Assembly (NCBI GenBank): GCA_016210545.1
Contig: JACQTY010000221.1
Span: forward strand, 1 to 38,873
Source of the DNA: Chloroflexota bacterium
Lineage (GTDB): Bacteria; Chloroflexota; Dehalococcoidia; JACVQG01
DNA: 38,873 bases
Reading direction: 5' to 3'
Position 1 is the first letter of the stretch; the number at the start of each line of letters is the position of its first letter. The notes beneath the pieces are model-generated. The model did not search any database and was not told the DNA's origin. It saw only the letters and a program-made list of their open reading frames with translations. This document shows positions 1-38,873 of the stretch, in pieces. Both the position numbers and the translations under genes were made by a program.

Positions 1-158
1 AGCCCATGCAACTGTTCGGGCTCTTGGAATAACGGGCGCGACGACCCTGCTGACCCACGGCCTCTAGGACCAAGGGGGAATCGGTCTGTCGCACCCGACC
101 GGGGATGTCTCTGTCAACTATTGTTAATTATACAAGGGGGATTCCTCCCCCACCCACC

Positions 159-2219
159 CTACGCTTTCTTTTTCTCCATCTTGCACAGCAGGCCCTTGAG
201 GGCCGGATATCCGGAAATAGTGTCGGCGGGGGTCTCATCGGTGAGCACATTGACGTTGGCCTCCCCCCAGCCGTGAGCGATGTTCAGCACGCCGGGGATA
301 ATGTCGCTGGTCACCTTCGCCTTGACGTCGATGCTGCCCCGTTTGGTGCTGATGGTCACCATATCCCCTTCCTTGACGCCGTACTTGGCTGCCGTCACGG
401 GGTTGACTTCCACTACCGCTTCGGGGAAACGACGGCGCATGCGCGGGATGTTGCGCAGTTGCGAGTGCAGGAAGGGCAGTATCCGGGCGCCGGTGGTCAG
501 TACCAGCGGGTACTCCCTGGCCAGGTCGGGCTGGCTCACCGGGCTTTCCGGGTTCTCCTTGAAGGTGGGCAGCGCCTCGCGTCCCATCTTGGCCAGGGCC
601 TCCGAGAATAGCTCCACCTTGCCGGAGGGCGTCTGGAACCCCTTCTGTTCATAGATCTTGTACCTCATATTGCCGATGTACGCCCCCTCGGGTTTCTCGT
701 CGGTCAACTGCTTGACGGTAAGTCCGGAGGGTTTCAGCATCCAGTCGATGGCCTCCTCGGGTTCCTTCCACGGGAAGTTCTCGCCATAGCCCATCTTCTT
801 GCCCAGCTCCATCCAGAACTTCAGGTCGGCCCAGCTCTCGCCCACCGGTTCAATGACCTTCTTGCGAAGCATCACGTAGGGCAACGGGAACATGAGGCGG
901 TACATGTCGACCAGGTCCGTGCGCTCGAAGAAGCTGGCCGCCGGCAAGACCATGTGGGCCAGCTTGGCCGTCTCGGTGAGGAACAGGTCCATCACCACCA
1001 GGAAGTCTATCTTTTGCAGGGCGCGGCGCAGCTTGTTGGTGTTGGGCCAGGTGGCCATAGGGTTGGAGCCGGAAATGATGGCCGCCTTAATAGGGTACGG
1101 ATTCTCGCTGAGGATCAGTTCCGGGAGGAGCATACCCTGCGACTCACCGAACATCCGGCCGAAGACGCCGTAGAATAGCGGGAATTTCTCCAGCCCGATG
1201 GGCGTGCCCTGCATCTTATCGGGGAAGCGGAAGTCGCTGATGCGCAGGGCAGGCGTGGTCACATAGCCGCCGGGGACCTCGAAGCTGCCGGTCAAGCACT
1301 CCAGCATAACCAGCAGCCGGGAGTTGTGGATGCCCGATGCCTGCTGGTCCAGGGGGTTGGTGCCCTGCACGATGGTCGCCGGCTGGTTCCTGGCGAAGGT
1401 GCGGGCAATCTCGCGGATGGTGTCGGCGGGCACCCAGGTGATCTCGGCTACCTTCTCCGGGGTGTACTGCTTTACGTGCTCCGCCAGCTTGTCAAAGCCG
1501 ACGGTGTATTTCTCGATGAATGCGGCGTCATATAGCTTCTCGCCGATGATGACGTTGAGCATGCCCAGCGCCAGGGCGCCGTCGGTGCCGGGGCGGGGCT
1601 GGGCGTGAATATCGGCCTTCTTGGCCAGGGCCGTCTTGCGGGGGTCGATGACAATGAGCTTGGGTTTCTTGGCCAGCGCCCGCTGCATCAGCCACCCGTA
1701 ATAGGGCGCCGAGTCCTCGGGGTTGTTGGCCCACACCAGAATCGTTTTGGCGTTCTCGGGGTCGGCGATGGAGTACTTGCCCGAGGTGAGGATGTGGCCG
1801 ATAAGCCGGCAGCGGAAGCACATGCTGTCCACCGAAAACACGTTGGGCGTGCCGTAGAGGTCGGTGAAACGGCGGATAAGCCCCTGGCTGCCGATGCCCT
1901 GGGTGAGCTGCACCATGCCCATTGCCACCACCGCGGACTGGGGGCCGAACTCGTCTTTGACCTTCTGTAGTTTCGTGGCGATGGTGTCCAGCGCCTCGTC
2001 CCAGGAGATGCGCGTCCATGAGTCGCCCTCGCGCTTCATGGGGTATTGGAGCCGTTGAGGCGAGTAGACCATGTCGGTGGAGGTGGCCCCCTTGGGGCAG
2101 AGCTTGCCGTGGTTGGCCGGGTGGTCCGGCGTTCCCTCCACCCTGACGATCTTGCCGTCCTCCACATAGGCGTTCATCCCGCAGCAGCCGCTGCACAACT
2201 GACAGGCCGTCTTTACCAT
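159..2219 (-). CDS. Molybdopterin-dependent oxidoreductase, DMSO reductase family catalytic subunit
   Basis: Translation from MVKTACQLCSGCCGMNAYVEDGKIVRVEGTPDHPANHGKLCPKG: N-terminal CxxCxxxC...C Fe-S motif plus molybdopterin-binding blocks (WANNPEDSAPYYG, GTNPLDQQASGIHN, ISGSNPMATWPN). The listed ORF extends to 2441 but the Fe-S motif begins directly after the Met at 2219. Confidence 0.92.
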   Translation of the reverse strand: MVKTACQLCSGCCGMNAYVEDGKIVRVEGTPDHPANHGKLCPKGATSTDMVYSPQRLQYPMKREGDSWTRISWDEALDTIATKLQKVKDEFGPQSAVVAMGMVQLTQGIGSQGLIRRFTDLYGTPNVFSVDSMCFRCRLIGHILTSGKYSIADPENAKTILVWANNPEDSAPYYGWLMQRALAKKPKLIVIDPRKTALAKKADIHAQPRPGTDGALALGMLNVIIGEKLYDAAFIEKYTVGFDKLAEHVKQYTPEKVAEITWVPADTIREIARTFARNQPATIVQGTNPLDQQASGIHNSRLLVMLECLTGSFEVPGGYVTTPALRISDFRFPDKMQGTPIGLEKFPLFYGVFGRMFGESQGMLLPELILSENPYPIKAAIISGSNPMATWPNTNKLRRALQKIDFLVVMDLFLTETAKLAHMVLPAASFFERTDLVDMYRLMFPLPYVMLRKKVIEPVGESWADLKFWMELGKKMGYGENFPWKEPEEAIDWMLKPSGLTVKQLTDEKPEGAYIGNMRYKIYEQKGFQTPSGKVELFSEALAKMGREALPTFKENPESPVSQPDLAREYPLVLTTGARILPFLHSQLRNIPRMRRRFPEAVVEVNPVTAAKYGVKEGDMVTISTKRGSIDVKAKVTSDIIPGVLNIAHGWGEANVNVLTDETPADTISGYPALKGLLCKMEKKKA

Positions 2220-2433
2220 TTTGGTAGTCAAAGTTGCCTCCTTAACATGGCTCCAGAGGATGCCGATCGCTCGCCAGGCGCGCCTGTAGGCGAGGAATGG
2301 GAAAGTTAGTTGGATTATACTAGCTTCTACACGGGAAGGCAACCGCGCGAGTGGCCCGGTGGCCCGTGCAAGTCCACGCCACTGCTGGCTATCTGTCTTG
2401 CATGGGCCTGGCAGCCCAAGGGCTGCGGGCGGT

Positions 2434-2742
2434 CTACCCACCCAGCGTAAACAGCGGATAGCGGTCGGTGAGCAGCAGGAAGGCGTACGCCGACACCCTC
2501 AGCCCCCAGGGGGACACGCCAACGATAAAGTCGAACAGCGACCTGGGGTAGCGCAACGTAAACAAGATGGCAAACCAGGCGAAGATCACACAGAAGACCG
2601 CGGCTATGCCCAGGAAAGCGAGAACGACTAGGTGGGGAATCGCCAGAAGCCATTTGGCCGGCGGCAGCCAGCGGTTCAGGCCTCCTTTGACATCCGGTGA
2701 ACCTGGCCCGGTTGCCCCGTTGGCCTTGAATCCTTGCGGTCC
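2434..2742 (-). pseudogene. DUF4389-like membrane protein remnant (C-terminal part, no recognisable start codon)
   Basis: Not in the ORF track. Minus-strand frame reads ...GGLNRWLPPAKWLLAIPHLVVLAFLGIAAVFCVIFAWFAILFTLRYPRSLFDFIVGVSPWGLRVSAYAFLLLTDRYPLFTLGG*. It resembles the intact DUF4389 ORF at 16776-17117. The frame is closed upstream by TAG (2743-2745) with no ATG/GTG/TTG before the conserved block. Confidence 0.7.
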
Positions 2743-2888
2743 CTAACTGTCTCGCGACTGATGGTATCTCTGCGGCCACCGGCCGTCAAGCCCTTGATCC
2801 GCCATCAAAAAGAGATGTGGCAGGCACGGAGGCCTGCCATACGAACGGGGGATCCCGACTTGTCGGGAGCTGTCTGTAGAGCGCCCAG

Positions 2889-2954
2889 TGTTTCACCAGG
2901 TAGGTGAACAAACCTTACGTTTCCTGAGATTCAATAGGTGGTGGATTTTGGAAG
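2889..2954 (+). repeat. 66-bp dispersed repeat, copy A
   Basis: tgtttcaccaggtaggtgaacaaaccttacgtttcctgagattcaataggtggtggattttggaag; aligns without gaps to 3292-3357 and partially to 29207-29261. Confidence 0.75.
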
Positions 2955-2970
2955 ACAGGGCCTTTGCATT

Positions 2971-3048
2971 GTCATTCTGGAGCGTAGCGAAGAATCTCAG
3001 GGTCGGGCGCTCCTCGCTCCCCAGATGCTTCGCTTTGCTCAGCATGAC
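2971..3048. repeat. Inverted-end dispersed repeat (GTCATTCTGGAGCGTAGCGAAGAATCT ... AGATGCTTCGCTTTGCTCAGCATGAC)
   Basis: The two ends are imperfect reverse complements; a half copy occurs at 21421-21449 (gtcattctgagccgtagcgaagaatctcc). Confidence 0.75.
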
Positions 3049-3170
3049 AGGTGACATGGCCTCTCCGATATGGGACTCTTCTGCATAATGCAAAGACCCT
3101 GTTTTGGAAGCCCGTAATCCGCCTTCAAAAAGAACAGCGAGGACCGATCTGGAGGAGCGGGATCATTCAT

Positions 3171-3244
3171 GTCATTCCGGCCCCCGAGCCGGAATCTAGG
3201 TCCCCGTATCTTCTCTGGATTCTGGCCTTCGCTAGAATGACAGT
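3171..3244. repeat. Inverted-end dispersed repeat (GTCATTCCGG...CCGGAATCTAGG...CTAGAATGACAG)
   Basis: Palindromic arms; related copy at 24053-24080 (gtcattccggcgaaagccggaatccagg). This repeat type is widespread in bacterial genomes. Confidence 0.7.
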
Positions 3245-3291
3245 TGGGGAGCATCCACTAGCGCGTTGCCCAGCCAAGCCGGGCGTTGGAA

Positions 3292-3357
3292 TGTTGCACC
3301 GAGTGGGTGAAAAAACGGTCCCTTTGGCGAGATGCAATAGGTGGTGGATTATGGAAG
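3292..3357 (+). repeat. 66-bp dispersed repeat, copy B
   Basis: tgttgcaccgagtgggtgaaaaaacggtccctttggcgagatgcaataggtggtggattatggaag; gapless alignment to copy A. Confidence 0.75.
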
Positions 3358-3433
3358 CCCACTGGCATGGAAAAATTCCCCTGCACATACTATAATAAAG
3401 TCCGAATATCGCCCGCTTCGGGAGAGGCAGCAT

Positions 3434-3706
3434 ATGAGAATACGTCTGACAAGCAATGTTGACCTGGGACTGGGAAGCATCCAGCTAGCGAAAGGAACGT
3501 CTCTGCGCGCCCTGTTGATGGAGCTTTCCTCAAAGGTGCGGGACCTCACTCTGATTGATCCCAAGACCTCAGATCTGGATGACTTCTTCGTGGTGTCGGT
3601 TAACGGCCAGGAGGTGCCCTTCCTGCCCGAGAGGCTGGAGACGATGCTGAAGGACGGCGACGAAGTCCAGGTAGCCATAGTTTCTTTCGGGGGGGGCGAG
3701 CGGTGA
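3434..3706 (+). CDS. MoaD/ThiS family ubiquitin-like sulfur carrier-like protein
   Basis: MRIRLTSNVDLGLGSIQL...DDFFVVSVNGQEVPFLPERLETMLKDGDEVQVAIVSFGGGER: beta-grasp pattern with near-terminal GGG. Confidence 0.75.
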   Translation: MRIRLTSNVDLGLGSIQLAKGTSLRALLMELSSKVRDLTLIDPKTSDLDDFFVVSVNGQEVPFLPERLETMLKDGDEVQVAIVSFGGGER

Positions 3707-4149
3707 GGTACTTCGAGGACATGCAGATTGGCGACAAGGTCAAGACAAAGGGCAAGACGCTCACTGACTCCATAGTCACCACGGTGGTCGCCCTCGGTGG
3801 GTACACCGAACCTTTCTTCCATGATGAGGAGTACGCGAAGACAACGCAGTTCGGCGGACGGATCGCCCCCGGGATACTGGCGGTGCTGGTCGGCGGCGGG
3901 CTTTCGGAGCAGGCCGGCTACTTCGCCGGTTCTACGATCGCCATGATGGGAATGGATAACATAAAGTTTATCGCTCCGATCAAGCCAGGGGACACCATCC
4001 GCGTGAAGTCGGAGATAACTGACAAGAAGGAGACGTCCAAGCCTGACCGGGGCCTGGTCTTCGATAGGAAGATGGCGATCAATCAGAGGGGTGAGGTGGT
4101 TGTCCAGTGGGAGACAGTCCATCTGGTGAAGCGCCGGCCAAAATCGTAG
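3703..4149 (+). CDS. MaoC-like dehydratase domain (hot-dog fold)
   Basis: RYFEDMQIGDKVKTKGKTLTDSIVTTVVALGGYTEPFFHDEEYAKTTQFGGRIAPGILAVLV..IKFIAPIKPGDTIRVKSEI; GTG start overlaps the preceding stop. Confidence 0.88.
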   Translation: MRYFEDMQIGDKVKTKGKTLTDSIVTTVVALGGYTEPFFHDEEYAKTTQFGGRIAPGILAVLVGGGLSEQAGYFAGSTIAMMGMDNIKFIAPIKPGDTIRVKSEITDKKETSKPDRGLVFDRKMAINQRGEVVVQWETVHLVKRRPKS

Positions 4150-4177
4150 GGGCACGCGGCCGCGTGCCCGGGTCGAG

Positions 4178-4978
4178 GTGGGGAATATGGAAGACATATA
4201 TAGAGAGATAGTCAGAATTCAAGAAGAAGGCGGGCAGGCTGCCCTGGCCACCATCCTCTGGGTCAAGGGGTCCACACCGCGCTCCTCGGGGACCAAGATG
4301 CTGTTGCGCAGCGATGGCACCATCCTGGGTTCGGTGGGTGGCGGCTGCGCCGAGGCCGAGGTGTGGCAGGCGGCCAAGGATGTCATGCGGACCGGCACGG
4401 CGAAGGTGTTCAAGTTCGACCTGACCGGCCGCGAGGCTACGCCCGACGGCCTTATCTGCGGCGGTATCATGGAGGTCTATCTGGAGCCGATTATCTCTCA
4501 GCCTGCCCTGTTCCTTATTGGCGCCGGACACATAGCCAACTATACGGCGAAGCTGGCGAAATCGGTGGGCTTCAAGGTAACCGTCGTCGATGACCGCCCC
4601 GCTTTTGCCAACAAGGAGAAGTTTCCCGAGGCCGACTCGGTGGTCGCCCAGGAATTTGAGCTTGCCCTGCCGGAGCTGAAGATAACCAGGAACTCCTACA
4701 TTGTCATCGCCTGCCGCGGGCATGAGCTGGACCAGATGGTGCTCCAGTGGGCGGTGATGACCGACGCCCGTTATGTGGGCATGATCGGCAGCAAGAAAAA
4801 GGTGAAGACCACTTTTGACAATCTGAAGCAGAAGAGTATCCCCGCGGAGCGTCTCCAGAAGGTGCACGCCCCCATTGGGCTGGAGATCTACTCCGAGACC
4901 CCTGAGGAGATAGCGGTAAGCATAGTGGCCGAACTGATAAAGGTGCGACGGCAGAAGAATCTGGAACAACAAGAGTAG
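4178..4978 (+). CDS. XdhC/CoxI family protein
   Basis: ALATILWVKGSTPRSSGTKMLLRSDGTILGSVGGGCAEAEVWQAA..., C-terminal GAGHIANYTAKLAKSVGFKVTVVDDRPAFANKEKFPEAD and YVGMIGSKKKVKTTFDNLK. Confidence 0.93.
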   Translation: MGNMEDIYREIVRIQEEGGQAALATILWVKGSTPRSSGTKMLLRSDGTILGSVGGGCAEAEVWQAAKDVMRTGTAKVFKFDLTGREATPDGLICGGIMEVYLEPIISQPALFLIGAGHIANYTAKLAKSVGFKVTVVDDRPAFANKEKFPEADSVVAQEFELALPELKITRNSYIVIACRGHELDQMVLQWAVMTDARYVGMIGSKKKVKTTFDNLKQKSIPAERLQKVHAPIGLEIYSETPEEIAVSIVAELIKVRRQKNLEQQE

Positions 4979-5011
4979 GACCAGCCTGCCCGTGCCAGAA
5001 AAGGTTGAAGC

Positions 5012-5401
5012 ATGCCCAATCGTGCCCGGGACTGGCTGCGCCAGGCCACTCGTGACCTGAAACAGGCGGAGGATTCCCAGCGGGCTGAACTGCACGAGTG
5101 GGCGTGTTTTGCTTCTCAACAGGCAGCGGAGAAGGCCGTAAAGGCGCTGCACATGCACCTGGCGCAAGAGGCGTGGGGCCACGTCGTGGCCAAATTGATA
5201 ACGGAGTTGCCGGCCAGCGTAGTTGCCCCGCAGGGCCTGGTCGAAAAGGCCCGGGTCCTGGACAACTTCTACATTCCGCCTCGCTATCCGAACAGCCATC
5301 CCGAGGGCGCGCCGTTCGAGCATTATGGGCCGCTCCAGAGTGAGGAGGCGATCCGATATGCCCGTGAGATCGTTGAATTCGTCCGTACTCAGATGGCCTG
5401 A
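5012..5401 (+). CDS. HEPN domain-containing protein (putative toxin of HEPN/MNT pair)
   Basis: ARDWLRQATRDLKQAEDSQRAELHEWACFASQQAAEKAVKALHMHLA and an Rx4H motif (RYPNSH). Confidence 0.88.
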   Translation: MPNRARDWLRQATRDLKQAEDSQRAELHEWACFASQQAAEKAVKALHMHLAQEAWGHVVAKLITELPASVVAPQGLVEKARVLDNFYIPPRYPNSHPEGAPFEHYGPLQSEEAIRYAREIVEFVRTQMA

Positions 5402-5747
5402 CCACGCCACTGTCGACCGGGCCGCTCGCGCCTGGGCAAAAGAGGTTGCCGGGGCGCGGAGGGACGTCGTACGTATTGGCTATTTCGGATCTTACGCACG
5501 GGGAGACTGGGGCGTGGGCAGCGACCTGGACCTGGTGATCATGCTGGACCGCTCTCTACTGCCTTTCCATCGGCGGTCGTTGGAGTGGGATGCCACCGTG
5601 CTTCCCGTTCCCGCGGACGTCCTTGTATATACGCAGGAGGAGTGGGAAACGTTGGAACGAGAGGGAGGGTTTCCGCGGTCGATAGGCCGGGAAATTGTAT
5701 GGATATATGTCCGAGGCGTCCTCCAGGGCAAAGGTATTGAAGGATGA
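5358..5747 (+). CDS. Minimal nucleotidyltransferase (MNT) domain protein (putative antitoxin)
   Basis: GYFGSYARGDWGVGSDLDLVIML (GSx10DxD). Start chosen at ATG 5358, overlapping the HEPN gene; the listed ORF start 5223 is too long. Confidence 0.85.
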   Translation: MPVRSLNSSVLRWPDHATVDRAARAWAKEVAGARRDVVRIGYFGSYARGDWGVGSDLDLVIMLDRSLLPFHRRSLEWDATVLPVPADVLVYTQEEWETLEREGGFPRSIGREIVWIYVRGVLQGKGIEG

Positions 5748-6397
5748 TCCTCAGAAATCTGGGTTTGCTCGGTGACGACCCCAGGCGGTTCGTTGCCCTT
5801 CTCCTGGCGTGGGCTGTTGCCGTTGTTATCGCCCTGTCTGTCCACGAGCTCAGCCATGGCCTGGTAGCCAACTGGTTGGGCGACCCCACGCCCAAGAGGC
5901 AGGGGCGATTAACCTTGAACCCGATAGCTCACATGGACCCCATCGGGACGGCGCTCTTGTTCCTGGTAGGTTTCGGCTGGGCCAAGCCGGTCCAGGTGAA
6001 CCCGCTTAACCTGCGGGTCGGCGAGAAGTGGGGCATGGCCCTGGTAGGCGCTGCCGGTCCAATTTCAAACCTGGTTGCCGCTGGCATATTTACTCAGGGC
6101 CTGCTCTTGGTCCGGGGGCCCATCGAGGAATTGCTGTTCGATATCGTCGCAATCAATATTATCCTGGCCATATTTAACCTGATCCCCTTGCCCCCTCTGG
6201 ACGGCTTTCATGTGGCCCTGGGAGTGCTTCCCCAAGACCTGTCTAACACCCTGGCCCGGCTCCGGGCGTACGGGCCAGTCATGCTTATTGGGCTGCTGGC
6301 CCTGGACAATCTGACCGGGCTGAACTTTCTCGGCAGGACAATAGGGCCTGCCATCGACCTGTTCCTGCGTGTCTTCACCTGGGGCGCGTTTTCGTAA
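5744..6397 (+). CDS. Site-2 protease family (peptidase M50) membrane protein
   Basis: HELSH zinc motif (HExxH), LTLNPIAHMDPIGT, and NLIPLPPLDGFHV; hydrophobic. ATGA overlap with the MNT gene. Confidence 0.92.
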   Translation: MILRNLGLLGDDPRRFVALLLAWAVAVVIALSVHELSHGLVANWLGDPTPKRQGRLTLNPIAHMDPIGTALLFLVGFGWAKPVQVNPLNLRVGEKWGMALVGAAGPISNLVAAGIFTQGLLLVRGPIEELLFDIVAINIILAIFNLIPLPPLDGFHVALGVLPQDLSNTLARLRAYGPVMLIGLLALDNLTGLNFLGRTIGPAIDLFLRVFTWGAFS

Positions 6398-6521
6398 GAC
6401 CTATCGTGGCTCGATAGGGCGCGCCGGTGTTTGCACAGGCGGCGCTGCCTTATCTGATAATGTTTGGGATTTGGCGCTTTGGATTTGGAATGTTTCACAC
6501 CACCAGCGCTGGAGGTCCTGT

Positions 6522-7397
6522 TTGACAAAGGTAACCATTATTGGTTTGGGGCTGATCGGCGGCTCGCTGGGCCTGGCTTTGAAACGCTTCGGCGGCGGCG
6601 ATTGGCGCATAACCGGCTACTCGCGGCGCCCTGAGACGGCCCGGAAGGCCCTGGAGATTGGTGCAGTGGACGTGGCGGAACCGGGCCTCGGTAGGGCCGC
6701 GAGCGAAACCGACATGGTCGTCCTGGCCGCCCCGATAGGCGTTACGCGTGACCTCCTGGGAGAGATCGCACCTCATTTGGCGCCGGGGTGCGTGGTAACT
6801 GATACGTGCAGCACCAAGGGGCGGGTACTGGAATGGGCGGGATCGCTTCTGCCCCCCGGCGTGGAATTTGTGGGCGGCCACCCCATGGCTGGCAAGGAGA
6901 CGTGGGGCCTGGATGTGGCCGAGGCCAACCTCTTCGAGGGCGCTACCTACTGCATCGTACCGCCGCCGGGCGCGACGTCCTTTGCCCTGGGCCTTGTAAC
7001 CAAACTGGCCAAAGCCGTACGGGCCAGGCCGTTGGTGGTATCCGCAGCGGCCCACGACCACATGGTGGCCGGCATCAGCCATCTGCCTCTGGTCCTTTCG
7101 GCAGCTCTTGTAGCTGTGACACAGCAAGACCCCAAATGGCCGGACATGTCGCTGCTGGCCGCGGGGGGCTACCGGGACACGACCAGGCTGGCCTCAGGGA
7201 ACCCTGACATGGGACGGGACATCTGCCTCACCAACCGGGAGGCAGTGCTTTCCTGGATTGACAGGTTTGCAACCGAACTGTCGCAGTTCCGTAAGGACAT
7301 CGACCTTGCGGATGGCAAGGGGATTGAGGCCAGGTTGACCAGCGCCAGGAAGGCCAGGGAAGCCTGGTCCAGGCAACGGTCCAAGAGCGGAGGCTGA
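6522..7397 (+). CDS. tyrA: Prephenate dehydrogenase
   Basis: TTG start; KVTIIGLGLIGGSLGLALKRF (Rossmann), VVLAAPIGVTRDLL, GGHPMAGKETWGLDVAEANLFEGATYCI; directly upstream of aroA. Confidence 0.92.
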   Translation: MTKVTIIGLGLIGGSLGLALKRFGGGDWRITGYSRRPETARKALEIGAVDVAEPGLGRAASETDMVVLAAPIGVTRDLLGEIAPHLAPGCVVTDTCSTKGRVLEWAGSLLPPGVEFVGGHPMAGKETWGLDVAEANLFEGATYCIVPPPGATSFALGLVTKLAKAVRARPLVVSAAAHDHMVAGISHLPLVLSAALVAVTQQDPKWPDMSLLAAGGYRDTTRLASGNPDMGRDICLTNREAVLSWIDRFATELSQFRKDIDLADGKGIEARLTSARKAREAWSRQRSKSGG

Positions 7398-7398
7398 A

Positions 7399-8697
7399 AT
7401 GGACAAGAAGGTCCGGTCTGCGTCCAGACTGCACGGCGAGGTTACACCGCCGGGAGACAAATCTATCTCTCACCGGGCGGCCATCCTGAATAGCATTGCC
7501 CTGGGCAGGGCGACCGTACGGAATTTCCTGGCTGCTGATGACTGTCTGTCCACTTTGGGCTGTCTTCGCGCCCTGGGAGTGGACTTCACCGTATCTACCG
7601 GGGACTCACCAACGTTAGATATTACTGGCGTGGGGACGCGCGGTTTCAAAGAACCGGAGGACGTTCTGAACGCGGGTAACAGCGGCACCACTTTGCGCCT
7701 GTTCGCCGGACTCTTGGCAGCCCAGCCCTTTCTGTCTATAATGACTGGTGATGCGTCCCTGCGCTCTCGTCCCCTCGGCCGGGTGGTAGCGCCATTGAAG
7801 GAGATGGGCGCCCAGATATGGGGGAGGGATAGGGACAACCATGCGCCGGTAGCTATTCGGGGTGGGAACCTTCACGGCATAACGTACTCGCTCCCCGTAG
7901 CCAGCGCCCAGCTCAAGTCCGCCTTGCTTCTGGCAGGGCTGTCGGCCGAAGGCCCGACTGTGCTGCGGGAGCCGGCGCAGTCTCGTGACCATACCGAGAG
8001 AATGCTCCGGGCCATGGGAGCCCGGCTCGAATCGGAGGCTGCCTGGCTCAGCCTGAGTCCGTTAACGGCGGCGCTGGCACCTCTATCATTGAACGTTCCC
8101 GGTGATATCAGCTCGGCGGCCTATTGGTTGGTGGCGGCTGCGGTGCATCCTGAGGCCAGGGTCAGGGTCACAAATGTAGGCGTAAATCCTACACGGACTG
8201 GCATTTTGGATGTGCTCCAGGACATGGGAGCAAAGTTGCGCCTGGAGAACGAGAGACAGGAAGGCGGCGAACCTGTCGCCGATATAGTTGTGGAATCCAG
8301 CGAACTGAGAGCGGTCACCGTAAAGGGGGAAATAGTGCCGCGTCTGATCGACGAAGTACCCGTCCTGGCGGTAGCGGCATGCCTGGCCCGGGGAACGACC
8401 ACCATCGAAGACGTCGGTGAGTTGAGAGTAAAGGAGAGTGATAGAATCAAGAACACGGTGCAGGAGCTTTCTCGGCTGGGGGGACGGCTGGAGGAACTGC
8501 CCCAAGGAATGATTATCCATGGGGCCAGGAAACTGAACGGAGCGGTTGTGAGCAGCCACGGGGACCACCGTCTGGCCATGATGCTGGCCGTGGCCGGCAG
8601 CGTGGCCCGGGGCGAGACGGTCATCCATGACGCCGGAGCAGTGGACATATCTTACCCTGCCTTTTGGCGCGACATGGAAAGGCTGTGTTCAAGCTGA
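7399..8697 (+). CDS. aroA: 3-phosphoshikimate 1-carboxyvinyltransferase (EPSP synthase)
   Basis: GEVTPPGDKSISHRAAILNSIA, LNAGNSGTTLRLFAGLLA, RVKESDRIKNTVQELSRLG, GDHRLAMMLAVAG. Confidence 0.97.
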   Translation: MDKKVRSASRLHGEVTPPGDKSISHRAAILNSIALGRATVRNFLAADDCLSTLGCLRALGVDFTVSTGDSPTLDITGVGTRGFKEPEDVLNAGNSGTTLRLFAGLLAAQPFLSIMTGDASLRSRPLGRVVAPLKEMGAQIWGRDRDNHAPVAIRGGNLHGITYSLPVASAQLKSALLLAGLSAEGPTVLREPAQSRDHTERMLRAMGARLESEAAWLSLSPLTAALAPLSLNVPGDISSAAYWLVAAAVHPEARVRVTNVGVNPTRTGILDVLQDMGAKLRLENERQEGGEPVADIVVESSELRAVTVKGEIVPRLIDEVPVLAVAACLARGTTTIEDVGELRVKESDRIKNTVQELSRLGGRLEELPQGMIIHGARKLNGAVVSSHGDHRLAMMLAVAGSVARGETVIHDAGAVDISYPAFWRDMERLCSS

Positions 8698-8780
8698 AGG
8701 ATTACCTGATAGGCCGGCGCCGTCTTCTGGACGGCGGCGAGTTACTTGTTAAGCGCCCAGTCTCTGGGAAAGGACTTCTT

Positions 8781-9077
8781 ATGACGACAGAACTCATTCA
8801 CATGGGCTTCAGCAATATTCTGGCGATCAACCGGGTGGTAGCGATAGTATCTCCCAATTCGGCCCCATCCAAGCGTATGGCCCAGGATGCGAAGAAAAAG
8901 GGACTCATAATCGACATGACTAACGGCAGGCGTACCAAGGCGATCATAGTCCTGGATACTGGTTATCTCGTGCTGGCGGCGATCGCTCCCGATACTATCG
9001 CGGGCCGGGTCGCAGCCAGCCGGGATGGGGTCAGTTCCAAGTCAGAGCCATTAGAGGAAGTGGTTGCCCAGTCATAA
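8781..9077 (+). CDS. remA: RemA/DUF370 family extracellular matrix regulator-like protein
   Basis: MTTELIHMGFSNILAINRVVAIVSPNSAPSKRMAQDAKKKGLIIDMTNGRRTKAIIVLDTGYLVLAAI; precedes gmk, as in many genomes. Confidence 0.92.
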   Translation: MTTELIHMGFSNILAINRVVAIVSPNSAPSKRMAQDAKKKGLIIDMTNGRRTKAIIVLDTGYLVLAAIAPDTIAGRVAASRDGVSSKSEPLEEVVAQS

Positions 9078-9684
9078 TGCCGGACCGGGCCAGCTAGCGC
9101 CTTTGCTGGTGGTCCTTTCGGGGCCATCCGGGGTCGGGAAAGATGCGGTGCTTTCCCGACTGAGGACCAAACTCCCCGCCTGTCATTTCACGGTGACGGT
9201 GACCACCCGTACCCGCCGCCCGCAGGAGCGGGACGGGGTGGACTACAACTTTGTCTCCGAGCGGCGCTTCCAGGAGTTGCTGGGCCGTGGGGAGTTGCTG
9301 GAGTACGCCCAGGTGTACGGCAACTGGTACGGTGTGCCGAAGGACCAGGTGCGCGAGGCTCTGGCCCGGGGCCGGGATGTAATGATCAAGGCCGACGTGC
9401 AGGGGGCGGCCACCATCAAGCGCCTGGCGCCGCAGGCGGTCTTCATATTTCTTGCTCCAGGGAGCCTTGAGGAGCTGGAATCCCGCCTCCACAACCGCCA
9501 CACCGAGTCGCCCGAGGCGCTCGCTCAGCGTCTCCAGGTGGCCAGGGAAGAAATGAAACGTCTTCCTGAGTTTGACTACATTGTGGTGAATGCCGACGCC
9601 CGGATGGACCAGGCCATAGCGCAGATAGAGGCCATCATCACCGCAGAGAAATGCCGGGTGCAGCCGCGAATAGTCAAGCTGTGA
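9064..9684 (+). CDS. gmk: Guanylate kinase
   Basis: LVVLSGPSGVGKDAVLSRLRTKLP, VTTRTRRPQERDGVDYNFVSERRFQEL, GNWYGVPKDQVREALARGRDVMIKADVQGAATIK. Confidence 0.95.
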   Translation: MPSHNAGPGQLAPLLVVLSGPSGVGKDAVLSRLRTKLPACHFTVTVTTRTRRPQERDGVDYNFVSERRFQELLGRGELLEYAQVYGNWYGVPKDQVREALARGRDVMIKADVQGAATIKRLAPQAVFIFLAPGSLEELESRLHNRHTESPEALAQRLQVAREEMKRLPEFDYIVVNADARMDQAIAQIEAIITAEKCRVQPRIVKL

Positions 9685-9762
9685 GACTTGTGTGGCCCGC
9701 CTCAACCACCTGGGAGGCGCCCCTGTTGCTACCCCGCCCCGACAACCCTGCGCCAAGAGGCT

Positions 9763-9838
9763 CTAAGCGCAGAGGCCGCAGACGACACAAATAGAAGCGA
9801 GAGATCTCTGCGCCCTCTGCGTGCTCCGCGGTAAATAG
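9763..9838. repeat. Dispersed 'GCGCAGAGGCCGCAGAC ... CTCTGCGCCCTCTGCGTGCTCCGCGG' repeat
   Basis: Intergenic; two arms of opposite orientation around acacaaatagaagcgagagat. Confidence 0.55.
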
Positions 9839-10128
9839 TCCGACGATGCCGGTCATGACTTCGGGTCTAGGTGTCTGACGCGGTCGCACCCTCATTCAAA
9901 CCCCCGTGTTCTTTCCCCATGTTGCCCTGATACTAAGAGCTACCAGTCTCGCGCCCTGTCTTGCAGCGCTTCGCCCGGGAGTGGTCCGCGCCAAAGGGTC
10001 TGGCCTTCAAACTACGGCCAGAACTAAATTCAACTATTTTCTAAATATTGTGGATGATATTGCCCGCTGTAGATTTGTTTCTAAGACATGACGGCCAAAA
10101 ATATTCCGAAAAAAGTTCTGAAAACATC

Positions 10129-10157
10129 TTGACTAGTGCCGCTTGGCCTGCTAAAGT
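10129..10157 (+). promoter_or_regulatory. Putative sigma70-type promoter upstream of ftsZ
   Basis: TTGACT - 17 nt - TAAAGT, about 80 nt upstream of the ftsZ start; aggaggag just before ATG 10239. Confidence 0.45.
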
Positions 10158-10238
10158 TGGGGGTAGCTAGCCGCAGTGCAAAGTGAACGATGACTTGCAT
10201 ACGCAAGCCTACCCGCGAATCAAATACAGGAGGAGTGC

Positions 10239-11345
10239 ATGGCCAGGCAGATATCAGCTATCGGCGCCACCAGGATCAAGGTCATCGGGGTGGGAGGTGG
10301 CGGCTCTAATGCTGTGACGAGGATGGTCAGAGAGAACATCCCGGGTGTGGAGTTCATCGCTCTCAACACCGATTCCCAGAGCCTTCAACTGGCTGAAGCC
10401 CCTACCAGGAGGCAATTGGGCGACAAGCTAACCCGCGGCCTGGGCGCCGGCGGCGAACCCAGCATTGGTTGCAAGGCGGCCATGGAAAGCAAGGATGACC
10501 TACGGGAACTGTGCGGGGGGGCAGATATTGTCTTCATTACCGCCGGTATGGGAGGCGGGACCGGAACGGGAGCGGCCCCCGTGGTAGCCGAACTGGTCAA
10601 GGAGAGCGGCGCACTCACGGTCGCCGTAGTTACCAAGCCCTTCTCTTTTGAAGGGGCGCACCGTCGGCTGCAAGCTGAGGCGGGACTGGCGAAGCTCGTC
10701 CCACATGTCGATACCCTCATCACTATCTCCAATGATGGTCTTCTTCGCCTCTGCGATGCGAATACAGGCGTGGACAGCGCCTTCAAGCTCTCCGATGACA
10801 TACTGAAACAGGCGGTGGAGTCCATAGTCTCCGTGGTCACGGTACCCGGTCTGATCAATTTGGACTTCGCGGACGTGAGGTCGGTACTCAAAGGCGCTGG
10901 ACTTGCCCAGCTATCCATCGGGAAGGGCACGGGCGCTAACCGGGCCACTGATGCGGCGAAAGCGGCCCTGGCCAGCCCGTTGTTGGATATACCGCTTCGT
11001 GGTGCGAAACGCGTCCTGTACAACATCTGCGGCAATAATGACCTCACCCTCACTGAAGTGCAGGGAGCTGCCGACGTCATTGCCAGGGAAGCGGACCCGG
11101 CGGCGAACATCATATTTGGCGTCGTCTTTGATGCCAAGAAGCATGAGGAGGTTACCGTAACCCTGGTGGCTACGGGACTGTCCACTGGCGCACGGCCCAC
11201 GCCGAGTTTAGAGAGCGTGAGACGTCTTATGAACAACATGGATACGAGCCCCGCGTTGGACGCTCCGGCTTTCATGCGCCAGTCTTCGGCGGGCGGGGGA
11301 TTGGGAAGCAGCAACATTCAGGGCTTGCGTCGCCCCCGGGGGTGA
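10239..11345 (+). CDS. ftsZ: Cell division protein FtsZ
   Basis: IKVIGVGGGGSNAVTRMV, FITAGMGGGTGTGAAPVVAEL tubulin/FtsZ signature, NLDFADVRSVLKGAG. Confidence 0.97.
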   Translation: MARQISAIGATRIKVIGVGGGGSNAVTRMVRENIPGVEFIALNTDSQSLQLAEAPTRRQLGDKLTRGLGAGGEPSIGCKAAMESKDDLRELCGGADIVFITAGMGGGTGTGAAPVVAELVKESGALTVAVVTKPFSFEGAHRRLQAEAGLAKLVPHVDTLITISNDGLLRLCDANTGVDSAFKLSDDILKQAVESIVSVVTVPGLINLDFADVRSVLKGAGLAQLSIGKGTGANRATDAAKAALASPLLDIPLRGAKRVLYNICGNNDLTLTEVQGAADVIAREADPAANIIFGVVFDAKKHEEVTVTLVATGLSTGARPTPSLESVRRLMNNMDTSPALDAPAFMRQSSAGGGLGSSNIQGLRRPRG

Positions 11346-11436
11346 AGCTTGGCTACTGCTTGGTTGGGTAGATTAACGTGGTCATTCGGCCATATTTGAG
11401 ACCCTGGGGTGGGCGACCCCGTCACCCCCTTGGCTA

Positions 11437-11463
11437 CCCCCCTCTCCGACTCGGAGAGGGGGG
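11437..11463. terminator. Bidirectional hairpin between convergent ftsZ and PiT transporter
   Basis: CCCCCCTCTCCGA-C-TCGGAGAGGGGGG, perfect 13-bp arms followed by TTT; also resembles intergenic repeat hairpins elsewhere in the window. Confidence 0.55.
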
Positions 11464-11581
11464 TTTGTGGGTGAGGTCGACGTGAATATCCTTCAAGTGT
11501 CGCCGGGAAGCCAAGACCGTTCTTGCGGTTTGGCGCTGCCTCGGGAATCAGCGTAACGTAACAAAGGCTCCCGTCGGCCAG

Positions 11582-12577
11582 CTAGAATATCAGGCGGAAA
11601 AGCAGGGCGAACACGGCGCCCAGCGCGGCGCAGATGGGAAAGGTCAATAGCCAGGCCGTAACTATGTTCCGGCCTACTCCCCAGCGCACGGCAGAGAAGC
11701 GGCGCGTGGCGCCTACCCCCATAATGGCCATGTTGATGGTGTGTGTGGTGCTAAGCGGTACCCCCATATGGGACGCTATCTGTATCGCCGAGGCAGCGGA
11801 TGTCTCCGCGGCAAACCCGTTGATTGGCTCCAACTTGGTCAGCGAGTAACCCATGGTACGGATGACACGCCGGCCCCCCAGGAAAGTCCCCGTGGCCATG
11901 ACAGTGCCGCAGAGGAATATTACCCAAAGCGGCACTTCAAACCGGGGCAGGGCGCCGCCCAGCACCAGTGCCAGGGTAAATACACCCATGAACTTCTGAC
12001 CGTCGTTGCCGCCATGGCTGAAGGCCATGAATGCTGCCGAGAGTATCTGCAGCCGGCCGAACAGACCGCGTACCACGGCGGGGCGGGCGTGTCGCAAGGT
12101 CCAGTAAAGGGCCGCCATGGCCAGCAGAGCCAGGGCGAAGCCGAGCAGCGTCGAGAAGCTGAGGCCAATTATTATCTTCTGCCATCCCGACCACAGCAAG
12201 ACCTTCGTGCCGGCCGCAGCCACACCGGCCCCGGCCAGCCCTGCCACAAGCCCGTGAGATATGCTGATGGGCAGGCCGTAGATTGTAGCTATGGCCCCCC
12301 AGACGGCTATGCTCAAAACGCCCGCAGCTACCACCGGCAGGCCCACGGCTTCGGGCCTGACTATGCCCTGTCCTATGGTTGCGGCGACCGCGGTGCCGCT
12401 TAGCAATACTCCCAGCAAATTCAGTACGGAGGCCATCAACAGGGCATGCACCGGGGCCAGGACCTTGGTGGAGATAACAGTGGCGATGGCATTGGGGGCA
12501 TCGTTCCAGCCGTTAACAAATTCGCCGGCTAATACGAGGAATAGAACGAAGAACATCGCGGCCGGGGCATCAGGCAT
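11582..12577 (-). CDS. Inorganic phosphate transporter, PiT family
   Basis: GEFVNGWNDAPNAIATVISTKVL, AFSHGGNDGQKFMGV, GFAAETSAASAIQIASHMGVPLSTTHTINMAIMGVG. Confidence 0.95.
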   Translation of the reverse strand: MPDAPAAMFFVLFLVLAGEFVNGWNDAPNAIATVISTKVLAPVHALLMASVLNLLGVLLSGTAVAATIGQGIVRPEAVGLPVVAAGVLSIAVWGAIATIYGLPISISHGLVAGLAGAGVAAAGTKVLLWSGWQKIIIGLSFSTLLGFALALLAMAALYWTLRHARPAVVRGLFGRLQILSAAFMAFSHGGNDGQKFMGVFTLALVLGGALPRFEVPLWVIFLCGTVMATGTFLGGRRVIRTMGYSLTKLEPINGFAAETSAASAIQIASHMGVPLSTTHTINMAIMGVGATRRFSAVRWGVGRNIVTAWLLTFPICAALGAVFALLFRLIF

Positions 12578-13196
12578 GCTTGAGAGCTACCCCTTCCAGC
12601 ACATTGGCAACGTCTTCCGCCCTGTCAGTGGCCGATTCCAGGTGGTTGTATATTTCCCGCCACTTGATGATATCGGTGACCTCTGTCCTGTCGGTGAAGA
12701 GTTCGCCCAGTGCAGAGCGGTGGACGCGGTCGGCGGCGTTTTCCAGCCGGTTGAGTTCCACACAGTGAGTGAGGACCTCTTTGAGGTCGCCGGGGCGCCT
12801 GAGGTCAGGTAACGCTCTTGCCAGTTCGTCGGCGCCCTGGACGATGATCGCCGCCAGTTCCTTTGCCCGATGTGTAGGCGCCTGTATCTTATATACCAGC
12901 ATGGCATCGGCTGCCGCCTGGATCAAGTCCACCACGTCGTCTATGGCGTTGGCCAGGGCGGCGATGTCTTCCCGGTCAAGGGGTGTCACGAAGGTGGAGT
13001 GAAGTTCAGCCATTATTCGGTGGGTGATCTCGTCCCCCTCGTGTTCCACGTCATTGATCTGGCTTACCTTGAATTCGATGTTCTCCCAGTGGTTCACCAG
13101 ATCGTCCAGGAGCTGGGCTGCCTTTGCTGCGTTACGGGCGTCCTCCTCGAAAAGGTCAAAGAACTTACGTTCCCGCGGGATAAAAGAAAACCTCAC
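12570..13196 (-). CDS. DUF47 (PhoU-like/Pit accessory) family protein
   Basis: RFSFIPRERKFFDLFEEDARNAAKAAQLLDDLV...DREDIAALANAIDDVVDLIQAAADAM; GTG start at 13196; overlaps the PiT gene. Confidence 0.92.
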   Translation of the reverse strand: MRFSFIPRERKFFDLFEEDARNAAKAAQLLDDLVNHWENIEFKVSQINDVEHEGDEITHRIMAELHSTFVTPLDREDIAALANAIDDVVDLIQAAADAMLVYKIQAPTHRAKELAAIIVQGADELARALPDLRRPGDLKEVLTHCVELNRLENAADRVHRSALGELFTDRTEVTDIIKWREIYNHLESATDRAEDVANVLEGVALKHA

Positions 13197-13359
13197 GCCG
13201 GCGGCCTCCTTACTAAGGGTCTCAGCGGATAGTGGAACGACAAAGTGTCGTGGGCATACAAAAGTTCGTGAACATGATAGCAAACCAGGTAGGTGGCAGT
13301 CAACAGGTTGAACGCCTCCCCCAATAACTGAAGCCACCGTCAGGGAAAGCCAATGCCTT

Positions 13360-13950
13360 TCATTGGGAGGCCAACCTCAGCCGAAAATAGTTGCCGGCGG
13401 CAATCATCGCCGGGTGTACCCGGAAGTGCTTGAGTTGCAAAAAGGAGATCTGGCTGTTGAAGAACTCCAGGAGCGCCCTGTCCACATCTTTCTTGACGAG
13501 GTCGCGTATCGGGGCCAGGTGGGGGTAGAGGCCGGACTTGCCCGGCTCGATCTTGTCCGCAAGAAAGACTATTTTTGCCAGCGGTCCCATGTCCCTGTTG
13601 CCCGAGGTATGCCAGCGCACGGCTTCCAGCACCGCCCCGTCGGTGACCTGCCACTTGCGCCTGAGTATCTCGGCCCCCACGGGCCCGTGAAGGAGGACCG
13701 GGGTGGTCTCCTCCATGGGGTCTATTTGCAGGCTGTACTCCCTGGCGAGGTACAGAAGCTCCCCCTCGGGATAGGCGCGGGCCAGGTCGTGGACCAACCC
13801 TGCCCAGGCGGCCCTGTCTTCCGGCCATCCCCAATGGTGGGCCAGCTCAACACAAAGCTGGCTGGTCCGCTGGCAATGGGCCAGGAGGCCGCGCGGTAGG
13901 TAAGAGAGCCTTTTTCGGGCGGAGTAGAGGTCAAAATCCATGTCTGCCAA
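13360..13950 (-). CDS. yqeK: HD-domain protein, YqeK-like (bis(5'-nucleosyl)-tetraphosphatase, symmetrical)
   Basis: HCQRTSQLCVELAHHWG, AGLVHDLARAYPEGELL, LLHGPVGAEILRRKWQVTDGAVLEAVRWHTSGNRDMGPLAKIVFLADKIEP. Confidence 0.9.
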   Translation of the reverse strand: MADMDFDLYSARKRLSYLPRGLLAHCQRTSQLCVELAHHWGWPEDRAAWAGLVHDLARAYPEGELLYLAREYSLQIDPMEETTPVLLHGPVGAEILRRKWQVTDGAVLEAVRWHTSGNRDMGPLAKIVFLADKIEPGKSGLYPHLAPIRDLVKKDVDRALLEFFNSQISFLQLKHFRVHPAMIAAGNYFRLRLASQ

Positions 13951-13995
13951 GCACGCGGGGAAAATTCGTGAATTGCCCCTGCGGCATTCCTTCTC

Positions 13996-14337
13996 CTATC
14001 CTAGCTGGCTGGACATATGCCGCCCCGCCAGCAGGTGCAGGTGCATGTGGGGCACCCCCTGGTCGCCGTCCCTGCCTGTGTTCAGCACCAGCCGGTACCC
14101 TGACTTGTCCACGCCGACCTTCCGGGCGATCTCGCGGGCCAGCAGCATGAGCTTGCCGGCCAGGTGTTCCTTGTCCTTAGGCAGGTCGGCTAGGGCGGGG
14201 TAATGCCCCCGCGGCGCCAGGAGCAGATGGGTTGGGGCAAGGGGGGCGATGTCCGGGAATACTATGAATTCGTCATCCTGATAGACGAACTTGGCGGGGA
14301 TCTCGCCTTTGTTTATGCGGCAGAAAACACAGTCCAT
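13996..14337 (-). CDS. HIT family protein
   Basis: MDCVFCRINKGEIPAKFVYQDDEFIVFPDIAPLAPTHLLLAPRGHY...GVPHMHLHLLAGR (HxHxH). Confidence 0.95.
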   Translation of the reverse strand: MDCVFCRINKGEIPAKFVYQDDEFIVFPDIAPLAPTHLLLAPRGHYPALADLPKDKEHLAGKLMLLAREIARKVGVDKSGYRLVLNTGRDGDQGVPHMHLHLLAGRHMSSQLG

Positions 14338-14343
14338 CGACGC

Positions 14344-14577
14344 CTAGCCCTCCGTCCGCTTCAGTCCCAGGCGGCGGCGTATTTCCTGACTGAATAGGCC
14401 GCCCTCCGATTTCTGTCGGGCTCTTGAGCGTTGTATCAAAGCCAGGAACTGGGGATTATTGCTCAAGCTCACCGTTTCGAGGTCTGCGTTGTCAACGGCA
14501 ACCGGACCACCCGCCGGCTTGCCGCCGACGGTGAGGATTGCATGCCCCTTGCTTGCGTCTTTCGCATGCTTTGGCAT
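14344..14577 (-). CDS. Small antitoxin-like hypothetical protein
   Basis: MPKHAKDASKGHAILTVGGKPAGGPVAVDNADLETVSLSNNPQFLALIQRSRARQKSEGGLFSQEIRRRLGLKRTEG; C-terminal pattern reminiscent of Phd/YefM-class antitoxin tails. Confidence 0.5.
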   Translation of the reverse strand: MPKHAKDASKGHAILTVGGKPAGGPVAVDNADLETVSLSNNPQFLALIQRSRARQKSEGGLFSQEIRRRLGLKRTEG

Positions 14578-14785
14578 TTGGAAACTCCAGAAGATAGTAT
14601 ACCTTAAAATGTTCACGATGTTCACGCCGTAGGCCAGGTTGTAGGGTGGGTGCAGTCCCGATGAAATCGGGGCGAAACCCGCCGTCAGTTAGATATCAAG
14701 GATTGTCCGCTCCTCCGTCGCATTCATGCCGCATGTGTAGCCCTAACCTCTTGTGCGTTGTCGCTGAGTAGAGGGGCCGAGGGGT

Positions 14786-15295
14786 CTACTTTATGGCGCT
14801 TCCCCAGAACACGGCAGATATGTTGTACCCGCTGTGCAGCGCCATCGCCGAGATGAAGAACTTCCAGTTACCCGACAGGAACGGCACTTTTCCCCATACC
14901 GAGTCGGCCAGCCTCTGGTTTACCCCGAAGCCCGCAATGAAGCTGGCCAGCACGTGCATGGGCAACGCCATGGCGAACCGGGCTACCACTAGCGCCTCGG
15001 TATGGTCCGGGAAATAGAAGTTCAGATAGGCGAGGTTTTCTATGACGGCAAAGGACAGCCCACCCAGGGCGCTGAGGAAGGCGGTGTAGGGCCTGGACCG
15101 CAGCAGTTGCGGGGCCCTGGCCAGCAGGATGTAGACGCCGATGGGTTTGACCGCTTCCTCGATAACGGGCCCGGCGAAGAAGGGGCCGAGAAAGGCCGAA
15201 GGGATTCCCTGTCTCCCCTCCTGAAAGATGGCGCCGATGATGCCCAGCACCCCTCCGCCCACCGCCACCAGCGGAGGGATGACGTTTCGCTTCAT
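14786..15295 (-). CDS. PrsW-like intramembrane protease family protein
   Basis: FFAGPVIEEAVKPIGVYILLARAP, SFAVIENLAYL, FISAMALHSGYNISAVFWG; start taken at MKRNVIPP (15295), an upstream start is possible. Confidence 0.78.
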   Translation of the reverse strand: MKRNVIPPLVAVGGGVLGIIGAIFQEGRQGIPSAFLGPFFAGPVIEEAVKPIGVYILLARAPQLLRSRPYTAFLSALGGLSFAVIENLAYLNFYFPDHTEALVVARFAMALPMHVLASFIAGFGVNQRLADSVWGKVPFLSGNWKFFISAMALHSGYNISAVFWGSAIK

Positions 15296-15374
15296 AAAGC
15301 CGGGCTGTGCTGCTGGCTGGGCGATCTTTATTGTTGGTTCTATACGAGTTCTCCTTGGAGGACGTGCAGGGATT

Positions 15375-16073
15375 TCACCCGTGTACGCGGAAACACTCTC
15401 TACAAAGCGGCCGGGCGTATGACACCTCGGCTGGCCTGCCGCAAACGTGGCAGAGCTTCTCCGGATATTCCTTGTCTCCATACTGCGACCAGACGTCGTA
15501 GCAGCTTTCACACAGTGGTTTGTCCGGGTCTAGCAGTATTGGCTGTCCGCATCGAATGCATCTTCCCTCCGCGGCGCGCCGCTCTTGCCTAGAAGCTTCT
15601 CCCACGGGCACGCGCGAGCCTTTGGCAGTGGATGTTTTGATAGGTTTGGCTAGACGTTGCAAGGTATTCTTCACGTAGCCACGGACATCCCGTCCAACGT
15701 CTTCGTCTTGTACGTACCACGCGATCTCATGTGAACTATGCGCGGAGGACTTGATGAGGTTCATGGAGCTCAAGACCAAGTCCTGTTCGTTTAGGTAAAT
15801 CTTGGCATGAAGCTTGTCTACTGCAAGGACATCGACCCCGTTATCTGCCAGCCAGGCCACGCCGGGGCTATCAATCACTTCGGGATCCCCCCTCACTATA
15901 GCAACGACCTTCACGCCGTTTTTCACTGCCAGCCGGATAGCATCCTCGGCGTGGCCCCAGAGGTCGACGTACGGAGTAACAATAACCGCGTACTTCTTTG
16001 CCTCCTTTATGATGGCTAGCACCTGCGGTGTAACTTCGTCGTCTAAACTCAACACCATCTTGGGTTGGGCCAC
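15375..16073 (-). CDS. PLD-like (single HKD-like motif) protein with two C-terminal CxxC zinc-ribbon units
   Basis: YAVIVTPYVDLWGHAEDAIRLAVKNGVKVVAIVRGD...LHAKIYLNEQDLVLSSMNL (HxKx4E); C-term CIRCGQ..CESC and CHVCGR..CREC. Confidence 0.85.
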   Translation of the reverse strand: MAQPKMVLSLDDEVTPQVLAIIKEAKKYAVIVTPYVDLWGHAEDAIRLAVKNGVKVVAIVRGDPEVIDSPGVAWLADNGVDVLAVDKLHAKIYLNEQDLVLSSMNLIKSSAHSSHEIAWYVQDEDVGRDVRGYVKNTLQRLAKPIKTSTAKGSRVPVGEASRQERRAAEGRCIRCGQPILLDPDKPLCESCYDVWSQYGDKEYPEKLCHVCGRPAEVSYARPLCRECFRVHG

Positions 16074-16111
16074 AAGAATCCTCCAGGTCAGAACTGAAAA
16101 GCCCTTCCAGT

Positions 16112-16326
16112 ACGTAGGGTGGGTGAATGTGGCATGTCAATGCCCCGGAACCCACCACGCATCTGGTCCCGATGAGTCGGGACAGGGCAAACTCTTTCCC
16201 AAAGGGAGAGGCCGGGGGTGGGTCCGCTCGCTCCAAACGGCGCGTTTCCAATGCTTGGCAAGGGGCCTTCTCTCTCAGTGGCAGCGGTCTTTGCGGCGTG
16301 CTACGCTCGCTTGACCCACCCTACGT
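16112..16326. repeat. 215-bp element with perfect 13-bp terminal inverted repeats (ACGTAGGGTGGGT ... ACCCACCCTACGT)
   Basis: Terminal repeats read directly; interior contains GTCCCGATGAGTCGGGAC palindrome; no ORF of note. Confidence 0.65.
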
Positions 16327-16673
16327 CTCTCTGCGGAGTACTTGGTTAGGTTCATTGATCTCAGTACCAATGGTTTCTCGTTCAGGTATATTTTGGCGTG
16401 CAGCTTGTCTACCGCGCGGACCTCAACGCCAGTGCTCACCAGCCATCTGACGCTCTCGCTTTCCGTCACTTTGGGTTCCGCCCTGACGATCGCTCCAAGC
16501 TTGACGACTCTTTTCATAGCGACAGAGATAGCATTCTGCGCGTGTCCCACAGATCGACGTAGGGAGTCACCAGAATCGCATGTTTTTGCGCCTCATGGAT
16601 GACGGAGAGCACCAGCGTCTGGGCTTCTTCGTCGGCGTGGAACGTCTTTTGTGTTTCGTTCACAGGATTACTC
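16318..16673 (-). pseudogene. Frameshifted, C-terminally truncated paralogue of the adjacent PLD-like protein
   Basis: Frame 1: VNETQKTFHADEEAQTLVLSVIHEAQKHAILVTPYVDLW; after a 1-nt shift: HAQNAISVAMKRVVKLGAIVRAEPKVTESESVRWLVSTGVEVRAVDKLHAKIYLNEKPLVLRSMNLTKYSAE. Both parts align to the intact copy; the zinc ribbons are missing. Confidence 0.8.
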
Positions 16674-16775
16674 CAAGGCGAGGCTCTGGGGCAGGTCTCT
16701 TGACTTGCCTTCTCACCAAGTCGGGTTGGAAACTCGACCTACGCTCGAAAGGCTTAAGCGCTGCGGCTGGGGTAT

Positions 16776-17117
16776 CTACGCGTCCCCGCCGAACGGCGGG
16801 TATTTGCCCGTCAGGAACATGCTGTAAGCGTTTACCCTCGTTTGCCAGCGGAATATCTTGGCGACGAAGTCGAACATCCCTTTGGGGAACTTCCCGGTGA
16901 AAAGTATCATCCACCATGCAAAGAATCCCACTACACCCTGGGCAATACCAACAAAGAACAGGACAGCGATGTGGGGAATGACCAGGAAGGCACGAAAGAA
17001 GGTTGTCAGCCTGGACATTCTTTCCGGGTAGTCCACCTCCAGCCGGACGGGGTATGGAAGTACCTGTTGCACAACCGGGCTGGGTTCCGGCACGCCGGGT
17101 TCCGGGACCACTGACAT
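16776..17117 (-). CDS. DUF4389 family membrane protein
   Basis: YPVRLEVDYPERMSRLTTFFRAFLVIPHIAVLFFVGIAQGVVGFFAWWMILFTGKFPKGMFDFVAKIFRWQTRVNAYSMFLTGKYPPF. Confidence 0.85.
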   Translation of the reverse strand: MSVVPEPGVPEPSPVVQQVLPYPVRLEVDYPERMSRLTTFFRAFLVIPHIAVLFFVGIAQGVVGFFAWWMILFTGKFPKGMFDFVAKIFRWQTRVNAYSMFLTGKYPPFGGDA

Positions 17118-17353
17118 AGCATCCTCCTTTTCGTTTCTGGCCTGACTTTAGTCAGGTCAAGGCGGAAACCCTGTCCCATCCCGAAGCGAAACAAAGGGGA
17201 AAACGCGGATATCTCAGACATGCGCGCCGCAACGGGCGCAAGCCCCGAATGATCCGGTCAGAGCGGGCCGGACAAGGGGCGCGCCGCTGAACGGGGCAGC
17301 CATGCGCCTGACCGCACCTCTCCCAGCTCTCGATCCCCACTTAAGGCGGGCTC

Positions 17354-17374
17354 GGGCACGGCGTCGCCGTGCCC
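17354..17374. repeat. Palindrome GGGCACGGCG-T-CGCCGTGCCC downstream of an ACAD gene
   Basis: Perfect 10-bp arms. Confidence 0.6.
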
Positions 17375-17404
17375 CTGCGATTCTTGCCTCCGGCGTCTGG
17401 CCTC

Positions 17405-18523
17405 TTATAGCCCTATCTCCCGCGCTACGGTCTCCCGATGGAACTCGGCGTCGCCGTAGGTTACCTCGGCGGCCTTGGCCCGCCGGTAGTAGAGCTGCAT
17501 ATCGTGGTCCTTGATGAAACCGATGCCGCCGTGCACCTGGTGTCCCAGGGCCGTCACCCGCCGGTATGCCTCGGACGTCCAGGCCTTGGCCATAGCGACT
17601 TCTTTGGTGCAGGAGATACCTTCGCTGAGCATCCACGCCGCCTGATAGGTGATGAAACGGCAGCCGTCCACATCGATGGCCATGTTGGCGCAGTGGTGCT
17701 GTATGGCCTGGAAGCTGCCGATGGGCTTGCCGAACTGCACCCTCTGCTTGGCATAGTCGACGGTCATCTCCAGCACCTGCTGCGCCCCGCCGACCATCTC
17801 GGCGCACTTGGCTACCGCCGCCCTTTGCAGCATTTTTTCTACTTCCAGCCAGCCCTTACCCGGGGCGCCGAGAATGCTCGGCTTTGGCGCCTTCACCTTG
17901 TCGAAGACCACCTCGCACTGCTTGTCCGAGGCGATGGTCTTGAGCTGCGTGTAGCTGATTCCCGGCGATTTGGCGTCAATGATGAACAGGGTGACGCCGC
18001 CGCGAGGGGCCTTGGCCGCCACGATCAGGTGATTGGCCACGTGGGCATCAGCGACGAACAGCTTGGTACCGTTCAGGATGAAGTCTTCGCCCTCCGGAGT
18101 GGCCGTCAGTTCAATGCCTTCGGCGGTATAGGTGGCGCTGGGTTCGGTGAGCGCGAGCGTCATGATCTCCTTGCCCTGGGCGATCCTGGGCAGGAACTGC
18201 TTCTTCTGCTCCTCGCTACCCGCGTCCAGGACGGTGTAGCCGCCGAGCACCACCGTGGAGAAGAACGGCCCGGGCAGGCAGGCCCGCCCCTGCTCCTCGA
18301 GGAGCACCGCCAGGTCGAGGAAGGCGCCGCCGCCGCCACCGTAGGCTTCGGGGAAGGCCAGGCCCATCCAGCCGAGTTCGGCCATCTTGGCCCAAAGGTC
18401 GGGCGTGTAGCCCTTCTCGTCCTCCTCCATCTGGCGGACAAGGGTCTTGGGGCATTCCTTGGCCAGGAAGTCCCGTGCCATCTTCTTGAGCATTTCCTGT
18501 TCTTCGGTGAGACTCAGGTCCAT
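17405..18523 (-). CDS. Acyl-CoA dehydrogenase family protein (ACAD 1)
   Basis: MDLSLTEEQEMLKKMARDFLAKECP, GWMGLAFPEAYGGGGGAFLDLAVLLEEQGRA, MTLALTEPSATYTAEGIELTA, QRVQFGKPIGSFQAIQHHCANMA. Confidence 0.93.
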   Translation of the reverse strand: MDLSLTEEQEMLKKMARDFLAKECPKTLVRQMEEDEKGYTPDLWAKMAELGWMGLAFPEAYGGGGGAFLDLAVLLEEQGRACLPGPFFSTVVLGGYTVLDAGSEEQKKQFLPRIAQGKEIMTLALTEPSATYTAEGIELTATPEGEDFILNGTKLFVADAHVANHLIVAAKAPRGGVTLFIIDAKSPGISYTQLKTIASDKQCEVVFDKVKAPKPSILGAPGKGWLEVEKMLQRAAVAKCAEMVGGAQQVLEMTVDYAKQRVQFGKPIGSFQAIQHHCANMAIDVDGCRFITYQAAWMLSEGISCTKEVAMAKAWTSEAYRRVTALGHQVHGGIGFIKDHDMQLYYRRAKAAEVTYGDAEFHRETVAREIGL

Positions 18524-18698
18524 CTGTTTCTCTCCTTCCTTACCGTTGGTGACGCCCCGAATGTCGGGGCCTGATTTGCCTTTGAAACCTCCTCTCCCCG
18601 CTGCGGGAGAGGACTAATCCCGACAGGTCGGGACTCTCTCTCGCTCTCTCCCATCGAGGGAGAGATGGGCAGGAGGCGAGCCTCTCAGGTCTATGCAA

Positions 18699-19871
18699 CT
18701 ACTCCGAGGGCATACCCAGCCCGCGGCCGGCGACCACGTTCCTTAATATCTCGGAGGTGCCACCCATGATGGTGTAGGCCAGCGAGAACATGGTGCTGCG
18801 GGCCGCCCACCCCTTCAGCGGCGCCCGCGGCGAGTCCTCCACTAGCTGGCCGGACAGGCCCAGTATCCTCATAGCCTCGGCGGCCAGCCTCTGCTGGTAG
18901 GCGGTGCCGAAGATCTTCGACTCGGCCGCCTCGTAGTTGGGCAACTTGCCCTGGGTCAGCATCCAGGCTATGCGGTAGATGAGCCAGCGACCCACTTCGT
19001 ACTCTACCCGCAGCTCCGCCAGGTTGTTGCGTATGACCGGGTCCTCGGAAAGCGGCTTCCCGTTGCGGGTCGTCTTCCGCGTATAGTCCTGAATAGCCTC
19101 GAACAATGGGTAGTTGCTCATTACCCGTTCCAACCCGCTGCGTTCGTAGTCGAGCTGGGCGATGATCTGGTACCAGCCGCGGTTGATCTGCCCGATGAGG
19201 CCGCTCCGGGGAACTCTGGCATTGTCGAAATAGACCTCGTTGAGATGGGTCCTGCCGGTGATATCCACCAGCGGCTTTACGGTGACGCCGGGGCTTCTGA
19301 GGTCGACAATGAACTCGCTGATGCCCTTGTGCTTGGGGGCATCGGGGTCGGTGCGGGCGACAATATAGATATAGTCGGCCTTGTGGGCGCCGCCGGTCCA
19401 CACCTTCTGCCCGTTGAACAGGAAGTCCCCGTCCTTGCCCATGGCCCGTATCTTGAGACCGGCCAGGTCGGAGCCCGCCTCAGGCTCGCTCATCCCCAGG
19501 GCAAAGGCGATCTCGCCTTTGATGATCTTGGGGAGGAACTCCTTACGTTGCTCTTCGGTACCGTACTTGATGAGGGATGGGCCGATCTGGCGGTCTCCTG
19601 GCCACTGGGCCTGGACGGGCGCTCCGTAGCGTAGAAGCTCCTCGGTGATGATCAGCCTGTCCATGTAGGTCCAGCCCCGGCCGCCATACTGGGTCGGCCA
19701 GGTGACGCCTATCCACCCCTTCTGCCCGATCTTTTTGGACATCTCGGGCGACCAGCCCTCGATCCAGGCGTCTATGTCCGTCTCATAGGTACCCTGCTTC
19801 CTCTCCGCCTCCAGGAAGGCCCTTACCTCCCGGCGGAGTTCCTCCTGTTGTGGGGTGAAGCGGAAGTCCAT
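18699..19871 (-). CDS. Acyl-CoA dehydrogenase family protein (ACAD 2)
   Basis: MDFRFTPQQEELRREVRAFLEAER, FALGMSEPEAGSDLAGLKIRA, FNGQKVWTGGAHKADYIYIVART, GGTSEILRNVVAGRGLGMP; start at Met 19871. Confidence 0.95.
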   Translation of the reverse strand: MDFRFTPQQEELRREVRAFLEAERKQGTYETDIDAWIEGWSPEMSKKIGQKGWIGVTWPTQYGGRGWTYMDRLIITEELLRYGAPVQAQWPGDRQIGPSLIKYGTEEQRKEFLPKIIKGEIAFALGMSEPEAGSDLAGLKIRAMGKDGDFLFNGQKVWTGGAHKADYIYIVARTDPDAPKHKGISEFIVDLRSPGVTVKPLVDITGRTHLNEVYFDNARVPRSGLIGQINRGWYQIIAQLDYERSGLERVMSNYPLFEAIQDYTRKTTRNGKPLSEDPVIRNNLAELRVEYEVGRWLIYRIAWMLTQGKLPNYEAAESKIFGTAYQQRLAAEAMRILGLSGQLVEDSPRAPLKGWAARSTMFSLAYTIMGGTSEILRNVVAGRGLGMPSE

Positions 19872-19910
19872 CTGACCATCCTTTCCTGCAACTCGGGCCA
19901 CTGTAGTCAT

Positions 19911-20090
19911 CAGAGATTGTCTCAAAATGAGTACACCGGGCGATGCGAGGTATGGGTTCCGTGACCTCACCCTCGGCCCCGACCTTTGTCGTCCCGACAT
20001 GTTGGGACTCTCCGATATCGGAGAGGGGGACAGGTCTACTTGATCGCAGAACCTATCGCAGTTTGCCCACATTCTGAGATAGATTCTTAG
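19911..20090. repeat. Intergenic segment with imperfect inverted ends (AGATTGTCTCAAAATGAG / CATTCTGAGATAGATTCT)
   Basis: Ends are imperfect reverse complements; interior holds GTCCCGACATGTTGGGAC and CTCTCCGATATCGGAGAG hairpins. Confidence 0.4.
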
Positions 20091-20190
20091 TGGTCAATGA
20101 GAGGGCAATTCGAGTCCCCTCTCTCCAACTCTCCCCCTCAAAAGGGGGGAGAGGAACCCTCCCCGCCTCCCACGTCCCACTTCTCGCCTC

Positions 20191-21354
20191 TCATCGGGGC
20201 AGCGCCAGCCCTCGTTGGGCGATAATGTTGCGTTGGATCTCCGAGGCGCCCGAGGCGACTCTTCTGCCCAGCGTCATCGGGCACCAGTCCGCCAGCCAGC
20301 CCTCCAGCGGAGCAAGTTTTGAGCCAATAATTAGATTACCATAAAGCCCCAGTATTCGTATACCCTCGGTAGCTACCCGGTGCATGAGTTCACTGTTAAA
20401 CACCTTGGCCATAGAGGTCTCTACCTCTGGACTTAGCCCCTGGCTTTGCAGCCAGGCCACACGGTAGGAAAGCCAGTGGCCTACCTCGATGTCCACCGCC
20501 AGTTCGGCGAGACGCTGGCGTACCAGGGGCGGAGTGGAGTAGCCGCGCCGTTGCTGTACGAAGTTCACCAGGTCCGTCAGCACCCGCCGGCAGGTGGACA
20601 CGAACTCCACCGCCGAACGGTCGAAGTTAAGCTGCACTGTGGCTATGAGCCAGCCGCCGTTCTTCGGCCCCAGCAGGTAACGGCGGGGGAGACGGACGTT
20701 ATCGAAGAAGATGTTGTTCAGGGGACGGGTACCGAATACGGTAGCCATCGGCTGTACGGTGACGCCCGGCAGTTTCAGGTCTACCAGAAAGGTGCTCAGC
20801 CCGCGGTGGCGGGAATCGGGCGCGCCGGTCCTCGCTACCAGCAGCACATAGTCGGCCAGGTCGGCGCCGCCGTTGAAGGTCTTCTGCCCGTTGATGACAA
20901 AGTATTCGCCCTCGTCGCTGGCTTTGGTCTGCATGGAGGCCATATCGGACCCGGCCCCCGGCTCGGATATGCCCAGGCAGAAGGCCATGTCCCCGGCCAG
21001 TATCCGGGGCAGGAACTCGCGTCGTTGCTCCCCGGTGCCGCTGGACATCAGGGCCGGCCCTACCTGTCGTTCGGCGAGCCAGTGGCAGGCCACCGGCGCC
21101 CCGCCGAAGACCATCTCGTCGGTGTATATGAGCTGGTCGACGAAGCTCTTGCCCTGTCCGCCATGCTCCTTCGGCCAGGCGAGGCCCGTCCAGCCTTTTT
21201 GGGCCACCAGTCGGGAGAAGGGCCGGGAGAAGGCCTCGGGGGTGCTGGCGCCATAGCTGATGCGCGGGAACTGGCCGTGGTCCAGCTCCGCGGCCAGGAA
21301 CCTTCTTATCTCCTCCCGGAAGGCTAGTTGTTCAGGTGTAAAACTGAAGTCCAA
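20191..21354 (-). CDS. Acyl-CoA dehydrogenase family protein (ACAD 3)
   Basis: DFSFTPEQLAFREEIRRFLAAEL, FCLGISEPGAGSDMASMQTKA, NGQKTFNGGADLADYVLLVART, SGASEIQRNIIAQRGLALPR. Confidence 0.95.
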   Translation of the reverse strand: MDFSFTPEQLAFREEIRRFLAAELDHGQFPRISYGASTPEAFSRPFSRLVAQKGWTGLAWPKEHGGQGKSFVDQLIYTDEMVFGGAPVACHWLAERQVGPALMSSGTGEQRREFLPRILAGDMAFCLGISEPGAGSDMASMQTKASDEGEYFVINGQKTFNGGADLADYVLLVARTGAPDSRHRGLSTFLVDLKLPGVTVQPMATVFGTRPLNNIFFDNVRLPRRYLLGPKNGGWLIATVQLNFDRSAVEFVSTCRRVLTDLVNFVQQRRGYSTPPLVRQRLAELAVDIEVGHWLSYRVAWLQSQGLSPEVETSMAKVFNSELMHRVATEGIRILGLYGNLIIGSKLAPLEGWLADWCPMTLGRRVASGASEIQRNIIAQRGLALPR

Positions 21355-21700
21355 TATTGTTCTCCTCGATTTCCCCTTACATGGTCATCAATTGCATGTT
21401 GCGACGCCTAAGAATGCTCTGTCATTCTGAGCCGTAGCGAAGAATCTCCTGTTCCACCTGAGCGTGGGTACTGTTTCTGCTAGATGCCACGAAGATTGGC
21501 CAGCGCTACGTCTGAGCGACGTGCCAAGACTTAAGGCGCATGTAGTTTGCTTCATGCAGGGCTAACCTTACGCATTCAAGAAACAGGAGATTCCGGTTCT
21601 CATCAACCGGGGTTGGTCTAGCGTACCCGCTCCCCCTGTTGAGAGGCGTGTTCCTGAAACCGTATCTTGTTCCTGCGAGACTCCTTTGTTTCTTTCCGGT

Positions 21701-22210
21701 TTACTTCAGGGATACCCTGTCAACAGCACCCACTTTCGACGTATCGAGGTCAGACGGGACGAAGGCCATTCCGTCGTGGACAGCATACTCTCCGCAGGCC
21801 ACCATCCGGGGAAGGTCTACCTCTGTGTACGTTAATCCCGCTACATCCAGCTTTTGACGAAGCAGGGTGACCTGCAGTTTTTCCTGCTCTGCCTGCCCCT
21901 TCTTGTTAGACAGCAATACAAACGGTATCCAACCTAGAGGCCACATCAGGATAAACAAGTAGCTCCGCTGCTTGCAGCGTAAGTGCCAAGCGAGTAAGGC
22001 TGCCAAAGCCACAAAGTAAAACACGATAGCCACCAAAACCCAATACGTATCACCAAGCAGGAGTATGAGCGGTACTACCACTGCAAGGATCGCATACCAG
22101 CCGACAACCAGAGTCCAGTCAAGATGCCTACAGAACCAGTTTGGGCGCATTCCGCCCAATTTGCAGACTGCCAAGTCATCCACGTTGCTCTGAGTCGTTT
22201 CCTCCATCAT
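21701..22210 (-). CDS. Hypothetical membrane protein
   Basis: Several hydrophobic segments (WTLVVGWYAILAVVVPLILLLG, YWVLVAIVFYFVALAALLAW); start overlaps the end of the next upstream ORF. Confidence 0.6.
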   Translation of the reverse strand: MMEETTQSNVDDLAVCKLGGMRPNWFCRHLDWTLVVGWYAILAVVVPLILLLGDTYWVLVAIVFYFVALAALLAWHLRCKQRSYLFILMWPLGWIPFVLLSNKKGQAEQEKLQVTLLRQKLDVAGLTYTEVDLPRMVACGEYAVHDGMAFVPSDLDTSKVGAVDRVSLK

Positions 22211-22673
22211 TCCTTCCTTCTCGGTCAGCTTTCATCTCTCTCACGAGACTAGCAACGTCCTTTGAAAGTGATACCATGTCTTCATGTAGACGGTCGTCTC
22301 TCTTCACTCTCTCTGCCTCGGCCTTTGTTGTTTTTGCTTCAGTATCATTGTTGACAATATATCGAAGGTTGTACCAAGTTATGCCTAACCATATAGCGTA
22401 CATAAAACCAAGCCCGCCCAACCCCAGAAAAAAGAAGGCTACTGCCATAGCAGCGCCATGAACTTTGGAGATGTCGATTGCGAGGATTCCCACAGCGACA
22501 GCGACAGAGGTGAATACCGCCGAGAGGATAACCTGAAATGACGCCCAACGCCTCTCCGACTGAGTGACGCTTGGCAAGGATACCAACAAGAACTTGAAAG
22601 GCTGATGCTCTCGCAGCCACTGTTGCAAAATTGCTTTGCATTTCTGCAGGTCGTCTGCTATATCGTCTGACAT
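22176..22673 (-). CDS. Hypothetical membrane protein with C-terminal coiled-coil-like tail
   Basis: FQVILSAVFTSVAVAVGILAIDI, HGAAMAVAFFFLGLGGLGFMYAIWLGITWY, then charged tail EAKTTKAEAERVKRDDRLHEDMVSLSKDVASLVREMKADREG. Confidence 0.6.
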   Translation of the reverse strand: MSDDIADDLQKCKAILQQWLREHQPFKFLLVSLPSVTQSERRWASFQVILSAVFTSVAVAVGILAIDISKVHGAAMAVAFFFLGLGGLGFMYAIWLGITWYNLRYIVNNDTEAKTTKAEAERVKRDDRLHEDMVSLSKDVASLVREMKADREGRNDGGNDSEQRG

Positions 22674-22842
22674 ATCACCCCCCCCTGCTGCGTGAGTAAG
22701 GGGATTATACCACCAACCAAGAATGGTGAGAAAGGAGATTCTTCAGTCGCCGCGCTTCTTCAGAATCACAGGATAGCTATCTATCTTTTCTTGACTTGAA
22801 GGGGAGTAAAGGGATTTCACCCCACTCCATATTTCCTGTCCC

Positions 22843-23991
22843 TCACTTGAGCAGCCCCAGCCCCCACTGCGCCACCACGTTGCGCATCATCTCGTCCGAC
22901 CCACCGCCGATGGTACGGGCCAGGCAGTTCATGTACAGCTTTTGCAGCCATTCCACGTTAAGCGCCCCGGTCCGTCCCGCTACAGCGATGCCCCGGAGCC
23001 GGCAAATGCGCAATGCCTCGTTGGCGATCCTCTGCATCAAGTCGCTGGCGTACACCTTGGCGATAGATGATTCTACGTCCATCGGCCTCCCCCGGTCAAG
23101 CAGCCATGCCGCCCGGTAGCATATCCATTTGCCCACCTCGGTCTCGGTAGCCAGTCCGGCGAGACGTTGCCTGACCCTGGCGTCCCTGCCCGCTCCTGTG
23201 TCCTGGCAGTACCTCACCAGGGCGTCGATTAACCGTCGGCAAATGCCGATAAGCTCCACCGACGACCGGTCGTGGTTCATGAAGGTGGTGGTTATCTTGA
23301 ACCCGCCGTTCTTTTCTCCCACCAGCATGGTCCCCGGTACCCGGACGTTATCGAAAAAGATATGGCTGAAAGGGTAATCGCCGTACAGGCAGGCCAGCCG
23401 GTTCACGGTGATCCCCGGGCTTCTCATGTCCACCAGCAGCAGGCTAAGCCCCCGGTGTCGGGATTCCGGCGTCCCGGTCCGGGCCAGGAGAAGGCAATAG
23501 CGGCACCACTGCCCGCCGGTGATGAACATCTTCTGCCCGTTCACCTCGAAGTAGCCGTCCTTTTCGACGGCCCTGGTCTCCGCTCCCCCGATGTCGCACC
23601 CTGTCTGAGGCTCGGCCAGCCCCACGCAGCAGGCTATCTCCCCGCGGGCGATAGGAGGCAGGACAAGGGCCTGTTGCTCGGGGGTGCCGCAGGCAATCAC
23701 TGCCGGGGCCACCAGTCTCTCGGCTATCCAGTGGCCCATCATGGGGGCGCCGCGATAGGTCATCTCCTCGGTGCAGATGTGCAGGTCGACCATGCTGCGG
23801 CCGCCGCCCCAGAGACGCTTCGGCCAGGCCAGGCCGATGTAGCCCTTTTCGCCGGCGCGGCGGGTGAAGGCAGGGTCGTAGCAGTCGCCCCAGGTGTAGT
23901 CGGCTATCAGGTAGTTCTTCAGTTCCGTCAGCAGGAAGTCTGCCAGCTCCCGGCGGAAGGTTTCTTGCTCTGGTGTGAATTGGAAGTCCAC
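22843..23991 (-). CDS. Acyl-CoA dehydrogenase family protein (ACAD 4)
   Basis: MDFQFTPEQETFRRELADFLLTEL, CCVGLAEPQTGCDIGGAETRA, NGQKMFITGGQWCRYCLLLART, GGGSDEMMRNVVAQWGLGL. Confidence 0.94.
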   Translation of the reverse strand: MDFQFTPEQETFRRELADFLLTELKNYLIADYTWGDCYDPAFTRRAGEKGYIGLAWPKRLWGGGRSMVDLHICTEEMTYRGAPMMGHWIAERLVAPAVIACGTPEQQALVLPPIARGEIACCVGLAEPQTGCDIGGAETRAVEKDGYFEVNGQKMFITGGQWCRYCLLLARTGTPESRHRGLSLLLVDMRSPGITVNRLACLYGDYPFSHIFFDNVRVPGTMLVGEKNGGFKITTTFMNHDRSSVELIGICRRLIDALVRYCQDTGAGRDARVRQRLAGLATETEVGKWICYRAAWLLDRGRPMDVESSIAKVYASDLMQRIANEALRICRLRGIAVAGRTGALNVEWLQKLYMNCLARTIGGGSDEMMRNVVAQWGLGLLK

Positions 23992-24194
23992 TGATTAAAC
24001 CTTTGTACCTCTGTGAAGTTTGTGTGTTACGATCCTGGCGCAGGGCGTTCATGTCATTCCGGCGAAAGCCGGAATCCAGGGTCACGGGCACAAGCGAGTA
24101 CCAAGGGATGGCTGCTATTTTCATGCTTCGCGGCGCCCAGCGCAAGCGGCCATGAACGGTTCCCTCCCATCTCCCACCTCTCACATCCCACTTC

Positions 24195-25358
24195 TCAGCG
24201 CGGTAGTCCCAGCCCCCGCTGGGCTATGATGGTTCGCTGGATCTCGGACGTGCCGGAACCGATGGTCCGCCCCAGGGTGGACAGATACCAGTTGGCCAGC
24301 CAGCCCTTCATCGGCGCTGTCCCGGAGCCATCGGCGAGTTGCCCCAGCAGGCCGAGCATCTTCATACCCTCGTTCGCCAGCCGTTGCGTCAGCTCGCTGC
24401 CGAAGACCTTGGCCGTGGATGTCTCCACCTCAGGAATAAGGCCCCGGTTTTGCATCCAGGCCACCCGGTAGGAAAGCCACCGGGACACCTCGATCTCCAC
24501 GGACATCTCGGCCATGGCATGCCGAATCACCATATCGCCGACCAGGCCCTCTCTGACGCCCCGGATATACTCCAGCGTCAGGTCGTGGAGTACCCTTCGG
24601 CAGATGGCCACCAATTCTATGGACGACTTGTCCAGGCTGAGCTGCTGGGTGGCTATGAGCCAGCCGCCGTTCTTCTCGCCGAGCAGGTTCCGCCGGGGAA
24701 CTTCGACGTTGTCAAAGAAGATGTCGTTGAAGGAACGCTCGCCGTAGGCGCTGACCAGCGGGCGAATGGTGATCCCCGGGCTGCGCAGGTCGACGAGCAG
24801 CACGCTCAGCCCACGGTGTCGCGACTCAGTAGCCCCGGTGCGGGCCAGAAGAAATATGTATTGGGCCTTATCGGCGCCCATGATGAGGGTCTTCTGGCCG
24901 TCGACCATGAAGGAATTAGCTTTCTCCTGGGCCTGGATCTGAAGGCTGGCCAGGTCGGAGCCTGCGCCCGGTTCGGCCAGGCCCATGCAAAAGGTGACTT
25001 GCCCCTTCAGTATGCCGGGGAGGAACGCCCGTTGTTGCTCGGGTGTGCCGCTGGCGATGATCGCCGGTCCGACCTGGCGTTCTGCCAGCCAGTGGCAGGC
25101 CACCGGAGCGCCGGCCAGCATCAGCTCTTCGGTGAGGATAAGCTGCTCGATGTGGCTCCGTCCGGCGCCGCCATGCTCCTTCGGCCAGGCCAGGCCGATC
25201 CATCCCCTGTCTGCCAGCTTGCCCGTGAATGACGGAGAGTAGGCCTCCATCAGCGTATAGTTGCTCGGCTCGAAGGCGCCCCGCCGCCTCTCCTCATCCA
25301 GAAAGGAGCGTACCTCTTCGCGGAAGCTGTGTTCAGAGGGAGAAAACCAGAAGTCCAA
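24195..25358 (-). CDS. Acyl-CoA dehydrogenase family protein (ACAD 5)
   Basis: MDFWFSPSEHSFREEVRSFLDEERR, FCMGLAEPGAGSDLASLQIQA, DGQKTLIMGADKAQYIFLLART, SGTSEIQRTIIAQRGLGLPR. Confidence 0.95.
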   Translation of the reverse strand: MDFWFSPSEHSFREEVRSFLDEERRRGAFEPSNYTLMEAYSPSFTGKLADRGWIGLAWPKEHGGAGRSHIEQLILTEELMLAGAPVACHWLAERQVGPAIIASGTPEQQRAFLPGILKGQVTFCMGLAEPGAGSDLASLQIQAQEKANSFMVDGQKTLIMGADKAQYIFLLARTGATESRHRGLSVLLVDLRSPGITIRPLVSAYGERSFNDIFFDNVEVPRRNLLGEKNGGWLIATQQLSLDKSSIELVAICRRVLHDLTLEYIRGVREGLVGDMVIRHAMAEMSVEIEVSRWLSYRVAWMQNRGLIPEVETSTAKVFGSELTQRLANEGMKMLGLLGQLADGSGTAPMKGWLANWYLSTLGRTIGSGTSEIQRTIIAQRGLGLPR

Positions 25359-25440
25359 TCATCCTCCCGCATGATGCTTGGCAAAACGTGGGTTGACCAC
25401 TGCCTACTTGCATGAATACTTGAACATCTGGTGTCCCATA

Positions 25441-25460
25441 CCCCAGGTTTAAACCTGGGG
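25441..25460. repeat. Perfect 20-bp palindrome CCCCAGGTTTAAACCTGGGG
   Basis: Self reverse-complementary; intergenic upstream of ACAD 5. Confidence 0.7.
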
Positions 25461-25516
25461 CATACAAACCCAGTTTCATCCACGCTACCATGTCAACTTG
25501 CCCACGCAGCCTGGTA

Positions 25517-25972
25517 CTAGCGAAGCTTCGAAGTAAGCCATCGAAACAGTTCGACAAGGGCGGTGCTACCAGCCACGGCTAGGCCTCCAAAGGCAATATT
25601 TTGTAGCCGTTCCGCGCGGTCTCTTGCCTTCTCTTGGAGTTGAAGATGTTGTTCGGGCTTGTGAGAAGCGTCGTAACCGACGTAATAGTGACAGAGCCGG
25701 GCCTTCACGACGTCTGCGAACAGCGGCTTCTGGCTGGATGGAACCGCGACGGCAAGATGCGACCACTGAGACCGGAAACAACCCAGCGCCCACCACATCC
25801 CTAGCTCTGGATCGCCTGGTTGAGTGACGCCTTCGAAAGACCGGCGGACTTCGTCCCTTTCGAGCTTGTTCACCTCACTAACAGCAAGGCTCCATGATGT
25901 CCCCTCGGGTTCGCCTTGCGCTTCTCGCCAGCCGAGGAAGCCACACTCAATGCATGCCTTCTTGAACCACAT
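25517..25972 (-). CDS. Hypothetical protein with C-terminal hydrophobic segment
   Basis: MWFKKACIECGFLGWREAQGEPEGTSWSLAVSEVNKLERDEVRRSFEG...NIAFGGLAVAGSTALVELFRWLTSKLR; start taken at 25972. Confidence 0.5.
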   Translation of the reverse strand: MWFKKACIECGFLGWREAQGEPEGTSWSLAVSEVNKLERDEVRRSFEGVTQPGDPELGMWWALGCFRSQWSHLAVAVPSSQKPLFADVVKARLCHYYVGYDASHKPEQHLQLQEKARDRAERLQNIAFGGLAVAGSTALVELFRWLTSKLR

Positions 25973-26124
25973 TCGCGCTAACCTCACTCTGAGATACTGA
26001 GGTCTTCTGGCAGCTTTGCCCTCACTGTCCGCTTTGGCAGACGGCGTTCTGCTGGAGCCTTGCTTCGCCGGACCAAAAGGCACAAACCCGCACGGCAAAT
26101 GAGCCAATAACCCGTCTAAATCCG

Positions 26125-26151
26125 TACGGGCGGGCACAAAGCCCGCCCGTA
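26125..26151. repeat. Hairpin TACGGGCGGGC-acaaa-GCCCGCCCGTA downstream of ACAD 6
   Basis: Perfect 11-bp arms, 5-nt loop, no T-tract. Confidence 0.6.
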
Positions 26152-26177
26152 TGCGTCCTGCTTCGTGCCTCTTGCCT

Positions 26178-27353
26178 CTAGTCCCTGGGCAATCCTAATC
26201 CGCGCTGGGCGATGATGTTGCGCTGTATCTCGGAGGCGCCGGCGGCTATGGTGCGTCCCAGGTTGGACATGTACGATTCTCCAAGCCGGCCGCCAAACAG
26301 CACCCGTTTGGAACCTTCGGCCAGGCTGCCGTTAAGGCCAGTCAGTTGCATCCCGGCGTTGTCAATTGCCTGCATGAGCTCTGTGGAGAAGAGCTTGGCC
26401 ATCGACGCCTGGGTGTCGACGTTCATCCCATTGCTCTGCATCCAGGCCACCCGGTAGCCCAGGCGTCTGCCCACGTCGACCCTGACGGCCAACTCCGCCA
26501 GCTTCCCTCTGACGCGCGGGTCACGGGCGAGGTGCTTGCTATTGCAGGCATAGGCGACCAGGTCCTCCAGATTGCGACGGCAGGCGCCGATGTAGCCGAT
26601 GCCGGATCGCTCGAAATTGAGCAGGGCGGTGGCGCACTGCCAGCCGTTGTTCTTGCCGCCAACCAGGTTCTCTTTGGGTACTCTGACGTTGGTAAAGAAG
26701 ATTTCATTGAACGAGTGGGACCCCAGCATGTTTATCAGGGGCCGCACTTCCACGCCCGGCGCATTGGCCTCGGTAAGGAAGAAGCTTATCCCCTTGTGCT
26801 TGGGGACCTGGACGTCGGTGCGGGCCAGGAAGAAGATGTAGTCGGCCCGGTGGGCGCCGGTGCTCCACACCTTCTGTCCGTTTACGATGTAGGCGCCGTC
26901 TTGCTCTATGGCCCTGGTCTGCAAGCCCGCCAGGTCCGACCCGGCATTAGGCTCGGAGAATCCCTGCGCCCAGAAGACCTCACCTCTGGATATGGGGGGA
27001 AGGTACTTCTTCTTCTGCTCCTCCGTGCCGAAGGCGAGCAGCACAGGGGACAGCATCTTGACGCCGAATATGTCCACACCCGGCCCCCTGTGATAGGCTG
27101 TCTCCTCGGTGAATATCAGCAGCTCGATGTGGCCCTTCTCCATCCCGCCGTACTGCTTGGGCCAGGTAAGGGACAGCCATCCCTTTTCCCCCATCTTGCG
27201 GGCCAGTTTCCGGGCTACCGCCCACATGTCGTCGCTGCCCAGGATGCCCTCGAACCACCAGGGCCAGGCGATGTCCCGGGGCACCTCCCGCTTCAGGAAG
27301 TCTTGCACTTCCTGGCGGAACTTGACCTGTTCGGGAGTAAACGCGAAGTCCAT
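26178..27353 (-). CDS. Acyl-CoA dehydrogenase family protein (ACAD 6)
   Basis: MDFAFTPEQVKFRQEVQDFLKREVP, WAQGFSEPNAGSDLAGLQTRA, NGQKVWSTGAHRADYIFFLART, AGASEIQRNIIAQRGLGLPRD. Confidence 0.95.
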   Translation of the reverse strand: MDFAFTPEQVKFRQEVQDFLKREVPRDIAWPWWFEGILGSDDMWAVARKLARKMGEKGWLSLTWPKQYGGMEKGHIELLIFTEETAYHRGPGVDIFGVKMLSPVLLAFGTEEQKKKYLPPISRGEVFWAQGFSEPNAGSDLAGLQTRAIEQDGAYIVNGQKVWSTGAHRADYIFFLARTDVQVPKHKGISFFLTEANAPGVEVRPLINMLGSHSFNEIFFTNVRVPKENLVGGKNNGWQCATALLNFERSGIGYIGACRRNLEDLVAYACNSKHLARDPRVRGKLAELAVRVDVGRRLGYRVAWMQSNGMNVDTQASMAKLFSTELMQAIDNAGMQLTGLNGSLAEGSKRVLFGGRLGESYMSNLGRTIAAGASEIQRNIIAQRGLGLPRD

Positions 27354-27497
27354 ATTGTAGCTGCTCTCTAGGGACCGCCGATGGGCAACCGCTCCGTTCC
27401 GCTCCGTCCCGTGAGTCCTTCGGGAAGAGTCCTCGACCAGTCGCCCCCACGGCCCTCCCGCGGTGTGGAAATCGTGCCCCCGGGAGCGGGGGCCGGC

Positions 27498-27737
27498 CTA
27501 GCCTACGGTTATCGCCAGGCAGGTAACTGTGCGCGTGACGCCGGGGATGGGGTGGATCTTGCCGGTCACGATCTCGCCTATGGTAGTGAGGTCTTTGCCC
27601 TCCAGCACCACGATGATGTCGTAGGGGCCCGTGACACCGTCGACGGACTTCACGCCGGGCAGCTTCTGCACTGCTGCCAGCACGTCCCTGGTCTTCCCTA
27701 CCGCTGACTCAATAAGGACAAAAGCTTTGGTTGCCAT
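27498..27737 (-). CDS. Stand-alone Lrp/AsnC ligand-binding (RAM-like) domain protein
   Basis: KAFVLIESAVGKTRDVLAAVQKLPGVKSVDGVTGPYDIIVVLEGKDLTTIGEIVTGKIHPIPGVTRTVTCLAI; no N-terminal HTH. Confidence 0.88.
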   Translation of the reverse strand: MATKAFVLIESAVGKTRDVLAAVQKLPGVKSVDGVTGPYDIIVVLEGKDLTTIGEIVTGKIHPIPGVTRTVTCLAITVG

Positions 27738-27752
27738 TGTTACAAACCTCCT

Positions 27753-28946
27753 TTAACTTACCACTCCCTGGTGGCGTAGTTCCGCTATGGCCTGTTGAGA
27801 GTAGCCGAGTTCCTTCAGCACCTCGTCAGTATGCTCCCCCAGGGACGGGGCAAGTCTGCGCACGCTTCCGGGTGTGTCCGATAGTTTGATGGGTATGCCT
27901 ACCTGAGGCGCGGTACCCTCTGTGGGATGGGGCACGTCTATCACCATCCGGCGATGGCGTACCTGAGGGTCGTTGAGCGCCTCATCCAGCGAGTATACCT
28001 TGCCTACGGTCACGTCTTTCTGCCACAGCTCCTTGAACCACTCGTCACGGGTCTTCGTGCGGAAGATGCGGCGGAGGGCGCCGAACATCTCTTCCCTCTT
28101 CTCACCAGTATCCCATTGGTAGGGGATGAAGTCCTCCCGCCCGACGGCCTTGCACAGGTTTACCCAGAAGTGAGGTTCGACGCAACCGATGCTAAGGTGC
28201 CTGTCGTCCCTGGTTTCGTAGACCCCGTAGCAGGGGTAAGCGCCGTTGAGAAAGCCTTCGCCCCGCTGTGGCACGTTTCCGGTCAGGAAGTACTGGGATA
28301 TTTCCATGGAGAGGAGGGATACCACGGCGTCCACCATGCCGATATCCACATACTGCCCCCGTCCGGTGCGCTGGCGGGCCATGAGGGCGAGTAGTATCCC
28401 GATTACCGAGTGAAGCGTGCCTCCAGCGTAATCGGCTACCAGGTTCAAAGGGATAGCCGGCTTCCCGTTCTTGTCGCCGAAAAGGCCCAGGGCGCCGCCG
28501 ATGGAGATGTAGTTAATATCGTGTCCGGGCAGGAACTTGTAGGGGCCGTCCTGGCCGTACCCGGAAACAGAACAGCAGATAATGCGGGTGTTGAGCTTTG
28601 CCAGCGTATCGTAGTCCACGGCCAGCCGCTTGACCACGCCTGGTCGGAAACCCTCCAGCACCACGTCGGCCGCGGCAGCCAGCTTGTAGAAGACCTCTTT
28701 GCCGCTGGGCGCTTTGAGGTCGATAGCGATACTGCGCTTGTTGCGGTTGAACCCCTTGTAGGCCTCCTGGCGGGAGGCCCATTCCCCGAGCTGGACTGCC
28801 TGCGAGTCGCCTCTGGGGTCCTTACCGGGTGGGGTCTCGACTTTGAGCACATCCGCGCCCATATCGGCCAGTATCATGGTAGCAAAGAAGTGGGGCGCCA
28901 CCCGGGCGAGTTCGATGACCTTGATGCCCTCCAGGGGCAAAGCCAT
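27753..28946 (-). CDS. CaiB/BaiF family CoA-transferase
   Basis: LPLEGIKVIELARVAPHFFATMILADMGADVLKVETPPGKDPRG, FNRNKRSIAIDLKAPSGKEVFYKL, RQRTGRGQYVDIGMVDAVVSLL; start at Met 28946. Confidence 0.95.
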   Translation of the reverse strand: MALPLEGIKVIELARVAPHFFATMILADMGADVLKVETPPGKDPRGDSQAVQLGEWASRQEAYKGFNRNKRSIAIDLKAPSGKEVFYKLAAAADVVLEGFRPGVVKRLAVDYDTLAKLNTRIICCSVSGYGQDGPYKFLPGHDINYISIGGALGLFGDKNGKPAIPLNLVADYAGGTLHSVIGILLALMARQRTGRGQYVDIGMVDAVVSLLSMEISQYFLTGNVPQRGEGFLNGAYPCYGVYETRDDRHLSIGCVEPHFWVNLCKAVGREDFIPYQWDTGEKREEMFGALRRIFRTKTRDEWFKELWQKDVTVGKVYSLDEALNDPQVRHRRMVIDVPHPTEGTAPQVGIPIKLSDTPGSVRRLAPSLGEHTDEVLKELGYSQQAIAELRHQGVVS

Positions 28947-29206
28947 TCGAGCCTCCTGAGCGAAAGCTGCCTCATTATAACTTGGGTATGTAGTAGCGGT
29001 CAATACCTTTAGCCCGCCCGCAATTAGTGATCCAATCCGTGGGTCGGGTTAGGAAACCCGACCTCGGGGGACTGTCTGGTTCATATTTGAACTACCTTCG
29101 CAATCCACGGATTGCGGGATTGCCTTAATCCGCCATCAAAATCCCTCTCAATCTCCCTTTAGCAAAGGGAGGCCGACACTTCGGCCCCAAAGGCGAGTGT
29201 AGCGCC

Positions 29207-29261
29207 AAGCTGGTGAAAGAACTTTCGATTTGACTAGATTGGAGAGGTGGTGGATTTTGGA
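29207..29261 (+). repeat. Partial copy C of the 66-bp dispersed repeat
   Basis: aagctggtgaaagaactttcgatttgactagattggagaggtggtggattttgga aligns gaplessly to 2898-2952. Confidence 0.6.
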
Positions 29262-29370
29262 TTGCCCGCCATATTGACGCACTGATAAGCCTGGGCTATT
29301 ATTAAAACCGAAATTGCGCCAGGCGACACTCGGAGGTTCAACTCTGAAAGGCCTGTGTTAGGAGGACCCC

Positions 29371-30180
29371 GTGGTCGAAAGCAACTTTGTCACCCTGGAA
29401 AAGGCGCTGGCGAAGACTGAGGAAGACGCGAATGTCAGCATCAAGGCAGCACAAGCGGTTGTTGCTGCACTGAGAAGGTTCCACAATGCGGCCAAACTGG
29501 GGAATCTAAAGGAGTTGCACGCGACAATAGAGTCGGCGGAAAAGGCCGAGTTAGGGCTGCGGCAGCAGATCGCCACATCCAAAGCTGGATGGAACTTCAA
29601 TGAGGATGCTTATCTATCGGATGGCTCATTTGTAAGAGAGATTCTCGACACCAGTAGACAAAAAGGTGTCAGCATCTTTGAAAGGGATGAAAGGCTTTAT
29701 TGCTACCCTGTCCTGGTTCGGGTATTGCCGGGTGAGCGTGCTGTCCAAATAGAAAAGACCAGGGACAGAAGTCTGCGTCCTGCGGTTTTGGTCGACCATC
29801 TTAAGGAACTGCAGAAGAGACCTCCGCGTTTTCAGCCGAAGACTTTTCTGGAAGCTCTTTACGAGGCATATCGTGTGGCCGTGAGATCGCGCGAGAAGGG
29901 CCTGATGCCTGCTGCCGGCACTGTGATTCCACTTCTGGAAATATACGGCCTTTTGACTCTGCTTCCGGGGCAGTCTAAAGAGTACTCCCAACAAGAGTTC
30001 GCCAGGGATATTTACCTCCTTGACCGCAGCGGGGAAGCCGTCGCTAAGGATGGCGCCAGGGTTAGCTTTCCTGCCAGCACCGGCACTAAAGCGCCGAGCC
30101 GCGCCCTCAGTGTCATCAACGAGCAAGGGGAGGAAAAGCGGTACTACGGGATAGCTTTTTCGGCGCCCGGTAAGGAGTAG
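29371..30180 (+). CDS. Uncharacterised protein, first gene of the four-gene cassette
   Basis: GTG start with AGGAGG RBS at 29360; helical N-terminus; long intact ORF in operonic arrangement with the next gene (5-nt gap). Confidence 0.75.
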   Translation: MVESNFVTLEKALAKTEEDANVSIKAAQAVVAALRRFHNAAKLGNLKELHATIESAEKAELGLRQQIATSKAGWNFNEDAYLSDGSFVREILDTSRQKGVSIFERDERLYCYPVLVRVLPGERAVQIEKTRDRSLRPAVLVDHLKELQKRPPRFQPKTFLEALYEAYRVAVRSREKGLMPAAGTVIPLLEIYGLLTLLPGQSKEYSQQEFARDIYLLDRSGEAVAKDGARVSFPASTGTKAPSRALSVINEQGEEKRYYGIAFSAPGKE

Positions 30181-30185
30181 CACAT

Positions 30186-31178
30186 ATGCCTGCCTATTTG
30201 AAACCACAGGAATGGCTCACGGTGGTGCGCACGGAATACCTGGAGACCTTTATCCGCGGTGGGGGCGCCGCTGTAAAGTTCGTGATTCCAGCGGATGAGA
30301 TAGAGGCCGTTGAGGTAAAGAACGGACTGCGCAAGCTAGCTGAAGAAGGCGGCTTCCATTTCGCGCCCGTGGATGCTTCTACTACGAAGGTCCATCTCAT
30401 TGATCAAGTATTCTATGAGGTGGCTAGGAACGTGGACTGGCGGGGGCTTGCCTATTCTTTCCTGCGCCGCTCTCTGCAAGGTCACTACAAGTTGCCCGAA
30501 ACCCGGGAAGAATTTAACCTCAAGAACCTTGCGGTGTTGAACGAGTATGAAGAGCCGGACATGCGACTGGCTGTCAACCAGAGATTCAAAAAGTCACTAT
30601 ATCTTGATTATGCTATGACGCAGGAGTTCAGAATCGCTATGACGCGGCTGTGCGTTGGGCTGCTTGACCCGGCAGAGGTGTCTCCCGAGCTTTGTAGCGC
30701 TGTTATTGATTGGCTGCGAGGCGAGCTTCACAAAGTTTCTGTCCTTAAATCGGCGCTGATATTTCAAAAGATTGGGCGTCACAATGCTCGGCACATGCTG
30801 TTTTCACTATCTCACTGGCTTAAGCTCTCTGGCTCTGAGGGTTTGGTGCTACTGCTGGACATATCGCGCTATCTGCAAGAGAGGCCTAAAGGACCTGTGG
30901 AGAACCTGTACTATAGTAAGCCCGCGATGGTTTTGGACTGTTATGAGGTGTTGAGGCAGTTCATAGATGGCACAGACGAGTCGGAGTCTCTTCTTGTTGT
31001 AGTGGTGGCCCCTACTGGATTCCTGACCGACGAAAAAAGAGGTGTCGTCAAGATTTACGATGCCCTCAAGCTTCGTATCTGGGACGAAGTCTCGGACCCA
31101 ACGCGGGCTAATCCCTTGTCATCCCTCGTGCGTATTTCAACGTGTTCCCGTACAGCTACCGACAGAGGGCAGGCGTGA
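30186..31178 (+). CDS. DUF2791/BrxD-like P-loop-fold protein lacking a Walker A motif (candidate pseudo-ATPase)
   Basis: EYLETFIRGGGAAVKFVIP..., SLSHWLKLSGSEGLVLLLDISRYLQ, LLVVVVAPTGFLTDEKRGVVKIYDALKLRIWDEVSDPTRANPLSSLVRI resembles the DUF2791 architecture, but no GxxxxGK[ST]. Confidence 0.65.
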   Translation: MPAYLKPQEWLTVVRTEYLETFIRGGGAAVKFVIPADEIEAVEVKNGLRKLAEEGGFHFAPVDASTTKVHLIDQVFYEVARNVDWRGLAYSFLRRSLQGHYKLPETREEFNLKNLAVLNEYEEPDMRLAVNQRFKKSLYLDYAMTQEFRIAMTRLCVGLLDPAEVSPELCSAVIDWLRGELHKVSVLKSALIFQKIGRHNARHMLFSLSHWLKLSGSEGLVLLLDISRYLQERPKGPVENLYYSKPAMVLDCYEVLRQFIDGTDESESLLVVVVAPTGFLTDEKRGVVKIYDALKLRIWDEVSDPTRANPLSSLVRISTCSRTATDRGQA

Positions 31179-32452
31179 TGACAACCGACAAGAGAACTGA
31201 AAGTCGTCGCGCCATTGAGGCGCTGCGGGCGGGAGTACCCAACCAGGATGCTGTCAGGGCGTTGGGAAGTTCGCAACCGGACCTGGAGGCAAAATTCAAA
31301 CAGCAACTTCAAGTTGCAAAACAAAGTTTCCCCACTGGGAAACAGGCGCCGGGCATGCTGGTCGCCGGCGAATTCGGCGCCGGTAAGTCTCACCTGTTGG
31401 AACACTTTCAGAGCATCGCGTTAGCGGAGAACTTTGTTTGCAGCAAGGTGGTTATCAGCAAAGAGACGCCGCTGTACGAACCTGCCAAGGTATACCGCTC
31501 TGCCATGCAGGAAGCGCGCATCCCGAGGAAAATAGGACATGCCTTGTCTGAGATAGCTTCCAGCCTCCAGTTCGAGAGCCCCGGTTTCACCGACTTTGAA
31601 AGGTGGGTGAATTCTCCCGATGTCCCGCTGAGCACGCGGTTTGCGGCCTCGCTATACTTGTTTCGCCAGGAAAAACATCACGACGATGAAATGAAAGACC
31701 GCATCATCCGCTTTTGGTCGGGCGATCCTGTAGGGGTCGGTGACCTTAAGAAGTGGCTCAAGGAGATAAAGGAGGCCGCCACCTACAAAATTGACAAAGC
31801 ACCTGCAAAAGAGCTAGCGATTCAACGTTACTCATTTACGCCGCGTCTCATGATCGCGGCCGGGTACTCCGGTTGGGTGCTGCTCCTTGACGAGGTAGAG
31901 CTGATAGGTCGCTACTCGCTCCGGCAGAGGGCGCGCGCCTACGCTGAGTTGGCCAGATTCATAGGGAAACTTGAGGGCGCCAGTTTGCCAGGAATAACTT
32001 GCGTTCTGACCATAACAAAAGACTTCGAGAGCGCTGTGTTGGCAGAGCGCAACGACGCGGAGAGGATACCGGGGAAGTTGAGGGCTGGCGGCTCAGAGGC
32101 TGACCTATTGTTGGCCAGCCAGGCCGAGCGCGGTATGCAAATAATACGGAGAGACAAACTGGAGCTTGAGCCACTTACCCATGAAACGATTCACAAAACC
32201 TTCGATAGGTTGCGTGAAGTGTATGTGTCAGCTTACGGATGGGAGCCTCCCATAGACTACATTCAGCTAGACACGTCTATATCGGCACGTATGCGACAGC
32301 ACGTGAAGAGATGCATAGCGGAGTGGGATCTGACCCGATTATACCCCGACCACAAGCCCAACCTGGAAGTGCATGACGTCAGGCCCGGTTATGAGGAAAT
32401 GCCCGAACTAGAAGCGCCTGCTGAAGATTCTCCATCAGGGAACGAAGCCTGA
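31178..32452 (+). CDS. DUF2791/BrxD-like ATPase
   Basis: SRRAIEALRAGVPNQDAVRALGSSQPDLEAKF, Walker A GEFGAGKSHLLEHF, Walker B GWVLLLDEVELI; ATG at 31178 overlaps the previous stop (TGATG). Confidence 0.8.
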   Translation: MTTDKRTESRRAIEALRAGVPNQDAVRALGSSQPDLEAKFKQQLQVAKQSFPTGKQAPGMLVAGEFGAGKSHLLEHFQSIALAENFVCSKVVISKETPLYEPAKVYRSAMQEARIPRKIGHALSEIASSLQFESPGFTDFERWVNSPDVPLSTRFAASLYLFRQEKHHDDEMKDRIIRFWSGDPVGVGDLKKWLKEIKEAATYKIDKAPAKELAIQRYSFTPRLMIAAGYSGWVLLLDEVELIGRYSLRQRARAYAELARFIGKLEGASLPGITCVLTITKDFESAVLAERNDAERIPGKLRAGGSEADLLLASQAERGMQIIRRDKLELEPLTHETIHKTFDRLREVYVSAYGWEPPIDYIQLDTSISARMRQHVKRCIAEWDLTRLYPDHKPNLEVHDVRPGYEEMPELEAPAEDSPSGNEA

Positions 32453-32475
32453 ATTCGTATGGTAGGATAGCGACC

Positions 32476-34773
32476 TTGCCAGTCCCGTTTCGCGATGAAG
32501 ACGACGTTGGCAAACTGGGGCCCGCCGCATATCTCAAAATACAAAACTATCCGCGGGGCTATGCGGGGGCCCTTTTTGTAGTCAATGCTCGCGGGGAACC
32601 CCTGGAGTTCACGTATGCCCGCGTCGAGGCCCCTCACTCCTCAATGTGGTACCGAGACCATATCGACCTTCCCCGGCTGCGGCAACTAACGGAGTCGTTG
32701 ATATCTAGTTGCGGCCAAGCTCCGAGCTTGCTCTTGTGCCTGGATGACGAAGTGCCGGACGATGCCTTCCGCGACTGGGTACGGGTATCCCCGTCGGTCT
32801 GCCGGGTAGGTTCGAAATCCCGGGAATTCAATTCCCTTCCACAATCCCCAAAAGCAGCAGGCGCTATGGCGCTGGTTCCCGTGGATTGGCTGCCTCATCC
32901 GCTTCCCGAAGGGTCTTGCGAGCAGACGCTATTCCGTACGCTATTATCTCGCGGCTTGTTGTTAGAACCCTTCGAGCGGGCCGTGATGGGTTTGCAGCAC
33001 GTCTATCGGCGCCATCTTGTAGAAAGCGGGACCTCTATACCAGAACGAGGGCCCGCGACACTTCTGAAGGACGGAAGTCCTAGCGTGGAAGCCGTCGGCG
33101 CAAATAGAGGAGCCGACGACGGCGTTGATACGTTTCTTGCCACACCTGCTTTCTCCGTGAACAGTCAAATGTCCGTGACTGCAAGAACCGTTTGTCTGGT
33201 CGACACTGACCTGAAAGAAGACCCACCCGTAGGCTCGCCGCCGTCCAGTATAGAAGAGGAAATCTGGACACGGATTAAGCTTAAGGGCGCCAGTTCGGAC
33301 ATCCTATTACCAAAGAGGCTGGTTTATCTGCTCACCGTTTCAAGAGAAACCCTGCTCTCTCCTGAAGGACCTTTGGAATGGCCCGCGGTGTTCTTCCCTT
33401 ATCAGTTGGATGGTATCCGATTTCTTGTCTCAAGGGATGCGCTCTTGCTGGCCGATGACATGGGGCTGGGTAAGACCATCCAAGGTATTGCTGCCTTGCG
33501 CATACTTATCCATCAACGCTATGTTGAGAGTGCGCTCTTGGTTGCCCCGGTCGGTTTGCTCTCTCAGTGGAGAAAAGAGATACGTGCCTGGGCGCCCGAA
33601 CTGCGGATTTCTACAGTGCAAGGTCCCGCCGCGGAGAGGGCCTACCAGTGGTCAACGCCGGCCCACGTTTATCTGACCAGCTACGAGACCCTGCGGGAGG
33701 ACTTCACGGCTAACCCGCACTCCCCACCCCGCCGCCGGATTTGGGATGTAGTGATCCTGGACGAGGCCCAAAAGATAAAGAACAGGGACACGGAGGTGGG
33801 CCGCAAGTGCAAGCTCGTTCCGCGCCGCCGGGCCTGGGTCCTCACCGGCACGCCGCTGGAGAATACCCCGGATGATTTGGCATCAATTCTGGAGTTTACA
33901 CGGCCCCTGGCCCAGGGCGAAAAACCATCTAGGGTAATGCCCGGGCAGGAAATGCGGGCTATCCACAAGAAACTTCAGCTTCGCCGGAAGAAGGCTGACG
34001 TGTTGCCCCAGTTGCCGCCCAAAACCATTTCTACCATCGCCTTGCCGCTGTCAGGAGACCAGCGGGAGACCTACGACAGGGCAGAGAAACAGGGAATCCT
34101 CCAGTTGAAGGAGAAGGGACAGTCCGTACGTATAGAAAATGTGCTGGAGCTTATCCTCAGGCTCAAGCAACTCTGCAACTTCTGCCCCACGACGAGTGAA
34201 TCAGCCAAATTGGATGACGTCCAGGCACGCCTGGCCACGCTGGTCTCGGAGGGACACCGGGCGCTTGTCTTCTCCCAGTTCACAGACGACAGATTCGGCG
34301 TGCACGCTGTCGCTGACAGGCTCAGACAATTTCGGCCCCTTCTTTTCACTGGAGCCATGTCCCTGCAACAGAGAAGCTCAGTCGTGGAGCAGTTCAAGTC
34401 CGATCCAAGCCACAAGGTATTGGTGCTGTCGCTGCGCGCCGGAGGGCAAGGTCTCAATCTGCAAGAGGCGTCTTACGTGTTTCACTTTGACCGCTGGTGG
34501 AACCCCGCCGTTGAGCATCAGGCAGAGGACCGCACGCACCGTCTGGGACAAACCTCCCCGGTACATGTTTACCAGTACACCTGCGAGGACACAATTGAGG
34601 AGAGGATTGAGCAGATTCTCCAACAAAAGCAAAAGCTCTTCGACGAACTCGTGGACGATGTGTCCATCGACCTGAAATCCAGGCTCACTGAAGAAGAGTT
34701 GTATGGACTATTCGGGTTGACGCCCCCGCGCCGTCCGGGGGGGAAAGGCAACCCGTCAACAGGTTCAGGGTAG
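32476..34773 (+). CDS. SNF2-family DNA helicase/translocase with about 290-aa N-terminal extension
   Basis: TTG start; ADDMGLGKTIQGIAAL, VVILDEAQKIKN, VLTGTPLENTPDDL, RALVFSQFTD, HFDRWWNPAVEHQAEDRTHRLGQTSPVHVYQYTCEDTIEERI. Confidence 0.95.
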   Translation: MPVPFRDEDDVGKLGPAAYLKIQNYPRGYAGALFVVNARGEPLEFTYARVEAPHSSMWYRDHIDLPRLRQLTESLISSCGQAPSLLLCLDDEVPDDAFRDWVRVSPSVCRVGSKSREFNSLPQSPKAAGAMALVPVDWLPHPLPEGSCEQTLFRTLLSRGLLLEPFERAVMGLQHVYRRHLVESGTSIPERGPATLLKDGSPSVEAVGANRGADDGVDTFLATPAFSVNSQMSVTARTVCLVDTDLKEDPPVGSPPSSIEEEIWTRIKLKGASSDILLPKRLVYLLTVSRETLLSPEGPLEWPAVFFPYQLDGIRFLVSRDALLLADDMGLGKTIQGIAALRILIHQRYVESALLVAPVGLLSQWRKEIRAWAPELRISTVQGPAAERAYQWSTPAHVYLTSYETLREDFTANPHSPPRRRIWDVVILDEAQKIKNRDTEVGRKCKLVPRRRAWVLTGTPLENTPDDLASILEFTRPLAQGEKPSRVMPGQEMRAIHKKLQLRRKKADVLPQLPPKTISTIALPLSGDQRETYDRAEKQGILQLKEKGQSVRIENVLELILRLKQLCNFCPTTSESAKLDDVQARLATLVSEGHRALVFSQFTDDRFGVHAVADRLRQFRPLLFTGAMSLQQRSSVVEQFKSDPSHKVLVLSLRAGGQGLNLQEASYVFHFDRWWNPAVEHQAEDRTHRLGQTSPVHVYQYTCEDTIEERIEQILQQKQKLFDELVDDVSIDLKSRLTEEELYGLFGLTPPRRPGGKGNPSTGSG

Positions 34774-34820
34774 GCGGGATTTTTTGCATGCCCCGGTCCC
34801 CGCCGCGCTGAGCCTGTCCA
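34755..34820. repeat. Inverted pair of the CTGAGCCTGTCGAAG-type dispersed repeat at the 3' end of the SNF2 gene
   Basis: gtcaacaggttcag (34755-34768) versus ctgagcctgtcca (34808-34820); the left arm encodes the terminal PSTGSG of the helicase. Confidence 0.6.
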
Positions 34821-34889
34821 AGCGCGCCATGGTCCCAGATAGGCCGGATCTCCTTGCCTTGCCTTGCCCTGCCTGGTCTGTACGCTACT

Positions 34890-35444
34890 TCACGGCTTGT
34901 AGTCCGGGGCGTTCTCCAACTGCTCCAGCTCCGGGTAACCGAGGAACTTGTATCCCCGGTGCGACGCCGCCAAGAATCGGGCCTCGCTGCGCTTGCTGGC
35001 GTTGAAGTGCTGGTGTACCACCATCGGCGGGATGTAAACGAAATCGGTCTGCTCCCAGTCGAACCGCTTGCTCTCTTTGGATATTGCCCAGGCGTATTTC
35101 TCGTTTATATCCACGATGGGGTCCCAGTGCAGGTCATAGCCCTGTCCCTCCAGGATGTAGATGACCTCCTCGGCCATGTGGCGGTGCTTGCCGGAGCGGC
35201 TGCCCGGCGGCAGCGCCATTAAGTACAGCTCGACGGTCTTCACGGGATAGGGCATGTGGCTGTTGATGAGGTGCTTCATGCGGCCGTGCCGGGAGTTCTC
35301 CCAGGGCATATCGGCGGCCTGGATCACCTGATGGCGGCGCAGTAACCGGTTCCTCTCCTGTTCGTGGGCGGCCTCCTGAAGGGCGAGTTCGTAGAGATTG
35401 GCGTTGTATCCCAGTTGGTAGCGGTCTTTTTCAGTTAGAGCCAT
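34890..35444 (-). CDS. Cupin domain-containing protein
   Basis: VELYLMALPPGSRSGKHRHMAEEVIYILEGQGYDLHWD...WEQTDFVYIPPMVVHQHFNAS. Confidence 0.88.
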   Translation of the reverse strand: MALTEKDRYQLGYNANLYELALQEAAHEQERNRLLRRHQVIQAADMPWENSRHGRMKHLINSHMPYPVKTVELYLMALPPGSRSGKHRHMAEEVIYILEGQGYDLHWDPIVDINEKYAWAISKESKRFDWEQTDFVYIPPMVVHQHFNASKRSEARFLAASHRGYKFLGYPELEQLENAPDYKP

Positions 35445-35479
35445 TGACGGTGCTCCTATTCTGGCGCCGTGGCGCCAAT

Positions 35480-35564
35480 GTTGTAGGGGCGAACCCATGG
35501 GTTCGCCCTATGGCAGACGAAAGCCCAGGGCAGACCCGAGTGTCTGCCCCTACGGGTTCGTATC
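35480..35564. repeat. GTAGGGGC-type palindromic repeat cluster
   Basis: ttgtaggggcgaacccatgggttcgccct and agggcagacccgagtgtctgcccctac in tandem, opposite orientation. Confidence 0.6.
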
Positions 35565-36060
35565 ACGTCGACCCCTCGCCGGGGCGGTCCACCAGCCGCT
35601 GGGCCCGGAGGTTATACGAGATGAATGTGGGCTTGGGGTTTATCACCAGGGCCATCGCCGGGTTGTTGGGGTCGGCGTTGACGTGACGGTGCACCGAGCC
35701 GTCGGGGATGATGACCAGGTCTCCGGCCTCCCACGGGAATTTCTCGCCGTCGTGGATCTCGTAGCCGCGGCCCTCGAGGATGTAGAACACGGCCTCATTC
35801 ATGTGGCCGTGGCGCTGGGAGACGCCGCCGGGAGGGAACTCCTCGAAGAAACAGATGAAGGTCTCCAGGCCTACCTGGGTCCAGTCGGGGTAGCGTACCT
35901 GGAAGCCCTCGTGGGGCGATTTGGGGAGGTCCTTGCCCTTCATCACCCGTGGCTTGTTGAGGAGGTCGGTCCACCTGGCGTCGATGTCCTTGGGCTGAGT
36001 GGTGAAGCTGGGCGCGTTCAGGTCCAGGCCGCTGGACATGCCGTCCATCTTCTTCTGCAT
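35563..36060 (-). CDS. Cupin domain-containing protein
   Basis: LETFICFFEEFPPGGVSQRHGHMNEAVFYILEGRGYEIHDGEKFPWEAGDLVIIPDGSVHRHVNAD. Confidence 0.9.
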   Translation of the reverse strand: MQKKMDGMSSGLDLNAPSFTTQPKDIDARWTDLLNKPRVMKGKDLPKSPHEGFQVRYPDWTQVGLETFICFFEEFPPGGVSQRHGHMNEAVFYILEGRGYEIHDGEKFPWEAGDLVIIPDGSVHRHVNADPNNPAMALVINPKPTFISYNLRAQRLVDRPGEGST

Positions 36061-36332
36061 GGGTTACCTCCTAAATGAACACGTTACGGTATGGCGTCTA
36101 TGGGATCACCCGCCTTCGGCAACCCCTTTGGTAAAGGGGACAGGGGACCTGTCTTTCCTTGGACACGGCGCCGTGGCGACTCTCACCGTTTTTGTAACGG
36201 AGGGGAATCTCTCTGCCGGGCTTACAGGGGACGGCAGCCCCGATGTATCGGGACAGTCGAAGCGGGCGTGCGGGAAAATTATAGCACAACTAGACGCCTA
36301 TGGCACCGCGGAGGCCGCCGAGAGCGCTGAGG

Positions 36333-37268
36333 TCAAGAAGATATGCTGTCAACTTCGGCGGCTTCCGCGGCTGTCAGTTTCCATTCGGCGGCAGCCACGT
36401 TGGCTGTTACCTGCTCTGCCTTTCGCGCCCCGGCAATGACCGTGCTCACCCACGGTCTGGATAGCAGCCAGGCTATGGCCAGATCTCCCACCGTGTGGCC
36501 GCGCTCCGATGCAAACGTCTCCAATTTGGCGAGCCTGTCCCAGTTGGACTCGGTGAAGACGCTGTCGTAAAGGGCGTTTGGCTTAGAGAGGCGCGCATCC
36601 GCCGGCGCCTTCTCACCCTTTCGGTACTTTCCTGTGAGGAAGCCCCCCGCCAGGGGTCCCCAGGGTATTACTCCCACGTTGTGGGCCCGACAGCATGGGA
36701 CGATGTCGGTCTCGATCTGACGTTCCAGCACATTATACCGTGTCTGCACGATCGCGAAAGAGGGTAGACGGTTGACCTTAGACGTCCACAGTGCATCCGA
36801 AAGCTGCCAGGCGGCGAAGTTGGAACAGCCGACATACCGTATCTTGCCAGCCCGGACCAGATCATCGAGGGCGCCCAATGTCTCTTCAATGGGAGTTGTC
36901 GGGTCTGGCCGGTGCATCTGGTACAGGTCGATATAGTCGGTCTGCAGACGCCTCAAGCTGGCCTCTACCGCTCTCATGACATAGTACCGAGAGCCGCCTT
37001 TTTCGTTGGGGCCGTCACCCATCGGGTTGGCGAACTTGGTGGCGACGATTACTTGAGAACGTTTCCCCTTTACCGCTTTGCCGATGAACTCCTCGGAACG
37101 GCCCCTGTCGTACATGTCAGCCGTATCGATATAGTTGATGCCCATGTCCAGGGCGTGGTTAATGACAGCATTCGAAGCCGGCTCGTCGGCGTACCAGCCA
37201 AAGTTGTTTCCCCCCAGGCTGATCCGGGAAACCTTAAGTCCCGAGTTCCCCAGCTTGCAGTATTCCAT
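36333..37268 (-). CDS. Aldo/keto reductase
   Basis: MEYCKLGNSGLKVSRISLGGNNFG, GINYIDTADMYDRGRSEEFIGKAVKGKRSQVIVATKF, DYIDLYQMHRPDPTTPIEETLGALDDLVRAGKIRYVGCSNF. Confidence 0.95.
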   Translation of the reverse strand: MEYCKLGNSGLKVSRISLGGNNFGWYADEPASNAVINHALDMGINYIDTADMYDRGRSEEFIGKAVKGKRSQVIVATKFANPMGDGPNEKGGSRYYVMRAVEASLRRLQTDYIDLYQMHRPDPTTPIEETLGALDDLVRAGKIRYVGCSNFAAWQLSDALWTSKVNRLPSFAIVQTRYNVLERQIETDIVPCCRAHNVGVIPWGPLAGGFLTGKYRKGEKAPADARLSKPNALYDSVFTESNWDRLAKLETFASERGHTVGDLAIAWLLSRPWVSTVIAGARKAEQVTANVAAAEWKLTAAEAAEVDSISS

Positions 37269-37387
37269 CCTGACCTCCTTCTTCATGTCTTCACCAGCGC
37301 GCCCCACTTCTGTCTCACCCGGGCGGCCAGCTCCGGGCTTACCCTGACCTCTTCAGGGGAGCGTCTCGCGGTATCAGGCGTGAGGTC

Positions 37388-38665
37388 TTACTCCAGCGCC
37401 CCCGCTACCAGCAGTTGCAGGTACTCCTCGTCGCTCATCCCGAGAAGCTCCTTCAGGACAAACTCGGTGTGCTGGCCCAGGCACGGCGATGGCATACGCA
37501 GCTCGGCGGGCGTCTTCGACAGGTGGAAGGGTGGGTAGTCGTTGGTGTGCGGCCCCATCTCCGGGTGGTCCAGCACCCGGTAATGCTGCCGGTGGCGCAG
37601 TTGGGGGTCCTCCAGCATGTCCCGGGCGTTCTTGACCACACCTGCGGCCACGCCGGCCTTCTGCAACCTCTCGGCTACCTCCTCCGCGGTGTGTTCGAGG
37701 GTCCATGCCTCAAGCAGCTTGTCCATCTCGTCCTCGTTAGCCTTGCGGCCCCGGAAGTTGGCAAAGCGCAGTTCCTGGGTCCAGATGGGCCTCAGCAGTA
37801 TCTCCACCAGGGAGGCCCATTCGGCGTCCGACTCCACGGCGATGGCGCACCACCGGTCTCGGCCAGCCTGCTCCGTGCGCGGAGAGCCTGCCGAAGGAGC
37901 CTGCCCTGAGCCTGCCGAAGGGGCTTCGTCCTTGCAGCGATAGGCCCCATGGGGGCAGGCGTAGGGGCTGCGGTTGCCGTCGCGTAGCGGCTCCACCCCG
38001 TTGAGGTCGTAGTCCAGGAAGAAGGGCGCCAGCATGTACAGGCTGGCCTCCAACTGCGACAGGTCGAGGTACTGCCCGCGGCCGGTGCGGCGCCGGTAGT
38101 CCAGGGCGGCGATGAGGGCGGTAGCGCCGAACTTGGGGGCCACTATGTCCGTGTAGGCCGCAAAGGGCTGGGACGGCTCGCGATCGGGCCAGCCGGTGAG
38201 GTGGGTAAAGCCGGCCTGGGAGACCAGTTGCGTGCCGAAGCCCACCACCGAGGCCTGAGGGCCGGTCTGTCCGAGGTTGGTGGTGCTCATCATAATGATA
38301 TCCGGCTTGAGCGCCTTCAGCTCTTCATAGCTGAGGCCCCAGCGTTTCATAACCCCCGGGGACATGCTTTCGACGACGACATCGGACCACAGCGCCAGCC
38401 GTCGGGCTACCTCCCTGGCCGGGGGCAGGTCCAGGTTGAGGCTCAGGTCGTACTTGCTGGAGTTATAGTTGGTGAAATAGGCGCTGCGGTTCAACCCGGC
38501 TTTGCCGTCTTTGTACGGGGGGGCGACCCGTACCACGTCGGGCCGCGTCGCCGATTCTACGCGTACTACCGTGGCCCCGTGTTCGCCCAGATAGCGCGAT
38601 ACCACCGGGCCGACGATGGCCCAGGTGAAGTCAGCCACTTTCAGACCTTCAAAGACGCCTGCCAT
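37388..38665 (-). CDS. CaiB/BaiF family CoA-transferase
   Basis: FEGLKVADFTWAIVGPVVSRYLGEHGATVVRVESATRPDVVRVAPP, YNSSKYDLSLNLDLPPAREVARRL, RRRTGRGQYLDLSQLEASLYMLAP; start taken at Met 38665 because upstream residues run through a palindrome. Confidence 0.94.
   Translation of the reverse strand: MAGVFEGLKVADFTWAIVGPVVSRYLGEHGATVVRVESATRPDVVRVAPPYKDGKAGLNRSAYFTNYNSSKYDLSLNLDLPPAREVARRLALWSDVVVESMSPGVMKRWGLSYEELKALKPDIIMMSTTNLGQTGPQASVVGFGTQLVSQAGFTHLTGWPDREPSQPFAAYTDIVAPKFGATALIAALDYRRRTGRGQYLDLSQLEASLYMLAPFFLDYDLNGVEPLRDGNRSPYACPHGAYRCKDEAPSAGSGQAPSAGSPRTEQAGRDRWCAIAVESDAEWASLVEILLRPIWTQELRFANFRGRKANEDEMDKLLEAWTLEHTAEEVAERLQKAGVAAGVVKNARDMLEDPQLRHRQHYRVLDHPEMGPHTNDYPPFHLSKTPAELRMPSPCLGQHTEFVLKELLGMSDEEYLQLLVAGALE
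37884..37922 (-). repeat. Two GAGCCTGCCGAAGG repeat units inside the CaiB coding sequence
   Basis: gagcctgccgaagga (37884-37898) and gagcctgccgaaggg (37908-37922); encode the low-complexity stretch EAPSAGSGQAPSAGS. Confidence 0.7.
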
Positions 38666-38706
38666 TTTGCCGTCCTTGCCGGGAAATGCAGGGAAATGGA
38701 ATCTCC

Positions 38707-38745
38707 TGCTCCTATTCACCCCGATAATCGGGGTGAATAGGAGCA
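38707..38745. promoter_or_regulatory. 39-nt perfect inverted repeat upstream of the CaiB start
   Basis: TGCTCCTATTCACCCCGAT-A-ATCGGGGTGAATAGGAGCA, 19-bp perfect arms with a 1-nt centre; function not known. Confidence 0.6.
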
Positions 38746-38873
38746 CCCCCTTTTCTAAACTGAACATGTCCCACATCTTGCGCTGGACACAAGGGTTTTG
38801 AAGGGGGGATACACTATTGCAATAACTGAATGCTACCCATCTTCGGGGTCAGACATATCGAAATTGAAAACCT

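Follow-up and report, generated by a model that had tools for sequence, protein, structure and literature searches.

In ORC and in the clamp loaders, inactive AAA+ subunits without an ATP site complete the assembly. The closest described bacterial systems are the ATPase and helicase parts of Type 2 BREX and of Shango. BrxD of Type 2 BREX is an ORC/Cdc6 ATPase which was proposed to load the BrxHI helicase, and its arginine finger is located at the base of strand 5 (Rakesh and Krishnan, PMC12839542). Shango consists of SngA (TerB), SngB (ATPase) and SngC (helicase). The locus described here is a variant of these known BrxD/Shango-like ATPase and helicase modules, in which an intact and an inactive ATPase are encoded in tandem. 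For a paired inactive BrxD, no description was found in the open-licence literature.

The analyzed window is a stretch of 38,873 nucleotides from a Chloroflexota bacterium (assembly GCA_016210545.1, contig JACQTY010000221.1). The genes of the locus and the motifs used in the following are:

p1, 29371..30180, + strand: 269 aa, long N-terminal helical hairpin and alpha/beta part, no named family
p2, 30186..31178, + strand: 330 aa, catalytically degenerate BrxC/BrxD (probably ORC/Cdc6-type AAA+) subunit without C-terminal lid
p2 lost Walker A position PADEIEAVEVKN, 30288..30323, + strand: residues 35-46, located by aligning p2 with A- and B-type subunits whose motif is intact
p2 Walker B remnant GLVLLLDISRYL, 30840..30875, + strand: Asp kept, catalytic Glu gone, R at +3 conserved
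p2 box VII / arginine-finger position RGVVKIYDALKLRI, 31038..31079, + strand: R285, Y291, A293, L294, R297
p3, 31178..32452, + strand: 424 aa from ATG 31178, predicted active BrxC/BrxD-type AAA+ ATPase with lid
p3 Walker A GEFGAGKSH, 31367..31393, + strand: FGxGKSH in 31/31 orthologues
p3 Walker B WVLLLDEVE, 31874..31900, + strand: D, E and second E in 31/31 orthologues
p4, 32476..34773, + strand: 765 aa, SNF2 translocase (SNF2-rel_dom 1.5e-46, Helicase_C 1.5e-18)

The start codon of p3 is probably the ATG at 31178, which overlaps the p2 stop codon (TGATG), and not the listed GTG at 31142. The order p1-p2-p3 is conserved, and where the sequence extends far enough upstream, p1 precedes p2 in nearly every locus.

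An initial annotation of this sequence had described p2 and p3 as paired DUF2791-like ATPases, one active and one inactive. Both open reading frames were confirmed, as were the Walker A motif and the Walker B motif LLLDEVE of p3. The family assignment also held, since both proteins exceeded the curated cut-off of 22.2 bits for PF10923 (BrxC_BrxD, formerly DUF2791), p2 with 36.9 bits (E 2.7e-9) and p3 with 90.5 bits (E 1.5e-25); p2 is thus not unrelated to DUF2791. In PADLOC, p3 matched BrxD (1.3e-19) and SngB (3.7e-10). A profile-profile comparison aligned p2 and p3 in register, but the match was modest (E 0.0023, probability 12.5%). Sequence searches against the PDB returned nothing credible for p2 and only weak BrxC matches for p3, and no wHTH was found in either protein.

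Both ATP-site motifs of p3 are intact. In p2 neither a P-loop nor the catalytic Glu is present, and the Walker B reads LLLDISRYL, in which the Asp is retained. In the alignment, the sequence PADEIEAVEVKN falls on the motif G-x-Y/F-G-x-G-K-[ST]-H, which p3 and the A-type relatives with an intact P-loop carry. The alignment with many relatives confirmed the register in which the initial annotation had placed the lost Walker A and the missing Glu.

To what extent the loss is conserved was determined from approximately 53 p2 orthologues out of at least five phyla, none of which has a P-loop. Chloroflexota, above all Dehalococcoidia, contributed relatives, as did records with the titles Nitrospinota, Armatimonadetes, Bryobacterales and Pseudomonadota. 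A Walker A was identified in 0 of 35 aligned p2 sequences, whereas FGxGKSH was present in 31 of 31 p3 sequences, so that the loss in p2 is not due to chance or to sequencing errors. The P-loop was also missing from 18 additional p2 sequences, most of which came from the Armatimonadota-type sample. For the partner p3, FGxGK[ST]H was present in every sequence examined, and the DE of the Walker B was invariant in 31 sequences. An apparent loss of the p3 Walker A in Armatimonadota, obtained with a strict regular expression, was rejected, as the first Gly alone is replaced in the alignment and FGxGK[ST]H is intact. In the Walker B columns of p2, the Asp was found in 34 of 35 sequences, an Ile in place of the Glu in 28 of 35 and an Arg at +3 in 31 of 35. 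The mean conservation of the loop-equivalent columns was 0.31 in p2 (0.57 for the whole protein) versus 0.86 in p3.

A dying duplicate of an ATPase could look similar, given the lost motif and a p2 which is shorter than BrxD and without lid. Such local decay is extremely improbable, since the loss is common to all these orthologues and p2 is under purifying selection. When the window was compared with its closest relative whose codons could be aligned, p2 had a pS of 0.76 and a pN of 0.21, with similar values for p1 and p3, which indicates purifying selection. The resulting pN/pS of p2 is approximately 0.27, despite saturated synonymous sites. In addition, 20 columns are invariant among 28 p2 sequences, and p2 is retained in gene fusions (see below). 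Local decay was therefore rejected, and the Walker loss, for which the initial annotation had suggested a check in orthologues, is conserved. Judged by its sequence, p2 can be regarded as a putative pseudo-ATPase, since Walker A and the catalytic Glu are consistently missing while the fold is retained and purifying selection persists. The earlier proposal of a catalytic/pseudo-ATPase pair is supported in this respect, p2 being related to BrxD and its orthologues being without Walker A.

The loss is further characterized by the scores against the p2 profile. All matches of at least 194 bits were without P-loop, and a P-loop was present in matches of 177, 166 and 139 bits (L059, L034 and L148/L151, respectively), a split by which the loss defines a clade. 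Among A-type proteins, a P-loop was found only in a distant sister lineage with approximately 27% identity (L034, L059), in L148/L151 and in pairs with two active subunits.

For the phylogenetic analysis, a tree was calculated from 54 sequences after removal of the Walker motif columns. The p2 sequences are monophyletic (100/98) and their sister group (100/98) is formed by the A subunits of L034 and L059, in which the P-loop is intact. The p3 sequences are also monophyletic (99/99), with the B subunits of the same two loci as sister group (100/97); support for the deepest branches of the tree is weak, and there are some long B rows. In the A subunits of L034 and L059, GRPG[AS]GKTHLLRRL is kept and the Walker B Glu is changed (IDQMED and IDGLED, respectively), which represents a surviving intermediate with P-loop but altered Walker B. 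An old duplication thus gave rise to p2 as A subunit and p3 as B subunit, and A lost its P-loop a single time, in the common ancestor of a clade spanning several phyla. The simplest history is a duplication, after which the catalytic Glu of A eroded before P-loop and lid were lost. More distant loci (L060, L061, L063, L153-L156) encode a p1-like protein, A and B subunits which both have a P-loop, and a DEAD helicase, which in L060 matches SngC and BrxHI.

The most conserved block of p2 is box VII, where Y291 (35/35) and R297 (34/34) are part of the invariant motif Y-x-A-L-x-x-R. The motif is located ahead of strand 5. R285-G before this motif, R198/R202 and K31, which adjoins the lost loop, are also kept. 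The corresponding box-VII Arg was found in only 20 of 31 p3 sequences, the p3 alignment being less sure in this region. R297 is in the same position as the arginine finger of BrxD. Since box VII is a subunit-interface element, its conservation argues against p2 being a nucleotide or nucleic-acid sensor that has its own ligand and switches p3 instead of completing the p3 active site. The loop of the would-be pocket, moreover, is the least conserved stretch of p2 and is nearly absent in the structure model. On the other hand, the Walker B Asp, the Arg at +3 and K31 are all kept, and inactive P-loop domains recur in BREX components, where those of the STAND/P-loop type in BrxB and PglZ were proposed to bind ligands (PMC12839542). 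A sensor function, which the initial annotation had also mentioned, is rather unlikely on balance.

Fusions of p2 and p3 in one open reading frame of 772 to 909 aa were found in seven cases, distributed over three genomes of the phylum of L018. Three of the seven are located on one contig of approximately 3.8 Mb, which argues against an assembly error. On this near-complete contig (G580), a single p1 precedes a tandem of two p2-p3 fusion genes that differ from each other (L159:7339-13055), and a third fusion gene without p1 is found elsewhere (L160).

The structure prediction that had been suggested as a check was carried out with AlphaFold2 for the fusion of L082 and resulted in a confident two-domain model (pLDDT 92, pTM 0.91, 59 alignment rows), in which the strand order of the AAA+ core was found. 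The p3 half shows the normal order, with the P-loop between strand 396-399 and helix 406-419. In the p2 half, strand 26-33 runs into helix 36-52 with almost no loop, and the C-terminal helices of the lid, present in the p3 half, are absent. The best match in a PDB fold search was the BrxC ATPase dimer (9zdx_C, E 1.7e-4), followed by RdrA and archaeal ORC2 with lower ranks; only a portion of the chain is aligned in these matches, and their whole-chain TM-scores are low. A viral fold search with the model returned nothing at E<=0.001. Together, the fusion genes and the confident model support a physical association of p2 and p3, as far as can be predicted.

Based on these results, p2 and p3 probably form a heteromeric ORC/Cdc6-type (BrxD-like) AAA+ assembly with a catalytic p3 and a p2 acting as structural and arginine-finger subunit. 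A conserved mismatched pair in distant bacterial groups, sometimes fused, suggests that the dead partner has its own job. ATP would be bound and hydrolyzed by p3 at the p2-p3 interface. As a scaffold, p2 would probably provide the invariant box-VII arginine R297 in trans, as judged from its conservation and by analogy to BrxD, and would in this way resemble the inactive subunits of ORC and of clamp loaders. The two subunits may thereby be specialized in a complementary manner, with ATP held by p3 and both finger and scaffold coming from p2. Together with p1, the complex would recognize DNA or remodel it, and the SNF2 translocase that adjoins it in most loci might be loaded or regulated by it. 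The action would resemble that of the BrxD-BrxHI dyad or of Shango and would most likely be an accessory one on foreign DNA, with target and role being the least certain step.

The third component, p1, matched neither Pfam nor PADLOC, and no NCBIfam match was above the cut-off. Its AlphaFold2 model (pLDDT 92, pTM 0.81) had no match at E<=0.001 in a PDB fold search, and p1 may possibly have a new fold. In one locus, a second, partial p1 copy is located between p1 and p2 (L017:3064-4332).

Residues 1-178 of p4 match a separate small gene of the relatives, p4a, and the part from approximately residue 238 onwards matches their separate SNF2 gene, p4b. The p4a of the relatives (MPIPFRDADEL...GALFLVNARGEPLEFTYNR) belongs to no Pfam family and is joined with the SNF2 part in one open reading frame in the window. 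There, the SNF2 part is without the N-terminal segment WW...ARWLG of the relatives. Of the 25 loci for which 3 kb or more were available, 16 have a SNF2 gene directly downstream of p3, nearly always after p4a, and no dedicated SNF2 gene adjoins the other 9. In G580, a dedicated SNF2 copy was not found anywhere in the genome. Helicase loading therefore cannot be the whole story, and the G580 genome indicates a core of p1-p2-p3, with a motor that is optional or supplied in trans.

The system is present in 20 of 400 genomes of the Chloroflexota sample, and the GC content of the operon (0.54-0.57) is lower than that of its flanks (approximately 0.60). This patchiness and the lower GC content, together with the occasional multi-copy occurrence, suggest an accessory, horizontally moved system. 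A search of plasmid, phage and viral-contig collections revealed no carrier of the system. The flanking genes are mostly metabolic, and matches to defence families are scattered without a clear defence island. A housekeeping remodeller of chromatin or transcription, i.e., a machine similar to SNF2/RapA that has an AAA+ protein as cofactor and no link to foreign DNA, would agree with these flanks and with the lack of mobile-element matches. It is quite unlikely, though, in view of the patchy distribution, the low GC content of the operon and the multiple copies in G580. Moreover, the relatives of the system belong to BrxD/Shango-type modules, which are antiphage modules. An accessory role in the handling of foreign DNA or in defence is likely, if unproven, on this sequence-based evidence.

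Like BrxD and BrxHI of Type 2 BREX, the system combines a putative ORC/Cdc6-type AAA+ protein of PF10923 with an adjacent SF2 helicase (PMC12839542), but it has two ATPases, one of them inactive, instead of one, and a SNF2 instead of a Ski2-like helicase. Against the NCBIfam equivalog BREX_BrxD (NF033438), p3 and p2 reached 69.7 and 31.5 bits, respectively, which is far below the cut-off of 350. PglZ (PF08665), which together with BrxC and PglX marks a BREX system, was not found in the genome of the window (G000, 93.8% complete) and none was seen in the operon. Membership in BREX was rejected for both reasons.

With Shango, the system shares a PF10923-family ATPase and a helicase in a compact operon. 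It differs in having no TerB, two ATPases, a SNF2 instead of a DEAD/DEAH helicase, and the additional p1 and p4a. No TerB match in Pfam and no SngA match in PADLOC were obtained for p1. The best PADLOC matches of p4 were ZorD and DpdE, via the SNF2 core, and SngC was absent among the best 25 matches listed. Since no TerB was found and the helicase is a SNF2 protein, membership in Shango was also rejected. One genome with a p2 locus (G443) additionally carries a Shango-like locus (L079) with an upstream protein that is TerB-like by eye, a BrxD/SngB ATPase and a DEAD helicase.

The pairs with two active subunits (L060, L061, L063, L153-L156) have the same gene order and the same A and B lineages, but P-loops in both subunits and a SngC/BrxHI-like helicase. 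As far as found, these four-gene systems with a p1-like protein are unnamed. With extant intermediates on both sides of the loss, it becomes possible to test how inactive subunits arose in ORC-like loaders.

As is generally known of ORC/Cdc6 and clamp-loader heteromers, an assembly can be complete with some subunits lacking an ATP site. The pair described here differs in that it is encoded in a bacterial accessory operon and that no wHTH was found in p2 or p3. It provides a compact two-protein, naturally single-chain, bacterial case of an AAA+ pair which splits catalysis from structure. Tentatively, p1, the pseudo-ORC and the ORC subunit, often with p4a and SNF2, could constitute an undescribed bacterial system whose ORC/Cdc6-type loader has evolved a division of labour like that of eukaryotic ORC, the ATP site being in one subunit and only the trans-acting arginine in the other. 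The results suggest an accessory system which has no name as yet and is a relative of the BREX and Shango modules. Though a member of neither, it may, by analogy, act like their ATPase-helicase parts.
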